Source: Nitrospiraceae bacterium (GTDB lineage: Bacteria; Nitrospirota; Nitrospiria; Nitrospirales; Nitrospiraceae). From it: DNA of 64,000 nucleotides. The position numbers were made by a program, and so were the translations under genes. Of this stretch, positions 1-64,000 are shown piece after piece. Position 1 is the first letter of the stretch; each line of letters opens with the position of its first letter. The stretch is from NCBI GenBank assembly GCA_035623075.1, contig DASPUC010000057.1:1-64000 (forward strand), read 5' to 3'. The notes beneath the pieces were generated by a model. The model was not told where the DNA came from. It saw only the letters and a list, made by a program, of their open reading frames with translations, and searched no databases.

Positions 1-141
1 GCTCGTGGAGCGCTGGCGGCAGACCTACAACCGGATTCGGCCCCACAGCGCCCTGGGCTATCGTCCGCCGGCACCGGAAGCCATCGCGCCACGGTGCGCG
101 TGAGTCACATTGCAAGTGGTACAACTACAGGGGGCAGGTCA
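1..141 (+). mobile_element. IS3-family insertion sequence, right-end remnant
   Basis: The left edge of the window holds the last part of an IS3-type element: the transposase C-terminus, then about 38 bp ending in agggggcaggtca at 129-141. That terminal string resembles the inverted-repeat ends of many IS3 elements, which start TGACCTGCCCCC when read from outside. The left end lies outside the window, so neither the full element nor the target duplication can be seen. The exact outer boundary is inferred from the end-like string only. Confidence 0.6.
2..103 (+). CDS. IS3-family transposase OrfB, C-terminal fragment (start outside window)
   Basis: Frame 2 is open from the first base to a TGA at 101-103. 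It encodes the C-terminal signature of the IS3/IS2 OrfB integrase core (rve/DDE family): a W..TYN..RPHSALGY.PPAP pattern, the last conserved block after the catalytic Glu. The catalytic D, D and E lie upstream of the window edge, so intactness cannot be judged. The protein would cut and join the element ends during transposition. No gene follows on this strand before secG, which is transcribed towards it. Confidence 0.75.
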   Translation, partial: LVERWRQTYNRIRPHSALGYRPPAPEAIAPRCA

Positions 142-307
142 CTTCTCTCCTCACTTGATGCAGCCTCACCCTCAGCCGTCTGTGATGTGGGAAAATCCTG
201 ATGGGCCTCATCATGCTAGTTTCCCTTTGATCCAAGCCGAGGCACACAGTCCGGTAGCGGACATTCTCGAGAACCGCTCATTCGATTAACCGAGTCCTCT
301 CAATCTG

Positions 308-667
308 TTAGTGGCCGCCAGGAGAGTCGCTGGATGAATGCGAATCTCCAGCAGGCGCCGCAGGTGTGCCAACCGGGGCTGTTGGGGTGGGTTGCGAGGC
401 TTCCTTTTTCTTTAAATCGATGACGGTGGAGGCAAAATTACGCTCTTTTGCGAGGATCGCGAGACTAAACGAAGTCAGCATGAATACGGATGCGACAATG
501 ACAGTAAATTTGCTGAGGAAATTAGCAGGGCCACGGCTACCGAATACTGTTTGACTCGATCCGCCAAATGCTGCGCCGATCTCCGCCCCTTTGCCTGATT
601 GCAGCAAAATCGCTCCAATCATGAGGAAACATACAAACACGTGAACGATGACGAGCAACGTATACAT
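308..667 (-). CDS. secG: Preprotein translocase subunit SecG
   Basis: This is a 119-residue inner-membrane protein with two membrane segments (about residues 3-23 and 52-72). Between them is the SecG loop LLQSGKGAEIGAAFGG, the family signature. SecG assists SecYE/SecA in Sec-dependent export. The C-terminal 40 residues are a Lys then Pro/Ser/His-rich tail, longer than in E. coli SecG and likely cytoplasmic or disordered. It sits 15 bp downstream of tpiA, the common tpiA-secG arrangement, and is the last gene of the gap-pgk-tpiA-secG operon. The ATG start at 667 is the only sensible one. Confidence 0.95.
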   Translation of the reverse strand: MYTLLVIVHVFVCFLMIGAILLQSGKGAEIGAAFGGSSQTVFGSRGPANFLSKFTVIVASVFMLTSFSLAILAKERNFASTVIDLKKKEASQPTPTAPVGTPAAPAGDSHSSSDSPGGH

Positions 668-682
668 ACTCCATCCGATCGA

Positions 683-1453
683 TTAAGAACGTTTCTTGTG
701 CCCAGCCAGCGCGATTCTAGCAAACGAATCCGGATCGAGACAAGCCCCACCGACAAGCGCGCCGTCGATGTCGTCAGCCGCCAACAGCGAGTCGATGTTC
801 TGTGGCGTCACACTTCCTCCGTAGAGAACTCTCATGGTTGAGGCCAATTCCTTCTTCCACCCTGTCGCGATGAAACTGCGAATCGATCGATGGACGGCTG
901 CCGCTTGTTCGACAGTTGCCGCTCGCCCTGTGCCTATGGCCCAGATCGGCTCATAGGCAATCGCGATCCGTGACAGTTCTTGGTCAGATCGGTCTGCCAG
1001 AGCGCGCTTCAATTGAGTGGTCACGACCGATTCCGTCTGGCCAGTCTCCCGCTCAGTGAGAGACTCTCCGACACAGAGAATCGGCCGCAGTTCATGAATA
1101 AGTGCGGCCCTTATTTTCTTTTGAACCTCTTCGTCACGCTCTCCAAAGAGCGTGCGACGTTCCGAATGTCCCACGAGCACATAGCGGCATCCAAGATCGC
1201 GCAACATGGGGCCAGACACTTCACCGGTGAAGGGGCCGTGGCCCTCCCAATGGAGATTTTGAGCTGCGAGACCGATCTCAGGGGAAGAGCGTAGAGCGGT
1301 ACGAACCGATTCCAAGGCTGTAAAGGGAGGCGCGAGAACCAGTTCGCAGTTCAAGGGCCTCGGCAGTCGATTGAGGAGTTGAGGGACGAACGCAGACGCC
1401 TCCGACGACGTCTTGTTCATCTTCCAGTTCCCGATGATAAGTGGTGTACGCAC
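683..1453 (-). CDS. tpiA: Triose-phosphate isomerase
   Basis: The enzyme interconverts dihydroxyacetone phosphate and glyceraldehyde 3-phosphate in glycolysis and gluconeogenesis. The 256-residue TIM barrel has the expected catalytic set: the GNWKMN motif with Lys11, VGHSERR with His96, the AYEPIWAIGTG loop with Glu168, and the phosphate-binding YGGSV near residue 211. It begins with a GTG codon. The length is typical for the family. It lies 43 bp downstream of pgk in the same operon and just upstream of secG. Confidence 0.97.
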   Translation of the reverse strand: MRTPLIIGNWKMNKTSSEASAFVPQLLNRLPRPLNCELVLAPPFTALESVRTALRSSPEIGLAAQNLHWEGHGPFTGEVSGPMLRDLGCRYVLVGHSERRTLFGERDEEVQKKIRAALIHELRPILCVGESLTERETGQTESVVTTQLKRALADRSDQELSRIAIAYEPIWAIGTGRAATVEQAAAVHRSIRSFIATGWKKELASTMRVLYGGSVTPQNIDSLLAADDIDGALVGGACLDPDSFARIALAGHKKRS

Positions 1454-1496
1454 AGCGCTTCAGCGTATCGGCGTGGGCTGTGTGAGGCCAGTGGTG

Positions 1497-2696
1497 TTAG
1501 TCTTGGCGTTCCGGCAAGGCGGTCAACCCCGGGAGTGGCTTGCCTTCCAAGAGTTCCAGCGCCGCGCCGCCGCCGGTTGATATGAACGAGATGTTTTCCG
1601 ATTCTCCGGCGCGATGGACAGCCATCGCCGTTTCACCGCCGCCGACGATCGTCAGGGCATAGGCATCCGCGATCGCGTGAGCGATGGAGAGCGTCCCGCG
1701 AGCGTAGGCGTCAGTCTCAAATACGCCCATGGGGCCGTTCCAGAGGATCGTCTTGGCGTTCTGCACCGCTTCGGTGAACAGCTTCACAGAGGCTGGGCCG
1801 ATGTCGAGCGCATACCAGTCCTTGGGAATCTCCTGCACGGGGACGATCTTCGATTCCGCGCCAGGCTCGCGGCTGGCTGCCACGACGCAGTCTACCGGCA
1901 AATAGAACTTCACACCGCGGGAGAAGGCATGCTCCTCGATGCCTTTGGCAAAATCCAGCATGTCGTTTTCAACCAGTGAGTTGCCGATCTCAAGTCCTTT
2001 GGCTTTCAAAAAAGTAAACGCCATGCCCCCGCCGATAATGACTTTATCGACCCGCTTGCCCAGGTTCTCAATGACGCCGATCTTCCCGGACACTTTCGCA
2101 CCGCCGAGGATGGCGACGAATGGGCGCACGGGGTTTTCGACGGCTCCTTCAAGATATTCAATTTCTTTCTTGAGGAGAAATCCCGCGACCGAGGTTTTGA
2201 TGAATTTCGTAATCCCGACGGTCGAAGCATGGGCCCGGTGTGCAGCGCCAAAGGCATCGTTAATGTACACGTCGCCCAGAGCCGCCAGAGATTTCGAAAA
2301 GGCGTCGTCGTTTTTCTCTTCCCCCGGATGGAAGCGAAGGTTTTCGAGCAGCATCACATCGCCCGGCTTCATTTTGGCCACGAGCGTTTCGACAGCATGG
2401 CCGATACAGTCCGGGGCGAAGATAACCTCCTTGCCGAGCAATCGCCCCAAACGTTTTGCGATCGGGGCCAAACTATACTTCGGATCGAATTTGCCTTTGG
2501 GACGGCCGAGGTGAGAGCAGAGGATGACTTTTCCTCCGTCGTCGACGACATGATTAATGGTCGGCAGAGTTGAGCGAATTCGTGTGTCGTCCGTAATCTG
2601 GAGGGAATCGTCTAACGGAACGTTGAAATCGGCACGGATGATCACCCGCTGGTTTCGTAGCTGTACGTCGTTGATCGTGAGCTTATGAAGATTCAT
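1497..2696 (-). CDS. pgk: Phosphoglycerate kinase
   Basis: This is the ATP-forming glycolytic kinase converting 1,3-bisphosphoglycerate to 3-phosphoglycerate. Its 399 residues match the usual monomeric bacterial enzyme. The N-lobe has RADFNVP (about residues 21-27) and SHLGRPKG (about 60-67) for phosphoglycerate binding. The C-lobe carries GGAKVSGKIGVI (about 200) and the Gly-rich GGGETA nucleotide loop near residue 352. It is the second gene of the operon, 82 bp downstream of gap. Confidence 0.97.
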   Translation of the reverse strand: MNLHKLTINDVQLRNQRVIIRADFNVPLDDSLQITDDTRIRSTLPTINHVVDDGGKVILCSHLGRPKGKFDPKYSLAPIAKRLGRLLGKEVIFAPDCIGHAVETLVAKMKPGDVMLLENLRFHPGEEKNDDAFSKSLAALGDVYINDAFGAAHRAHASTVGITKFIKTSVAGFLLKKEIEYLEGAVENPVRPFVAILGGAKVSGKIGVIENLGKRVDKVIIGGGMAFTFLKAKGLEIGNSLVENDMLDFAKGIEEHAFSRGVKFYLPVDCVVAASREPGAESKIVPVQEIPKDWYALDIGPASVKLFTEAVQNAKTILWNGPMGVFETDAYARGTLSIAHAIADAYALTIVGGGETAMAVHRAGESENISFISTGGGAALELLEGKPLPGLTALPERQD

Positions 2697-2778
2697 GCAC
2701 GCACCCTGTGCCGGCCCTCTCGGATCAAAGAATCAACGTCGGAAATTACCGGGGTGAAACCGGAGTGCTTGGAACAAC

Positions 2779-3876
<1,098 letters not shown>

Positions 3877-4047
3877 TCAAGCTATACGGAAGGAGTAACT
3901 CCGCGTCGAACTTGGGGAGTTTTCGTCTGACATGTAGGGAGCATGGACGATGGTTGATCTCTACCCGATTGGCGTTTGCCTTGCGTCCATGGCGCGCGTT
4001 TCGCTAGAGTCCATGCTCACGTAACGTCTCAATCCGATGAGGGAGTT

Positions 4048-6444
4048 GTGAATCTATTTGAGAAGGCCACGCAGGTGTTGGAGTGGCCCAGACTCCTTGA
4101 AGCTCTAGCCTATCATGCACGGTCGACCCTCGGCATGGAACGTTGCCGTGTTCTTGGCCTCAGCGCCGACGTGGTTGGTGCGCAACGGCTCCAACGGGAA
4201 ACTTCGGAGATGCGACGGCTTCAAGACGGCAGCGATCCGCTTCCCACCCTCTCGTTCTCGGATGTCCGGGAACTATTGGGGCGGGCGCAGAAGGGAGCCA
4301 CACTTGAAGCTCATGAACTCCGGGATTGTGCGGTTGCGCTGAAATTGAGCGAGGCCGTGGACAGTGTGTTGAGACGGCACCGGCTGGAAGCTCCTATGCT
4401 GGCGGAGGTGGCGGCTCCGCTTCGGGCTGACGCGGAACGTATCAGATTAAGGAACTCGCTCGAGGCTGCGATTGACGCCGACGGATCGATCAAGGAATCA
4501 GCCACGCCGGACCTGAAACGACTGTCTCATCATGCTCAGGTTCTTAAACAGCAGATGCGACATCACCTTGAGCAGATTCTCCTTTCTCGTCGCTACGCGG
4601 AAGTCTTGCAAGAACAGTACTTCGCTCAGCGCGAAGGACGATACGTTGTGCCGATCAAGACGGATATGCGCGGACGCGTCCCGGGAATCGTCCATGACAT
4701 ATCGGCCAGCGGTGCGACGGTGTTTCTCGAACCGCGTGAGTTGGTTGAGCTGAACAACTCCATCAAAGTCGCCGATCTCGAAGTTGAGCGGGAAGTGCGG
4801 CGGATTCTCCGAGAGCTCACCGAATGTGTTGCTGAACAGGCCGGGGTCATTCGTGCTGCGCTCGATGCGTTGGCAGAACTCGACTGCATTACTGCTAAGG
4901 CTTCACTCGGCCGGCAGCTCAAGGCCCATCCCGTCGGTCTAAACGATGCAGGGCGGGTGCTGCTGAAAAAGGCCATGCATCCATTGCTGCTGCTTTCGAA
5001 GAACGACGTGGTGGCCAATGAGATTCTCATGAAAGAAACCGTACGCGTGCTGATCATTTCGGGACCGAATACCGGCGGGAAGACTGTGACGCTCAAGATC
5101 GTCGGGCTTTTCGCGCTGATGGTAAGGGCTGGCTTGCATCTGCCCTGTGACCCGGAGTCCGACATGGCGATATTCCCCGATATCTATGCCGACATCGGGG
5201 ATGCCCAAGATCTAACCAGAGACTTGTCGAGTTTTTCGGCCCATATGACACAGATGATTCAACTTCTTGCCGAAACCAACCGAGCGCCGGCGATCGGGCA
5301 GGCATTGGTCTTACTGGATGAGCCGGTCACCTCCACGGATCCGGCTGAAGGGGCAGCGCTGGCAGAAGCCTTGCTGTGCCGATTGGCTGCGCTCAACATG
5401 AAAGTTGTGGCGACAACGCACTACGGCTCACTGAAAGCATTGGCTCAAACAACGGCCGGATTTGCGAATGCGGCGGTCGAATTCGATGTGACGACCTTGG
5501 CTCCGACGTATCGGCTGTTCATGGGTATCCCAGGCAGCTCGTCCGCACTGGAGATCGCTGCACGCCTGGGAATGGATCAGTTGCTCCTTGACGATGCCAG
5601 ACTCCGCCTGAAGAAAGACGCCACCGCGCTGGAAGACTTGCTGGGCGATTTACACCGCAAGCAGCGGCGTCTGATGGACGATATTGAGCAAGTGGCTGAA
5701 GCGAAAGTTGAGGCCGAACGGGCGGTTCGCGAAGCGCGCGAGCGATTGGCACAGCTCGAAGTCACCGAGCGTGAAGAACGAAAGGGAATCAAGAAGAAAC
5801 TGAGCGAGCAGTTCAACCGTGTGCGCACTGAAGTGCAAGCAACAGTCGATGCCCTGAAACGCGAGCAAAAGCTGATCAAGGCCAAAGAAACCAAGCAGCG
5901 GCTGATTGAATTGGAAGAGCAGACGAGCGCGGAGCTTGGTCCGACGGTTACACCGATTCCACTGGATCAGTTAACCGTTGGAGATCAAGTCGAAATCAGC
6001 GGGCTCGGTATGACCGGGACGCTGCTCGAAGTCCCGCAGGGCAAGAAGCGGGTTCGCCTCCGAGTAGGGGAGGGCGAACTCCTCGCGACCGTTTCGAGCC
6101 TCGTGGGAATTGGGCGAGGAAACGCGGTGTTGACCGAACGAGTTGCTGCGGCCAGACCTCCTCAGCCTGTCGAACAGGCAAATCCCGTTGGAGACCACCA
6201 CGCTCTGGTGGATGTGAGGGGTCAGGCGGCGGATGAAGCCCTGGACCATGTCATTGCTGCGCTCGACCGTGCGACCCTGGCGGGTTCGCCGTCCCTCCGC
6301 ATTATTCATGGGCACGGGACCGGCAAGCTAAAGGCCGCGCTCAGGCAATATTTGAAAGACTCACCCTACGTCGTCAAAAGCCGCCCTGGTGACCGTAGTG
6401 AGGGAGGGGATGGCGTTACCGTGGCGGATTTGAGGCGAGAATAA
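4048..6444 (+). CDS. mutS2: Endonuclease MutS2
   Basis: MutS2 is a MutS-family ATPase that suppresses homologous recombination in several bacteria and rescues stalled ribosomes in Bacillus; which role applies here is unknown. I chose the GTG at 4048 (798 residues) because GAGGG lies about 5 bp upstream and the family consensus starts there; an upstream ATG at 3976 would add 24 atypical residues. The order is MutS core, Walker A GPNTGGKT near residue 339, Walker B LVLLDEP, a long coiled coil (about 510-630), a KOW-like segment, and a C-terminal Smr nuclease domain with DVRG and HGHGTGKLK motifs. Oddity: the Walker B region reads DEPVTSTDP instead of the common DELGAGTDP. Confidence 0.93.
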   Translation: MNLFEKATQVLEWPRLLEALAYHARSTLGMERCRVLGLSADVVGAQRLQRETSEMRRLQDGSDPLPTLSFSDVRELLGRAQKGATLEAHELRDCAVALKLSEAVDSVLRRHRLEAPMLAEVAAPLRADAERIRLRNSLEAAIDADGSIKESATPDLKRLSHHAQVLKQQMRHHLEQILLSRRYAEVLQEQYFAQREGRYVVPIKTDMRGRVPGIVHDISASGATVFLEPRELVELNNSIKVADLEVEREVRRILRELTECVAEQAGVIRAALDALAELDCITAKASLGRQLKAHPVGLNDAGRVLLKKAMHPLLLLSKNDVVANEILMKETVRVLIISGPNTGGKTVTLKIVGLFALMVRAGLHLPCDPESDMAIFPDIYADIGDAQDLTRDLSSFSAHMTQMIQLLAETNRAPAIGQALVLLDEPVTSTDPAEGAALAEALLCRLAALNMKVVATTHYGSLKALAQTTAGFANAAVEFDVTTLAPTYRLFMGIPGSSSALEIAARLGMDQLLLDDARLRLKKDATALEDLLGDLHRKQRRLMDDIEQVAEAKVEAERAVREARERLAQLEVTEREERKGIKKKLSEQFNRVRTEVQATVDALKREQKLIKAKETKQRLIELEEQTSAELGPTVTPIPLDQLTVGDQVEISGLGMTGTLLEVPQGKKRVRLRVGEGELLATVSSLVGIGRGNAVLTERVAAARPPQPVEQANPVGDHHALVDVRGQAADEALDHVIAALDRATLAGSPSLRIIHGHGTGKLKAALRQYLKDSPYVVKSRPGDRSEGGDGVTVADLRRE

Positions 6445-6469
6445 ATCCGGTTCTTTATTGGTGATCCCA

Positions 6470-6522
6470 CCTTGGATTCCGCTGCGTAGAGGATCCTCCC
6501 GTAGCAGGGTGAGCGGAAGCCT
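6470..6522. terminator. Possible bidirectional terminator between mutS2 and the sigma-54 regulator
   Basis: Between two convergent genes lies a nested inverted repeat: ttccgct (6477-6483) pairs with agcggaa (6512-6518), with a small palindrome gaggatcctc (6489-6498) inside. There is no clear U-tract on either side, so this is a weak candidate. Confidence 0.3.
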
Positions 6523-6525
6523 GCC

Positions 6526-7884
6526 TTATTGGATGTGGTATTTGGCCATTCGGTAACGGAGGGTGTTGCGGGTCATTTTGAGAAGCCGGCTTGCCTCGGA
6601 GACATTCCCACTCGATTTCCGTAATGCTTCCTCCAACATCTTCTTTTCCATCTCTTGAAATGACAGGCCGAACGCCAATAGCGAGGGTTTCTCGTTCGGC
6701 GTTTCCGTGCGAAGTGGTCGTTCACCCCGCACGGATAGTGGCAGATCCTCCGGTCGGATCGTCTCGTTGCGGCATGTGATCGTGAGCCATTCGACCACAT
6801 TGTGCAGCTCTCGTACGTTCCCTGGCCAGTCGTGCAGTTGAAGCAGCTTTAGCGCGTCTGGCAACACAGCTCGGATCCGGATTCCACGTTCAAGTCGGGC
6901 TCGATCGAGGAAGGCTAGAAGAATCGGCTCAATGTCTTCCGGCCGTTCGCGCAGGGGCGGGATCCGAAGTTGGTACACGTTCAGTCGGTAGTAGAGGTCC
7001 AACCGGAATCGTCCCGACTTGATATGAGCCGGCAAGTCTTCATTCGTTGCGGCAATAACGCGGATGTTAACTTTGTAACTTTGCGTGTCACCAAGCGGAT
7101 CGACGTGACGGTCTTCCAAGACGCGGAGCAATTTCGCCTGTGCAGCCGGACTCATCTCACCGACCTCATCCAGGAATAAAGTGCCGCCCTCGGCCAATTG
7201 GAATTTGCCGGGTTTCGCTTGCTTCGCATCGGTGAAGGCTCCGCGTTGATAGCCAAACAACTCGGATTCCAGTAGGTTTTCAGGAATTCCCGCACAATTG
7301 AGCGCCACGAGGGGCCCCTCAGCTCTCGGGCTGGCCGCGTGAATGGCCCGTGCGAAGAGTTCTTTGCCCGTTCCGCTCTCGCCCGTGATGAGCACGGTGG
7401 CATCGGTGCGCGCGACTTCGCTGGCGAGCTGCTTAATCAACTTCATCTGAGGCGAGACACTGATGACCTGCTCGAATCTGTCGAGACGATCAGAATGGGA
7501 GTGGATTGGCTGGCAGCGGCTTTCTTGCGTCTTGAGGATGGCAGTTCTTATGTCATCGACCATGACCGGCTGGACGAGATAGTTGTCGGCCCCCTCATGC
7601 AAAGCTTCAACTGCGGCCTTGGCCGTGCGGTCTTCTCCCAAGACTATGACGGGGACCGGTGGTCGGACCAGGCGAGTCTGGGTCAGAACCATATGTCTCA
7701 TCTCTCTCCCGGTGCTGTCGTCATAGAAGACTGCGCGAATGTCTGGCTGATCCGTGACGACACGAATTGCGTCACGTGTTGACGTGACAGTCAAGGCCGT
7801 CGCATCAACAGAAGCCAGAGCTTGGTCGAAAAGGGAGCGTAAGGACGGGTTGGCTGATATGAGCAAAATGACCGGGGGGTGCAT
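6526..7884 (-). CDS. NtrC-family sigma-54 activator with degenerate receiver domain
   Basis: This 452-residue regulator has a receiver-like domain (1-118), a sigma-54 AAA+ domain (about 139-365) and a Fis-type helix-turn-helix (about 410-452). Walker A is GESGTGKE (168-175), the sigma-54 contact loop is GAFTDA (215-220) and the Walker B acid pair is DE (239-240). The receiver looks atypical: the N-terminal acidic pair is replaced by SAN (10-12), the conserved Lys is Gln105 and the Thr/Ser switch position is Gly83, although Asp55/56 remains. No histidine kinase is adjacent. It may therefore act without phosphorylation. Target genes cannot be told from the sequence. Confidence 0.88.
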   Translation of the reverse strand: MHPPVILLISANPSLRSLFDQALASVDATALTVTSTRDAIRVVTDQPDIRAVFYDDSTGREMRHMVLTQTRLVRPPVPVIVLGEDRTAKAAVEALHEGADNYLVQPVMVDDIRTAILKTQESRCQPIHSHSDRLDRFEQVISVSPQMKLIKQLASEVARTDATVLITGESGTGKELFARAIHAASPRAEGPLVALNCAGIPENLLESELFGYQRGAFTDAKQAKPGKFQLAEGGTLFLDEVGEMSPAAQAKLLRVLEDRHVDPLGDTQSYKVNIRVIAATNEDLPAHIKSGRFRLDLYYRLNVYQLRIPPLRERPEDIEPILLAFLDRARLERGIRIRAVLPDALKLLQLHDWPGNVRELHNVVEWLTITCRNETIRPEDLPLSVRGERPLRTETPNEKPSLLAFGLSFQEMEKKMLEEALRKSSGNVSEASRLLKMTRNTLRYRMAKYHIQ

Positions 7885-8005
7885 AGGACCACTCCTGCTT
7901 CCTACCTCTTCGCGGACAACCCACTAACAGTTGTTTAGCCTACTCTTCTTTGCGGTGAGAAGAAAGGGGGACCAGGCCAGCAAGTGGGGGGGGGTAGGGG
8001 GAACC

Positions 8006-8992
8006 CTAGGACTGGTGCTGGTGCGAAAGATTAGCCCGTGCAATAGCGACGTTACGTGCGAAGCCTTGCTGTTTGGCTCGTCGTATTGGGCTTTCACGAA
8101 ATGTTTCCTCAAAGGCCTGCTCTTGCAGGTCTCCCAATTCGTCAAGCTGAGGGGCCAGGGTAACGCGGCTCGGGGTGAACGCCGGCTCTCTGGTTACCCC
8201 TCCCCTGAGATTAAACGGACAGACATCGAGACAATCGTCACACCCGAAGATACGGTTGCCCATCTTTGATGCCAAATCGTTGGGAATAGCCTCCTGGGGT
8301 CCACGGAACTCAATAGTGAGGTACGACACGCAGCGGTTTGCGTCAACCACATAGGGCTCAACGATTGCGCCGGTCGGGCAGGCTTGGATACACAGGGAGC
8401 AGCTTCCGCAGAGGTCGGACGCCGGCTCGTCCGGGTCGAGTTCTAAGGTGGTAAGGATTTCACCGAGGAGGAGCCAGGACCCAAACTGCGCCGAGACGAG
8501 GTTCGAGTGTTTGCCAATCCATCCCAGACCTGCCTGTTGAGCCCAGGCCTTCTCCATGATCGGGCCAGTGTCAACATAGGATCGTGTCACGGCGGTGGGG
8601 GCTAGGGTGGCAATGCGCGCCTCGAGCTGCATCAATTTTTTGCCGAGGGTCTGGTGGTAATCCTTACCCCAGGCATAGCGAGCGATGCGTCCGAACCCCG
8701 GCTGCTCATGGGCCCGATGGTTCGTCAGATAGTTCATTCCGACAGAAATGAGGGAACGGCAGCCGGGGAGCACACGTTGTGGGTCGGCGCGTCTTTCCGG
8801 ATCTCGTTCCATCCAAGCCATCGTGCCGTGGAAGTTACGTGAGAGCCAATCTCGTAGTCTTGCCAAGAAGAGTGCTGGCAGGTCGTGGGTCTGTGTTGTC
8901 TGTCGGTCAGATTGTCTTGAAAGACGGCTGATGCCGACTGCATCGAACCCGAGTGATCGGGCTTCGGCTCTGATGGTCTCTGACAGAGACAT
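8006..8992 (-). CDS. queG: Epoxyqueuosine reductase
   Basis: This cobalamin- and Fe-S-dependent enzyme performs the last step of queuosine synthesis, reducing epoxyqueuosine in tRNA. The protein contains two ferredoxin-like cluster motifs, CGSCSLCIQACP (about 193-205) and CDDCLDVCP (about 247-256), plus the QueG core WIGKHSN region. An open frame continues upstream to 9322, but the first family-like residues are MSLSETIRAEARSLGFDAVGIS. I therefore place the start at the ATG at 8992 (328 residues), which also fits the separate gene ending at 9003. No strong Shine-Dalgarno is seen; coupling to the upstream gene is possible. Other queuosine genes are not in the window. Confidence 0.9.
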   Translation of the reverse strand: MSLSETIRAEARSLGFDAVGISRLSRQSDRQTTQTHDLPALFLARLRDWLSRNFHGTMAWMERDPERRADPQRVLPGCRSLISVGMNYLTNHRAHEQPGFGRIARYAWGKDYHQTLGKKLMQLEARIATLAPTAVTRSYVDTGPIMEKAWAQQAGLGWIGKHSNLVSAQFGSWLLLGEILTTLELDPDEPASDLCGSCSLCIQACPTGAIVEPYVVDANRCVSYLTIEFRGPQEAIPNDLASKMGNRIFGCDDCLDVCPFNLRGGVTREPAFTPSRVTLAPQLDELGDLQEQAFEETFRESPIRRAKQQGFARNVAIARANLSHQHQS

Positions 8993-9002
8993 GGGGGAGA
9001 GA

Positions 9003-9374
9003 TTACCGCCCGGAACAATTAAATCGGACGTGGAACTGAGCCGAGCACTGAGGAGAGGTACAGCGGCCACAGACTCCGGTGATGCGGGTCTTCCAATCAG
9101 TGGCTTTCTCGTCGAATTTACAGCGGGTCGCCCCGCCTTTGGAAATGGTCGTCCACGGTTTGTTTGTACCAGGGATGTGTGCGACGAGACATCCTTGCGG
9201 AAATGGCACCTGACATGTTTGCCCAGACTCCCCTTTCGCCATACCAAAACTGCACGACAGTTCAGTCGTTGCGCCAGGATCGTCCATCGGCTGTGCGTTG
9301 ACCTCCGGAGGAGCCACACCACATAGTGCCAAAAGAGCCAGCAAAGCCGTGAGCGTCATCCACTGTGCGGTCAT
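9003..9374 (-). CDS. Small exported 8-cysteine protein, unknown function
   Basis: The product is about 123 residues with a Sec signal peptide (hydrophobic stretch TLTALLALLALCGV, cleavage probably after VNA). The mature part is short, polar and contains eight cysteines, enough for four disulfides, so a compact disulfide-stabilised periplasmic or secreted protein is likely. I recognise no family. It ends 10 bp before the queG start on the same strand, so the two may be cotranscribed. An overlapping frame that extends queG upstream competes for this DNA; the signal peptide and cysteine pattern make this reading the better one. The start could be the GTG/ATG pair at 9377/9374 or an ATG at 9359. 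Confidence 0.65.
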   Translation of the reverse strand: MTAQWMTLTALLALLALCGVAPPEVNAQPMDDPGATTELSCSFGMAKGESGQTCQVPFPQGCLVAHIPGTNKPWTTISKGGATRCKFDEKATDWKTRITGVCGRCTSPQCSAQFHVRFNCSGR

Positions 9375-9472
9375 CACGAAAGCGATGGTAGCATAGTCTC
9401 GCGTCTTGCGACCACCGGAGGGTCCGCGTAGAATCTGTCCGCCGGCATTCCACTCGAAACGACGGAGGTTCC

Positions 9473-10585
9473 ATGCTCGCGACTCGTATTCGTCAGAAAG
9501 AAGGCACCTTCTACTTTATTGCGTACAAGGCGGTCGATTTGCTGGAGAAGGTTCGTTTTACGAGCCGCTATTATTTTGAAGGCGAAGAGATCGCGCAAGG
9601 CAAGATTTCCGAGCACGACGAAGTCGCGCAGTTCATTGCCGGCATCGAACGAAGCGAGAAGGGTTTTCAACGAGTCCTGAATCGACAGAAGATCAAACAG
9701 ATCGTGAATTTCTATGAAACAGTCGTCGCGCAGCCGATGATTCCCGGAACAATCCTGTTGTTTACCGATGAAACGCTTCGTTTTCAAAAAGCCGGTGATT
9801 CCGAGTCTGTCGGACATCTGAGCGAGCCGAAGGGGAAGTATCTGGTGATCGACGGTCAGCACCGGTTGGCGGGACTGCATTTCTTTCGGGCGAAACACCA
9901 GGATCAAATCGAGAACGTCGAAGTGCCTTGTGTCTTGTTCGACGGACGCAGCGGCGATTTTGCGACGGAGATGTTCGTGATCATCAACAGCACCCATACG
10001 AGGATCAATCGCTCCCATCTCGTCGATCTGTACGAGAAGGTGTCTTGGGAGAGTCCGGAAAAGAAATTCGCCGCGAAAGTAGTGAATCTCTTGTATGCAG
10101 AAGCGGATTCGCCGTTGCAATATAAGATCAATCGACTCGGTGGCCGCAGCAAGCAGGAGAAATGGATTCTCCAATCGGAAGTCTTTAACGAGCTACTCAA
10201 AGTCGTCAACGCCCATAGGCGATGGATGGAGTCGCATTTGGGGATGAGGGCGGATCGTTGTTACGCGCTGGTGCGCGACTACCTGAAGGGTGTGAAAGAC
10301 GTGATGGAAGAGGTGTGGGGAAACAATGAGCGGTACATGTTTACTCGCGACGTCACATTGAAAGCGTTGATCCGTGTGTTGGATGACCTAGTCATCGATC
10401 GCAAGTTGATGAGCGACTGGGATGAACAACGGTCACACCAGCCGTTCGCAGAACTTCTGAAACCCTGGGCGTCACTCGTCAAGGAATTTCGAGCCGAGGG
10501 CTTTTATGAACGGTTCCCCGCCAAGGGTCAGCTGGAACGCGTCCGACGAGTTCATCAGCGGTTACTCGATGCGATTGTGGGATAG
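9473..10585 (+). CDS. DGQHR-motif protein (DndB/DbpB-like)
   Basis: This 370-residue protein carries the signature DGQHR at 127-131 in the context IDGQHRLAGL, defining the DGQHR domain family that includes DndB, the regulator of DNA phosphorothioation operons. A ParB/sulfiredoxin-like fold is typical of that family. The start is well supported by GGAGG about 5 bp before the ATG. No dnd, ssp or pbe genes, restriction enzyme or helicase cluster flank it; neighbours are queG and an SRPBCC gene, so it is an orphan copy. The C-terminal half (about 190-370) is charged and helical and I do not recognise it. A role in DNA modification or defence is inference only. Confidence 0.8.
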   Translation: MLATRIRQKEGTFYFIAYKAVDLLEKVRFTSRYYFEGEEIAQGKISEHDEVAQFIAGIERSEKGFQRVLNRQKIKQIVNFYETVVAQPMIPGTILLFTDETLRFQKAGDSESVGHLSEPKGKYLVIDGQHRLAGLHFFRAKHQDQIENVEVPCVLFDGRSGDFATEMFVIINSTHTRINRSHLVDLYEKVSWESPEKKFAAKVVNLLYAEADSPLQYKINRLGGRSKQEKWILQSEVFNELLKVVNAHRRWMESHLGMRADRCYALVRDYLKGVKDVMEEVWGNNERYMFTRDVTLKALIRVLDDLVIDRKLMSDWDEQRSHQPFAELLKPWASLVKEFRAEGFYERFPAKGQLERVRRVHQRLLDAIVG

Positions 10586-11174
10586 ACGAGTTGTTTGGCT
10601 CATGCCATGTGCGGTCGCCTGCCTTCTGTGGTCGCTCTCCCTCGCCCTGAGCACGACAACTCCGGTGTTCGCCGACAATCTTTCCGAATCTGACAGCTTA
10701 ACCGTAAATGTCGAGTCCGGGGGCGGTATCCGAGCTGTGGCGCAGGTGTTCTTTCCCGCCAAGCCGGAGATTATCCAGGCTATTCTGACCGATTATGGCC
10801 ATTGGCCTGAGCTTTTCGATGTTCGGATGAAAATTGCCAGCCTCGCGATTGAGCACGGGGTCGCCACGATGGATCTTCGAATCCAGCATGCCCTGTTGCC
10901 GGGAGAGCGCCGACTTGTCAGTGAGTCGAGGGCGTTGCCGGGCGGGGGACTGATGACCGACCTGAAGGCCGGCGATTTTAAACGGTACCACCGAGTGTGG
11001 AAGTTGGGCCCGGGGGGTGACGGGAGTCGAACGAAAGCCGAATTCGAGCTGGTCGTCGAGATCGACTTCCTCGTTCCAGATTGGCTGGTGGCGATGGCGA
11101 TGCGGCGGGAGCTGGAGGCGCATTTCAGGATCGTGAAAGAAAGGGCCCTCGCGCGGGCTACCGAGGGTAGGTAA
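10569..11174 (+). CDS. Exported SRPBCC/START-like protein
   Basis: The most plausible start is the ATG at 10569, overlapping the end of the DGQHR gene by 17 bp. It gives an N-terminal Arg-containing segment and a hydrophobic stretch consistent with a signal peptide ending near the TPVFA.DN site. The mature part resembles the SRPBCC (polyketide cyclase/START) helix-grip fold: an opening ESGGGIRAVAQVFFPAKPE strand, ILTDYGHWPEL, and a C-terminal long helix. Such domains bind lipids or other hydrophobic ligands. A longer reading from 10506 exists but lies wholly inside the upstream gene. Its 3' end overlaps the convergent thiI gene by 17 bp. Confidence 0.75.
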   Translation: MRLWDRRVVWLMPCAVACLLWSLSLALSTTTPVFADNLSESDSLTVNVESGGGIRAVAQVFFPAKPEIIQAILTDYGHWPELFDVRMKIASLAIEHGVATMDLRIQHALLPGERRLVSESRALPGGGLMTDLKAGDFKRYHRVWKLGPGGDGSRTKAEFELVVEIDFLVPDWLVAMAMRRELEAHFRIVKERALARATEGR

Positions 11175-12336
11175 AATCGGACAACTCGGCCCTGTCGAGT
11201 CCTTGTTTGACGAGCGCGCCGATGTCAAACATCCGTTCGATCTTGCGGATGTCGTCGATGCGGGTTTTCGTACTGGGGTGCGGGGGGGTAAAGAGTGAAC
11301 AACAATCCTGATCCGGCTCGATGGAAATCGAGAACGTACCGATCCGTTGGGCCTGGTCTGTGATTTCAGCCTTGTCCATGCCGATCAGGGGCCGCAAGAT
11401 TGGCAGTTCCGCCGCCTCCTGAACGACCGAGAGGTTTTCCGGTGTTTGCGAGGCGACTTGGCCAAGGCTGTCGCCGGTCACTAATCCCCAGCACTGTTCT
11501 CGTTGCGCGAGCTCCTCGGCAATCCGGAGCATCAGGCGACGGTACAGCACCACGCGGAACGGCGCGGGCGCCTGAGCCACTATCTCGCGTTGAATTTCCC
11601 CGAAAGGAACCACGTAGAGTCGAGACTGGTACTGATGGGCTGTTAATGCCTGCACGAGGTCGTGGACCTTTTCTTCTGAAGCCCGGCCGACCAACGGGCG
11701 GCCTGAGAAATGGACGAACAATGCACGGCATCCGCGCTTCATCATCCGATAGGCGGCAACCGGTGAATCGATACCTCCCGAAATCAAACAGGCCACCTTA
11801 CCGCTGACACCCACCGGCATCCCGCCAGGCCCAACCACTTTGTCGACCGAGTAGTAGACATCCTTCGAGAGCAGTTCGACATACACGGTGAGATCCGGGT
11901 TCGTCAAACTCACTTTTTTCCCAGTGATGGTGCACAGGTGCTTGCCGACAGCTCGCTCTACATCCATCGAGGTGAGAGGGAGCCGTTTATCGGCACGCTT
12001 GGCTGTGACGCGGAAGGTTGTGAAGCTTCGTTGCTGAAGGTCCTGACCGATCGCATTGTTTAGCTCGCCCAGGTCTGGGTGAGCCAAATCAAGCGGCATC
12101 ATACAGGCCATTAAGAAGTTGGCGATCCCAAACACCCGAACGAGCCGGTCTTTGACGATGTCATCTGAAACGCCGTTAGGGAGGATGACGCGGATCCGAC
12201 TCCGCAGATTTTCGACGCGTTTCACGCCGAGGCCCTTGAGGGCCCACCGGATATTCCGTACGAGACGCTGCTCGAAATGTTCGCGGTTGCGGCCCTTGAG
12301 AGCAAGCTCGTGATAATGGATGATCACGCAGCGCAT
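11158..12336 (-). CDS. thiI: tRNA 4-thiouridine synthetase ThiI, short form without rhodanese
   Basis: ThiI adenylates U8 of tRNA and transfers sulfur to form 4-thiouridine; some versions also feed sulfur to thiazole synthesis. The protein has an N-terminal ferredoxin-like region plus THUMP domain (about 60-165), then the PP-loop SGGIDS at 186-191. At 392 residues it ends without the C-terminal rhodanese domain of the E. coli enzyme, like the Gram-positive short forms. The sulfur source would then be a separate persulfide donor, which is not seen nearby. It lies about 70 bp downstream of trxB, separated by a repeat island. Confidence 0.92.
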   Translation of the reverse strand: MRCVIIHYHELALKGRNREHFEQRLVRNIRWALKGLGVKRVENLRSRIRVILPNGVSDDIVKDRLVRVFGIANFLMACMMPLDLAHPDLGELNNAIGQDLQQRSFTTFRVTAKRADKRLPLTSMDVERAVGKHLCTITGKKVSLTNPDLTVYVELLSKDVYYSVDKVVGPGGMPVGVSGKVACLISGGIDSPVAAYRMMKRGCRALFVHFSGRPLVGRASEEKVHDLVQALTAHQYQSRLYVVPFGEIQREIVAQAPAPFRVVLYRRLMLRIAEELAQREQCWGLVTGDSLGQVASQTPENLSVVQEAAELPILRPLIGMDKAEITDQAQRIGTFSISIEPDQDCCSLFTPPHPSTKTRIDDIRKIERMFDIGALVKQGLDRAELSDFTYPR

Positions 12337-12337
12337 T

Positions 12338-12402
12338 CTTAGCTTTCAGACATCAGCTTTCAGCACCAGCTGACACTTCCGGATGATGGCTGAGAGCTGG
12401 CA
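12338..12402. repeat. Heptamer-type imperfect palindrome between trxB and thiI
   Basis: The short intergenic space contains direct copies of agctttcag about 14 bp apart (12341-12365), then a related inverted stretch ggctgagagctgg near 12388-12400. Spacing between copies is a multiple of 7. It resembles the other degenerate 7-bp repeat islands in this window but has a different core sequence. Confidence 0.5.
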
Positions 12403-12407
12403 GCGCT

Positions 12408-13331
12408 TCAATGTTGGCCTTCTCCTTCCAGAAACCGTTCCGCGTCGATGGCTGCCATGCAACCAGAACCGGCGGCGGTTACAGCCTGGCGGTATTTCGA
12501 GTCCTGTACGTCACCGGCGGCGAACACTCCGGGAACGCTGGTTGCTGTTCCTGCATGTGTTTTGATGTACCCCTTTTCATCCATGTCGAGTTGCCCGGCG
12601 AACAATGTCGTGTTCGGCCAATGGCCGATCGCGACAAACACGCCGGCGCAGGCGAGATCAGCCGTCTTGCCCGTGACGAGGTTCTTGAGATGGACACCTG
12701 TGACCACATCGGTCCCGAGAATATCCTCCACGACCGAGTTCCAGATAAACGTAATTTTCTCGTTCTTCATGGCGCGGTCTTGCATGATTTTGGATGCGCG
12801 AAGCTTGTCGCGCCGGTGGACGACGGAGACTCTGGTGGCGAATTTGGTGAGAAAGATCGCTTCTTCCATCGCACTGTCGCCGCCCCCGACGACGATGAGT
12901 TCTTTGCCTCGAAAAAAGAATCCATCACATGTCGCACATGTCGAAACGCCGTGCCCAGTTAAGCGCGATTCATTTTTGAGCCCGATCTGAAGGGCTGACG
13001 CACCAGTCGCGATAATCAGTGTTTTGGCTTGAAGAGTCTGTTCGCCGTCGACGGTCACGATGAAGGGACGTGTTTGTATATCAACGGCGGTGATGTCGCC
13101 GGTCATATACTCGGTTCCGAATCGTTCGGCCTGAGCTCTCATCTCTTTCATCAGTTCAGGGCCCAGGATTCCCTTTGCGAAGCCGGGGTAGTTCTCCACT
13201 TCGGTGGTCGTTGTCAGTTGACCGCCCGATTGCCAGCCCTCAATCAGCAAAGGGGACAAGTTCGCTCGTGCGCTATAGACTGCTGCGGTGAGACCTGCTG
13301 GCCCGGAGCCGATGATGACGACTTGGCGCAT
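12408..13331 (-). CDS. trxB: Thioredoxin-disulfide reductase
   Basis: This NADPH-dependent flavoenzyme reduces thioredoxin. The 307-residue length is standard for low-molecular-weight TrxB. The FAD motif [10 protein letters not shown] begins at residue 8, the redox-active pair is Cys132/Cys135 in CATCDG, the NADPH-binding [10 protein letters not shown] motif follows, and the C-terminal FAD-contacting AAGDVQD segment is present. It is the middle gene of coaE-trxB-thiI, read leftwards. Confidence 0.95.
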
Positions 13332-13380
13332 GTCTGCAATCTAGCACAGGCTGAGAGGGGAATGTATAGGGAATGAACGG

Positions 13381-14001
13381 CTAGGCGAGAGTCTGAAGGG
13401 TTTTATAGAGCTGTCGGACGTTCCGTTGCAGCACGCTCCTCGAGAGGGCACCATCGAGCACAAAGTCAGCTTTCTGGACCTTTTTGGAAAGAGGCATCTG
13501 GCTTCGAATTCGTTGAAGTGCCAACGTGCGGGTCAAGCCGTTCCGTGCCTTCAGGCGGGCAACCTGCTTGTTGCGATCCGCGACGACGACAATGATCTTG
13601 TCGAATCGTCTGTCGATGCCAACTTCAAATAGGAGCGGAACATCATAGATAATGACCGCATCGGGGGCTTTTCTAGCGGCCTGCCTCGTCAGGTGTGCCT
13701 GAAGCCGGGCGACGCGGGGATGGATGATTCGTTCCAGCAGTCGAAGCTTGGTTCGATTTCTGAATACGATGTGGCCGAGTACATGACGGTTGATCGTCTG
13801 ATCCGGATTCAGCACGTTCCCGCCGAATGTTTTGACGATCGCGCGCCACGCCGGCTTTCCGGGTCGGACTACTTCTCGTGCGAGCACATCCGCGTCGATC
13901 ACGACTGCGCCGCATCGCTTGAACATGTTCGCGACCGTGGTTTTGCCGGTGGCGATCCCCCCCGTCAGTCCCACGAGAATCATGGCAACGGAGCATAACA
14001 T
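13381..14001 (-). CDS. coaE: Dephospho-CoA kinase
   Basis: The last enzyme of coenzyme A synthesis, phosphorylating the 3'-hydroxyl of dephospho-CoA. The P-loop GGIATGKTT lies near the N-terminus, and the DADxxAREV and YDVPLLFE motifs of the CoaE family follow. I place the start at 14001 (206 residues) because AGAGGA lies about 6 bp upstream; the ATG at 13983 is the alternative and an upstream ATG at 14049 would overlap the divergent gene's leader. It is 49 bp upstream of trxB and divergent from the beta-helix gene. Confidence 0.92.
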   Translation of the reverse strand: MLCSVAMILVGLTGGIATGKTTVANMFKRCGAVVIDADVLAREVVRPGKPAWRAIVKTFGGNVLNPDQTINRHVLGHIVFRNRTKLRLLERIIHPRVARLQAHLTRQAARKAPDAVIIYDVPLLFEVGIDRRFDKIIVVVADRNKQVARLKARNGLTRTLALQRIRSQMPLSKKVQKADFVLDGALSRSVLQRNVRQLYKTLQTLA

Positions 14002-14067
14002 GCGACTTCCTCTGTCACAACAAACCTGGATTGACTTCCGAAGGGGCACGCCTGTATGAGCTTTTGC

Positions 14068-15093
14068 ATGAAACGGATGGTAGTCCTCGGTCTCATGGCG
14101 TTGTGCGGGTTCTGGGGGGCGGGAGGCGTACGTGCCGATGGAGGAGTGTCGCCTAGTCCACGGACGATCGTTGTGGCGCTCGATGGAAGCGGGGATTTCA
14201 CATCAATCCAGGAAGCGGTTGATGTGGCCAAGAAGGGTGATATCGTCTTTATCAAGCCCGGCCAATATCCTCAGGACGTGACGATTCATAGTAAGGAAAA
14301 GGTCAAGCTTGTGGGCGCTGGACGGGACCAGGTCACGCTGTTGGGGCGTGAAGAAATTGTTGGCGCACTTCATGTTGGAAAGTGGCCCTATGGGGCGACG
14401 GATATCGAAATCAGCGAAATGACGATCAATGATCATGGCGGACATGCCGTCGGTCTCTTCAATGGACAGGGGATAATTCTTCGGCATCTCAAAGTGAACG
14501 GCATGCTCTTTAGCCAACAGGTGCAGAATGTGCGCATTGAAGACTGCACCATCGGGGGAAGCGAAACGACCGGCGTGCAGTTTGCTGATTCCCAGGCTGT
14601 ATTGATCGGCAACTTCATCCATGACAACGATCACGGCGTCAATGTTGCTGGAAAATCTGAAGTCCGGCTGGAGCGCAATGTGATTACGCGCAGTCTGTTC
14701 GAAGCGGTGGTCGTCAACGATCGGGCTAAAGCCGTCTTAATAAGCAATACTCTCGTGAAAAATGGCGGCGGTGTCGCTTTTCTTGGAACCTCACAAAGCG
14801 AAGTGTCTGGAAATGTCGTCGGACTGAACAAGGTTGGGTTTCTCTTTTCGTCATCGAGCCACGCCACGACGTCGTTTAATGCGCTCTATAACAGCGATGG
14901 CGATTATGTTCGGAGTGGTTCCCCTCACCGGTTGGCGCCCGAGCTCAAAAGCACATCCGACATCACAGGCGATCCCGGGTTTGTCGATGCCGGCCACGAC
15001 GATTTTCGTCTCCGTGCAGATACGCCGCTCATCAAGATCGGCGAATTTCCTTACCTCGGAGCGCTTGCCCCTGCTTCGAACTTACCTCAGTAG
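14068..15093 (+). CDS. Exported right-handed beta-helix protein, pectinesterase-like
   Basis: The protein has a signal peptide (hydrophobic VVLGLMALCGFWGAGG after a short basic start) and a segment typical of pectate-lyase/pectinesterase-type solenoids: DGSGDFTSIQEAVD, then KKGDIVFIKPGQY. Some eight irregular turns follow with the N.I..N...G pattern of NosD/parallel beta-helix repeats. Such folds bind or cleave polysaccharides, but catalytic residues cannot be assigned here. The ATG at 14068 gives the cleanest signal peptide; 14056 is an alternative. It stands alone, divergent from coaE. Confidence 0.78.
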   Translation: MKRMVVLGLMALCGFWGAGGVRADGGVSPSPRTIVVALDGSGDFTSIQEAVDVAKKGDIVFIKPGQYPQDVTIHSKEKVKLVGAGRDQVTLLGREEIVGALHVGKWPYGATDIEISEMTINDHGGHAVGLFNGQGIILRHLKVNGMLFSQQVQNVRIEDCTIGGSETTGVQFADSQAVLIGNFIHDNDHGVNVAGKSEVRLERNVITRSLFEAVVVNDRAKAVLISNTLVKNGGGVAFLGTSQSEVSGNVVGLNKVGFLFSSSSHATTSFNALYNSDGDYVRSGSPHRLAPELKSTSDITGDPGFVDAGHDDFRLRADTPLIKIGEFPYLGALAPASNLPQ

Positions 15094-15246
15094 ACGGCAG
15101 AATAGTTAAAATAATCAATGAGATACGGATCGTTACCAAGGAGGGTGAACTCCGTATGCTATGCTAACAGTAGGTACCGAACGCGATGACTCAGCGAGCC
15201 TGGCGAAGTGAAGTATGGAATCGAAAGCTAGGCATGAAAGGCACCC

Positions 15247-15432
15247 GTGGCGAGCTACCGACAAGACCGCGAGAAGCGATTCAGCAACGGCATTCCGTCG
15301 CTTGATGACGTGGAACCGGGCAAAATTGTCGGGGCTGTCCTGCCGATGTCTGAACAGGCCCAGACGCAAATGCGCGAAAGCATCGAAGTAATCGATTATC
15401 TTCTAAATCAAGAACGCGTCGTCTGGAGCTAG
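15247..15432 (+). CDS. Small hypothetical protein
   Basis: A 61-codon frame starting with GTG, preceded by GAAAGG about 7 bp upstream. The product is soluble, has no signal peptide or cysteine, and its C-terminal half (MRESIEVIDYLLNQE) is predicted helical. No family is recognised. It lies between two exported-protein genes and could be noise; codon usage looks ordinary for the window. Confidence 0.4.
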   Translation: MASYRQDREKRFSNGIPSLDDVEPGKIVGAVLPMSEQAQTQMRESIEVIDYLLNQERVVWS

Positions 15433-15539
15433 CCTCCGAATTCTCGTCCAATTCCTCTCCGCTACGTACCCTCCTCTTGACAGAGTGCTAGCACCTTCGT
15501 ACGCTGCTGCCCATTAGTTTATTTTCTGGAGGTAAGACA

Positions 15540-16088
15540 ATGGCGTGGTGGATTTCCTGCATGGACTGGCTGGGCAATTCCAGCCGGGCATTCATATTCG
15601 TTTCTGCAACGGTCTCTCTGCTGATCCCAGCGGAGGTCTTGGCCGATGAACTTCCCAAGGAATCCGTGCTCCCGCTCAATCTGGCGGGAAGAGCGGTTCA
15701 AGCGTCGCTAGATGCCTGCAAGAAGGATGGATATCGGGTGAGTGTGTCTGTTGTCGATCGGGCAGGTGTTCTTCGTGCCATGGCTCGTGCTGATGGAGCA
15801 GGTCCACATACAGTCGATAGTAGCCGGAAAAAAGCTTACACCGCGGCCAGCCTTCGTCGTCCGACCACAGAGTTGGCCGAACTCATGAATAAGATGCCGA
15901 CGCTTCAAGCTCTGCGAGACATGAACAACGACATCCTGATGCTGGGAGGCGGATTGCCGATCGAAATCGGCGGCGATGTTGTCGGTGGGATTGGAGTCGG
16001 AGGAGCACCCGGTGCACACCTCGATGATGCCTGTGCGCAAGCAGGGCTCGATGCGATCAGTGCCGCGCCAAAAGTACCGGCCAAGTGA
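15540..16088 (+). CDS. Exported haem-binding protein of the GlcG/HbpS family (DUF336)
   Basis: The start is fixed by GGAGG about 7 bp upstream of the ATG. An N-terminal hydrophobic stretch ending near VLADELP looks like a signal peptide. The mature domain matches GlcG/HbpS: VSVSVVDRAGVLRAMARADGA, then SRKKAYTAAS, and the GGLPIE / VVGGIGVGGAPG block. HbpS-type proteins bind haem and sense redox stress or cobalamin-type ligands; the exported version is common in Gram-negatives. It overlaps the next gene by 4 bp, so the two are probably coupled. Confidence 0.87.
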   Translation: MAWWISCMDWLGNSSRAFIFVSATVSLLIPAEVLADELPKESVLPLNLAGRAVQASLDACKKDGYRVSVSVVDRAGVLRAMARADGAGPHTVDSSRKKAYTAASLRRPTTELAELMNKMPTLQALRDMNNDILMLGGGLPIEIGGDVVGGIGVGGAPGAHLDDACAQAGLDAISAAPKVPAK

Positions 16089-16540
16089 AACGGCCTCACG
16101 GAACGAAAGGTATTCTGTACCTTCTTCTCTCCCTGTTTGCCTGTAATAGTGATGTGCCCGTGTCGGCCTCAGTTGATCTACCGGCGGTCCAGATGCGTCT
16201 GACGATCACGCGAGTGGCGACTCACCCGTTTCTTTCCAGATACAACCTCCGACTGACAGTGAAAGGTCCCCGGAACTGTCTGGCCGAGGCCACACTCTTT
16301 CCGGACACGGGATACGTGAGCCGGCGGAACGTCTATATGACTCCTGCAGGCCTGGTCTATGTCGTGGGTCAGTTCGATGCTCGTGTGGTCGATGGTACGC
16401 GATGCGCGATTACGCTGGCCGAGTTTCGCCATCTTGAACGAGACGTCGTGTTTCTCGGCAGTTTCGATGAACAGGAACAAGGACGGTGGGCATTCCTGCC
16501 AGCGGCCCGCCGGCGGGAGTTACCATTTGAAAAGCTCTGA
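16085..16540 (+). CDS. Exported protein of unknown function
   Basis: The 151-residue product begins inside the stop of the HbpS-like gene (ATGA overlap). Its N-terminus has a hydrophobic segment with LLLSLFACNSD, which could be a lipoprotein or ordinary signal; the lipobox is not ideal. The mature part is beta-rich with two further cysteines (GPRNCLA, GTRCAI). No family recognised. Its position suggests a periplasmic partner of the HbpS-like protein. Confidence 0.6.
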   Translation: MKRPHGTKGILYLLLSLFACNSDVPVSASVDLPAVQMRLTITRVATHPFLSRYNLRLTVKGPRNCLAEATLFPDTGYVSRRNVYMTPAGLVYVVGQFDARVVDGTRCAITLAEFRHLERDVVFLGSFDEQEQGRWAFLPAARRRELPFEKL

Positions 16541-16545
16541 GTGCC

Positions 16546-16920
16546 TCAGTCGGCACCGAAGGGGTGATCAATCGCGAGGAGCCAGTCACCGGTCGGTTGT
16601 TGGCGTGCGACCTCCACACTCTGGCCAACCATTCTGACAGGGTTTCCGTCTGGGCCGGTTCCCGTGAGTGTCCACTGTCCCCTGAGCAATGCCACGCCGG
16701 TGCCGTGGATCACGAACACGGTTCGAACGTGCATCGTTCCTTTCAGCGCCAGGAATTGTGCGAGGGCATGGCGGATAGCGGTATGCCCTCGTGTGACTTG
16801 ACCGGGCTGCGGGATCAGCGCGCCTTCCGGCTCATAGAGTGCGATGATCGCATCCACGTTTCCGTCGTTGAAGGCTGATGAAAAGAGATGATGGATATCT
16901 TCCGGCCTCTGTATACCCAT
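16546..16920 (-). CDS. SnoaL/DUF4440-like NTF2-fold protein
   Basis: A 124-residue cytoplasmic protein with the NTF2-like pattern: DIHHLFSSAFNDGNVDAIIALYEPEG at the N-terminus, then GHTAIRHALAQFLAL, and a final strand DWLLAIDHPF. The family (YybH/SgcJ type) forms small dimeric barrels that bind small molecules; most members have no assigned reaction. It is monocistronic and convergent with the preceding gene. Confidence 0.75.
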   Translation of the reverse strand: MGIQRPEDIHHLFSSAFNDGNVDAIIALYEPEGALIPQPGQVTRGHTAIRHALAQFLALKGTMHVRTVFVIHGTGVALLRGQWTLTGTGPDGNPVRMVGQSVEVARQQPTGDWLLAIDHPFGAD

Positions 16921-17216
16921 CGGAGGCTCCTCTCGTTACATGATCGGTTGCACTGATGGTCCGCCGCAGCCCATGAGGTCCGTACGGACACCTGCCGAAA
17001 CTGAGCACAGCAGAAGGCATGTGGCGACGAGCTTTCTTCTGCGCCCGATGGACGATACCATGCTCCTGGCCGATGGGAAGAGTCAATCAACGGTGTGTAA
17101 TGGTTCGTCGCCACGATAAAAGACAATCTCAAAAGCACCTTGCAGTGCGAGATCTGATCTAACCCGGATGGTCACAAGCAGTCAGCAGTTGTCAGCCTGG
17201 ATGATTTGAAACAGTC
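16921..17216. other. Intergenic region, 296 bp
   Basis: No convincing gene. It must hold the promoter of the leftward NTF2-like gene and the rightward DUF3565 gene. At 17171-17199 there is a run of cagtcagcagttgtcagc, again units about 7 bp apart and probably a remnant of the heptamer repeat family seen elsewhere. Confidence 0.4.
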
Positions 17217-17408
17217 ATGAAACAGGCGATTATCGGGTTTCACCAAGATGAGCAAGGCGATTGGGTAGCCGACCTGGCCTGTGGCCATGGGCAGCACGTG
17301 CGTCACCAGCCGCCTCTCACCAGCCGTCCATGGGTACTCACCGAAGCGGGCAGGAGAAGCCATCTTGGCCAACAACTCAACTGCTTGAAGTGTGAAGAGA
17401 ATTCATGA
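17217..17408 (+). CDS. DUF3565 domain protein
   Basis: A 63-residue protein that almost entirely matches DUF3565: IGFHQDEQGDWVADLACGHGQHVRH, PPLTSRPWV, and a final CLKC. The CGH.QHxRH cluster together with the CxxC suggests a small metal-binding (probably zinc) fold. Its function is not known to me. It overlaps the start of the pilin-like gene by 4 bp. Confidence 0.82.
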   Translation: MKQAIIGFHQDEQGDWVADLACGHGQHVRHQPPLTSRPWVLTEAGRRSHLGQQLNCLKCEENS

Positions 17409-18130
17409 GTACAGATGAAACAGAACAGAGAGAGTCGGCGTTCACGCTCGTGGGAATGATGATTGTCGTGGCGATCCTCGGAATGTTGGCCGCCGTCGCT
17501 ATGCTTTCATACGCCCATTTCACCAAAAAGTCTCAGAGCGTTGGAGCAGAGATAGCAGTGGCTGAAGTGGCTCGTCCGGAGGAGGTATCCTTTTCTTGGA
17601 CGGGCACGTATTCATCCGATCTTGATGCCATCGGATTCAAACCAAACCCGCCACGACAGTACGATCGATTCTCAGTCCAAGCAGGTTACGGTCCGGATAG
17701 GTCAATGTGTGAAGTCGCTGCTGATCATCTCTCAGGCGTTGGCACTGGTCAATCACCATCTCTTACCAACTATGCGAGCAATCAAGCGGATGGGAATAAG
17801 TCTGGTGGCGGTGGAGTTCATGCGGGACAAGGCAAGATATCCACCGTCATGTCGGTCGGAAATACCGGCAGCGGTCAATTAGTCGGTGGAGGAGTACAAG
17901 ATGAACTCAGTGAACAAATGGGGCGAACTTTCGGTCAATCCTTTTCAGTTGGTCTGACCGTCGATTCTGGAAAACCAAACAGCCTGGGTACGGTGAACAA
18001 GTGGATCTATCAATCGTTGTGCGGGGGTTCGCCAGATGACGCCGAGCCCATATTCAGAGAGGGCTTGCAATCACGCTGGAGCTCAGTCGAGAAGGAAAGC
18101 CGATTTCATTCGCATATCATCATGCGGTGA
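17405..18130 (+). CDS. Type IV pilin-like protein, atypical cleavage motif
   Basis: The N-terminus reads SAFTLVGMMIVVAILGMLAAVAML, clearly the type IV pilin hydrophobic helix, followed by a pilin-like region with TYSSDLDAIGFKPNPP. Two canonical features are missing: Gly at -1 is Ala, and Glu at +5 is Gly, so prepilin peptidase processing and assembly are doubtful. After about residue 100 the sequence becomes Gly/Ser-rich and no longer resembles pilins. The 3' end overlaps the convergent epimerase gene by 25 bp. It may be a decaying or frameshifted pilin gene, or a divergent pseudopilin. No other pilus gene is in the window. Confidence 0.55.
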   Translation: MSTDETEQRESAFTLVGMMIVVAILGMLAAVAMLSYAHFTKKSQSVGAEIAVAEVARPEEVSFSWTGTYSSDLDAIGFKPNPPRQYDRFSVQAGYGPDRSMCEVAADHLSGVGTGQSPSLTNYASNQADGNKSGGGGVHAGQGKISTVMSVGNTGSGQLVGGGVQDELSEQMGRTFGQSFSVGLTVDSGKPNSLGTVNKWIYQSLCGGSPDDAEPIFREGLQSRWSSVEKESRFHSHIIMR

Positions 18131-19212
18131 GTTGGAGTGGAACTCATGCCGAGACCCGAAGCCTGCCACGGCACGAGTTGAGGTCCGCGGTACTGATAAC
18201 CTCCTTCGACAGGATCTCTTGCCAACAGCAATGGCGTGTCCAGGTCGAGGATCTCAAAGCCTCCCAAACCCAGGACCAGGCTGAACGAGCATCCCATGGC
18301 TATCCTCGATTCAACCATTCCGCCGATCATGAGTTTAAGCCCTGCCTGTTTCGTGAACGACACGATCTCTTTGGCCTGCGCGACACCGGTCTTCATGGTC
18401 TTGATATTGATATAGTCGACGGCCTTTCGGGCGACTACCTCTTGAGCATCGATCAGCGAACGCACGGACTCATCCGCAGCGACGGGAATCCCTGTCTCAC
18501 TCCGAATCGCGGCCATGCTATCGAGATCATCTCGTAGGACCGGCTGCTCAAGCAGGATCATCGTCCCTCCAAACTTCTTAATGCCATTCACAAAGCGGAG
18601 GCAGCCCTCGCGTGAAAAGCCTTGATTACCGTCACCGATGAAGGTGACGCCAGGGGATGTTTTGTGAACAGCTTCTAACCGTCGAATATCCTCCCCCACA
18701 TCGTTCCCGACCTTCATTTTGAAAAGCCGAAAACCGTTCGCATACCACTTCTGAGCCAACCTCAGGGTTGTGTCGATGTCACAGATGGGAATGGTAATGT
18801 CAGTTTCGTATTCACGGACATCGGCACTTCCCCAGAGTTGCCACATTGGTATATTGGAGGCCCGACAATAGGCGTCGATACAGGCTGTTTCCAGCCCGCA
18901 ACGTGCGGCGGGATGGGTCGGTGCCTGTTCAGATAGCACACGTCCGATGGCTTCATAGTCGAAGGCCGACCGGCCCAGAATGGTCTTGCTGAGCTGCTGG
19001 AGCACTGCAAGGCAACTCTCGCGATTTTCTCCACCTACCTCCGGGAATGGCGCCGCTTCACCATACCCTTGTGCGCCGCCCGAAAGCGTGATCCGAACGA
19101 AAACATTCTCTGCGATCAGGCGTGCACCGGTAGCCACAACAAACGGGTCCGTGATGGGGATGTCGACGGGCCAGTATTCCACTCTGGAGATTTCGAGTAA
19201 AGTGGGCGGCAT
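18106..19212 (-). CDS. Enolase-superfamily dipeptide epimerase / muconate-lactonizing-like enzyme
   Basis: This 368-residue protein has the capping domain and barrel of the MLE subgroup: the FKMKVG motif (KxK acid/base pair), metal ligands in GDGNQG, LLEQP and AADES, and the second-half Lys in NIKTMKTGV. This set is typical of L-Ala-D/L-Glu dipeptide epimerases, which recycle murein peptides, but substrate specificity cannot be read from the motifs. A muropeptide-recycling role is inference. It is 45 bp downstream of the sulfite-oxidase-like gene on the same strand. Confidence 0.8.
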   Translation of the reverse strand: MPPTLLEISRVEYWPVDIPITDPFVVATGARLIAENVFVRITLSGGAQGYGEAAPFPEVGGENRESCLAVLQQLSKTILGRSAFDYEAIGRVLSEQAPTHPAARCGLETACIDAYCRASNIPMWQLWGSADVREYETDITIPICDIDTTLRLAQKWYANGFRLFKMKVGNDVGEDIRRLEAVHKTSPGVTFIGDGNQGFSREGCLRFVNGIKKFGGTMILLEQPVLRDDLDSMAAIRSETGIPVAADESVRSLIDAQEVVARKAVDYINIKTMKTGVAQAKEIVSFTKQAGLKLMIGGMVESRIAMGCSFSLVLGLGGFEILDLDTPLLLARDPVEGGYQYRGPQLVPWQASGLGMSSTPTHRMMICE

Positions 19213-19257
19213 TGCCGTATTGTGTGAAGGAGCGATAGATAAGAAAATAGTTCGTCC

Positions 19258-19902
19258 TTATGCGTAGCGATCATTGTTCCACGGCAGGGCCGTGTTGGAA
19301 TAGCCACGGACTTCCCAGAATCCTTTCTCATCCTTGTCCGCAAACGTGATCTCCTTGACCCACTTCGCTCCTTTCCACGCGTAGCGTTTTGGGACAATCA
19401 CACGCACCGGCCCGCCGTGCTCTTTCGTCAGTGGTTTGCCGTTCCATTGATGGGCGAGTAGCACGTCGCTGTCGTCGCAGGCTTCGAGCGGAAGATTCGT
19501 CGTATAGTCATCGTATGACTTGAAGAGTACAAACTTCGCCAGAGAGAGAGGCCCTACGACGGAGAGAATGTGTTTGAAACTGACGCCCTCCCATGCATTG
19601 TCGTATCGGCTCCAACTCGTGACGCAGTGAAAGTCTGAGATATCCGTGAATTGCGGTCGAGCGAGGAATTGGTCCCATGTCCATGTGAGAGGATGGGCCA
19701 CGAATCCTCCGATGGTCAATTTCCATTCTGAAAGGGGAATGTCCGGCTTGAACCCAAGGTCCAGGACGGGCCACGTTTCTACCAGGTGTTGCCCCGGTGG
19801 TAGCCGGTCGTCGCCTTCAGAGAAGACTTCGCGTTCTTCGCCGCCACGTCGTGCCTTCGCCCACTGCTCTTTCGTCTTAATCAGGCGCTCGTTTTGATCC
19901 AT
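19258..19902 (-). CDS. Sulfite-oxidase-like molybdopterin-binding protein, soluble
   Basis: The 214-residue protein is the oxidoreductase molybdopterin-binding domain alone. It has DFHCVTSWS with the cysteine ligand of molybdenum, the segment LLAHQWNGKPLTKEHGGPVR, and PKRYAWKGAKWVKEI. The start at 19902 is set by AGGAG upstream of the ATG; the open frame reaches 20001 but without family-like residues. No Tat or Sec signal is seen, unlike MsrP (YedY), so it is probably cytoplasmic. Its substrate is unknown. Confidence 0.82.
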   Translation of the reverse strand: MDQNERLIKTKEQWAKARRGGEEREVFSEGDDRLPPGQHLVETWPVLDLGFKPDIPLSEWKLTIGGFVAHPLTWTWDQFLARPQFTDISDFHCVTSWSRYDNAWEGVSFKHILSVVGPLSLAKFVLFKSYDDYTTNLPLEACDDSDVLLAHQWNGKPLTKEHGGPVRVIVPKRYAWKGAKWVKEITFADKDEKGFWEVRGYSNTALPWNNDRYA

Positions 19903-20134
19903 CGATATAGTCTCCTGTAAGAGGAGAGTAGGGCAAACGGGGGCAACCTTACAAGCTAGACGAGAGACCATGGCATTTTGAGTCGGATCATAATGAACCA
20001 AGAAGAACCAGACATTCCCCTGTTGGTCGAGAAGATGCTCTTGATCGAATCAGTTTGTAAATCAATGTGTTACGATGCCTCCATTACCCCTCCCACCTGA
20101 TACACTTACTGGAGATTCTTGAAGTGGAGAGGAA

Positions 20135-20704
20135 ATGCGCGCACGTCGTGCTGGATTCATCCTGTTGAGCGTATGCCTGTCAGCGATTAGCTGTGAGATC
20201 CTGCTCGTGGATGCACCAGCAGGAACTCGGCAGCAGAACGATCAGGCTCCTACAGAATCATCGGGTCAACTGAAGAAACCCCTACCATCCGCAACTCTCA
20301 AAAAGCCGACGAAGCAAAAGATAGGGCAGGCTTCTCCCGGTACCAGGGCTCAAGAACACCTGTCTAACACGCTCCAGCATCCAGCAAAGGAAGACGCCAC
20401 TGAGGGTCAGAAGAAGGCTCGGCCGTTGCATCGGAAGGGCAAAGGAAGCAAGAAAGCCAAGACTCAGGCAGTGATTACGTCACGCACAGACCTGACCTAC
20501 CACGGTATTCTCCAAGATCCATCACGTTACGACCCGCGCCATAATCGTCACACGGCCGGCACGCCGGATCCTCAAACTCCTGAACTCACCCACGATCATT
20601 TCCAAGAATTGGACCGCAACGGCGACGGGAAGATCGACCCTGTTGAGAAGGCGTTCGGAAGGCTTGATATGGATCGCGATCTTTCTGCTCGTCATTGGCA
20701 GTAG
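20135..20704 (+). CDS. Exported EF-hand-like protein
   Basis: A 189-residue product with a signal peptide (possibly a lipoprotein, SAISC near residue 20, not an ideal lipobox), a long low-complexity region rich in Lys, Gln, Thr and Pro, and one clear EF-hand calcium loop near the C-terminus: DRNGDGKIDPVE, followed by a possible second half-loop DMDRDL. AGAGG lies just before the ATG. The single EF-hand implies calcium binding, but the function is unknown. Confidence 0.65.
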   Translation: MRARRAGFILLSVCLSAISCEILLVDAPAGTRQQNDQAPTESSGQLKKPLPSATLKKPTKQKIGQASPGTRAQEHLSNTLQHPAKEDATEGQKKARPLHRKGKGSKKAKTQAVITSRTDLTYHGILQDPSRYDPRHNRHTAGTPDPQTPELTHDHFQELDRNGDGKIDPVEKAFGRLDMDRDLSARHWQ

Positions 20705-20893
20705 GTTCTGAGCCGTCTCATTTACCTCTCGGCGCCCATTCCCCGCCTCCACTCCATGTCCTCGGTCGTAGAATAGAACCGCTCCACTCGGAGTACGCTT
20801 CAATCAGCCTCTTCATAGCCCCGTAAGGATCCCGGGGGAATAAATCGACTGATCAGATGGTAAGCCTCGTTGACAGTTGGGACAGGAGCCCCC

Positions 20894-21625
20894 ATGATTA
20901 GGAGCCAAACGATGATAACAACATCACTGCAAACGTCCGGGGCAAGCAAGTTTCGCCATGGGAAGCTTGTTGTTGCCCTGGTCCTTATGGGGATCGCATT
21001 CGGTGCGGTCTTCTTCTTCGACCCACAGAACGTGTTTGTGATGGTCAAGGCGAACCGCGACCGGCTCCTTGAATTCACGGAAGCCAACTATGGCGCGGCA
21101 GCAGCACTCTTCATAGTCATGTACTGTGTAGGCGTTGGTTTCTCACTTCCTATAGGCGCTGTAATGACGGTGGTCGGCGGTTTTCTGTTTGGTGCTGTCT
21201 TCGCTACCGTCTTTGTGAACGTAGGAGCGACGACTGGCGCAACGCTGGCGTTCCTCGTCGCGCGGTATCTGCTGCGGGATGCGGTGGAACAAAAATTTGG
21301 GAAGTGGATCGGTCCTTTCCAGGAAGGGTTTTCGAAGAATGCCTTTAGCTACCTCATGACGTTGCGGCTGATCCCGTTGTTCCCCTTTTTCGTCGTTAAC
21401 CTGGTCTCCGGTCTCACGCGGGTGAATGTCGGCACCTACATTGCCGCTACCGCACTCGGAATCATCCCCGGCTCGTTCGTCTATGCATACGCAGGGCGAC
21501 AATTCGGGAGCATCAATTCACTGAACGAAATCGCTTCCCCCAACGTGATTATGGCCCTCGTGCTTTTGGGGCTGTTGGCGCTGGTACCGAGTTTTTATGG
21601 GCGGTTGAAAAGGAAACCGGCATGA
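20894..21625 (+). CDS. TVP38/TMEM64 (VTT-domain) membrane protein
   Basis: A DedA-superfamily-related integral membrane protein of about 243 residues with roughly six hydrophobic segments. The VTT signature is present: GAVMTVVGGFLFG, GATLAFLVARYL and the conserved FSYLMTLRLIPLFPFFVVNL. Such proteins are linked to lipid scrambling or membrane homeostasis. ATG 20894 has GGAG 5 bp upstream; ATG 20912 also has AGGAG 7 bp upstream and is an equally good start. It precedes the flavin disulfide reductase gene, a pairing often seen in bacteria and cyanobacteria. Confidence 0.88.
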   Translation: MIRSQTMITTSLQTSGASKFRHGKLVVALVLMGIAFGAVFFFDPQNVFVMVKANRDRLLEFTEANYGAAAALFIVMYCVGVGFSLPIGAVMTVVGGFLFGAVFATVFVNVGATTGATLAFLVARYLLRDAVEQKFGKWIGPFQEGFSKNAFSYLMTLRLIPLFPFFVVNLVSGLTRVNVGTYIAATALGIIPGSFVYAYAGRQFGSINSLNEIASPNVIMALVLLGLLALVPSFYGRLKRKPA

Positions 21626-21673
21626 CAGGTTTGCTCGTGTCATCCGGTCTTTTGAATCAAAAAGGCGGGCGCT

Positions 21674-23260
21674 ATGATCACTCAACCGACCGAGAGGATC
21701 GTTACGATGGGCCAGTCTGACTCTCCGCTGATTTTACCCGATGACGAATATAACAGGCAGTTAGTCGGGAACGTTCATCCGTCTAATTGGGTCAATCCAG
21801 AGCCATCCGGCCGCTACAATATCGTTGTGATTGGAGCGGGAACTGCGGGATTGGTTACTGCTGTGATTGCGGCGGGCGTCGGTGCAAAAGTTGCCTTAGT
21901 TGAGCGACATCTGATGGGTGGCGACTGTCTTAACGTTGGCTGCGTGCCGTCGAAAGGGATGATTCGAGCCGCACGGGCGTGGTCGGACCTCAAACACGCG
22001 GAGGAATTCGGTCTGCACATTCCTCCAGGAGTGAAATACGACTTTGGCCAGGTCATGGCTCGCATGAGGCGGCTGCGGGCCCGAATCAGCCACAACGATT
22101 CCACGCACCGGTATAAGTCGCTGGGGGTGGATGTCTTCATCGGGAATGCGCGGTTTGCGGGAGCGGATACCGTCGCAGTCGAAGGTCCAGCCGGCACCCG
22201 GACTCTGACCTTCGCCAAAGCTGCAATCTGCACTGGTGCGCGGTCATCTGATCCTCCTATACCGGGATTACGAGAAGTCCGCTATCTGACGAATGAAACA
22301 ATTTTCTCGCTGACTGAATTGCCACCGCGCCTGGGTGTGATCGGTGCGGGACCGATCGGTTGTGAACTCGCGCAAGCGTTTGCCCGGTTCGGTAGCCAGG
22401 TCTATCTCATCGAAGCTCTGCACGGCATCATGCCGAACGAAGACCGCGACGCGGCTGAGACTGTGGAGCGTTCGATGAAACGGGATGGCGTCACCCTGCT
22501 TTGTTGCGGCAAAGAATTGAAGGCGTCCAAAAGGGAGGGCGGCAAACAATTGACGGTCGATTCGCACGGCCGACAGTATGATGTCACGGTTGATGAAATT
22601 GTAGTCGGCGTGGGACGCACGCCAAACCTAGAGGGTCTTGGACTGGAGATTGTCGGCGTTGAGTTCGACAAAAGCGGTGTTAAGGTGAATGACCGATTAC
22701 AGACCACGAATCGACGAATCTTCGCTGCCGGCGACATCTGTTCACGGTACAAGTTTACGCATGCCGCGGATGCGATGGCACAGATCGTCATTCAGAACGC
22801 CTTATTTCCGCACCCCCTCGGGCTCGGGTACGGGAGTGCGGACTCATTGATAATGCCCTGGTGTACGTTTACGGACCCAGAGGTTGCGCACGTCGGCATG
22901 TATGAAGCGGACGCGAAGAAGGAAGGGATCGAAGTCGAAACCTATACGTTCAAACTGGACGAGGTTGATCGGGCTATTCTGGACGGCGAAGAGGAAGGCT
23001 TCGCGCGGGTTCATATTCGAAAGGGCACAGACAAGATCCTCGGTGCGACGATTGTGGCCGCTCATGCGGGCGATATGATCAACGAATTCTCCGTTTTGAT
23101 GAGAGCCGGCTTGGGTGCCAAAACGATCGCAGGGACGATCCATCCCTATCCGACGCAAGCTGAAGTGAACAAGAAGGTCATCAACCTTTGGCGAAAAGCA
23201 CACTTTACCCCTCGCATGAAGAGCGTTCTAATCAAGCTCTTTGCATGGATGCGGCGATAA
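21674..23260 (+). CDS. Mercuric-reductase-like FAD/NAD(P)-disulfide oxidoreductase
   Basis: A 528-residue flavoprotein of the pyridine nucleotide-disulfide family: FAD motif GAGTAGLVTA, redox pair in GGDCLNVGCVPSKG, NAD(P) motif GAGPIGCELA, FAD-contacting AAGDIC, and the C-terminal dimerisation domain with HPYPTQAE. It lacks both the N-terminal metal-binding domain and the C-terminal CC pair of true MerA, so mercury reduction is unlikely. Linkage to TVP38 and DUF3047 suggests membrane redox work, which is an inference. Confidence 0.87.
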   Translation: MITQPTERIVTMGQSDSPLILPDDEYNRQLVGNVHPSNWVNPEPSGRYNIVVIGAGTAGLVTAVIAAGVGAKVALVERHLMGGDCLNVGCVPSKGMIRAARAWSDLKHAEEFGLHIPPGVKYDFGQVMARMRRLRARISHNDSTHRYKSLGVDVFIGNARFAGADTVAVEGPAGTRTLTFAKAAICTGARSSDPPIPGLREVRYLTNETIFSLTELPPRLGVIGAGPIGCELAQAFARFGSQVYLIEALHGIMPNEDRDAAETVERSMKRDGVTLLCCGKELKASKREGGKQLTVDSHGRQYDVTVDEIVVGVGRTPNLEGLGLEIVGVEFDKSGVKVNDRLQTTNRRIFAAGDICSRYKFTHAADAMAQIVIQNALFPHPLGLGYGSADSLIMPWCTFTDPEVAHVGMYEADAKKEGIEVETYTFKLDEVDRAILDGEEEGFARVHIRKGTDKILGATIVAAHAGDMINEFSVLMRAGLGAKTIAGTIHPYPTQAEVNKKVINLWRKAHFTPRMKSVLIKLFAWMRR

Positions 23261-23274
23261 TCGATCCAATTTCA

Positions 23275-24042
23275 ATGACCACAAGATGGGAGCTGAAACA
23301 GGTGGTGCTGCTAGCGGGACTGGTGGTGATCGGTCCCGCTCTGGTAGGGGCACAGAGCGGACCCTTACTCGAAGTGGCAAAATTCTCAGCGGGTCCGGAA
23401 GGCCCGGGACTGCCTGACGGCTGGAGGCCATTGACCTTTAAGAAGGTGTCGAAACTAACTTCCTATGAGCTGGTCAAGGATGGTCAAGGGGTGGTGGTAA
23501 AGGCCGTGAGCGAAGCCTCGGCGTCAGGGCTCATCAAAGAGGTCAGGATCGACCCGAGAGAATTCCCTATCGTGCAGTGGAGGTGGAAGGTGGAGAATCT
23601 CCTCAAAAACAGCGACGTGAGTCGTAAGGACGGCGACGACTATCCGGCCCGTCTCTATATCACCTTCGAATACGATCCCGAGAAGGTCGGTTTTGGGAAG
23701 AAACTCAAATTCAAAGCCGGCCGGGCGATCTTCGGGGATATCCCGATCGGGGCGCTGAACTACATTTGGGACTCCAAAGCGCCGGTCGGAACGATTGTTG
23801 ACAACGTCTATACGGATTTCGCGAAGATGGTGGTTGTGGAAAGCGGGCCGCAGAAGGTCGGCGTGTGGGTCGATGAATCACGAAACCTTTACGACGATTA
23901 CAAGAAAGCGTTTGGCGAAGATCCGCCGCTGATCAATGGCGTGGCAATCATGTCAGACACCGACAATACGAAGGAACGCGTCACGGCCTACTATGGCGAC
24001 ATTGTATTTCTCCGGCGATCGATAGGTTCGGCGACGAGGTAG
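23275..24042 (+). CDS. Exported DUF3047 protein
   Basis: The mature part matches DUF3047: WRPLTFKKVSKLTSYELVKDG, FPIVQWRWKVENLL, DDYPARLYITFEYDP, and the terminal ERVTAYYGDIVFL. I chose the ATG at 23275, just after the stop of the flavoprotein, which gives a signal peptide ending at about VGAQS. A longer reading overlaps the upstream gene. The fold resembles carbohydrate-binding jelly-roll domains; function unknown. It is probably the last gene of the TVP38-flavoprotein-DUF3047 operon, since a strong hairpin follows. Confidence 0.85.
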   Translation: MTTRWELKQVVLLAGLVVIGPALVGAQSGPLLEVAKFSAGPEGPGLPDGWRPLTFKKVSKLTSYELVKDGQGVVVKAVSEASASGLIKEVRIDPREFPIVQWRWKVENLLKNSDVSRKDGDDYPARLYITFEYDPEKVGFGKKLKFKAGRAIFGDIPIGALNYIWDSKAPVGTIVDNVYTDFAKMVVVESGPQKVGVWVDESRNLYDDYKKAFGEDPPLINGVAIMSDTDNTKERVTAYYGDIVFLRRSIGSATR

Positions 24043-24068
24043 GGGGGAAGGGTAGCTGCTGAAAATGA

Positions 24069-24097
24069 GAGGGCCGGCCTGTACGGGGCCGGCCCTC
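24069..24097. terminator. Strong GC hairpin between convergent genes
   Basis: An 11-bp perfect stem, gagggccggcc (24069-24079) with ggccggccctc (24087-24097), and a 7-nt loop. On the minus strand it is followed by TCATTTTC, so it best serves the leftward gene at 24148; it can also stop transcripts from DUF3047. Confidence 0.7.
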
Positions 24098-24147
24098 GAG
24101 AGGACACCAGCGCGCCCAAGGTGGGTGCGCGGATTCAGGGTAGGGGG

Positions 24148-24537
24148 TTACTGAATGGAATTCGCGAAGCCGCCTCGCGTGATTTCGGCGCGAACGGTGT
24201 CCCCGACCTTCTTCTTGTTAATCTGTTTTGTACCTTGGCCGACGTAGAGCTTGACCTGGTTCCCTTCATAATCTTCGACCAAGTAGGCGTCACCATTGAT
24301 CTGCTTGACCGTGCCGCCAACAGTCTTCCAAGCAGGACCCGGTTTGCTGTCGTGTTGGCCGGCCTTAGGGGCTGCTTGAGTCTGCGCAGTTGCTCCCATT
24401 GAGGCAGCTGCGGCGGCAGCCGAGGAATAGGATCCCTGTTTCTTCGAACTCTTCGCAGCTGCCGGGGCGCCGACTAGCGCAACTACAGCGAGAGCCGTAA
24501 TCATGATGGGAAGAATTTTCTTTTGAGCCTTCTTCAT
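24148..24537 (-). CDS. Small exported protein with C-terminal beta domain
   Basis: The start is fixed by AAGGAGG about 7 bp upstream of the ATG at 24537. The 129-residue product has a classic signal peptide (KKAQKK then a hydrophobic stretch, AAA cleavage), a low-complexity Ala/Gln/Ser linker, and a small beta-rich domain GTVKQINGDAYLVEDYEGNQVKLYVG that resembles bacterial OB-like stress or periplasmic domains. No family name assigned. A strong hairpin follows. Expression may be high given the excellent Shine-Dalgarno. Confidence 0.75.
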   Translation of the reverse strand: MKKAQKKILPIMITALAVVALVGAPAAAKSSKKQGSYSSAAAAAASMGATAQTQAAPKAGQHDSKPGPAWKTVGGTVKQINGDAYLVEDYEGNQVKLYVGQGTKQINKKKVGDTVRAEITRGGFANSIQ

Positions 24538-24839
24538 CTGAGTGCCTCCTTGCTGAATTCGTTGCGACCCGATAGGCCTCAGCAAGGCATGTGCCGAGGG
24601 ACGTGTGCGGCAAGACAAAGGAATATCAAAGACTTAGCAGGTCGCCCATAATCAGTTTGCGGAATCCCTGGAAAAATGGAAAAAAAACGGCATGTAGTTG
24701 TCCAAATCTGCTCAGGATCAAAGAGTTTTTTGATTTGAAAGATGGAGAGTTGCCCCCGATCTCTGCCTCGTGTTCATATTGATCGGCAGCTGGTTAGAGA
24801 GACCGGCCGGATTTCATCCAGACTGGTGCAATCGCCGTG
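24538..24839. other. Intergenic region between divergent exported-protein genes
   Basis: About 300 bp with no gene I can support. It contains AT-rich stretches around 24670-24740 (an eight-A run and gttttttga) unlike the surrounding sequence, so both divergent promoters probably lie here. I cannot assign precise -35/-10 boxes. Confidence 0.4.
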
Positions 24840-25448
24840 ATGTTGGATCAAGTTGTTAAGACCGAAGTGATGAGTCTGTCTCCTCTCCTGTGGGTAGGGG
24901 GATGGTTGGTTATCGGATGGGGAAGCGCGATCGCACAATTATTGCCTCCTGCTTCTGACGATGTGAAGTTGCGTGTTGTCCAGCAGGAGTTGGACGAAGA
25001 TGCGGCTGGTCGGATGCCGAAAGCACACGGAGAAGCGTTAGCCAAGCAGTTGAAGGTCGATCCATCGCTCGTCGAGAGTCTGCGGGCTTCTAAGCAGGGG
25101 TGGGGTGAGATTGCCATTCGTTTGGCTATGGCACAGGAGCTAACGAAGGCTGACTCGAAAAACTATCCAACGGTAGTTGAAGCCACACGGAGAGTCAGTG
25201 ATCTGCGAGCACAGAAAATGGGATGGGGCGTGGTCGGGAAGCAGCTCGGACTAGAACTCGGACCCGTAGTCAGTGAGGTACAACGGGCACGCCAGGAAAT
25301 GCGAGCTGAAGCCAAGAGAGCGGCGACAGAGGGTGTAGTCACGCCAGGACAAGCTCTCGATCGGTCGCAGACGGAGAGGACATCACAATCAGATCGCACC
25401 GACAAAACTCAGCGGCCGAGAGGAACTGAAAAATCCCAGCGTCCATAA
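24840..25448 (+). CDS. Exported protein with two GWG repeats
   Basis: A signal-peptide-like hydrophobic segment (LLWVGGWLVIGWGSAIAQ) is followed by a helical region containing two related units, LRASKQGWGEIAIRLAM and LRAQKMGWGVVGKQLGL, about 42 residues apart. After these the protein ends in a charged Arg/Thr/Ser/Gln tail. Starts at 24837 (GTG), 24840 (ATG) or 24870 (ATG) are possible. The repeated GWG unit suggests a duplicated small helical module; its role is unknown. Confidence 0.6.
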   Translation: MLDQVVKTEVMSLSPLLWVGGWLVIGWGSAIAQLLPPASDDVKLRVVQQELDEDAAGRMPKAHGEALAKQLKVDPSLVESLRASKQGWGEIAIRLAMAQELTKADSKNYPTVVEATRRVSDLRAQKMGWGVVGKQLGLELGPVVSEVQRARQEMRAEAKRAATEGVVTPGQALDRSQTERTSQSDRTDKTQRPRGTEKSQRP

Positions 25449-25477
25449 GAGACCCTCCCTCCTCATGTCGTGATTGG

Positions 25478-26797
25478 ATGATGGCCAGACCATTTCAGTC
25501 AACGAGTGTCTTGCACCGCCTGCCGGCTCGCTTGGCCTCTGTGCTCCGCACGATCGGACGGTTGGGCGATACGCAGGGGGCAAAAGTCTATCTTGTCGGC
25601 GGTGTCGTTCGCGACTTACTGCTGCATCAGCCCATTTTCGATCTTGATCTTGCAGTCGAAGGGGATGGTATCGCGTTGGCTCGAGGAATCTCGGGCCGGT
25701 TTCATACGAGCCTGACAGTCTTCGAAAGATTTGCCACTGCGCGCTTGAAGTTCCCCAGCGGCCTCCGGGTCGATATTGCAACAACGAGAAAGGAATCCTA
25801 TGCCCTGCCGGCGGAATTGCCCCGAGTAGCACCGGCAAGTCTGGCCGAGGATTTATATCGCCGGGACTTTACGATTAATGCCATGGCGATCCAGTTGAAT
25901 GCAGGTCAGGTTGGACGGCTAATCGATTGCTACGGGGGCCGGAAAGATCTGCGAGCCCGAACCATCCGGGTATTGCACCCGAAGAGCTTTGAAGACGATC
26001 CCACGCGCATCTTTCGGGCGATCCGATTCGAGCAACGATTCGAAGGCACCCTAGAGGCCAATACTCAACGACTGATGCGGACTGCGGCGACAACCGATCT
26101 CATAGATCGCCTGTCCGGCCCTCGGTTGTGTAACGAGTGGTTCCTCCTGTTCGGCGAACGAGACCCTTCGCGTGTCATGAATCGGTTGAGTCAGCTGAAG
26201 CTGTTTCGGTTTCTTCACCCTCAGCTACGATATCACGTTCGTGCCAGGCGGATGATTCTTGCTCTGCCCAGAGTACTCTCCTGGTGGACGAAACGGTTTC
26301 CAACCAGTTGTCTCGATCGACCAGTCGTTTCCTTGATGACGTTGCTTGAGGGGGTAAGCGAATCCATTCTCGAAGAAGTCATCGCGCGACTCATGTTATC
26401 GAAAGAGCAGGCGAAGAAGGTTCGAATGAGTGGAAAGAAGCCCGCTCGTATCTTCCGAGTCCTAGGAGGGTCACACAGCTTACGGCCGTCTGAGGTATAT
26501 CGTCTGTTGACCGAAGTCTCCGATGAAGCACTTGTCTTGCTGCTGGTTAAGGCAGCGTCGGGACAAGGAGTCTTGCGTAATAGTCGAACACAGCGACGGG
26601 TGCTCCGTTTCATGACGCAGCTCCGTGGCAGCCAGACAACGCTGCGGGGAAACGATCTCGTGCAAATGGGAATGGAGCCAGGACCGCAGATGAAGGAGGT
26701 GCTTACTCGGTTGCTCGATGCACGACTGGATGGCATCGTCAGGACGAAGGCTCAGGAGCGAGCCTTCGTCCAGGCTTGCTCCATGCGCGCCTCTTAG
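25478..26797 (+). CDS. CCA tRNA nucleotidyltransferase / poly(A) polymerase family protein
   Basis: This class II nucleotidyltransferase has the head-domain motifs VYLVGGVVRDLLL and FDLDLAVEGDG (the DxD metal site), then the RRDFTINAMAI block and the RFEQRFEG motif of the RNA-binding neck. At 439 residues it fits CCA-adding enzymes or PcnB-like poly(A) polymerases, which cannot be separated by motif reading alone. No HD domain is visible. It ends 4 bp into the convergent downstream gene. Confidence 0.85.
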   Translation: MMARPFQSTSVLHRLPARLASVLRTIGRLGDTQGAKVYLVGGVVRDLLLHQPIFDLDLAVEGDGIALARGISGRFHTSLTVFERFATARLKFPSGLRVDIATTRKESYALPAELPRVAPASLAEDLYRRDFTINAMAIQLNAGQVGRLIDCYGGRKDLRARTIRVLHPKSFEDDPTRIFRAIRFEQRFEGTLEANTQRLMRTAATTDLIDRLSGPRLCNEWFLLFGERDPSRVMNRLSQLKLFRFLHPQLRYHVRARRMILALPRVLSWWTKRFPTSCLDRPVVSLMTLLEGVSESILEEVIARLMLSKEQAKKVRMSGKKPARIFRVLGGSHSLRPSEVYRLLTEVSDEALVLLLVKAASGQGVLRNSRTQRRVLRFMTQLRGSQTTLRGNDLVQMGMEPGPQMKEVLTRLLDARLDGIVRTKAQERAFVQACSMRAS

Positions 26798-27453
26798 TTC
26801 ATCGGCATAATTGTGAGGGCGACTTCGTTCGGCAGGAGCAACGTGACAGTAGCCTGGTGCTCCTTGTTAGGCTGAATCAGCGCGAACAGCGGAATCGGCT
26901 GTGGAACCGTGCCGGGAGGAACGGGCAATAGAGCTGGGAAATCGATCAACGGGGACACGGTAACCGAATTGGACAGTCTTAGCCGAAATGCCATCAACAC
27001 GTCCCGCAAGCGACCTGCCGCCTCCTCTTCGTTCAAAGTCTGATGAACGGTAATGCCCCCCTCCCACAGTGGCTTGGTGATCATCATGGGAAAGGTAATC
27101 CCAAGTTTTTGCGCCGTCGGGCTGACATCAATCAAGACACCCGCATCGATGGCCTGCTTGATGTCCGTGATCACCGCAGGTGAGTCAGACCGGTCGGTCT
27201 GTCGTATTCCGTCTTGAACCGTCGCAGGATCGGCTGGATGTTGAGCGGTCGACGTCGGCTCAGTTGGAATAGAGGCTGCCGTCTCGTGTGTCACGGAGCC
27301 AACCGGAGGAGCCGGCAAGGCCTTCAGGATTCCGTCGTAGACGAGTCGAGCACCCGCAGACCAGGTAGCATGAAAAGGCCGGCCTGAAAATGCCGCCTCA
27401 GCTGCCTTCTTCTCGTCGTGAGATAATGGCTTGGGCGTTGGATGATCCGTCAT
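26794..27453 (-). CDS. Hypothetical protein, cytoplasmic
   Basis: A 219-residue protein with no signal peptide or membrane segment. A Pro/Ala/Thr-rich middle (about 50-95) joins two conserved-looking parts: an N-terminal LSHDEKKAAEAAFSGRPFHATWSAGARLVYDGI, and a C-terminal GITFPMMITKPLWEGGI block followed by a beta-rich end. I do not recognise a family. It is convergent with the CCA transferase gene, overlapping by 4 bp. Confidence 0.65.
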   Translation of the reverse strand: MTDHPTPKPLSHDEKKAAEAAFSGRPFHATWSAGARLVYDGILKALPAPPVGSVTHETAASIPTEPTSTAQHPADPATVQDGIRQTDRSDSPAVITDIKQAIDAGVLIDVSPTAQKLGITFPMMITKPLWEGGITVHQTLNEEEAAGRLRDVLMAFRLRLSNSVTVSPLIDFPALLPVPPGTVPQPIPLFALIQPNKEHQATVTLLLPNEVALTIMPMN

Positions 27454-27516
27454 AGGAAGTCAGATAAGCCGGACATGCAGGAAGTCAAGGTCAAGGGATC
27501 TTGCGAGTAACGGTGA

Positions 27517-28833
27517 CTAATCCGGCAGGGGTTTCCCCCTTGTTTCAGGGGCGAACAGTAAGACGATCAGACCCATAATGTAGATCATAGCGACGGTGCT
27601 GGCCGCACGACCGAACGAGCCGAGTGTTGTCACAAGCCAGCCTGTGAGAAAGGGTGAGGTTGAAGCAAGGACGCGTCCGGCGTTAAAGCAGAAGCCGGAA
27701 CCGGTCGCGCGCAGCCGCGTTGGGTAGAGCTCGGGTAGGTAGATGGGGAAGCCACTGAAAATACCGTTATTGAAGAATCCGAGAACTGGCAGCAACATCA
27801 ACACACCGATGTAGCTTGTCGGTAGTAGATATGTCATCGGCAGCATCACGAGGCTGCCAAGGCACATGAAGCCGAAAACCACGCGGCGTCCAAACCGATC
27901 AGCCAACGGGCCGAAACCCAAGTATCCAAAGAGGGCTCCGCCGTTCAACGCCATGATGGCATAGCTGACGTACGCTGATAATGCCGTGCCGTCATATCCC
28001 TTCAACTCCGGCAACTCGCGAATCAGTGTCGGCGCCCAATTCGTGGACCCCCACAGACCGAAGACAGCGACGAATGCCAACAGGGAACCGACGACGGTCG
28101 ATCGTCTGAGTGAGGGAGCAAAGATTTCTGTCAAACGTTCGAGGTCGGTTTCCCTGTCCTGTTTGTGGACTGTTACCCAGCGATCCGGTTCTTTGACGTG
28201 CCAACGGACGAGCAGCGACACGAAGGCCGGCAAGATTCCGATGACGAACAGTACACGCCAACCGTAACCCTTCAGCAGCAGATTGAACGAAGCAGCCAGA
28301 AAAAAACCAGCCGCCCAGGCTGATTGCAGAATTCCCGCTGCCTTGGCCCGTTTCTCCTCGGGCCATGTCTCCGCCACCAGCGCGGCGCCGGCTGCCCATT
28401 CGCCGCCGATGCCCAATGCCGTCAGGAAGCGATAAATCGCGAGATGCCACCATTCTTGCGAGAGCGCCGCCAATCCCGTAAAGACCGCATAGATCAGGAT
28501 CGTCGCGATCAATGTTTTCGTGCGGCCGACGTGATCCGCGATGACGCCGAAGAAAATCCCGCCCAAGGCCCAGCCGATTAAAAATACGGAGAATATAATG
28601 CCACCGTACCACCCGATCATTTCAGACGTGACGGGCTGACCGGAAGGTTCGAGCAGGTCATGCAGAGCCGGATGAAGCACGATGGCATAGATCGTCGCGT
28701 CCATCGCGTCGAAGACCCACCCAAGCCAGGCAATGAGGAGAACAAGCCATTGATAGGGTGTCACGCCATCGCGCCAGGATCTGATTGTCACCGCACAGGC
28801 CTTTCTCGGTTGGAGGCCAGAGGTACGAAACAA
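27517..28833 (-). CDS. Major facilitator superfamily transporter
   Basis: A 438-residue, 12-helix carrier. It resembles the sugar/aromatic-acid:H+ symporter branch of MFS: the DAMDATIY segment in helix 1, the loop motif GVIADHVGRTK between helices 2 and 3, a second copy PLADRFGRR in the C-half, and PIYLPELYPTRLRATGSGFCFN, the PESP-like motif near helix 10. The substrate cannot be told. The N-terminal 20 residues may be over-extended. It stands alone, divergent from the J-domain gene. Confidence 0.88.
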   Translation of the reverse strand: MFRTSGLQPRKACAVTIRSWRDGVTPYQWLVLLIAWLGWVFDAMDATIYAIVLHPALHDLLEPSGQPVTSEMIGWYGGIIFSVFLIGWALGGIFFGVIADHVGRTKTLIATILIYAVFTGLAALSQEWWHLAIYRFLTALGIGGEWAAGAALVAETWPEEKRAKAAGILQSAWAAGFFLAASFNLLLKGYGWRVLFVIGILPAFVSLLVRWHVKEPDRWVTVHKQDRETDLERLTEIFAPSLRRSTVVGSLLAFVAVFGLWGSTNWAPTLIRELPELKGYDGTALSAYVSYAIMALNGGALFGYLGFGPLADRFGRRVVFGFMCLGSLVMLPMTYLLPTSYIGVLMLLPVLGFFNNGIFSGFPIYLPELYPTRLRATGSGFCFNAGRVLASTSPFLTGWLVTTLGSFGRAASTVAMIYIMGLIVLLFAPETRGKPLPD

Positions 28834-29055
28834 GCGGACGAATCCATTCGCCCGTCTGTTGCCTCAAGCCGTGAAACCCATTTGAGTCGCGCAAGGCTAA
28901 GTGGGTTCGTTCACGGAGTCAATCCTTCGACCGCCCACGCCCTTCCGGCCGAGACCTGCTCAGGATTGACGATAAGTTGGTCAGACCGCCGAACTAGGCG
29001 CCATCAAAGCGTCAAGGTGAAGCGCGGCGAAGACGCATGGTATAGTTTCGCGGCC

Positions 29056-29694
29056 ATGCTGCGGATGGATTGCTACCGAGTGCTGGGTGTCGCGCGAGAG
29101 GCGTCTGATGACGATATCAAGAAGGCCTACCGGAAGCTGGTCTTTCAGCACCATCCCGACCGCAATCCCAGTAGCAAGGACGCCGAAGCCAAGATCCGGG
29201 AGATCAATGCGGCCTATGAGGTGCTGGGAGACTTCGAGCAACGGCGCACCTACGACCGGCTTCAATGGGGTGATGAGCCGCGTGAGGTCGGGCCCAGCCC
29301 GACCGAGATTCTCGAGGAGATGGAGACTCAACTGTTCGACGAAGGGCGAAAGGAACTCTTTGCCCTCGTCATCAAGCAGGTCCACCGCATCAAAGCGGAG
29401 TTGGCGATCATTCGCGATCGTACCGTCGCATTTCAAGGGTACGACACGTTCAATAAATTCATCGTCGACGAGCGGGCGGCGGAGATCATGGAAGAGTTCG
29501 TGACGCCTGAGATGGACGCCCGGAAGAAAAAACTGGTCGACGTTGCCGCTGAGATGTTGATTACGCGAGGAGTTGTGAAACGAGGAGATGAAGGATCGCT
29601 CCGGTCGCTACGCAGGCAGTTGGAAGATATCTTCCGCCGCGGCCGACAAATCGGGTTCACTGCCGCGCTGGAGCTGTTCTATGAACGACGTTAG
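29056..29694 (+). CDS. J-domain co-chaperone with unknown C-terminal domain
   Basis: The start at 29056 gives an immediate J domain: DCYRVLGVAREASDDDIKKAYRKL, the HPD motif in QHHPDRNPSS, and INAAYEVLGD. There is no Gly/Phe region, zinc finger or DnaJ C-terminal domain; instead residues about 80-212 form a long charged helical region. It should stimulate DnaK on particular clients rather than act as the general DnaJ. The longer open frame starting at 28660 overlaps the divergent MFS gene and is not supported. Confidence 0.87.
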   Translation: MLRMDCYRVLGVAREASDDDIKKAYRKLVFQHHPDRNPSSKDAEAKIREINAAYEVLGDFEQRRTYDRLQWGDEPREVGPSPTEILEEMETQLFDEGRKELFALVIKQVHRIKAELAIIRDRTVAFQGYDTFNKFIVDERAAEIMEEFVTPEMDARKKKLVDVAAEMLITRGVVKRGDEGSLRSLRRQLEDIFRRGRQIGFTAALELFYERR

Positions 29695-29745
29695 GCGTGA
29701 CGCGTAAGAGGTGAAAAGACCGACCGATCGCGGGCGCATCACGTC
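29691..29745. repeat. Degenerate heptamer repeat remnant
   Basis: Directly after the stop of the J-domain gene, ttaggcgtgacgcgtaagaggtg shows three units at 7-bp spacing, with a partly complementary gcgcatcacgtcc about 20 bp further on. It resembles one arm, plus decayed second arm, of the palindromes found in the Lhr gene. Confidence 0.4.
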
Positions 29746-30947
29746 CTCGAAAGCGGGCCTGCCACGAACTTGCCCGCCTGCATGACGCCGGCGATTCTGT
29801 TGCGGTCGCGTAAGAGTTCGATGCGTCGTAACGGATCGCCGTCGAACACGACGAGATCAGCCGTCTTCCCTTTCGTAATCGTGCCCACGTGGTCCTGAAT
29901 CCCAATCAATCGTGCCGCGGCTGAGGTCGACGCCATGATTGCCTCCATCGGGCTCATGCCGAAGGCGACCATCCGATCCAGTTCTTGTGCATTCTCCCCA
30001 TGGTAATTAAACGGTGTGCCGGCATCCGTGCCCATCGCAATCAGGATGCCACTGCGGTGGGCCTTCTTGAAGCTCGCGGCATGGCGCTGTGTCATCGCCT
30101 TGGCTTTCTCGAGGGCGTTTTCTGGTATGCCACAGCCGGGTCGGCAAGCTGCGGTGGTCGCGAGAGCGGAAAGCGTCGGGACCATAAACACACCGTGTTG
30201 TTTCATCAGGACCGCCGCGTCCTCGTCCATAAGCGTGGCATGCTCGATCGAATGTGCTCCGGCATTGATTGCGTTTTTCATTCCCGAGGCTCCATGTGCA
30301 TGGGCTGCCACTTTTCGCCCTGCCCGCTGAGCCTCTTCCACAGCTGCCCGCAACTCCTCTGGGGTCATCTGCGCCTGGTCCGGTAACGTGCCGGCCGTCA
30401 ATACGCCGCCTGAGGCAATGACTTTGATGACCTCTGCTCCCGCGGCTATCTGCGCACGTACCACCGTACGGACCTGATCGGTCCCCGCCACCTCCTGCCC
30501 GATAAAGCGGGCATGGCCGCCGACCATGCAAATCGCGAGGCCCGCCCCCACAATGCGAGGACCTGGCACGAGCCCGGTGTCGACAGCGTGTTTTAACGCA
30601 AAAATGGAGTGATCGCGTGCTCCAACGTCACGCACGGTGGTGAAACCCGCTTCCAAGGTCTGTCGTGCCGCGCAGCTCGATTTGAGCAAAGTGAGGGCAG
30701 GTGCCTCTCGGGTGATCGTCTCGACCACGTCCGCTTCGCCTCCAAGACAGAGATGGACATGGCAGTCGATGAGCCCCGGCAACAGGGTGAAGCCGCGTCC
30801 GTCGACGCGTGTGGCCCCACGCGGTACGGCCACGTCCTTGATCGTGCCGACGGTGGCAATCGTGGTGTCTCGAATGATCACGGTGGCATGCTCGATCACC
30901 GCACCGGCCCCGTCGATCAGGCGCGTGTTGTGGATCGCGATGGTCAC
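29739..30947 (-). CDS. Metal-dependent amidohydrolase (imidazolonepropionase/prolidase-like)
   Basis: A 402-residue cytoplasmic amidohydrolase. Metal-site landmarks are DCHVHL (His63, His65), a probable carboxylated lysine in EVIKVIASGG, AHAHG, SIEHATL and the catalytic GTDAGTPF aspartate. The closest recognisable group is the Xaa-Pro dipeptidase/imidazolonepropionase-like one, in which true substrates vary widely. It starts 4 bp after the haem protein gene, so the three genes aminotransferase, haem protein and amidohydrolase form an operon. Confidence 0.83.
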   Translation of the reverse strand: MTIAIHNTRLIDGAGAVIEHATVIIRDTTIATVGTIKDVAVPRGATRVDGRGFTLLPGLIDCHVHLCLGGEADVVETITREAPALTLLKSSCAARQTLEAGFTTVRDVGARDHSIFALKHAVDTGLVPGPRIVGAGLAICMVGGHARFIGQEVAGTDQVRTVVRAQIAAGAEVIKVIASGGVLTAGTLPDQAQMTPEELRAAVEEAQRAGRKVAAHAHGASGMKNAINAGAHSIEHATLMDEDAAVLMKQHGVFMVPTLSALATTAACRPGCGIPENALEKAKAMTQRHAASFKKAHRSGILIAMGTDAGTPFNYHGENAQELDRMVAFGMSPMEAIMASTSAAARLIGIQDHVGTITKGKTADLVVFDGDPLRRIELLRDRNRIAGVMQAGKFVAGPLSRT

Positions 30948-30951
30948 GACA

Positions 30952-31545
30952 CTACTCGCCGACGGGGAAGGTAATCACGATGCCGCCCATGACGTCGTTC
31001 AGTTTGAAATCGCGACGAGGACTGTTGGGATGATTGTTGTGGCATTCAACGCATGCGGCGGACACAGCCCGATCGGCATAGATGGCCTGAAAATACCGCG
31101 TGCCGCTCTTGGTGATGAATCCGTAGTACGGATGGTCAGGATTTTGTTGTACCGCCATAAGGCCCTGTCGCTCGAGATCGCTGTTGGGGCCATTCCAGAC
31201 ATAAACCGGGGTCAGACTGGCGAGCCGGAACGAGAAGTTCAGATCCTTGAGCGCGACAAGACGGCCTGTTTCCATCAGGAACTGTGCCGGCAGCGGCACG
31301 CCCCGTTCGTCCCTCCAATGCTCATGGGCTTCGATCCCGTCGCGCTGAAGCTTGCTAACGACGTTCTCGGTATAGTTGTTCCGGTTGGCCTCAAGCACGG
31401 CATGGATGAAGGCCGCCACCTTCTGCGCTGAAACCATATCGCTCTTCATGGAGTCGGCCAACGTGAGCTTGAAAATCCAAAAGGCAACCACGGCAATAAA
31501 TGCGAAGGTTGCCGCGCCCAACACCACTGTCAACGGACGATTCAT
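30952..31545 (-). CDS. Tll0287-like (DUF3365) exported haem protein
   Basis: With the ATG at 31545 (GAAGGA about 8 bp upstream) the product is 197 residues: an N-terminal membrane anchor or signal (TVVLGAATFAFIAVVAFWIF), a PAS-like region, and one c-type haem motif CVECH at 165-169 followed by NNHPNSPRRDFKLNDVMGG. This is the Tll0287/DUF3365 pattern, in which a single haem c sits in a sensor-like domain. No kinase or cyclase domain is attached. It probably serves as a periplasmic redox or gas sensor or an electron carrier for its operon partners. Confidence 0.85.
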   Translation of the reverse strand: MNRPLTVVLGAATFAFIAVVAFWIFKLTLADSMKSDMVSAQKVAAFIHAVLEANRNNYTENVVSKLQRDGIEAHEHWRDERGVPLPAQFLMETGRLVALKDLNFSFRLASLTPVYVWNGPNSDLERQGLMAVQQNPDHPYYGFITKSGTRYFQAIYADRAVSAACVECHNNHPNSPRRDFKLNDVMGGIVITFPVGE

Positions 31546-31564
31546 GATTCTGTCCTTCTCCGGA

Positions 31565-32749
31565 CTAATGTGCCCGGCTATAGGCCCGCGCCGCTGCTTG
31601 CAATGCAACACCTGGAGTCGAGAGGCCACCGGACCGGAATAAAATATCTTCGAGTGCGTTCAGTAAGGTCAACACATTGGCTTCAGTGCAGGATTCTCCC
31701 ATGAGGCCGATGCGCCAGACTTTTCCCTTCAACGGCCCCAAACCGCCCCCTATTTCGATGCCAAAGGTCTGCAGCAGCTGTGTCCGGACTGCCGCCTCGT
31801 CAATGTGACCGGGAAGCTTGACGCAGGTCAGCATCGGCAACCGATGTTCAGCAGGCGGCAGCGGAGTGAGGCCCAATTCTATCAGACCGGCGACCAATGC
31901 TTCGCTATTGAGCCGGTGGCGTGTGAAGCGAGCGGGCAATCCTTCTTCTTCGACCAGCCGCAACGCTTCCCGTAAGGCATAGAGCATCGAAACAGGGGCT
32001 GTGTGATGGTAGATACGTGCGCCCTCAGCCCAATAGTCCGCCACCAGTGCCATGTCCAAGTACCAACTCTGACAAGGCGTGCGACGTCCTTTGATGGCGG
32101 CCATGGCTCGGTCGCTCACCGTCAAGGGGGCCAGTCCGGGGGGGCAACTGAGACACTTCTGGGTACCGCTGTAGCAGACGTCGATGCCCCATCGATCGAC
32201 CTCCACCGGCACGCCGCCGAGCGAAGTCACCGCATCGACAATCAGCAGAGCGCCATGGTCGCGACAGAGGCGAGAGATCGGTTCGATGGGTTGCCACGCT
32301 CCGGTTGAGGTTTCGGCATGGACGACAGCTACAGCCTTCACCGGCCCTGCGCGGCGCAAGGCCTGCTCGATCATCGCCGGTTCGATAATATCTCCCCAAG
32401 GGGCTTCCACGCGAATAGCTTTTCCGCCGCACCGTTCGACAACCGTCGCGAGCCTGGTGCCGAAGGCTCCGTTGACGCCGACGATCACGGAGTCGCCTGG
32501 CTCGACCAGATTGACCACGGAAGCTTCCATCCCGGCGGAACCGGTTCCTGAAACGGCGATCGTAAAGCGGTTCGTAGTCTGAAAGACGGTGCGGAGCAAC
32601 GTCTGGATATCGTTCATCACTGTGAGGAATGCCGGCTCGAGGTGGCCCAATAGCGGGGTGGCTAACGCCCGTAAGACTCGGGGATGAACCAGGCTAGGAC
32701 CTGGACCAAGCAGGATCCGTTTTGGAGGCAGAAACTCATGCATGTTCAC
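31565..32749 (-). CDS. Class V aminotransferase (serine/alanine-glyoxylate type)
   Basis: This PLP enzyme of 394 residues resembles alanine-glyoxylate/serine-glyoxylate or serine-pyruvate aminotransferases. The N-terminal LLGPGPSLVHPRVL block is present, TSTGAW precedes the catalytic region, and the PLP lysine is Lys198 in CYSGTQKCL. The amino-acid pair cannot be fixed. It is the first gene of the aminotransferase-haem-amidohydrolase operon, 19 bp upstream of the haem gene. Confidence 0.87.
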   Translation of the reverse strand: MNMHEFLPPKRILLGPGPSLVHPRVLRALATPLLGHLEPAFLTVMNDIQTLLRTVFQTTNRFTIAVSGTGSAGMEASVVNLVEPGDSVIVGVNGAFGTRLATVVERCGGKAIRVEAPWGDIIEPAMIEQALRRAGPVKAVAVVHAETSTGAWQPIEPISRLCRDHGALLIVDAVTSLGGVPVEVDRWGIDVCYSGTQKCLSCPPGLAPLTVSDRAMAAIKGRRTPCQSWYLDMALVADYWAEGARIYHHTAPVSMLYALREALRLVEEEGLPARFTRHRLNSEALVAGLIELGLTPLPPAEHRLPMLTCVKLPGHIDEAAVRTQLLQTFGIEIGGGLGPLKGKVWRIGLMGESCTEANVLTLLNALEDILFRSGGLSTPGVALQAAARAYSRAH

Positions 32750-32888
32750 GGGCTCCGCTCAGGATTTTGGCGCAGTATAGCGAAATCCGGTCGTCTTCAG
32801 CCATGAGATTCTTGAAGCTCGTCCTCACAGGGCAAGCATTTCGAGGGGTTTCGGGGCTAAAAACCGCCATGTTATAGTTCATGCACGT

Positions 32889-34391
32889 ATGGAAACTGAA
32901 GCGGCGGCCTCCACCATCTCCTTGCCAACCTCTTCGTGGTGGTTTGAGAACAATCCTCCACCGGCAGTCGGCGAATATTCCAACCGATTTTCTCCGATCG
33001 TGAGTGTGCTGACCGCACTGGTTCTTGTGGTCGCCTTGAGTTCCGTGGTCTGGTTGTCGGCATCCATTCCAAAACTTGAACGAGTGGAAGCTCCGGAGCG
33101 GGCGCTCGCCCTCATGGTGAGCCGAATCATGGATGTGCAGGAAGGCTTGAAACGGGCGCCAGCGTGGCAACAAACCCTGTTCAGCTGGATTTCAGGCGAC
33201 AACGAAGTGGAACGGGCACAGGCTATCGCCTGGTTCCAGGAACTCGCAGACCTGTCAGACGAGGCGCTGGTACCTCTGCAATTGGCGGTGTTGCAAGCCG
33301 AGTCTGGACACACATCTCAGGCGCTTCTCTTGGCCCATGAGTGGCGTCAGGCGGGTGAACCCCTCTCGCGATTGGCTGCGCTTGTGATCGGGGCCTATGG
33401 GGAGGGGCCGCTCCCCGGCGGTGAAACATTTGAGACCTTGCAGGCCGAGTTGGCCGACTCAGTGCCGGCCGGCTGGTTTTACGACAGGCTGGCAGAGCGC
33501 CTCGCCCAACGAGCCAACGATCAGCCGCTGTTGTACACGATTCGCGAGGCCTATGCCGCCCGTGTCGATCGACAGTTTGCACGTGCGCGAGTGATCACCG
33601 CCGTCGAGTTCGCGGCGATGATCGTGGGGACAGTCGTTCTCATCATCTTCTGGGTCACGAGAGCACGTGTGCCGAATGTGGTGAGGCTTCACGAGCCAGG
33701 CGTCCCCCCTCCGTGGCCGGGCGGAATCGGGGCCGCCGTTCTCCTGCGTGGTGGAGCAATCGGGGCGATGCTCACCGTGTTGTTTCTGCTTTACATGCCG
33801 CAAGAAAACGCCTCGTTGCGAGCCTTGGCGATTCCATTGACGAACTTGCCGCTGCTGCTGCTGGCCTACCAATACCTCTTCAGGCCGGCTCGGATGACGT
33901 TCGATCAGGGATTCGGATTGGAGATCGGATGGGCCCGCAGCGGGCGACTGATCACGGCGGTACTCGCCGTGATAGCTGCTGGGTTGTGGGGCGAATGGGT
34001 CATGGATCGGATGGCGGAACCGCTGCATCTGACAAACCACTGGACGGAATGGTTTGACGCTGATTTAGTCTGGGGCCCATCCTCGTTGACCGCCATCAGC
34101 CTGGTGGAATATGTTGCCTTCGCCCCGGTTTTTGAAGAACTCGCATTTCGCGGGCTGCTCTTCGCCATTCTCCGAAGAAAGTTCCGCTTTCTTCCAGCCG
34201 CTCTCATGAGTGCGAGCGTCTTCGCCATTGCTCACGGCTACGGACTGGTCGGATTCATTAGTGTGCTGTGGAGCGGCCTCCTGTGGGCCTGGATCTATGA
34301 AAAAACCGGGAGTCTGCTTCCTGCCATCCTCGCGCATGCCATGAACAATCTACTGGTGTGTCTGAGCGTCATGGCTCTCCTGCGCTGGTAG
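32889..34391 (+). CDS. CPBP-family intramembrane metalloprotease with N-terminal extension
   Basis: A 500-residue protein. The C-terminal third is the CPBP/Abi glutamic-type intramembrane protease: FEELAFRG near residue 415, FAIAHG near 446 and HAMNN near 484, together the conserved EExxxR, FxxxH and HxxxN elements. About eight hydrophobic segments are visible. Residues about 60-230 form a soluble helical repeat-like region inserted after the first membrane helix. Substrates are unknown; relatives act in prenyl-protein processing or bacteriocin immunity. Confidence 0.85.
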   Translation: METEAAASTISLPTSSWWFENNPPPAVGEYSNRFSPIVSVLTALVLVVALSSVVWLSASIPKLERVEAPERALALMVSRIMDVQEGLKRAPAWQQTLFSWISGDNEVERAQAIAWFQELADLSDEALVPLQLAVLQAESGHTSQALLLAHEWRQAGEPLSRLAALVIGAYGEGPLPGGETFETLQAELADSVPAGWFYDRLAERLAQRANDQPLLYTIREAYAARVDRQFARARVITAVEFAAMIVGTVVLIIFWVTRARVPNVVRLHEPGVPPPWPGGIGAAVLLRGGAIGAMLTVLFLLYMPQENASLRALAIPLTNLPLLLLAYQYLFRPARMTFDQGFGLEIGWARSGRLITAVLAVIAAGLWGEWVMDRMAEPLHLTNHWTEWFDADLVWGPSSLTAISLVEYVAFAPVFEELAFRGLLFAILRRKFRFLPAALMSASVFAIAHGYGLVGFISVLWSGLLWAWIYEKTGSLLPAILAHAMNNLLVCLSVMALLRW

Positions 34392-34418
34392 CAAGTTTCC
34401 CCGTCCGCACGAGAAGCC

Positions 34419-35225
34419 TCAACGCCTCATGCCTTCCAACTTTTCTAATTCGGCCTGAAGATCTGGGTGCCGAATAACGGCGCCCAACCTTTCCCGGAGC
34501 GCGATCGTCGTGATGCGCTTGCCCATTTGGCTGTCGTTTCCGCCCTTGTGAGCCGTCACGCCCCAGTGTGTCTGTGCCATTCGACAGATGTCCGCCCATG
34601 TGCGCGGCGTTCCATCGCTGACGTTGTAAACCTCACCGGATTCGCCTCTTGCCAATGCAGCCAGGCAAATCGCCGCCAGATCTTCCACGTGAATGAGGTT
34701 CACATACCTCCGGGAGGGGCCGACGCGTCCGCTTCTGATCCAGTCCAGCGGATTGCGTCCCGGCCCGTAGATACCGGCGACTCGAAGCACGATCGCTCCG
34801 TGTTCTTTGCGGAGATATTCTTCTCCCTTCACCCGCGGTTTCCGCAGATCGATCGCGGCTGATTCGTCGATCCAAGGCGGCGGATATTCATGTGAGTCAC
34901 CGATGTCGTAGGCCGATGTGCTGCCTAAGACGAGAAGACGACGGGGTGGTGCGCCGAGCGTCTTTGCAAAGACCTGAACCAGTTCAAGTGGCGTGGCAGG
35001 GAAACACCAAATGAGATCGGCGCCTGGGGGAGTGTTCGTCCATGTGTCAGGCTGCGCAAGGTCGAACCTGAGTCGTTGCGATGGAGCGAGATGCGTCAGC
35101 TGTCGATCGGGATCGCGGCTAGTACACAGGACAGCTCTGCCTTGGTTGGAGGCTACGGCTGCAAGACAGCGGCCGGTGTAGCCCGATCCCAGCACAGTGA
35201 GCGGTAATCTCAACTGAGGCAGCAT
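34419..35225 (-). CDS. NAD-dependent epimerase/dehydratase-family protein
   Basis: A short-chain dehydrogenase-type Rossmann protein with the GSGYTGRCLAA nucleotide loop, LGSTSAYD, a catalytic-like Lys in PRVKGEEYLRK, and RVAGIYGPGRNPLD. The start at 35225 gives a sensible N-terminal strand; an ATG at 35261 adds 12 residues with no ribosome-binding site. The active-site Tyr is not in the standard YxxxK spacing, as in YeeZ-like proteins, so catalysis is uncertain. Substrate unknown. Confidence 0.75.
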   Translation of the reverse strand: MLPQLRLPLTVLGSGYTGRCLAAVASNQGRAVLCTSRDPDRQLTHLAPSQRLRFDLAQPDTWTNTPPGADLIWCFPATPLELVQVFAKTLGAPPRRLLVLGSTSAYDIGDSHEYPPPWIDESAAIDLRKPRVKGEEYLRKEHGAIVLRVAGIYGPGRNPLDWIRSGRVGPSRRYVNLIHVEDLAAICLAALARGESGEVYNVSDGTPRTWADICRMAQTHWGVTAHKGGNDSQMGKRITTIALRERLGAVIRHPDLQAELEKLEGMRR

Positions 35226-35311
35226 AGCGATAATTTTTCTTCCAGACAGGCATTTTTTCATATTTGCGAGAGATCACACAATTCTTGCCTTCGAGGAGAG
35301 ACCATAAGAGA

Positions 35312-36964
35312 ATGCGCGATATGAAGCCCATCGCGTCCTTTTTGGTGATCGCCGTTCTCACGGTGGCGCTTTCCGGCTGTTCCAGCTCGGGCGGGGGCGG
35401 AGGCGGAAATGGGTCGAGCCTCGCTATCACCACGACCTCAGCCAATTTCGCTGTGGCGGGCAATCCCTATGCGTCAACACTCGTTGCGATGGGGGGAACA
35501 CCGCCGTATACCTGGGCAGTCGTGAGTGGATTGCCTGCTTGGGCCTCGCTCAACACTGCCACGGGGGTTCTGACCGGAACTCCGGCAACCTTAGATGTCG
35601 GCAACTTCAATCCGACCTTTCGCGTGACCGATACAGCCGGAGCAATGAGGCAGGGAACAGTTCTCCTGGCCGTGCACAATCGAACCGATATAGTGTCCGT
35701 CGACAACAGTACGCCTCCAGTACCTGGGACGGCGGCCAGCAATAAGCCGGCTATCAGCAACGACGGTCGCTTCGTCGCCTTTGTCTCAATGGCCAGTAAC
35801 CTTGTCCCGGGTGTCGGCGGCTCGCAGATTTATCTCCATGACTGGCAGACGAACCAAACAAGCTTGGTGTCGAAAAACAATGCTGGAAATCCAGCGGATC
35901 CTGCAGCGACAACGACTTCGCCGAGCATAAGCAGTGATGGCCGCTTTGTGGCCTATGTCTCAAATGCGACGAATCTTGTGACTGGGACATCGGGTCAACA
36001 GATCTATTTATACGATACCCAAACCAGTCAAACGTTTCCCAATGGTCAAACGACACTAATCTCAAAGGACAATAGCCCCATACCACTTGCGGGAAATGGG
36101 GCCAGCAGTGCGCCGTCCATCAGTCGGGATGGTTGCTTCGTAGCATTCGCCTCCCTATCGACCAATTTCGGCATCCCAGGCGGCAATCAGCAGATCTATG
36201 TTCGTGGTCCTCTGCCAGGCCCAGGGACTTGCGTGGGTGTGGAACAAATCAGTCTAGTCTCACAGGACAACAGCGCCTTACCTGGAATTGGCGCCAGCAG
36301 CAGCCCCTCCATTAGTTCAAACGGTTTCATTGTGGCGTTCATATCGAATGCAACGTTGTTGACCGGTGTCACCGGTCAACAAATTTATCTGCGCAATGTT
36401 CAAACCGGTGTGACGAGCCTGGTGTCACAAGACAACACCGGCAATCCGGCCAGCGCTGGATCGAGCAATACAGCTCCGTCCGTCAGTGGCGACGGACGCT
36501 TTGTAGCGTTTGTATCGAATGCGACGAATTTTGGGGCGTCTGGTCAGCAGATCTATCTCCATGATAGCCAGGCCAGTGTTCCCTTCCCGAATGGCCAAAC
36601 TATTTTATTATCGAAAGACAACACCAATCCAGTTCCGATACCTGGCAACTTTCCGAGCGATTCCCCGTCCATTAGTATTGACGGATGCGTCGTAGCCTTT
36701 ACTTCCCAATCGACAAATTTAGGAGCACCTGCCAATCAGATATTCATTCGAGGTCCCCTTGCCATTGGCGGATGTGCCGGAATCGAACAGACCTCTTTGG
36801 TATCGAAAGATAACGCAAACAATCCCGCGAATAGTGTTGCCGGGGGTACCATTGATCCATCTGCCAATGGGAACGGCCAGTTCATTGCCTTCTCATCCAC
36901 GGCGACCAATCTTGTTTCTCCTGCACCAGGGAACCGACAGATTTACGTCCGCGCCATGCCGTAA
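35312..36964 (+). CDS. Lipoprotein with Ig-like domain and seven PD40/TolB-like repeats
   Basis: The signal sequence ends in LSGC, a good lipobox, followed by a Ser/Gly linker. An Ig-like putative domain (He_PIG type, with PYTWAVVSGLP and GVLTGTP) precedes seven repeats of about 65-70 residues with consensus PSIS.DGRFVAF.S.ATN, each followed by IYL/IYVR and a SLVSKDN unit. This predicts a seven-bladed beta-propeller on the outer-membrane or periplasmic side. Repeats 3 and 6 share a Cys variant (DGC) and an extra RGPL...C insertion, so duplication in blocks is likely. The start is 35312 or 35321. Confidence 0.82.
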   Translation: MRDMKPIASFLVIAVLTVALSGCSSSGGGGGGNGSSLAITTTSANFAVAGNPYASTLVAMGGTPPYTWAVVSGLPAWASLNTATGVLTGTPATLDVGNFNPTFRVTDTAGAMRQGTVLLAVHNRTDIVSVDNSTPPVPGTAASNKPAISNDGRFVAFVSMASNLVPGVGGSQIYLHDWQTNQTSLVSKNNAGNPADPAATTTSPSISSDGRFVAYVSNATNLVTGTSGQQIYLYDTQTSQTFPNGQTTLISKDNSPIPLAGNGASSAPSISRDGCFVAFASLSTNFGIPGGNQQIYVRGPLPGPGTCVGVEQISLVSQDNSALPGIGASSSPSISSNGFIVAFISNATLLTGVTGQQIYLRNVQTGVTSLVSQDNTGNPASAGSSNTAPSVSGDGRFVAFVSNATNFGASGQQIYLHDSQASVPFPNGQTILLSKDNTNPVPIPGNFPSDSPSISIDGCVVAFTSQSTNLGAPANQIFIRGPLAIGGCAGIEQTSLVSKDNANNPANSVAGGTIDPSANGNGQFIAFSSTATNLVSPAPGNRQIYVRAMP

Positions 36965-37008
36965 CACCGGTAGAGCTTCCTATCGCAGCGTGGTACGATC
37001 ACGCTGCG

Positions 37009-40000
37009 ATGCCGCTCACCCGCTTTCATCCCCTTATTGCCGACTGGTTCCAATCGTCTATCGGAGTTCCGACGGACGTGCAGCAAGCTGCTTGGCCTGC
37101 CATCCAGTCAGGTCAAGACGCGCTGATCGCCGCGCCGACCGGATCGGGGAAAACCTTCGCGGCGTTCCTCTCCTGTATCGACCACCTGTTCAAGCAAGCT
37201 CTCGATCGGGCCCTCGATGACCACACGCAGGGGCTCTACGTTTCACCGCTCAAGGCCCTCAGCAACGACGTTCAGAAAAACCTACAACAGCCGTTAAACG
37301 ACATCGGGCAAGCCGCCTTGCAGGTTGGTTTACTGATGCCAGAACTGCGCGTGCTGGTGCGTACCGGTGATACGCCGATGGTGGAGCGCCAGCAGATGTT
37401 GAAACGTCCCCCGCACATTCTCGTGACGACGCCGGAATCACTCTTCATCCTGCTCACGGCCGAGAAGAGCCGCCGAATGCTCCAGACGGTCAAGACAGTC
37501 ATCGTGGACGAAATTCACGCTGTCGCTCCCAACAAGCGAGGTGCTCACCTAGCTCTGTCGCTCGAGCGCCTGGAGGCGTTGACTTTGGTCAAGCCGCAAC
37601 GGATTGGCCTGTCTGCGACCCAGCAGCCGATCGAAACCGTCGCGCAATTCCTCGTGGGTGATCGGCCCATGCCGACCATCATCGACGTAGGCCACAGGCG
37701 CGACATGGATCTAGCCGTCGAAGTGCCGAAAGATGAACTCAGCGCAGTTGCGACGAATGCCATTTGGGCCGAGGTCTACGATCGATTGGCCGACCTGGTC
37801 AGGCAGCATCGTTCGACGCTCGTGTTTGTGAATACCAGACGGCTGGCGGAACGGGTCTCACACCATCTCGAAGAGCGATTGCAGGACCTTGGTCCTGATG
37901 CTGTAGCAGCCCACCACGGCAGTTTGTCTCGCCAGATCAGATTATCGGCGGAAGAGCGGTTGAAAACAGGCAAGACGCGAGTCGTCGTGGCAACTGCGTC
38001 GTTGGAGTTGGGCATCGACATTGGAACAGTTGATTTGGTCTGCCAACTCGGCTCGCCTCGTGCGATTGCCACTGGTCTCCAACGAGTCGGACGCGCCGGT
38101 CACTGGATCAAGGCGATTCCCAAAGGCCGATTGTTTGCGCTCACGAGAGACGAACTGCTCGAATGCGCCGCCCTGGTACGAGCAATCCGCCGCAACATCC
38201 TCGATCGCATCAGCGTGCCACTAGCGCCGCTCGATGTGTTGGCGCAACAAGTGGTGGCGGCCAGCGCATCCGAGACCTGGCAGGTCGACGACCTCTTCGC
38301 GCTCTGCCGGCGGGCCCATCCTTATCGTGAGCTGGCTCGCAGAGAGTTTGAGGAAGTGCTGCGCATGTTGGCCGACGGAATCGCCACGCATCGAGGCCGT
38401 GGACAGGCGCACCTGTACTACGACCGCATCAATCACCGGATTAAAGGGCGTCGAGGGGCACGACTGGCGGCGATTACCTCCGGTGGGGCAATTCCCGACA
38501 CGGCGAACTATGCGGTCATAGCCGAGCCGGACGGTACGGTGGTGGGATCGGTGGACGAAGACTTTGCTGTGGAGAGTCTCGCTGGCGACATCATGTTGCT
38601 CGGGAATACGTCCTGGCGAATCAAGGGGATCGAGGCAGGGAAAGTCCGGGTCGAAGACGCGCAGGGAGCACCGCCCAACATTCCCTTTTGGCGCGGCGAA
38701 GCGCCGTCGCGCACGATCGAGTTATCAACCGAACTGTCGCTGCTTCGGCAGGAGATTGCGCAACGGGCTAGTGGCGCGGGGCATGTGGCGAGCGGTGGCC
38801 AAGATCTTTCGAACGCGCCTCTCGCCTCTCGCCTCTCGCCTCTTGCCTGGCTTCGCCAAGAATGTGCGCTCGATCAACGAGGCGCAGAACAGGCGGTGTG
38901 CTACGTCCTGGCCGGCCAGGCGGTACTCGGGACGGTGCCGACCCAGGAGACCATTGTCGCTGAACGATTCTTCGACGAAAGCGGCGGCATGCAGCTCGTG
39001 ATCCATGCGCCCTTCGGCGGTCGGATCAACCGGGCTTGGGGCCTGGCGCTCAGAAAACGGTTCTGTGTGACATTCGATTTCGAACTGCAGGCGGCCGCGA
39101 CGGACAACGGCATCGTGATTTCTTTGGGGGAGCGACATAGTTTCCGGTTAGAGTCAGTCTTTGGCTATCTCCACAGTCACTCAGTTCGTGAGGTTTTGGT
39201 CCAAGCGCTGTTGCAAGCGCCGATGTTCATGACTCGCTGGCGGTGGAATGCGAGCCGGGCGTTGGTGTTGCTTAGGTTTGCCGGGGGGAAGAAAGTCCCG
39301 CCTCAGATTCAGCGGATGAAAGCCGAGGATCTTCTGGCAGCCGTGTTCCCCGATGCCATAGCCTGTCAGGACAATATAGTCGGCGAACGAACGAGACAAA
39401 TTCCCGACCATCCGCTCGTCAACGAGACAGTGCGGGACTGTTTGACCGAGGCAATGGATGTCGAAGGGCTCACGCATCTGCTCAAACGGATCGAGGCTGG
39501 TGCGATCCGTTGCGTGGCCGTGGATACGCCAGCACCCTCACCCTTCTCCCATGAAATTCTGAACGCGAATCCCTACGCCTTTCTCGACGATGCACCGCTG
39601 GAGGAACGCCGGGCCCGGGCAGTGGAGATGCGGAGAACACTCCCGGCAACCTTGGCCGATGAGGTCGGTGCGCTCGACCCTGCTGCGATCGAAGAAGTGG
39701 CGCGTGAATCTTGGCCGGTAGTCCGCGATGCCGATGAATGCCACGATGCCTTACTCACATTGCTGTGGGTGCCTGAATCGATGGCCACTGGTTGGGGGCC
39801 GTTTCTCTGCACGCTTGTTGAGTCCTGCCGTGCTGAGATCGTTACTGCCAGTGGTGAGAGGCAAGGGGCTAGAGAAATATCCTCCCCCTCGCCTCACGGC
39901 TCACGCCTCACGCCTAACTTTGTGAGGGGATGGGTTGCGACGGAAAATCGGGATCGGGTTGAAAAGTTGTTAGCGGGAAGCGGGGATGAGACGACGCTCG

Positions 40001-41490
40001 ATGCCATCGTTCTCGGTTGGATGGAAAGCATCGGCCCCACGACTGCGACAGAATTGGCTGCTCGGCTGCGTTTTCCGACGGAGTCAGTGGATCAATCATT
40101 CATACGCCTCGAAGCCTCGGGTCAGGTCCTGCGCGGCCGATTCCGGGCCGCACAGGTACGAGGCGAGAGGCGAGTGGCGAGTAGTACGGAAGAAATCTCG
40201 ACCCTCTCGCCCCTTGCCCCTGGCCCCTTGCCTGCTTCGGAAGAGTGGTGCCATCGTCGCTTGTTGGCACGCATCCATCGGCTGACGATCGGGAAACTGC
40301 GAAAAGAAGTAGAGCCGGTGACTGCAGCCGAGTTCATGCGATTTCTGCTGCAATGGCAGCGTGTCGCGCCAGGATCGCGTCAACATGCAGAAGCGGGGCT
40401 TTTGGAAGTGGTGAAGCTGCTTGCGGGATTCGAAGCCGCAGCATCCGCCTGGGAACCGCAGCTGTTGCGCGTTCGTCTCGCGAAATATGAGCCGGAGCTC
40501 CTGGACCGACTCTGCTTGAGTGGAGCGGTCAGTTGGGGCCGGTTATCTCCTCATCCACGCCTAACTCAAAGTGCTGAACTTGATCGGGCACGCCGGATCG
40601 TTCCAACCAGTCTGGCTCCGATCAGCCTGTTCCCACGCGAGGAGAGTGAGTGGTTGATGGAGGCGTTCCATGCTGACGCTGCATCGGCTGGGCCTGAACC
40701 GTTTGCTCACTTGACCGCCGTAGCACAGGACCTGCGACGTGCCTTGCAGGAACGAGGTGCAAGCTTCTTCGCCGATCTGGTGCGGATGACCAACCATCTT
40801 CCGACAGAAGTGGAAGATGGGCTCTGGGAACTTGTAGCCGCCGGCTTAGTCACAGCCGACGGGTTCGACAATCTCCGTGCCCTCATGGACCCTCGCCGCC
40901 GCCGGGCGGAAGGACGTGAACGGTCCCGTCGGCCTCGGCATGCAGCCGGTCGGTGGTCTCTCTTACGACAGGCAAGTGGTACGAGGCTAGAGGCTAGAGG
41001 TGAATCAAACAGTAACCCCTCGCCTCTTGCCCCGCGCCTCTCGCCAAACTCGTCATCGGAACGAGTCGCTCACCAACTGCTCCGCCGCTACGGCGTCGTG
41101 TTCCGAGATCTCCTCGCGCGTGAGTCAGTGGTCCAATCGTGGCGCGATCTGCTGGTGGCCTATCGACGAATGGAGCTGAAAGGAGAAATCCGCGGCGGAC
41201 GCTTTGTCTCGGGGTTCGTCGGTGAGCAGTTCGCCTTACCCGAAGCCGTCGAAGCACTTCGTGCGATCAGGAAGGGTCACGGGTCGGCTGGCGCGATAGA
41301 AATGAAACTCTCCGCCTGCGATCCGCTGAATCTTGTCGGTGTGATTCTGCCAGGCCCCCGGGTTGCAGCCGTTCCAACCAACTTCATTGTCTTCCGCGAC
41401 GGCCTTCCTGTTCGGACCGTGACGGCCAGAGGAGGAGGTGAGGATCGAGGTCAGGTCGCGCAACTCTCTCACGGCACTCCTGCTGGATAA
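37009..41490 (+). CDS. lhr: ATP-dependent helicase Lhr, long form
   Basis: A 1493-residue superfamily 2 helicase. Motif I is APTGSGKT near residue 44, motif II is DEIH, then SAT, and motif VI is QRVGRAGH, followed by the Lhr winged-helix/core region and a long C-terminal extension. Length and order match the E. coli Lhr-type enzyme (about 1500 residues) used in DNA repair. The gene is interrupted, in frame, by four short insertions made of 7-bp repeats (38766-38848, 39851-39916, 40157-40233, 40978-41046). They encode linker-like Ser/Pro/Leu/Arg segments such as PLASRLSP. Since the frame stays open, the protein is probably made. Confidence 0.92.
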   Translation: MPLTRFHPLIADWFQSSIGVPTDVQQAAWPAIQSGQDALIAAPTGSGKTFAAFLSCIDHLFKQALDRALDDHTQGLYVSPLKALSNDVQKNLQQPLNDIGQAALQVGLLMPELRVLVRTGDTPMVERQQMLKRPPHILVTTPESLFILLTAEKSRRMLQTVKTVIVDEIHAVAPNKRGAHLALSLERLEALTLVKPQRIGLSATQQPIETVAQFLVGDRPMPTIIDVGHRRDMDLAVEVPKDELSAVATNAIWAEVYDRLADLVRQHRSTLVFVNTRRLAERVSHHLEERLQDLGPDAVAAHHGSLSRQIRLSAEERLKTGKTRVVVATASLELGIDIGTVDLVCQLGSPRAIATGLQRVGRAGHWIKAIPKGRLFALTRDELLECAALVRAIRRNILDRISVPLAPLDVLAQQVVAASASETWQVDDLFALCRRAHPYRELARREFEEVLRMLADGIATHRGRGQAHLYYDRINHRIKGRRGARLAAITSGGAIPDTANYAVIAEPDGTVVGSVDEDFAVESLAGDIMLLGNTSWRIKGIEAGKVRVEDAQGAPPNIPFWRGEAPSRTIELSTELSLLRQEIAQRASGAGHVASGGQDLSNAPLASRLSPLAWLRQECALDQRGAEQAVCYVLAGQAVLGTVPTQETIVAERFFDESGGMQLVIHAPFGGRINRAWGLALRKRFCVTFDFELQAAATDNGIVISLGERHSFRLESVFGYLHSHSVREVLVQALLQAPMFMTRWRWNASRALVLLRFAGGKKVPPQIQRMKAEDLLAAVFPDAIACQDNIVGERTRQIPDHPLVNETVRDCLTEAMDVEGLTHLLKRIEAGAIRCVAVDTPAPSPFSHEILNANPYAFLDDAPLEERRARAVEMRRTLPATLADEVGALDPAAIEEVARESWPVVRDADECHDALLTLLWVPESMATGWGPFLCTLVESCRAEIVTASGERQGAREISSPSPHGSRLTPNFVRGWVATENRDRVEKLLAGSGDETTLDAIVLGWMESIGPTTATELAARLRFPTESVDQSFIRLEASGQVLRGRFRAAQVRGERRVASSTEEISTLSPLAPGPLPASEEWCHRRLLARIHRLTIGKLRKEVEPVTAAEFMRFLLQWQRVAPGSRQHAEAGLLEVVKLLAGFEAAASAWEPQLLRVRLAKYEPELLDRLCLSGAVSWGRLSPHPRLTQSAELDRARRIVPTSLAPISLFPREESEWLMEAFHADAASAGPEPFAHLTAVAQDLRRALQERGASFFADLVRMTNHLPTEVEDGLWELVAAGLVTADGFDNLRALMDPRRRRAEGRERSRRPRHAAGRWSLLRQASGTRLEARGESNSNPSPLAPRLSPNSSSERVAHQLLRRYGVVFRDLLARESVVQSWRDLLVAYRRMELKGEIRGGRFVSGFVGEQFALPEAVEALRAIRKGHGSAGAIEMKLSACDPLNLVGVILPGPRVAAVPTNFIVFRDGLPVRTVTARGGGEDRGQVAQLSHGTPAG
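38766..38848. repeat. Heptamer palindrome 1 inside lhr
   Basis: Left arm: degenerate ggctagtggcgcggggc... (38766-38798). Right arm: four cgcctct-type heptamers ending tgcct (38815-38848), roughly complementary to the left arm. It is read in frame as residues about 586-613, giving the segment NAPLASRLSPLA. Confidence 0.75.
39851..39916. repeat. Heptamer palindrome 2 inside lhr
   Basis: The left arm ggtgagaggcaaggggctag faces a right arm of cgcctca/cggctca/cgcctca heptamers across about 12 bp. Read in frame as residues about 948-969, giving SPSPHGSRLTPN. Confidence 0.75.
40157..40233. repeat. Heptamer palindrome 3 inside lhr
   Basis: The left arm is gaggcga repeated (gaggcgagaggcgagtggcga); the right arm cgcccct/tgcccct/ggcccct/tgcct is its degenerate complement. 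Read in frame as residues about 1050-1075, giving STLSPLAPGPLP. Confidence 0.75.
40978..41046. repeat. Heptamer palindrome 4 inside lhr
   Basis: The left arm gaggctagaggctagaggtga faces cgcctcttgccccgcgcctct. Read in frame as residues about 1324-1346, giving NPSPLAPRLSPN. Confidence 0.75.
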
Positions 41491-41523
41491 CAGCCTTCTC
41501 GTGCCAGTTGAAAGGTATGAAAT

Positions 41524-41555
41524 GGCGCGGGAAGCCTCGTATTGCTCCCCGCGCC
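41524..41555. terminator. Hairpin between convergent lhr and the DUF2330 fusion gene
   Basis: An 8-bp stem, ggcgcggg (41524-41531) with cccgcgcc (41548-41555), and a 16-nt loop in the short space between two convergent genes. On the minus strand it is followed by CATTTCATACC, modestly T-rich. Likely a bidirectional terminator. Confidence 0.5.
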
Positions 41556-41567
41556 GGCTGACAGGAT

Positions 41568-43787
41568 TCAATTATTCCATAACCGCTGATACCACTTCGT
41601 GTCGTCGCTCGTCGGCAACGCAGCGATGTTCATCGCCTTCCGGATGTCACCAATGTTCCAACCGGTCAGCGTCGCCAGTGTCTGCGCCTCCCGCTCATAA
41701 CGCTCGCGCAGTTGTTGCCGATAGGTCGCAGCGGCGGGACACTCATCCGTTCCGGTCCAGGCATGGCGCAGAATGTAGCGGGCTTGGAAGTTGGAGCGAT
41801 CCGACGTTTCCTGGAAGATCAGATCTTCGGGAAAATGTATTGCGTCATAGCGAACATGCAGCCTGGTGAGGAAGACGTTCTGAGCCTGCCCCCTCAACAT
41901 CTTCCCGCCATTGTCCTGCCAAAACACGCCAAGGCCACGCAGCTCCTCAGCAGAGAGCGGGTTGGCGGCGCAGGGGTCGCACCAGTTCATGTCCCAGGCA
42001 TATTCCAGGAACACGCCGCGTTCATTCTCGCGTTTCACTTGCTGCGTAAACAGGTCACGATAAAAGTCGCCGAACTTGTCTTTCACGTACAAGGGAATCT
42101 CCTGCGCTTCCGGCAGGCGCACAGTCCGATAGTTCGTCGTTTCCACGCGCCCTTGCTTTGTCAGGAAGTACACGAAGAGTTCCTGCGTACCATCCGCATT
42201 CACTGTGCCGAGACGGATCGGTAGCACGAACTTCGGCGACTCGAAGGCGATCTGGAGCGGCCGGAGGTGGGTAAAGCCGAGCTTCGCTTGCTCTGTGAGA
42301 TTGACCTTTGCCACAAAGAACTTCAGGCCTTGTTTGAGATAACTGTGCAACACGGAGGAGGCGCCGGTCGGAATGCGGTAGCCGTTTTCCGTCAGCCAGG
42401 TTTCGAGCCCGGCGCTCTCTTTGGCCGAGAGGATCAGGATGTCGTACTCCCCAACAGTGTACTGTGCCTCGACGGTCACACCCAAGGCCCTGTCCCGTTC
42501 CAGCTTTCCGGCGGCAGCCTGAGGCATACTCTTCAGCGCGTCCATCTTGCGCTCCATCAGGCCATAGCGGAGGCAGGGATTCTCATCGAAGTATTCAACC
42601 AATCGGGGCGCGGAATAATCGGCGAGATGTTTCAAGACAGCCGTGTCGCCGACATGAATTTGGTCTTTCTCCAGCACCGTCGGCACCGGCACCACCAATG
42701 CGAATTCCTTCACGTCGCCTTTGAAGTCATTGGCCATCGTGATAACGGTCTTGTCGTCATGACGGGCGATAGCGACCTCCGACGCTTTGTTGAAGAGTTT
42801 CGTGTCGGCCTTGCCGACATAGAAGCCGCAGAAAGCAGAAGCGGATCCACTCCAAAAGAACAGACCGATGAAAAACGTCAGCGCAAGGACGAGCGGGCGT
42901 GTCATAACAACCTCCTTTGGTAATGAAGGAACAGGGACGATGAGTGGTGTTGAGGGATGGCCGACCGAAGGACGGGACCAATCGTATTGGGAACCGGGAA
43001 ACATGCGATCGATCAGCGGGACCAGCGGCGAGCACACGATCAACCCCCAGAGCGGCCCGTTGGGACGCCACAACACGAACTGCACGAAGAGAGCAGCCAC
43101 CGCGACCAGAAAGGTGAAGAAAATGCGGCCAGCCCGAGCATTCGGCGTGGTCTTCGGGTCCGAGATCATGAAGAAGGAAAAGATGAGCAGCGTGACGCTT
43201 TCGATTTGATGCAACGGGATGGTCAAGGGATCGCCGAGCCACAGCGCCCGTGTGACCAGCAGGCCAAGATAGAAGGCAAGGAATGACAGCGTGACGTCCG
43301 CCCGAGCCGCCCGAGTGACGACGAGGCTACCCATGCAGGCAATGAGAAAACCGAGCCAGGCGACCTGTCCCCATTGTCCCGGCGAGATCCAGCCAAGGCC
43401 GCTCACGATGACGACGACGAGCGCGAGGTTCGTCGGGTTGAAGATGTGTTTCTTGTTCCAGCGGATGACGAATTTGCTACCGATCGCGATGAGCGCAGCC
43501 AGGGCGACGACGAAAAGAACGTTAGTCCGGAGGAAGATACAGAGACCCACGGCTGAAACGAACGCGCTGAGAGGGTCGAACGACGGCAGCTTATAGAGGC
43601 GTGTGCCGGCATATTGTGTGAGTAGCGTCACGCCAAATGTGATAGCGATCTGTGCAAGCGAAACATCGAAGTGCAGCCAGAGCAGCCCGTAAGTCAGGAG
43701 CGTACCTAGGCTGGCGATCTGGTAGAGGCGGGGGTCGCGCCAACTGGCGGTCTTGCCCGATCGACTTTTCTCGTTGTCCTGTCCCAT
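41568..43787 (-). CDS. RnfD-like membrane domain fused in frame to an exported DUF2330 protein
   Basis: One 739-codon frame holds two apparent proteins. Residues 1-294 form a membrane protein with about eight helices and the RnfD/NqrB-like block KHIFNPTNLALV. Residues 295-739 match DUF2330: a full signal peptide (TRPLVLALTFFIGLFFWSGSASAFCGF), then VVPVPTV, LVEYFDENPC and FVYFLTKQGR. A perfect AAAGGAGG lies 5 bp before the ATG at 42905, so the second part (445 residues) can be made alone. Loss of the first gene's stop is the simplest explanation. No other rnf gene is near. A true fusion would place DUF2330 outside, behind one extra helix. Confidence 0.72.
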   Translation of the reverse strand: MGQDNEKSRSGKTASWRDPRLYQIASLGTLLTYGLLWLHFDVSLAQIAITFGVTLLTQYAGTRLYKLPSFDPLSAFVSAVGLCIFLRTNVLFVVALAALIAIGSKFVIRWNKKHIFNPTNLALVVVIVSGLGWISPGQWGQVAWLGFLIACMGSLVVTRAARADVTLSFLAFYLGLLVTRALWLGDPLTIPLHQIESVTLLIFSFFMISDPKTTPNARAGRIFFTFLVAVAALFVQFVLWRPNGPLWGLIVCSPLVPLIDRMFPGSQYDWSRPSVGHPSTPLIVPVPSLPKEVVMTRPLVLALTFFIGLFFWSGSASAFCGFYVGKADTKLFNKASEVAIARHDDKTVITMANDFKGDVKEFALVVPVPTVLEKDQIHVGDTAVLKHLADYSAPRLVEYFDENPCLRYGLMERKMDALKSMPQAAAGKLERDRALGVTVEAQYTVGEYDILILSAKESAGLETWLTENGYRIPTGASSVLHSYLKQGLKFFVAKVNLTEQAKLGFTHLRPLQIAFESPKFVLPIRLGTVNADGTQELFVYFLTKQGRVETTNYRTVRLPEAQEIPLYVKDKFGDFYRDLFTQQVKRENERGVFLEYAWDMNWCDPCAANPLSAEELRGLGVFWQDNGGKMLRGQAQNVFLTRLHVRYDAIHFPEDLIFQETSDRSNFQARYILRHAWTGTDECPAAATYRQQLRERYEREAQTLATLTGWNIGDIRKAMNIAALPTSDDTKWYQRLWNN
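42903..42918 (-). promoter_or_regulatory. Internal ribosome-binding site and start for the DUF2330 protein
   Basis: Reading leftwards, AAAGGAGG (42911-42918) is followed by TTGTT and an ATG at 42905-42903 that opens a perfect signal peptide. This is one of the best Shine-Dalgarno sequences in the window and lies inside the longer frame. Confidence 0.75.
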
Positions 43788-44123
43788 GAAGTCCTCCCTT
43801 CACAGGAGGATATGGGGCGAGGTTCTATTTCCTTTCACGAGACATCAAGGAAAGTCGGAAGCCTTGTCGTACGCGGAATTAGAGGACGGCACCCATGTTG
43901 GTTCCTTGCTCGCTGAGCGCGCACGCAGGGTCAATTAGATAGCCAAATTACGGGCGGTGCTCGCTCAATGCGCGCAGTCGAACCACTCATGGGTGCCGCC
44001 CAGGAGAAGCCCTCGGGAGCGTTGACAATTGGTTGGACACGAGCAAGAATCACGCGTTAATTCGGAGTCTTTCGGTACGTACTATGCTGGTCAGTATCAT
44101 AAACAGTTAGATACCTCACGCTC
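43788..44123. other. Intergenic region, 336 bp, with an inverted repeat
   Basis: No supported gene. An 11-bp inverted repeat, cggcacccatg (43887-43897) and catgggtgccg (43988-43998), brackets about 90 bp in which the short string gctcgct followed by gcgc also occurs twice. A 61-codon frame across 43753-43938 overlaps the fusion gene and has no ribosome-binding site. The purpose of the inverted repeat is unknown. Confidence 0.4.
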
Positions 44124-44387
44124 ATGAATCGCGTCGCCGTTCTTTTCCATCTGAGAGAAGCCAAGGAAGAACTTGATCGCACGATTGCGGAGATTGCCAA
44201 CGACTCGACATATGACTTCGAAGTGTTCCAGATTGCCATGAGTCACCTTTACCACCACCTCAACACTGCGTGGAATGGAAGAGACGCTTCTGCCGAGCAA
44301 CACAGAGAATGTGCTCAGAGCGATTTTGATGCTTGGCGGAAATTCCCACGAAATGCAGACCGTTTACTCGATGACGATGATACCTAA
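44124..44387 (+). CDS. Small hypothetical protein, soluble helical
   Basis: 87 residues, highly charged, with two predicted helices (LREAKEELDRTIAEIAND and FEVFQIAMSHLYHHLNTAW). No signal peptide, and no ribosome-binding site that I can see. The amphipathic pattern and Trp residues look like real protein rather than a random frame. No family recognised. Confidence 0.5.
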   Translation: MNRVAVLFHLREAKEELDRTIAEIANDSTYDFEVFQIAMSHLYHHLNTAWNGRDASAEQHRECAQSDFDAWRKFPRNADRLLDDDDT

Positions 44388-44535
44388 CACCCCTATAGAG
44401 CTAACAGCCAGCCCACTTCTCCGTTGCCGAACGACTGAGTAATTCATTGGTGCGCCGTATCGGTGGGCGTCACGCACAGGTGTGGGGGTAGAAAACGCTG
44501 TCTGGTACCGTTTCATGTCTGATTGATCACTGGCG

Positions 44536-44760
44536 ATGAAGGAGTATCGCAAGAATCGGCTCGTGCAGATCGGCTTCTGGCTGCTGGTGATCGGTTCAGG
44601 GCCGCTTTGGGGTATCATTCTGCTTGCCGAAATTGGCCTCTGGCCTGATCCCAACCCGAATCCCATCGGTCCGGGCTTGTTGTTCTTCTTTACATTCTGG
44701 CCGGCGGTGATCTGTCTTGCCATCGGCGTCTCTCAAGTCCGGCGTAAGCAGCGGGGTTGA
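44536..44760 (+). CDS. Small two-helix membrane protein
   Basis: 74 residues with two membrane helices (FWLLVIGSGPLWGIILLAEIGL and GPGLLFFFTFWPAVICLAIGV) joined by a short DPNPNP turn, and basic tails on both ends. The RxxQIGFWLL opening and PDPNPN turn look conserved in character, but the role is unknown. The start lacks a clear Shine-Dalgarno. Confidence 0.65.
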   Translation: MKEYRKNRLVQIGFWLLVIGSGPLWGIILLAEIGLWPDPNPNPIGPGLLFFFTFWPAVICLAIGVSQVRRKQRG

Positions 44761-44856
44761 GAAGAGAACCTTCGGCGGACCGAGGAAGTTTCGTCTGCAT
44801 TCAGGTACAATGCCAGCGAGTATGCTTACACGTCGCCGTAGGCTGGAGGAACCGTT

Positions 44857-45732
44857 ATGACCCCCATCGTCACCATTCCTTTACAAGAGTGGAATGAACA
44901 ATGTCCTGTCTCGGTCCAAGAAAACGCACTGTGCGCGCTCGAAGAAGGGAGTGTCTTGTTCTTTCCACAACTCCGCTTCGTCATGGAAGAGACGGAACGG
45001 TATCTGCTGTCCCCGGCAACTGCGGCAAAAAGCAAGAATGTCAGCTGGGACGTAGCCACCGGAACGTTGAGCGGGAGCAGCCTTGATGAGACGGCAACGA
45101 GAACCTTACGGGCCATGATGCAACGCTTCGCCAGTTCCAGCAAGAATTTGGTCCTGAACCTGTTTCCCCGCTATGCATCAAGCATCAGTCAGGCTCGAAC
45201 CAGCTTCCGTCCCGTCGAAATCCTTGGACGGACGAGGTCCTGGCGAAAAGACGATACGCGGTTGCATGTCGATAGCTTTCCGTCGTCACCCGTCCAGGAC
45301 AAGAGGATCCTTCGCATCTTCTGTAACATCAATCCAGACGGACGAGGTCGTTTTTGGAGGCTTGGCGAATCGTTTCCTTCCGTCCCGGGTCGGTATGTTT
45401 CGTCTCTATCCGCCCCTCTGTGGGGTAGTAGCCAGCTACTTCGTTTGTTGCGGATTACAAAAAGCCGACGAACCGCGTATGACCATTTCATGTTGCAGTT
45501 ACACGACCGTATGAAAACAGACTTGGATTACCAGTCCGGGGCAAAGCAGATCTCGTATGATTTCCCGCCGGGCAGCACCTGGATGGCATTCACCGATCAA
45601 GTCTCGCACGCGGCTATGAGCGGGCAGCATCTTTTTGAGCAGACTTTTTACGTGCTGGTTGTTTCTATGAAGGACCCGTCGAGGTCGCCATTGCGAGTAC
45701 TTGAGCGGCTGACAGGTCAAACGCTGACGTGA
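44857..45732 (+). CDS. Kdo hydroxylase (KdoO-like, Fe(II)/2-oxoglutarate type)
   Basis: This 291-residue protein matches the Kdo 3-hydroxylase family, which converts the outer Kdo of lipid A-Kdo2 to Ko. The iron-ligand pair is the HxD in RLHVDSFPS, a second histidine lies in QVSHAAMSGQ, and ILRIFCNINPDGRGRFWRLGE is a family hallmark. GGAGG lies about 6 bp before the ATG. Its presence implies a Kdo-containing outer membrane. It ends only 3 bp before the convergent anti-sigma-like gene. Confidence 0.85.
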   Translation: MTPIVTIPLQEWNEQCPVSVQENALCALEEGSVLFFPQLRFVMEETERYLLSPATAAKSKNVSWDVATGTLSGSSLDETATRTLRAMMQRFASSSKNLVLNLFPRYASSISQARTSFRPVEILGRTRSWRKDDTRLHVDSFPSSPVQDKRILRIFCNINPDGRGRFWRLGESFPSVPGRYVSSLSAPLWGSSQLLRLLRITKSRRTAYDHFMLQLHDRMKTDLDYQSGAKQISYDFPPGSTWMAFTDQVSHAAMSGQHLFEQTFYVLVVSMKDPSRSPLRVLERLTGQTLT

Positions 45733-45735
45733 AGG

Positions 45736-47109
45736 TTACCGCCCGAAGAGAATGTCGGTTGTGATCTGAGCGTCGAGGGAAGGGTCAGTAGTGACGACGT
45801 AGGTAGCCTGTTCCTGCACACCGGTTGGTCCGCCGGGTGTGATGGATTCAACGAGTTGATTCGAAGAAAATCTGCCTGCTGAATCTGCTTCCTCGGTTCG
45901 AGCCTCCTGCACTGATTTCCGAGATAACCGAATCGTGAGTGTGGTGGTTTCGCCTTGCGTGAGCGCAGGAAGGGGAATCTCATGTCGTGTGCCGGCTGTG
46001 ATTCGCAAGGAAGACTCGCCGCCGCTGTGCGGATAGAAGACTTGAGCGGGGGCACTGCCGACGGTCTTGAGGATCTGAAGATAGGCGTCCTGGTTGGGTT
46101 CGACAGTGAGACGCGTTGACTCCGTCCCTTTCGACGCAATTGCCGTATCGACCTCTCGATCTTGTCCATCGGTTCCACGGACGACGAAACTGTAACGTAA
46201 TCCAAGCGGCATGAATTGTGCGATCTTGCCCACGGCCGCGAACCGGTCTCGCTTCCGTTCCGGTCGATTGGCTTGGGGCGCTGACTCTGAAAAGGCTTTC
46301 AGGTTTTGATTCTTTTCAGAAGTGCCAGCCCTCTGATCCAAACGTGCCGCTTGACCAGCGTAGAAGAGTGCGCGGGCGCTGGTTGTCGAGGCACCAGCTG
46401 CAGGAGGGGCGATGCCTGCTGGGGCTTCCATTTTCGCCGGTTCCGGAGATTCGGCTGCTGGCGCAGAACTCTGCCTGGACAGCTTCTGGTCGGCCGAGGC
46501 TGGCACTTCCTCTGTTGCCTTGCCTGGCGATACCGTCGGGGCTTCAGATGAGTTGGGCGCTTCCTGTTGTTTGGACCGTTGTGTGACCTGGTACCGCGCC
46601 AGGCCTGAAGCCTGCCGTTCTTGGAGCGGAGGTAGCGTGGCCGCACGCTCTCTCTTGGCAGTGTGTTCAGGCTGTGCATCTTTCTTCGCCTTGAGCTCGA
46701 TCTTGTCATCGGCCGGTTGCGACGGTGGAGCAATGGGCTTCTCCTTTTCGGTCACAACCGAGTTCGCTGATTGCTTAAGGCTGTCCTGATAGATCTTGGT
46801 ACCAAGGACGACGGCGAAGACAGCAGCGACAAGGCCTCCTGCGAAGGCAAGGCCGGCCGGTCGCTTGAACCAATCGAACCAAGAGAATGCCTCGCCTGCG
46901 GCCGAAGGGATGGGTTGCTTCAACGATTGCAACAGTTTGCGGCGCACGGTTGGATCGGCCAGCAATTCCTTCAGGGTCTGTTCGTCGGCCAGGGCGTTGA
47001 ACAATTGTTGGTCTTGCAAGGCAGCGGAATAGAGCAGCTGACGTTCCTCAGCCGTCAGCGTATCTGCCGCGAAGCCGCCCAACAGTTTTTCCAGTTTGTG
47101 TTCAGACAT
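45736..47109 (-). CDS. Anti-sigma-factor-like membrane protein with DUF4384 domain
   Basis: A 457-residue protein downstream of an ECF sigma gene. The N-terminal 75 residues resemble an anti-sigma domain (EKLLGGFAADTLTAEERQLL). One membrane helix follows (GLAFAGGLVAAVFAVVLG, about 88-106), then a long Ala/Pro/Glu-rich linker, and a C-terminal beta-domain (TVEPNQDAYLQILKT ... GTRHEIPLP) of the DUF4384 type. The helix places the DUF4384 domain in the periplasm as a possible sensor. The N-terminal part has no HxxxCxxC zinc motif, so it would not be a ZAS-type anti-sigma factor. Confidence 0.72.
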   Translation of the reverse strand: MSEHKLEKLLGGFAADTLTAEERQLLYSAALQDQQLFNALADEQTLKELLADPTVRRKLLQSLKQPIPSAAGEAFSWFDWFKRPAGLAFAGGLVAAVFAVVLGTKIYQDSLKQSANSVVTEKEKPIAPPSQPADDKIELKAKKDAQPEHTAKRERAATLPPLQERQASGLARYQVTQRSKQQEAPNSSEAPTVSPGKATEEVPASADQKLSRQSSAPAAESPEPAKMEAPAGIAPPAAGASTTSARALFYAGQAARLDQRAGTSEKNQNLKAFSESAPQANRPERKRDRFAAVGKIAQFMPLGLRYSFVVRGTDGQDREVDTAIASKGTESTRLTVEPNQDAYLQILKTVGSAPAQVFYPHSGGESSLRITAGTRHEIPLPALTQGETTTLTIRLSRKSVQEARTEEADSAGRFSSNQLVESITPGGPTGVQEQATYVVTTDPSLDAQITTDILFGR

Positions 47110-47119
47110 TCTCTTTGTC

Positions 47120-47179
47120 GCTCGTCGTTCGTGAAACGTATCTCGTGAAGCGCTGACTACTCAGCAGTCAGCACTCAGA
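47120..47179. repeat. Heptamer-type repeat island upstream of the anti-sigma gene
   Basis: Two runs with 7-bp spacing: cgttcgtgaaacgtatctcgtgaag and gctgactactcagcagtcagcactcag. It sits between the ECF sigma gene and its partner and could influence their spacing or transcript stability. Arms are more degenerate than in lhr. Confidence 0.45.
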
Positions 47180-47189
47180 TCTTCCCATC

Positions 47190-47693
47190 TCACTCCCATG
47201 AGCCACCCATCAGACTGAGCAGCTGCCTTCTGCATCGCAGATCCCAGGTATATATCGTATTCACGGAGCTCTGGCCCATCAGCTTCTGAATCTCCGGGAA
47301 ACTTCTGCCTTCCAGCTTCCATTTGAACAGTTCACGACAGCGTTCGCCGAGCTGACTCATCGTCTGAAGCAACCGCTCGACCGTCTGCTTACGTTCCAGT
47401 TGCCGGGCCGGATCGTCGCCGGGATCGGCCAATGGGATCGCCTCAACTGATTCCTGATTATACTCGCCTCGGCGGAGTGACTTGCGGTGAGCGTCCAGCA
47501 TTTTGAACCGGAGGACCTGGAAAGCGAGAGGAACCAGATCGGTCAGTTCGACCACATGGGAGTATTTCTCATGCAGAACCGCGAGCACCTCTTGCGTGAC
47601 ATCTTCCGCGTGGTCCCTTGATACTCGTGATGTCGCGAACGCCAGAATCCTTTCGCGCAAGCTGGCGAGAATCTGGTCACGATCCATTTTCAC
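47190..47693 (-). CDS. ECF-type RNA polymerase sigma factor
   Basis: A 167-residue sigma-70-like factor with region 2 (SRDHAEDVTQEVLAVLHEKY) and region 4 (MSQLGERCRELFKWKLEGRSFPEIQKLMGQSSVNTIYTW). The fused anti-sigma-like gene follows about 80 bp downstream. The start directly abuts the stop of the amidohydrolase gene, so the three genes are probably cotranscribed. The regulon cannot be predicted. Confidence 0.9.
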   Translation of the reverse strand: MKMDRDQILASLRERILAFATSRVSRDHAEDVTQEVLAVLHEKYSHVVELTDLVPLAFQVLRFKMLDAHRKSLRRGEYNQESVEAIPLADPGDDPARQLERKQTVERLLQTMSQLGERCRELFKWKLEGRSFPEIQKLMGQSSVNTIYTWDLRCRRQLLSLMGGSWE

Positions 47694-48683
47694 CTATCCT
47701 CGCTGTGTCCTGGATTGCGCGACAATGTCGCCAAGCGACCGGAAGCCGAGCCCCAAGCCTCGGCAGACTGCCACTTGACGGTCAAACCGGTTCTTTGTAC
47801 GAGCCATGTCACGAAGCGTGCCGAGCGGCACACGCCCCCAGGCGGGCAGATGAAACACTGAGAGAGGATAATCCGTGCCGAAGAGAAGCCGGTCGTGCAC
47901 TTCCGGATGCCGGCGGAGATGAAGCAGCGTTTTGAAACGGTTCGGCAGCGTGAGCGCTGAGATGTCGGCATAGAAATGCGGATAGCGTTTTGCGAAATCA
48001 TGAAACGTCGGGAGAAATTTCTCGTACAGCATCAACCCGTAGCTGCAAGCATGGGCTGCGATGACCGTTACACCCTCGTCCAGAGCCAATTGCAACCGAT
48101 CCGGATCACCCATGGATTGGTCCTTGCCGATCAGGCTGAATTCATAACCGACATGACTGAGGAACGGGAGCTTCCGTTCGACCAACGTGCGATAGAACGG
48201 TTTGTATCGTGGATCAGCCGGATTGAACTGTTGGGCATTCGGCAGGACTTTCACGAGAACCGCTCCGGCATCGGCACAGCGATGGACCTCGTCGATCGCA
48301 TCGTGTCGCTGCGGATTGATCGAGACGCCAGCCAGGAATTCCTTCGGGTAGGTCTTGGCAGTGTTGAGGACGTAATCGTTGCTGATGAGAAAGTCCGTGT
48401 GCGTCTGATCGAGCTGGCCCTTCTGATCGTATACTCCATCCATGCCGAGCAGAACGGCTTTCTGAATGTGGCGAGATGCGCGCAGTTCGATGAGGAGATC
48501 ATCGAGATATTTCTGATTGGCCTCCCGGGGGCGATCCGGGGCCAGCTCGTGTTTCCACAAAAGAAATCGAAACAACAGGCTCTGCAGCATCTTTGGCGAG
48601 ATGTAACAACCGTTATCTCCATCCGGCAGGGCGGCGAGATGCACGTGGCAGTCGATCAAGATTTTCTGAGCCACGTTTTCCAT
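47694..48683 (-). CDS. Amidohydrolase-2-family protein
   Basis: A 329-residue TIM-barrel hydrolase of the amidohydrolase_2 group: DCHVHLAALPDG near the N-terminus, FLAGVSINPQRHDAID, a VKVLPNAQQFNP strand, HVGYEF, VIAAHACSYGL and the C-terminal FGTDYPLSVF. This set indicates a metal-dependent decarboxylase or lactonase-like enzyme; substrate unknown. It is the first gene of the sigma-factor operon. Confidence 0.82.
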   Translation of the reverse strand: MENVAQKILIDCHVHLAALPDGDNGCYISPKMLQSLLFRFLLWKHELAPDRPREANQKYLDDLLIELRASRHIQKAVLLGMDGVYDQKGQLDQTHTDFLISNDYVLNTAKTYPKEFLAGVSINPQRHDAIDEVHRCADAGAVLVKVLPNAQQFNPADPRYKPFYRTLVERKLPFLSHVGYEFSLIGKDQSMGDPDRLQLALDEGVTVIAAHACSYGLMLYEKFLPTFHDFAKRYPHFYADISALTLPNRFKTLLHLRRHPEVHDRLLFGTDYPLSVFHLPAWGRVPLGTLRDMARTKNRFDRQVAVCRGLGLGFRSLGDIVAQSRTQRG

Positions 48684-48726
48684 TCCCCATCTTTCCGCAC
48701 AAGTGAGTGAATGTGCAGGTTGCTGC

Positions 48727-48752
48727 TACTGGATACTGGATGTATTAACGGA
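48727..48752. repeat. Short heptamer tandem
   Basis: The sequence tactggatactggatg contains two exact copies of tactgga, a 7-bp unit, in the space between the amidohydrolase gene and the lipid operon. A possible remnant of the wider repeat family. Confidence 0.4.
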
Positions 48753-48767
48753 TTCCCCGTCTTCAGA

Positions 48768-49358
48768 CTAACTCGGGAGTATTAAACAGACCAAGTACAA
48801 CCAATAGGTGACCAGTTGGCATATGGCGTAAGTCGCCTGCTTGTAATAAAGCCGAGCCGTCCGTCGATACGGATCGAGGTAATTGTTCGTCTTGGCAGTC
48901 TGTTCAGACCGTTGCATCAGCACTGAGGGGGTGGCGTCTTTGATAGCATGAATAGCTTCGGCAAGGATCTCTTCCGGCACACTATTTTCCCAGCTTCCAG
49001 GTTCTCCTCGGTCTGCCTCTGCCTTCCATTGCAATGACTGCGCGTGCAGATTACGAAAGATATGTAAGTCGATCCCAACACGAAGTGCAAGGTATTGTTG
49101 CAGGATCGCAAAGAGGAAAGAAGCGGACATGAATCCTATTGTCGGCAACCAAAAGGAGGGCGGATGTGGAGAGTTAGGATTCATCGGTTTGAAGATGACT
49201 GTCGCGACAGCAGTCACGGCCGTTAAGGCTAAGGTGCCGGTGCTGAGGCGATTAATGTGGATTCCGCTTTCAAATAGCGCCAAGAACGAACCTCTTGCTA
49301 TCTCCCCACAGGTGTATTCTCGAGTCCGTTGGACCGAGGGAATAGAGGCTGGACTCAT
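48768..49358 (-). CDS. Small membrane protein, last gene of the ynbABCD-like operon
   Basis: A 196-residue protein with about three hydrophobic segments (LALTAVTAVATVIF, FWLPTIGFMSASFLFAILQQYLAL, ICQLVTYWLYLVCLI). Between the second and third is a soluble helical part. It starts 4 bp inside the stop of the phosphatase gene, so translation is probably coupled. I do not recognise a family; its place suggests a partner or regulator of the lipid enzymes. Confidence 0.65.
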   Translation of the reverse strand: MSPASIPSVQRTREYTCGEIARGSFLALFESGIHINRLSTGTLALTAVTAVATVIFKPMNPNSPHPPSFWLPTIGFMSASFLFAILQQYLALRVGIDLHIFRNLHAQSLQWKAEADRGEPGSWENSVPEEILAEAIHAIKDATPSVLMQRSEQTAKTNNYLDPYRRTARLYYKQATYAICQLVTYWLYLVCLILPS

Positions 49359-50746
49359 GACGCCATCCGCCTTATATCCGGTGAAGGGCTGACGATGTGT
49401 CGATACTGTTCAAGCGCCATCCGTTGTTGGCTCGATAAAACGATCTGGGGACGCGCTCGGCGAATTATGTGTTCGGCGGCGGGAATGCTATGCGCATGTC
49501 CCTCGGCCAAAAGGTAGGCGGCGATCACCGCCGCGCTGCGGGAGTAGCCAAGAGCACAGTGTACTAATACAGGGCCTTTGCGAATCTGCTCGCGGATGAA
49601 GGTGACTGCGTGATCCAAATCATTTGCAGAGACTGGCGTCAAGTCCATAATCTGAATATTGCAGTATGGTAGCTTCAGAAAAGGCGTTGCTTCATCAAAT
49701 TCCGCGGTCAGATCGACAACTGCGCTCACACTTGCCCTGACGGCGAGCTTGGCCTCGGAATCAGTCAACTTCCTTCCGATCCAAAGCCCGGGAATCACCT
49801 GATCGTAGGGACTAGTGTTTTTGGTATAGAGCCGATACGACAGGTACGAGCCCAGAAGAAATGGCGCGAGCGCAAGGCGACTGCAGAGGCTGAGATGTCC
49901 CTCGAATTTCAGGAAAACTGCGGTGCCAGTCGCAGTATAAGCGACAGCAATCAGTCCGAGAGCAGCTGCGGGCCAGAGGAGAAAATGAAGAGGTTGCCAG
50001 TAGAGCCAAGCGAGTCCGAATAGCGCGGCGAACCCGCTCGCATAGTACAGTATCAGATCGTGCCTGAAGACGGAGGGAGTCGTCACGATTGTCGTGAGAC
50101 GGCTTCTCATGAAGGTTCCCCTAGCCTGATCCGGAAACATATAGTACGTAAACATGGCAACTGTGACGCCGGTGTAGAGATCAATGATGTGATGTTGGAA
50201 TGTCAGAACTGTTGAGACTCCGATGAGTGCGCACCAAATATGTATAAGTCGCCTGAGCCAGCCTCTTGTATGTTTTGCATAGACCATCCATTGGATGATT
50301 AACAAGCTGATATGGAGCGAAGGGGCTTGGTTGAACGGTTGATCGAATGACGTCAGAAATTTGAATATAGAGCCGAGGAGACCGTCTACTGGAGGGCGAG
50401 GAAAGGCGAAGCGCAAGGGAAACAGGAGAAACCCGGCAGTCGATATGCATATGGCGAGGGTAAATCGGAACGCTAGCGTGCGTAGTTCCTCGCGTGTCCG
50501 GCACAGGAATAATGCTCCCGCCAACATCATGTCGGTGGACATGTATGGGATGATCATCAAGGGAACAAACGGAATGTACTGTTCCCACTCAAAGTAGTAG
50601 CTGCCCACCTCCGGGCGGAGCGATGTGAACCAATTTGATGTGCCATACATCAGGAAAAAGAACGGTCCGAGAAACAGCAGCCAGAGAAAGGCTGTGTGAA
50701 GCGGACGCGTTTCCGTCGAACTGTTCTCCGTCATGTGCCAGAACAC
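49355..50746 (-). CDS. PAP2-type membrane phosphatase fused to dual-specificity phosphatase (YnbD-like)
   Basis: The 463-residue protein joins an N-terminal polytopic PAP2-like domain (PSLHISLL, then HHIIDLYTGV) to a C-terminal cytoplasmic dual-specificity phosphatase with the Cys-loop HCALGYSRS. This domain pair is that of E. coli YnbD. The PAP2 part may dephosphorylate lipid phosphates; the second domain acts on phospho-protein, phosphatidylglycerophosphate-like or inositol-like substrates, but which is unknown. It overlaps the end of the hydrolase-methyltransferase gene by 16 bp. Confidence 0.85.
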   Translation of the reverse strand: MFWHMTENSSTETRPLHTAFLWLLFLGPFFFLMYGTSNWFTSLRPEVGSYYFEWEQYIPFVPLMIIPYMSTDMMLAGALFLCRTREELRTLAFRFTLAICISTAGFLLFPLRFAFPRPPVDGLLGSIFKFLTSFDQPFNQAPSLHISLLIIQWMVYAKHTRGWLRRLIHIWCALIGVSTVLTFQHHIIDLYTGVTVAMFTYYMFPDQARGTFMRSRLTTIVTTPSVFRHDLILYYASGFAALFGLAWLYWQPLHFLLWPAAALGLIAVAYTATGTAVFLKFEGHLSLCSRLALAPFLLGSYLSYRLYTKNTSPYDQVIPGLWIGRKLTDSEAKLAVRASVSAVVDLTAEFDEATPFLKLPYCNIQIMDLTPVSANDLDHAVTFIREQIRKGPVLVHCALGYSRSAAVIAAYLLAEGHAHSIPAAEHIIRRARPQIVLSSQQRMALEQYRHIVSPSPDIRRMAS

Positions 50747-52509
50747 TTCCGTGCCAGTGAGACGGTAAAAATCCCGAAATCGTCGATTTCCATGGATAGC
50801 TTCTCGAATCCCGCCGCTCGGACCAGATCATCCATTTCTTCCTGTGTGCGCCGTCGCATAACCCATGGCTGCTTGTCTCGGTTGACCAGCACCCGCGCGA
50901 TCATTTCGACCTGGGGGTGCCATGGTTGGTTCGTGTAGATCAAGTAACCGCCCGGTTCAATAACGCTGGACAGGCCCTTAAGCGATTTCATGATCAAATT
51001 GTTGTCAGAAAATAATTTATACAAACCGGACACGATGGCGATATGGGGGCGTGGCGACAACGTCGCCAAGGAGTGCTGGTCAAACGCGTCTCCTTCCTCA
51101 TATCGGACGGTACAAATGCCCAGTTGTTCAGCCAGTTGACGTCCGACGGCGAGACCATTGGCCGATCGATCTCGCAGCAAGGCAGTGAAGTGGATGTCAG
51201 CATGTGCCCGTATTGTATCGAGCAAGTAGCGGCCGGGCCCCGAAGCAATGTCCACAATGTGGATCGCTTTGCCGGATTGAGCCAACTTCTGGATCGCTAC
51301 ATGCAGAGTGTGCTCAAGATGTACCTTGCGCTGGCGAATTCCTCTCCATCCGATGCTATCCAAATAAAGGCGATCGAAGAGGCGGCCGAGAGGAGTCAGT
51401 CCATGGGCTTGATTCTGGTAGACATAGTTCAGAGACTCTCCAGAGTCAAAACCTGTCTGCCACCCGATGCGGACTCCTTCGCTCAGCCGGCCTATTGTCT
51501 GCATGACAAGCTTCTGAACGACAAAATTCCAATGGCGCGGCGAGAGGATAGACAAAGGCTTGGAGAGCTCCTCATATTCTGTCCGCGTGTAAGAACTGCG
51601 GTGAGCGGCAACCAGTGGTTCACGGTGACGACGTGTTTCAAAAGCTTTCTCGAGGAATTCTCGAGTTTTCGAGAATGGGATGTGGCGGTCCGTTTCATGG
51701 AAGACATCATGGTAGAAGCCAGGGAGAGGACAAATTTCCTTCACCGCTGAAGAAAGGCGACCGAAGAATTGTCTTTGCACGCCTTGCTCAACGACCCAAT
51801 CGGAACCGGCGACGAATACCAGCGTAGGAGTACGAATGGCTCCGGCATCAGCCACGATCCGTGTCGACGCGTCTCGGAGGCCAAGGAGAATATTTACGGC
51901 GATGCCCCGCTCGATAAGAGGATCCTCGGCGTATCGACGGGCCTGCTCCTCGTCGTGCGTCAAAAGCCTGGCTTTAACATAGCTTTTAACGAAGCACTTC
52001 CCGCGCACCCACTGCAAAAGACGAGGCGCGGGGATGGCAAAAGGTATGTACAGCTTGACTCGGAAGGCGGGGACCGCCAGGACCATGGCTCGGATAGGTG
52101 GGGCATAATCATGGACCCATGCAGCGACTATCACACTCCCCACGCTTTGGGCTACAACACCGATGTTTTCGATAGGAACTCGATAGGATTCGCTAATGTG
52201 TCCTACAAAACTATCGGCATCTTTAACGAGGCAGGAAAAGTCCGGCGCGTAACCTCGTTCGCCTGGTGAACGGCCGTGACCTCGGGCGTCCTATGCAAAG
52301 ATTGCAGTGTTGGCCAGAGCAAGATGTTCCGCTAATTCTTGAAAACGGCCGGAGTGTTCGTGGCCGCGGTGAAAGAGGACCACTGCCTGTTTGGGCGGGG
52401 TACCAGGTAGCCAAGCACGATAGAACAACTTCGTCCCATCCCACGTGGTCATCCAATGGTCAGTGGGTTCGAACGTATGAGGCGTCTGCTCTGCCAGGTT
52501 GGACTTCAT
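50731..52509 (-). pseudogene. Bifunctional alpha/beta-hydrolase / SAM methyltransferase (YnbC-like), interrupted by an amber codon
   Basis: A single reading frame of about 592 codons would give an N-terminal alpha/beta-hydrolase and a C-terminal class I methyltransferase (DIASGPGRY), the layout of E. coli YnbC. One TAG at 52291-52293 splits it. Upstream the frame gives a 72-residue start ending in ANTAIFA; directly after the stop the same frame resumes DARGHGRSPGERGY, and the nucleophile follows in VVAQSVGS. Family members read F-x-W-D-x-R-G-H-G here, so the TAG most simply replaces a TGG Trp codon. Either the gene is inactive, the base is an error, or the stop is read through. A GTG near 52143 would start a headless hydrolase. 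Confidence 0.85.
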
Positions 52510-52570
52510 TCTCGATACCTCCTTTGGTGCGTGTTAAGTCTCATGCTCAGCGGCTCGCGTGAGGTCAGTT

Positions 52571-53203
52571 CTACTCCCACGCAGGGATATGGCCTTCGTT
52601 CGCTAGGGCTTTGATCGACTGTTCGAGCTCCGACATGAAGCCTTGGCGATCACCAGTCCATCGTAGCGGTGGCGCGACGAAAACGTCGCAAAAGAATGGA
52701 ACGAGAACAGCCTCTCCTTTAGGTAGTACCTTTCCGAGGCCATGAAGGAAGATCGGCGTAATCGGAATATCTGGATGGCGTTTAGCCAGGTGGGCAACGC
52801 CGGTCTTGAATGAGCCCATTTGTTCAGGTGTTCCTCGCGACCCTTCAGGAAAAAGGATCAAGATTTCCCCGTTTCGAAGGGCATCGGAAGAGGAGGTCAA
52901 TGGGTCCACATGCTTGTCTGTACTTTGCCGCTCTAATGGGATGATGTGCATGATCTTCACGGCAAACCAAGCAAGCAGCGGATCGCTGAAAAAGTAATCT
53001 CTTGCTGCGACCGGGCGGATTGAGCCCAGCATACCCCATGGCAAAAGAGTCATGAGGACAAGCGTATCCAGGTGGCTGTTGTGGTTGGAGACAATGATAG
53101 CCGGTCCTTCTTGCGGGAGCCGTTCACGGTGGCGCACGTTCAAACCGAGCACGATAAGTACCAATGGGCGAACGAATAAGAGAAAAAAGAGTTGTTGAAG
53201 CAC
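52571..53203 (-). CDS. 1-acyl-sn-glycerol-3-phosphate acyltransferase-like protein (PlsC family)
   Basis: A 210-residue acyltransferase with the catalytic HxxxxD box in NHNSHLD (His41-Asp46) and the FPEGSRGTPEQ acyl-acceptor motif near residue 120. An N-terminal hydrophobic helix anchors it. It sits between the CdsA-like and YnbC-like genes, 10 bp after the former, and would supply phosphatidate or remodel a lysolipid for the pathway. Enterobacterial ynb operons have no acyltransferase at this place, as far as I recall. Confidence 0.87.
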   Translation of the reverse strand: MLQQLFFLLFVRPLVLIVLGLNVRHRERLPQEGPAIIVSNHNSHLDTLVLMTLLPWGMLGSIRPVAARDYFFSDPLLAWFAVKIMHIIPLERQSTDKHVDPLTSSSDALRNGEILILFPEGSRGTPEQMGSFKTGVAHLAKRHPDIPITPIFLHGLGKVLPKGEAVLVPFFCDVFVAPPLRWTGDRQGFMSELEQSIKALANEGHIPAWE

Positions 53204-53212
53204 AAAGACTCC

Positions 53213-54151
53213 TCAGTAATGCAGGTAGTAGACATAATGAAAGAATAACGGCGCGGTGTACGTTAAGCTGTCGATTCGGTCAAGAATCCCGCCGTGTCCG
53301 GGGAGAAGGCTTCCGCTATCCTTCACGCCAAGATCTCGTTTGAGAGCTGAGATTGTCACGTCGCCGATGAAACCGCTGCAACCGATGAGCAGTCCGGCAA
53401 GTGCTGACTCCACGAGACTCAGTGGCGTCAGGTACGAGGCCAGGAGCGAGGCCAGGGAGACAGTAGTCGCCAGGCCGCCGATGAATCCTTCCCACGTCTT
53501 GTTTGGGCTGACCTTGGGAATGATTTTATGGCGTCCCGTGAGCTTCCCCCACACGTACTGAGCCACATCATTAAACTGCGTGAGAAAGACGAGGAAGAGA
53601 ACGAGCCCTGCGCCACCGGCCGTCGGGTTTCGATCCTCGGGAAGAACCAGGAGAAACGCGGCATGACTCACGCTGAACACCGTCGTCATGAGCCCCCAAT
53701 GTACGGTGCCGGCGGCGCGCAGAAACTCCTTTGTTTCACCGATGATCACCATACGCATCGGCAGCAGTAAGAACAGATATACCGGAATGAAGATAATAAA
53801 CATGCCATACCAATCCATATGCACCCATAGATACTGAATTGGGATGGCGGCATAGGCCCAGAACAGCACGCGGCGGTCCGCTCGACGTGTCGGAATCAGC
53901 GAGAGATATTCTTTCAGTGCGAGGAAACTCACAAAGGCAAAAAAGATGATGGATGTGCTGCGGCTCAGGAGGATTGCTGCCGCAAAGATTCCGATCATGA
54001 CCCACCAGGAATAAACCCGCTGCGTCAACTCAAGATAGGCGTTTTCAGGATGGAGTCGTTTCAGAATGACAGTGATCGTTGAAGCGACTATCAGGATGCC
54101 GATGATGCCACTGAGCGCCCACATGACCGGAGGTTGAAGGTGTGCGAACAT
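53213..54151 (-). CDS. Phosphatidate cytidylyltransferase-like protein (CdsA/YnbB-like)
   Basis: With the ATG at 54151, preceded by GGGGAGG and overlapping the upstream stop as TGATG, the protein has 312 residues and about eight helices. The CTP-transferase motif SPNKTWEGFIGG and the C-terminal signature GDVTISALKRDLGVKDSG followed by GGILDRIDSL are both present. It makes CDP-diacylglycerol or an analogue, which the upstream CDP-alcohol transferase would use. A longer frame starting at 54238 is inside the upstream gene. Confidence 0.88.
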   Translation of the reverse strand: MFAHLQPPVMWALSGIIGILIVASTITVILKRLHPENAYLELTQRVYSWWVMIGIFAAAILLSRSTSIIFFAFVSFLALKEYLSLIPTRRADRRVLFWAYAAIPIQYLWVHMDWYGMFIIFIPVYLFLLLPMRMVIIGETKEFLRAAGTVHWGLMTTVFSVSHAAFLLVLPEDRNPTAGGAGLVLFLVFLTQFNDVAQYVWGKLTGRHKIIPKVSPNKTWEGFIGGLATTVSLASLLASYLTPLSLVESALAGLLIGCSGFIGDVTISALKRDLGVKDSGSLLPGHGGILDRIDSLTYTAPLFFHYVYYLHY

Positions 54152-54756
54152 CAAGACACCTCCCCGAGAGCCTGACGAGCGCGATTGACGATCGTGACAA
54201 TAGAAAGCAGCGCTCCCAGGCCCAACAGAACTGTGCACCAGAAGCCAGGTTCGACACCAAGACCCAGCAGCAGCGCGATGAGCCCGAACAGAAAGGCCCG
54301 GTCGCTTTTCCCAATCGGACCGGCATAATTACGCGAGGCACCGATCTGGACAGCAACCACGCCGGTCATTTCCACGATGATGCCCAGCACGACAACGCCT
54401 ACGACCAGCCAGGGATCGAGGCCTGTACCCAGGGCCAAGGGAAGATAGAGGACCGCATCAGAAATCACGTCGCCCAACTCGTTGAGGATGGCACCAAGGC
54501 GGCTCTTCATACCGTGCTCACGCGCCAGCATCCCGTCGATCGCGTTCAACGCCATTCTGACAAACAATGTGAGTGGAACAAGCAGGAGTAGCGTATGGCG
54601 ATGCGGAGACCAGACAATGATTCCCCCCACGAGACAGGACAGCGCTAGCGCGGCCAGAGTGACTTGGTTCGCCGTGACGTGCCCCGCGGCGAGTCCGCGG
54701 GTCAACGGACGCAGAACATTCTGGAAAGCTGGTTTGAGCTGGTAGATGCTCGGCAT
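54151..54756 (-). CDS. CDP-alcohol phosphatidyltransferase (YnbA-like)
   Basis: A 201-residue membrane enzyme (from the ATG at 54756) with the full CDP-alcohol signature: DGMLAREHGMKSRLGAILNELGD, then D five residues later. It condenses a CDP-lipid with an alcohol or phosphoalcohol; the alcohol is unknown. Upstream ATGs at 54807 and 54828 are alternatives. It is the first gene of the YnbABCD-like operon; the lipid acyltransferase gene upstream ends about 100 bp before it. Confidence 0.87.
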   Translation of the reverse strand: MPSIYQLKPAFQNVLRPLTRGLAAGHVTANQVTLAALALSCLVGGIIVWSPHRHTLLLLVPLTLFVRMALNAIDGMLAREHGMKSRLGAILNELGDVISDAVLYLPLALGTGLDPWLVVGVVVLGIIVEMTGVVAVQIGASRNYAGPIGKSDRAFLFGLIALLLGLGVEPGFWCTVLLGLGALLSIVTIVNRARQALGEVS

Positions 54757-54861
54757 GGGTATATGAGCATTCCTATATTTGTGAATGAACCTAACATGTT
54801 GCGCCATGATTCCAAGCCAAAAGTACATTTTGTCGAACGGTCGCTAGGCGGTCAGGAGCGG

Positions 54862-57800
54862 TCAGTGATTTGCGAGACGTTCCATCGCAATCTGCTTGAG
54901 CTTGCGCAAATCCATCTTGCCGGTGCCGAGTATCGGCAAGGCGTCTACTCTAAGGAAGTTTCCACGGGGAGGGATGAAGAGGTTGGGAAGTCCGTTTAGG
55001 GCGAGTTTGCCGAGGATATCTGGAATGCGTGCTTCGTCGAGGGTGTGGAGGACGGCAAGTTGTTCCCCTTTTCGTTCGTCTGGAACACCGGTGACGGCAA
55101 AGGCCTGCATGTCGGCCCCGGCGGCTTGCTGCAGGGCTTCCTCGACGGTGCCGTGGGGAACCATTTCGCCGCCGATTTTGGAAAAGCGAGATAGCCGATC
55201 GGTGATGCTGAGAAAGCCGTCGTCGTCCAGCATGGCAATGTCGCCGGTGATGTACCAGCCATCGTGCATGGCCTTGGCTGTGAGATCCTCGCGCCCCAGG
55301 TAGCCGTTCATGACATTGGGACCTCGGACGAGCAACATACCGGGCGAGCCGGGCGGCAACGGGGTGAAGCTGTCCGGATCGACGATCTGGACCGAGACGC
55401 CGGGGAGCGGCTGTCCCACGGTGCCGCGCCGCGACGCCGGTTGATAGTATCCGGCTGCGCGATAGTCCGGGCAGTTGACGGCAATCACGGGAGCGCATTC
55501 GGTCACCCCGTAGCCCTCAACCGGCTCGATTCCAAACTGGTCTTGAAACCCCTGAGCGACTCTCGCCGGAAGCTTCTCCGCACCTGTGATGACGATGCGA
55601 AGCGAACTAAATTGTTCCGGTGTACATCGGCGCTGATAGAGTTGGAGAAAGGTCGGTGTGGTCACAAGAAAAGTGACCTGATAACGGCGCACCAGTTCGC
55701 CGATTGCGGCGACGTCGAGCGGCGACGGATGGAAAACGATGCCGACCCGGTGACTGCACACGAGCCAAAAGACCAGATAGCCGAAAGAATGAAAGAATGG
55801 AAGGATGCCGAGGACACGATCCGTGCAAAACAGATGAAGCACCTGCGATGCAGCCCGCTGATTCGAGTCGACGCTGAAGTGAGACAGCATGACACCCTTC
55901 GGTTCCCCGGTGCTGCCGCTGCTAAAGATGATCGTCGCGAGATCATCCATTGTCAGTGGGGTCGTTTGGCCACAGGCCCATTCGATGATTCGTGCCGGAG
56001 CACAGAGTGCCAATAGGGCGGCGACAAACTTCTGTCCCGCACCGATGGTCTTGCCCAGATCTTCAAGCCAAATAATCGCTGGTCCATCCGGCAGTTCCAG
56101 CTTGGCCTTTTCCACAAACGTCCGGCTCGTCACGATGGTGCGGAGGCTGGCGAGCCGCACGGCCGCCTCGAGACCGGATTTCCCGACCGTGTAGTTCAGA
56201 TTGACGCTGGTTCTCCCGCAGAGTGGAGCGGCCACGTTTACCAATGCTCCTGCAACGGTGGGAGGGAGGAGGAGGCCGACGTGACGTTGGTCCAGCCAAT
56301 AGGGCCGAAGAGCTCTTGCGAGGGCGATGGACCCGATGAGGGCTTGCAGTGAAGACACCTGTGGGCGAGTGTGGTCCGCCATGGCGAATCGAAATGGCTG
56401 CCGTCGCATTGAACGGATGAACTGCCGGTGCAGGGGCCTGCAGTCTCGTTTTCGTAGAGCCCATGCTGCCTCGCCGAGCGCACGAATCGCCTGTCGCAGT
56501 TCGGCCGCTGAAGTTTCCGGCGGAAGGGGTGCGCCGAAGGACACGGTCACGGGATAGGGAATCTGCTCAGGCCACTTCCAGAGAAATCGGCCTCGCTCGA
56601 AGCTAAAGAGGCTTCCCCAGAGACGATCCAAATGAACGGGGATGACCGGCGCCGACTTGCCTTTCATGATGCGCTCGAACCCGCGCCGGAATGGCAATAA
56701 AGTTCCCGTTCGGGTGATCTGCCCTTCCGGGAAGATGCAAACGACCTCACCTTTGTCAATCGCGGTTCCGGCGTCACGGAGTGCGCGCAAGATCACGCGC
56801 AGTCCCTCATGCGAGGATATCGAGATCACTCGGAGCATCTTCATGAAGGGTTTGAGCAGGGGATGCTCGGCATATTGGGCGTCGACCACGAATCGCACCG
56901 GGCGATCCAGGCTTGCGATCAACAGAAAACCATCGATGAATGAGACGTGATTCGGCACCAGCAGCGCGCCACCGGACTTCGGAATATGTTCCTCTCCCAC
57001 GATCCGCAAGCGATAGACCGAGTTCGTTGCGAGCACCAAGAGCACTCGCAGGAGGGCATCCGGCAGCAGTCGAAGGGCCCAGGCGGTCCCGGCCAGAGTG
57101 ACGAGTGCCGTCGTGGCAAAAATACCGGTGGTCGACAGGCCCGCACTTGCCAGGGCGCCGGCGCTTAAGGAGCCAAAGAGAATTCCGGTAAAGACGCAGA
57201 TGTTTTCAAAGGCGATGACGGAGCCTCGCCGCTCGACCGGTGCCCGCCACTGGATAAGCGCGTTCAGCGGGACGAAGATCAGGGCACTCGCCATGCCCAA
57301 CACGACCATGAGGATCAGGGTCCCGGTCAACTGGGGTGACCCCAAACCGAGGGAAAGCAACATGGCTGCCACGCCGATGGCGCCCAACGGGATCAGGCCG
57401 TACTCGACTCGCGATTGTGAGAGCCAGCCGACGAGTCGTGCGCCGATGCCGATCCCGATCGACAGCAGCATGAGCGGCAAACCTGATTGCCAGTCGGAGA
57501 CATTCAACACGGCCTTGGCATAGACAAGGATGTTTTGCGCGAAGAGGCTGGCGATGGTCCAGAAGAAGACCGCGCCTATGACGGCCAGGCGCAGCAGGCG
57601 ATCCGCGGCGAGCGCTGACCATGCTCCATGCAACGTATCGAGAAGGCCGCCTTCGGTTCGTGCCGGGGGAACATGCGGAATTGTCCAGGCGGCGGTGAAG
57701 CCCACGAACGAAAGAATGACGAGCGTCAACGGAGCGAGCCACAATGAGGAACCCGTGACGGAGAGCAAGACGCCTGGCGCGGCGGTCCCCGTCAGGATTG

Positions 57801-58299
57801 CGAGAAAAGTCCACATCTCCAAGCGACCATTGCCTTCAGCCAATCGTTCATGTGTGAGTAGCTCGGCGAGAATCCCATACTTAGCGGGACTGAAGAGTGC
57901 GCTGTGGACACCCATACCCCCAAGGACAATCAACGGCAAGACACCGCCGGCTGGATTGATCCAGAGCGCGATGGTAGCCGCGATCATCAAGAGAACTTCT
58001 ACCGACTTCATCATGATGATGACGGTGCGTTTGCTGACGCGATCGGCCAGCACGCCGGCCACGATGGAAACCAATGCGAGAGGAAGTGTAAAGACGACGA
58101 AGGCCAAGGTTGTGTGGGTCTGTGAGGCCGTCTCGAAGTCAGAACCGGGAGCCATGGTGGCAGCCAATTGTCTGATGCCCAGCAAAGCCACCATCAACTT
58201 CCACGCGTTGTCGTTAAACGCGCCGCAAAACTGGGCGATCAACAGGCCACGAAGAGGATGCGAGTTGGAGCGAGCTTGGGGATCAGTTGAAGCTGTCAT
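54862..58299 (-). CDS. LplT-Aas fusion: lysophospholipid transporter, acyltransferase and acyl-ACP synthetase
   Basis: A 1145-residue, three-part protein. Residues 1 to about 415 are an MFS carrier like LplT (lysophospholipid flippase). About 430-640 is a PlsC acyltransferase (NHVSFIDG, FPEGQITRTG). About 650-1145 is an AMP-forming acyl-ACP synthetase with SSGSTGEPKGVMLSH, YGVTECAP and a C-terminal lid. Together they import lysophosphatidylethanolamine and re-acylate it. In E. coli these are the separate lplT and aas genes. It lies upstream of the YnbA-like gene on the same strand and fits the lipid theme of the block. Confidence 0.92.
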   Translation of the reverse strand: MTASTDPQARSNSHPLRGLLIAQFCGAFNDNAWKLMVALLGIRQLAATMAPGSDFETASQTHTTLAFVVFTLPLALVSIVAGVLADRVSKRTVIIMMKSVEVLLMIAATIALWINPAGGVLPLIVLGGMGVHSALFSPAKYGILAELLTHERLAEGNGRLEMWTFLAILTGTAAPGVLLSVTGSSLWLAPLTLVILSFVGFTAAWTIPHVPPARTEGGLLDTLHGAWSALAADRLLRLAVIGAVFFWTIASLFAQNILVYAKAVLNVSDWQSGLPLMLLSIGIGIGARLVGWLSQSRVEYGLIPLGAIGVAAMLLSLGLGSPQLTGTLILMVVLGMASALIFVPLNALIQWRAPVERRGSVIAFENICVFTGILFGSLSAGALASAGLSTTGIFATTALVTLAGTAWALRLLPDALLRVLLVLATNSVYRLRIVGEEHIPKSGGALLVPNHVSFIDGFLLIASLDRPVRFVVDAQYAEHPLLKPFMKMLRVISISSHEGLRVILRALRDAGTAIDKGEVVCIFPEGQITRTGTLLPFRRGFERIMKGKSAPVIPVHLDRLWGSLFSFERGRFLWKWPEQIPYPVTVSFGAPLPPETSAAELRQAIRALGEAAWALRKRDCRPLHRQFIRSMRRQPFRFAMADHTRPQVSSLQALIGSIALARALRPYWLDQRHVGLLLPPTVAGALVNVAAPLCGRTSVNLNYTVGKSGLEAAVRLASLRTIVTSRTFVEKAKLELPDGPAIIWLEDLGKTIGAGQKFVAALLALCAPARIIEWACGQTTPLTMDDLATIIFSSGSTGEPKGVMLSHFSVDSNQRAASQVLHLFCTDRVLGILPFFHSFGYLVFWLVCSHRVGIVFHPSPLDVAAIGELVRRYQVTFLVTTPTFLQLYQRRCTPEQFSSLRIVITGAEKLPARVAQGFQDQFGIEPVEGYGVTECAPVIAVNCPDYRAAGYYQPASRRGTVGQPLPGVSVQIVDPDSFTPLPPGSPGMLLVRGPNVMNGYLGREDLTAKAMHDGWYITGDIAMLDDDGFLSITDRLSRFSKIGGEMVPHGTVEEALQQAAGADMQAFAVTGVPDERKGEQLAVLHTLDEARIPDILGKLALNGLPNLFIPPRGNFLRVDALPILGTGKMDLRKLKQIAMERLANH

Positions 58300-58308
58300 G
58301 CGTAGGTC

Positions 58309-60186
58309 TTAGTGTGCCTCATTTGGGGATGTCGAGGGAATAGGCAGACCTTCCAGTGCCATAATCCGGAGCGCATTCGTCGTCGGGCAAGGGCCGGGGC
58401 GTAGCTTGTAATCGAACTCGAGCGCGCCGGCGACGACCGTTTCCCTGAAGTGGCTGTTGGTCAGGTGCGGTACCGTCTTGTCCAGGTCGGTGAGTTCGAG
58501 GTCGTGGGTCGTGACGAGACCTAGCCCGTTCCCTGTCGCAAGAGACTGGATAAACGCGCGGCTCCCGATCAAGCGCTCGCGGTTGTTCGTCCCTTTGAAA
58601 ATTTCATCGATGAGGAACAGGAGTGGAGGCGCCGCGCCGTTGTGTGTTGCGTCGAGAATCGACTTGAGCCGTTTGACCTCCGCATAGAAGAACGAGAGTC
58701 CTGCCTCCAGCGAATCGTCCACCCGGATGCAACAGGCTACGCGACTCCAGGTCCACTCAAAGCGGCTCGCACACACGGGTCCGCCGGCCTGGGCCAGGCA
58801 GAGGTTAATTCCCAGCGTTCTGAGGAACGTGCTCTTCCCAGACATGTTCGAGCCGGTGATGAGCTGCATATGGCCGATGCCACGGAGCGCAAACTCATTC
58901 GTCACCCTTCGCCCAGCAGGAATGAGAGGATGGCCGAGGGCCTCTGCGGTCATTGTTGCTTCTGCTCCATTTCCGGCCGATGCAATTGCTTGCGGAGTCG
59001 GCCAGGCATAGGTCGGATGGAGGTCGGCAAAGGTAGCAAGTGCTGCAGCTGCCTCGACTTCGGCCAGTCGATCCAGCCAAGTCGGAAGGAGTGAGCTGAC
59101 TCGTTTTTGAATCTGTTGCAATTGTTTCATCCACCACAGATCCCAAGGACAGAGTGCGTTGACCAGCAGGTGCACAAGAGGATGAGCTTTGACACTGACC
59201 GCGTGGAGGGTTCGCGCCGCACGCCGAACAAGCTTCGGTGGATTCGCTGTGTCGGAGAGTAAAGGCATCCAGACACTTGCGAGTGCCGAGCCGTGACGAT
59301 GCGCATACCGTTCCACATACGCCAGCACAGTACCGAATTTCTCAAGTTCGTGGTGTAACCCGACCGCGTGCTCCAACAGTTCCTCTCCTTGATCGGTCTG
59401 CAGATAGATGAGGGCATAAATGGCAAAGGACCAGAGCGAGTACCCCGGGAGCCATCCAAGCAAGGCACTGAGACCAAGAGTGATGGTGGTGGCGGCCAGA
59501 AGAGTTTGGACCGCCAAGATCGCAGTCAGGTGAGGGATTCCTATATGGTGCTGGAGCACGGCTTCGAGACGGCGTCCGTTGATTTCCTCTTCACCGACAA
59601 GCCGGGCCTCGAGCACCAGTCGATCTCGGAGTAAGGACTGGGCCGTGAGCTCTCGAATCAATCGGCGCCGAGGAGTCCACTGGTCGAGCGAGGGTGGCTG
59701 GTTCAGCAACCAGCTTTCAAGTCTGGCCTGTCCATTGGATGAGACCGTGGTGTCGATCAAATGCAGCAACGAGTGGTTTCCGACCAGATCCAAATCCTTG
59801 GCATATAGGTGGTGTGCTGGCGCAACCGAGGTTCGTGCCGGGATGTCGTCCCAGTTCAAAAGCAGACGCGCGCGGTGCTGAAGCTTGATCTGTTTCCACA
59901 GGCGGAGCCGATGAATCCGCTGTTCGAGCCTGTTATGATACGACGCGACGATCACAAAGAGACCGACAAACGCGATGAACGATCCATTGCCGGTTCGATA
60001 CCAATCCATCTTGTACAGAGTGATGGTACAGAGCAGTCCTGCGACGAAGAGGATGAAACGCCAGCGTGTGAAAATAGCGCTCGCCGCAGTACCGCGGGTT
60101 AGCAGACGGTCGATTCGTCCAATCCCGCGAGTCAGTGAGCGCTCTCTCGTCGATGGGATGTTGTCGGATTGCTCGTGGGCGGGCAT
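58309..60186 (-). CDS. MutS-related ATPase, membrane-associated type
   Basis: With the ATG at 60186 the product is 625 residues. Two hydrophobic segments near the N-terminus (FILFVAGLLCTITLY, FIAFVGLFVIVASY) and another in the middle suggest membrane association, unlike MutS1 or MutS2. The C-terminal third is the MutS ATPase domain: GSNMSGKSTFLRTLG, LIDEIFKGTNNRER and TTHDLEL. There is no mismatch-recognition, clamp or Smr domain. Such MutS-like proteins are of unknown function. It is divergent from prmA and ends about 10 bp before the lipid fusion gene. Confidence 0.85.
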   Translation of the reverse strand: MPAHEQSDNIPSTRERSLTRGIGRIDRLLTRGTAASAIFTRWRFILFVAGLLCTITLYKMDWYRTGNGSFIAFVGLFVIVASYHNRLEQRIHRLRLWKQIKLQHRARLLLNWDDIPARTSVAPAHHLYAKDLDLVGNHSLLHLIDTTVSSNGQARLESWLLNQPPSLDQWTPRRRLIRELTAQSLLRDRLVLEARLVGEEEINGRRLEAVLQHHIGIPHLTAILAVQTLLAATTITLGLSALLGWLPGYSLWSFAIYALIYLQTDQGEELLEHAVGLHHELEKFGTVLAYVERYAHRHGSALASVWMPLLSDTANPPKLVRRAARTLHAVSVKAHPLVHLLVNALCPWDLWWMKQLQQIQKRVSSLLPTWLDRLAEVEAAAALATFADLHPTYAWPTPQAIASAGNGAEATMTAEALGHPLIPAGRRVTNEFALRGIGHMQLITGSNMSGKSTFLRTLGINLCLAQAGGPVCASRFEWTWSRVACCIRVDDSLEAGLSFFYAEVKRLKSILDATHNGAAPPLLFLIDEIFKGTNNRERLIGSRAFIQSLATGNGLGLVTTHDLELTDLDKTVPHLTNSHFRETVVAGALEFDYKLRPGPCPTTNALRIMALEGLPIPSTSPNEAH

Positions 60187-60234
60187 GGCACGAACCTTAC
60201 TGGAAGGCCGACGAGCCGTCAACCGAGGTAGACC

Positions 60235-61116
60235 ATGACCGGGCAGGAATGGGTGGACGTCAGGATTCGCACCTCGATCGACGCTGCCGAGTTGCTGGCA
60301 ATGTTGGATGATCCGTCCGTGCAGGGGAGTTGGGAAGACAATGACACAGTGCATGTCTACTGGCCCAGACACAGCTGGGGGAGCGAGGTCTTCGGTCGGT
60401 TGCGACAGGTCTTGTTCGCACTCGATCCGGACAGTCGATCCGAGCAGGCCGTACAGGTCGAGCCGTTACAGACTCAAGACTGGAACCGTCGGTGGACGGA
60501 GCTGGTCAAGCCGATTCGAGTGGGGCGTCGTCTGATTATCCGGCCGAGTTGGGAGTCGGTGCAGTTGCAACCAGATGACATCGAGATTGGGCTCGATCCG
60601 AAACAGGCGTTTGGAACGGGGCACCATGCGACGACCTCTCTGTTACTAGAGTGGCTGGAAGAGATTATTGACGGCGGGGAATCGGTGCTCGATGTGGGGA
60701 CTGGGAGCGGGATCCTCGCCATGGCTGCATTGCGGTTCGGTGCTGCGAAGGCCGTGGGCATCGATTCTGATCCTGTGGCCATTGAATGTGCTCGAGGCTA
60801 TGCACAAGACAATCATTTTGGTACGGAGCTTCGGTTAGAGACGGGAGATCTCAGCAAGCAGACAACCATTCTCGTTCCGCCACCGGACATCGTCCTGGCC
60901 AATTTGGATCAGGCGACCCTCACGCTGTGCCGGGATCATCTTGCATCCTATGTTGAGCACGGGGCGCGGTTGCTTGTCTCCGGCGTCCTTGTCGATCACC
61001 AGCGGGAGCTTGTGCAAACTTTTTCAAGCGCGGGAATGTATCGCACTGAGACACGGGAACGAGAAGGATGGGTAGTGTTGGAGTTCCAGGCTGCTCAAAG
61101 TTGTGAGGGGATATGA
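60235..61116 (+). CDS. prmA: Ribosomal protein L11 methyltransferase
   Basis: This 293-residue SAM enzyme trimethylates ribosomal protein L11. The N-terminal substrate-recognition domain is followed by the family block DPKQAFGTGHHATTSLLL, SAM motif I DVGTGSGILAMAA, and the active segment PDIVLANLD. Length and order match bacterial PrmA. The next gene starts 4 bp inside its stop. Confidence 0.95.
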   Translation: MTGQEWVDVRIRTSIDAAELLAMLDDPSVQGSWEDNDTVHVYWPRHSWGSEVFGRLRQVLFALDPDSRSEQAVQVEPLQTQDWNRRWTELVKPIRVGRRLIIRPSWESVQLQPDDIEIGLDPKQAFGTGHHATTSLLLEWLEEIIDGGESVLDVGTGSGILAMAALRFGAAKAVGIDSDPVAIECARGYAQDNHFGTELRLETGDLSKQTTILVPPPDIVLANLDQATLTLCRDHLASYVEHGARLLVSGVLVDHQRELVQTFSSAGMYRTETREREGWVVLEFQAAQSCEGI

Positions 61117-61607
61117 CTGAGACAGGTCGGCCACCCTATCCGCACGTGCATCAGATTAGTGTGTCCGATGGCGGTGTCCCGAAGATGCCGATTCTGGAAG
61201 CGAGGATTACGACAGCCGGCGTGGAAGGCGACCGTCAGCGAAATCACAAGGTGCATGGCGGGGCAGATCGAGCCGTCTGTTTATACTCCTTGGAGGTGAT
61301 CGAGCGGCTGCAGGATGAGGGCCATTCAATCGAGCCCGGCTCGGCAGGAGAAAATCTGACGCTTGCAGGAATGGAATGGGACAACATGATACCGGGTCTC
61401 GTGCTGACCATCGGTCCTCATGTCAGACTCGAGATCAAGAGCTATACGGCTCCGTGCGACCTCAACGCCCGCTGGTTTCTCGAGGGCGATTTCTCTCGCA
61501 TCTCGCACAAGAAGAATCCGGGATGGAGCCGAGTCTATGCCAAAGTGTTGGAAGGAGGAATTGTGCGACCGGGGGATGTGGTGACGATTCGAGAAAAGAG
61601 CAAATAG
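61113..61607 (+). CDS. MOSC-domain protein (YiiM-like)
   Basis: A 164-residue MOSC domain: KVHGGADRAVCLYSLEVIE at the N-terminal half, GENLTLAG, the likely molybdopterin or sulfur-carrying Cys in TAPCDLN, and a C-terminal GDVVTI. Family members bind a molybdenum cofactor for N-hydroxylated substrate reduction or a sulfur transfer role. It overlaps prmA by 4 bp. A palindromic repeat island begins at its stop codon. Confidence 0.87.
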   Translation: MTETGRPPYPHVHQISVSDGGVPKMPILEARITTAGVEGDRQRNHKVHGGADRAVCLYSLEVIERLQDEGHSIEPGSAGENLTLAGMEWDNMIPGLVLTIGPHVRLEIKSYTAPCDLNARWFLEGDFSRISHKKNPGWSRVYAKVLEGGIVRPGDVVTIREKSK

Positions 61608-61683
61608 CGTATAGCGTAAGGCACAAGCGATGCGAGGAGCCTACTGCCATCCTGCTCGTGCCATACGCTATAGGCCATACGCT
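61605..61683. repeat. Heptamer palindrome between MOSC and methyltransferase genes
   Basis: The left arm tagcgtatagcgtaaggcacaagc (about 61604-61628) is the near complement of the right arm gctcgtgccatacgctataggccatacgct (61654-61683). The right arm contains one additional 7-bp unit. Units such as gcgtata and tacgcta repeat at 7-bp spacing. It is the best-preserved intergenic member of the family seen in lhr, with a different core sequence, and may fold as a hairpin. Confidence 0.7.
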
Positions 61684-61700
61684 CTTACGAGGTTTGCAAT

Positions 61701-62363
61701 ATGATGGATCGTGTTCTTGAACCCGAATTGATGGATGATCCAGAGCAGGCGAAGGCCTATGGAGCGGCGGATTTCTCGCAAGAGAACCAGGGATTCGTGG
61801 ATCGCTTCCGCGAGTACTTCCCCGATTTTTCGGAGGGCCATGTGCTTGATTTGGGCTGTGGTCCCGGCGATATTCCTATTCGATTCGCCCGTACCTTGCC
61901 GACCTGTCGTGTTACAGCCATCGATGCTTCGGCGCCGATGGTGCAATTGGCTGAGCAGGCCGTGCAACGAGCTGGTTTATCCGAACGTATCATCGTGCGG
62001 TGCGAGCGGTTTCAAGACACCGCCGGTGCGAATCAAGCAGATGCCGCGATTTCTAACAGTCTCTTGCACCATCTGTCGAATCCCTTGCAGTTCTGGAATA
62101 AGTTACGCCGATTGGTCAAGCCGGGCTCCCCGGTGCTCGTGATGGATTTGCTGAGACCTGACTCCCCGGAAGAAGCACAGGCGATCGTGGATCGCTATGC
62201 AGCCGGAGAATCTGAGATCCTTCGCCGGGATTTTTACAACTCTCTCCTCGCGGCATTCACGGAGGACGAAGTCACGACGCAATTGGCGCGCATGAACCTG
62301 ACACGCCTGTTGATTGATCTGCCGGATGACCGTCATTGGGTCGTGGGAGGCGTTATTTATTAA
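61701..62363 (+). CDS. Class I SAM-dependent methyltransferase
   Basis: A 220-residue methyltransferase with SAM motif I DLGCGPGDIPI, the acidic Asp in AIDASAPMVQLA, and motif NSLLHHL. A conserved family block PVLVMDLLRPDSPEEAQ follows. The substrate (a small molecule or quinone-type ring) cannot be inferred. Its stop overlaps the start of the next gene as TAATG. Confidence 0.85.
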   Translation: MMDRVLEPELMDDPEQAKAYGAADFSQENQGFVDRFREYFPDFSEGHVLDLGCGPGDIPIRFARTLPTCRVTAIDASAPMVQLAEQAVQRAGLSERIIVRCERFQDTAGANQADAAISNSLLHHLSNPLQFWNKLRRLVKPGSPVLVMDLLRPDSPEEAQAIVDRYAAGESEILRRDFYNSLLAAFTEDEVTTQLARMNLTRLLIDLPDDRHWVVGGVIY

Positions 62364-63184
62364 TGTCGGTGAGAAGTTGTCTGTCCTTGCTGGTTACGGC
62401 GGTGTCCCTTCTCACTGTATTCGCATGGGTGACGTTCGGCCACGCCCAGCTCGATCGACTTAGAAAATCAAAGACACTCGAACCGACGTCAGTTCGTGAG
62501 ACACCGATGGTCGAAATTTCCGAGGGAGTTTTCTCCATGGGATTTGACGGGACGCAGGCGTTGGAAGATGAGCGACCGCTGCATCGCGTGTGGCTCGGCG
62601 CGTTCGCAATGGATCTCTATGAGGTATCGACCGCCCAGTACGCTCTCTTTCTCTCAGCTACGAATCGGTCAGAACCGTGGCAATGGCACACCGTAGATTT
62701 GGCCCAGCATGGCGACCGGCCGGTGATCGGTGTCGATTGGGGAGATGCTGACGCCTATTGCCGTTGGAGAGGAAAGCGGCTCCCGACCGAAGCCCAATGG
62801 GAGAAGGCGGCGAGAGGGACAGATGGGCGGCTCCATCCATGGGGCAATCAGGCGCCGACGAGCACGCTCGCAAATTTTGCCCTGGGTGCGCGATTCAGCT
62901 ACAACCAAGTCCTCATGCCGGTGCGTTCCTTCGAACAAGGGAAGAGTCCGTATGGTCTCTATCAGATGGCCGGGAATGTGTGGGAATGGACGCAAGATTG
63001 GTATGCCGCGAACTATTACGAGACGTCGCCGGAACGGAATCCGCAAGGACCGGAGCAGGGTCAGTTCAAAGTTTTGCGCGGAGGCTCATGGTCTGACCTG
63101 CCGAAGTACCTCCTCACATATGGGCGATTCAAACTTCCTCCCGAGACGCGCAATAGCTATACGGGTTTCCGCTGCGCGAAATAG
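62363..63184 (+). CDS. Exported SUMF1/FGE-sulfatase-domain protein
   Basis: The start at 62363 overlaps the upstream stop. A signal peptide (LLVTAVSLLTVFAWVTFGHA) is followed by a complete SUMF1/formylglycine-generating-enzyme-like domain: FSMGFDG, DLYEVSTAQY, CRWRGKRLPTEAQWEKAARG, GNVWEWTQDWY, RGGSW and FRCAK. The catalytic cysteine pair of true FGE is not evident, so it is probably a structural or ligand-binding member, as in many exported SUMF1 proteins. Target unknown. Confidence 0.85.
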   Translation: MSVRSCLSLLVTAVSLLTVFAWVTFGHAQLDRLRKSKTLEPTSVRETPMVEISEGVFSMGFDGTQALEDERPLHRVWLGAFAMDLYEVSTAQYALFLSATNRSEPWQWHTVDLAQHGDRPVIGVDWGDADAYCRWRGKRLPTEAQWEKAARGTDGRLHPWGNQAPTSTLANFALGARFSYNQVLMPVRSFEQGKSPYGLYQMAGNVWEWTQDWYAANYYETSPERNPQGPEQGQFKVLRGGSWSDLPKYLLTYGRFKLPPETRNSYTGFRCAK

Positions 63185-63483
63185 CTAAAGAAAAGCGCTG
63201 ACAGCTGAGAGTAGAAAACTCCACGAGCGACAATACCACGCCTCTATCCCCGTCATTCCTCACCGAGTGAGTTTTCCGGCTGTTCAAACCGCCTTCCAAC
63301 AAGGCAGCAGGGAGTCCGGCGACTGAAGCGTGCCCTTCGCAGCCGCCCACCCCGAGCTGTCATGACAGCTCGGGGTGGGTACGTTGCAAGGAGAGGTGGA
63401 CGACCGAGAACGAAGCCTGGGTCAGGGTGCGTCTCGGCGCACCCAGGGTGGGTGGGTGAGAGCGAAGGCGGTTTCAGCAGCTG
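63185..63483. other. Intergenic region with a 34-bp perfect palindrome and a hairpin
   Basis: No supported gene. cccaccccgagctgtca/tgacagctcggggtggg (63346-63379) is a perfect 34-bp palindrome without a loop; a second hairpin, gggtgcg...cgcaccc, lies at 63425-63444. Neither is followed by a T-tract. They lie between convergent genes and may serve as terminators or as a protein-binding site. A gctgaca/gctgaga pair at 63196-63211 resembles the heptamer repeats. Confidence 0.5.
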
Positions 63484-64000
63484 TTAGTAGATGCTCTTGC
63501 TGACTTCATTGGACAGCGGACTTTCGTTGCCATAGGTGTCGTACGCCGAGAGGGCGAAGAAGTAGGTCTGACCGGCAGGCAGATTGAGAATTGTATAGGA
63601 GGTGACGGTCCCGATCGTGAAGGGCGAGCCAGGAAACGTGTACAGACCGGACTGGGTGCCGACATACACCTTATATCCGGCTAGATCCGAGTCACTATTC
63701 GCGTTCCACAAGAGTGTGGCGCTACCGATGGCCGATGAAGGTGGTGGAGGGGTGGATGACGAAGGTGGAGGTGGCGGTGCCGGCGCCGGCGCCGGTGGAG
63801 ATGAAGGAGGGGGGCTTGTGACAGTCGGGGCCGGAGGTTGTAGCAAACTTGTGATCGCCGGGTTCTGAAGCAGATTCGCTGCAGATCGGGATCCGGTTAT
63901 CACAGGAGCTGTGGCAGTTCCTGATGATGCGTTGACCACGGAGCTTGAACTCATGGTGGACGAATTCGCGAGTGATGAAGACGAAAGTCGAGTTGCAGCT
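63484..64000 (-). CDS. Fibronectin type III-domain protein, partial (N-terminus beyond window)
   Basis: The frame is open from the right window edge down to a stop at 63484, so the start lies outside. After a low-complexity Ser/Ala part and a Pro-rich linker (SPPPSSPPAP), a fibronectin type III domain follows: ATLLWNANSDSDLAGYKVYVG, TSYTILNLPAGQTYFFALSAYD and ESPLSNEV. An ATG at 63954 is internal. Such proteins are usually exported or surface-bound; the signal peptide, if any, is not visible. Confidence 0.8.
   Translation of the reverse strand, partial: AATRLSSSSLANSSTMSSSSVVNASSGTATAPVITGSRSAANLLQNPAITSLLQPPAPTVTSPPPSSPPAPAPAPPPPPSSSTPPPPSSAIGSATLLWNANSDSDLAGYKVYVGTQSGLYTFPGSPFTIGTVTSYTILNLPAGQTYFFALSAYDTYGNESPLSNEVSKSIY

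Follow-up and report, generated by a model that had tools for sequence, protein, structure and literature searches.

The window, a 64,000-nucleotide stretch of a Nitrospiraceae contig, carries on its minus strand a gene cluster with the order ynbA-ynbB-acyltransferase-ynbC-ynbD, in which every gene but ynbC is open. The ynbA-like gene (54151..54828; Pfam PF01066) encodes a CDP-alcohol phosphatidyltransferase that shares a motif with E. coli YnbA, and the ynbB-like gene (53213..54238; PF01148) encodes a CDP-diglyceride synthase; the true start probably lies downstream in the former and slightly downstream in the latter. An acyltransferase gene (52571..53203; PF01553, with an NHNSHLD motif) separates ynbB from the ynbC-like gene (50731..52509). 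The cluster closes with a ynbD-like gene for a PAP2/dual-specificity phosphatase (49355..50746; PF00782 and PF14378, with an HCALGYSR motif), whose start at 50746 overlaps the end of ynbC by 16 bp. All four neighbours are intact, as had been stated from the sequence alone; stops in their tblastn translations were dismissed as end-extension artefacts.

Translated on the minus strand, 50731-52509 yields 592 codons interrupted by a single internal stop and by no frameshift, in agreement with the earlier description of a frame of about 592 codons that is broken only by one TAG. The stop lies at plus-strand positions 52291-52293, where CTA corresponds to TAG on the minus strand, and occupies codon 73 of the frame (ANTAIFA-stop-DARGHGRSPGERG). 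The start codon is ATG (52507-52509, minus strand), preceded at a distance of 8 nt by a strong AGGAGG Shine-Dalgarno sequence (52518..52523, minus strand). A Pfam search with the frame read through the TAG matched nearly the whole profile of Hydrolase_4, an alpha/beta hydrolase domain, at residues 38-274 (E 2e-67), and of Methyltransf_20, a SAM methyltransferase domain, at residues 283-588 (E 1.5e-126). The read-through product is 49-52% identical over its full length to YnbC from E. coli, Burkholderia, and Rhizobium, and residues S122, D237, H267, G424, and G426 agree with the orthologues in the alignment. By analogy with the respective fold families, the first three are presumed to be the catalytic Ser/Asp/His of the hydrolase and the two glycines to belong to the SAM site. 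As it stands in the window, ynbC is a disrupted copy of YnbC and not a working member, with the architecture, key residues, and cluster of the family but not its open frame.

Eighty YnbC loci from many phyla, retrieved by a pattern scan of GTDB genomes, were used to assess the interrupted position. Trp occupies the codon 73 column in 80/80 of these orthologues and also in E. coli YnbC, and no in-gene stop is present in any of the 80, one of which (L092) runs off its contig end. Two search patterns had been used, one of which included the Trp itself while the other (L[FL]HRGHEH) did not; since 77/80 loci also contain the Trp-free pattern, the invariance of Trp was not produced by the search design. 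The amber codon thus does fall at a conserved Trp position that is invariant in the alignment, and the proposed one-base origin from TGG is supported. The accompanying statement that this residue is typically Trp holds for YnbC orthologues, but not for alpha/beta-hydrolases at large: the M. tuberculosis monoglyceride lipase has Leu at the aligned position, which indicates that Trp is not fixed across the wider monoglyceride-lipase family and that its invariance belongs to YnbC. That the stop falls at a Trp codon is in itself unremarkable, because 24 of the 62 single transitions that would create a stop in this gene hit Trp codons.

The remainder of the frame had been described as undamaged. 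The reading frame and catalytic residues bear this out, but two further codons depart from columns that are otherwise invariant among the 80 orthologues: codon 361 (51427..51429, minus strand) is AAC (Asn) in place of the Asp of all other orthologues (D361N), and codon 498 (51016..51018, minus strand) is AAA (Lys) where 80/80 have Glu within an SGLYELF motif (E498K). Apart from the stop, these are the sole deviations of this kind, and E498K is non-conservative; in the four cluster neighbours, for which the alignments are smaller, 0-1 unique deviations at invariant columns were found per gene. D361N and E498K weakly favor slightly relaxed constraint, and hence a real loss of function over one base-call error. 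With the stop not counted, the window ynbC deviates at 8 of 183 columns that are 90% conserved and at 2 of 132 that are 97% conserved; the same counts in 28 equally divergent intact orthologues are 1-15 and 0-6, respectively, and because the window gene lies inside both ranges, these counts do not demonstrate any decay other than the stop itself. Judged by its sequence, ynbC looks to have been functional until recently, or to be functional still if the base is wrong. Stop-making changes account for 201 of the 5328 possible single-base changes in the gene, and the presence of one stop with no frameshift would roughly cap neutral drift at a few per cent, which is a bound and not a date. The change of W73 to a stop, D361N, and E498K are each G to A on the coding strand; hypermutation was considered on the basis of this signature but is not claimed, as the argument is post hoc, involves three sites, and concerns a type of single-base change that is the most frequent one in the orthologues as well.

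A young nonsense allele that inactivates ynbC in the sequenced lineage is probably the correct account of the locus. A Trp codon would have been converted into TAG by one transition, and translation, initiating normally at 52509, should end after 72 residues, ahead of the presumed nucleophile S122 and of the entire methyltransferase. With both the hydrolase nucleophile and the methyltransferase missing, no YnbC activity would be made, and expression of the overlapping downstream ynbD may be reduced through polarity. The methyltransferase could in principle be made separately, since the open reading frame that follows the stop (470 aa from a GTG at 52143) includes the whole Methyltransf_20 domain. 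Up to codon 336, however, no in-frame start with a well-spaced Shine-Dalgarno sequence follows the stop: a GGAG lies just 1 nt before codon 126, which is too close, and a motif 12-14 nt before codon 319 serves a site that is already within the methyltransferase domain. An internally started methyltransferase is therefore unlikely, and as E498K also falls inside this domain and 0/80 orthologues are split, we regard a split gene as very improbable. Decoding of the TAG, as Trp or another residue, would yield full-length YnbC and would account for the 519 further codons of conserved sequence that follow it. Against this, none of the 43 tRNAs found by the Rfam model in the host genome (3.39 Mb, 58 contigs, 99.9% complete) has a CUA anticodon, with the proviso that the model could overlook a strongly divergent one such as tRNA-Pyl; a single tRNA, with the anticodon CCA, serves Trp. 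The genome encodes two class I release factors, one with a PVT and the other with an SPF tripeptide, which we take to mark RF1 and RF2, respectively. Its Trp/Tyr synthetase family has just two members, as expected if there is no extra orthogonal enzyme. Among 350 long ORFs in 464 kb of host sequence, TAG is a common stop (107, compared with 113 TAA and 130 TGA), and in the same sample the open sequence past TAG is not longer than that past TAA. In-frame TAG was absent from all 131 matches to three large Pfam families in the whole host genome (77 response-regulator, 43 ABC, and 11 glycosyltransferase domains), and also from the codon 73 column of the 80 orthologues. TAG is an ordinary stop in this host, and suppression or reassignment is not supported. 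Stop-codon readthrough, one of three explanations offered by the sequence-only reading, is thus contradicted, and the two checks that had been suggested for it, a search for an amber suppressor tRNA and a count of other in-frame TAGs in the genome, both went against it. We consider recoding of this kind highly unlikely, and give equally little credence to a real TAG that is read at a useful rate, with low production of full-length YnbC, in a lineage where TAG otherwise ends translation.

Mutation and sequence or assembly error, the other two explanations offered, both stay viable. Under the latter, which we rank second and consider rather unlikely, the consensus would contain a wrong base or a minority-strain variant, and the cells would keep Trp and an intact ynbC. 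This would agree with a single substitution in a gene whose frame, ribosome-binding site, and residues S122, D237, H267, G424, and G426 are intact and whose departures elsewhere are within the range of intact peers, and a genome in 58 contigs fits a draft or metagenome assembly. One wrong base nevertheless leaves D361N and E498K unexplained, and with no TAG and only one stop, a TGA in a weak partial match, among the 131 domain matches, stop errors are not frequent in the assembly. The match in question is a partial response-regulator domain (G000:C52:50846-51007) that is probably a degraded copy. A codon-usage scan for other single-stop genes had no power, as the known ynbC break fell under its threshold, and its 18 candidates were not used.

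If the nonsense allele is real, its loss of function would be of an ordinary type. The closest counterpart is E. coli YnbC (b1410, ynbABCD), which shares the two-domain architecture, 49% full-length identity, and the neighbours ynbA, ynbB, and ynbD; it differs in that the E. coli gene has Trp and an open frame whereas the window gene is interrupted at codon 73, and in that the window cluster has an extra acyltransferase, which is also present in the ynb clusters of Rhizobium and Burkholderia. Single-nonsense bacterial pseudogenes have the same one premature stop in an otherwise kept frame, and nothing distinguishes the window ynbC from these; it carries an inactivating change in a gene that is intact in relatives, as pseudogenes do. 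Systems of amber recoding (pyrrolysine, suppressor tRNAs, or TAG reassignment) share the in-frame TAG in a conserved gene, but differ from this host, which combines the lack of a detected CUA tRNA with RF1 and the use of TAG as an ordinary stop. Amber readthrough should not be illustrated with this genome, and in annotation ynbC is best called a nonsense allele or pseudogene, pending reads. If the base is real, an uncharacterised gene cluster of phospholipid type would here have undergone a natural loss. The literature found on ynbC consists of a transposon phenotype in E. coli, where the ORF was termed of unknown function (PMC2435150), and a mutation table that mentions the gene once (PMC13313352).

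Among 396 genomes from the phylum, none but that of the host gave a full-length PF12147 (Methyltransf_20) match, which identifies ynbC as an accessory gene. The distribution of the orthologues is scattered and takes in Planctomycetota, Verrucomicrobiota, Pseudomonadota, and other phyla, the closest orthologue from the GTDB scan being 59% identical; the relatives searched included no genome of the same genus. GC3 of ynbC is 0.58, compared with a mean of 0.65 (sd 0.05) in the host-genome sample. The ynb cluster is accessory and patchily distributed, and has probably been moved horizontally; loss of ynbC is therefore unsurprising and plausibly tolerable. One in-frame TAG is present in a Methyltransf_20-like match (L032; G193:C56:58355-58642) from a different genome of this phylum.

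Further genes lie on the minus strand on either side of the cluster. Positions 45736-47693 hold a Sigma-70 region 4-like gene, a weak match under the Pfam cut-off, followed by a gene for a 457-aa protein without a Pfam match. At 58309-60372 a 687-aa protein is encoded whose sole match is to MutS domain V, at the C-terminal end, and a 1145-aa protein that combines an MFS transporter, an acyltransferase, and an AMP-binding domain is encoded at 54862-58299, adjoining the ynb cluster.
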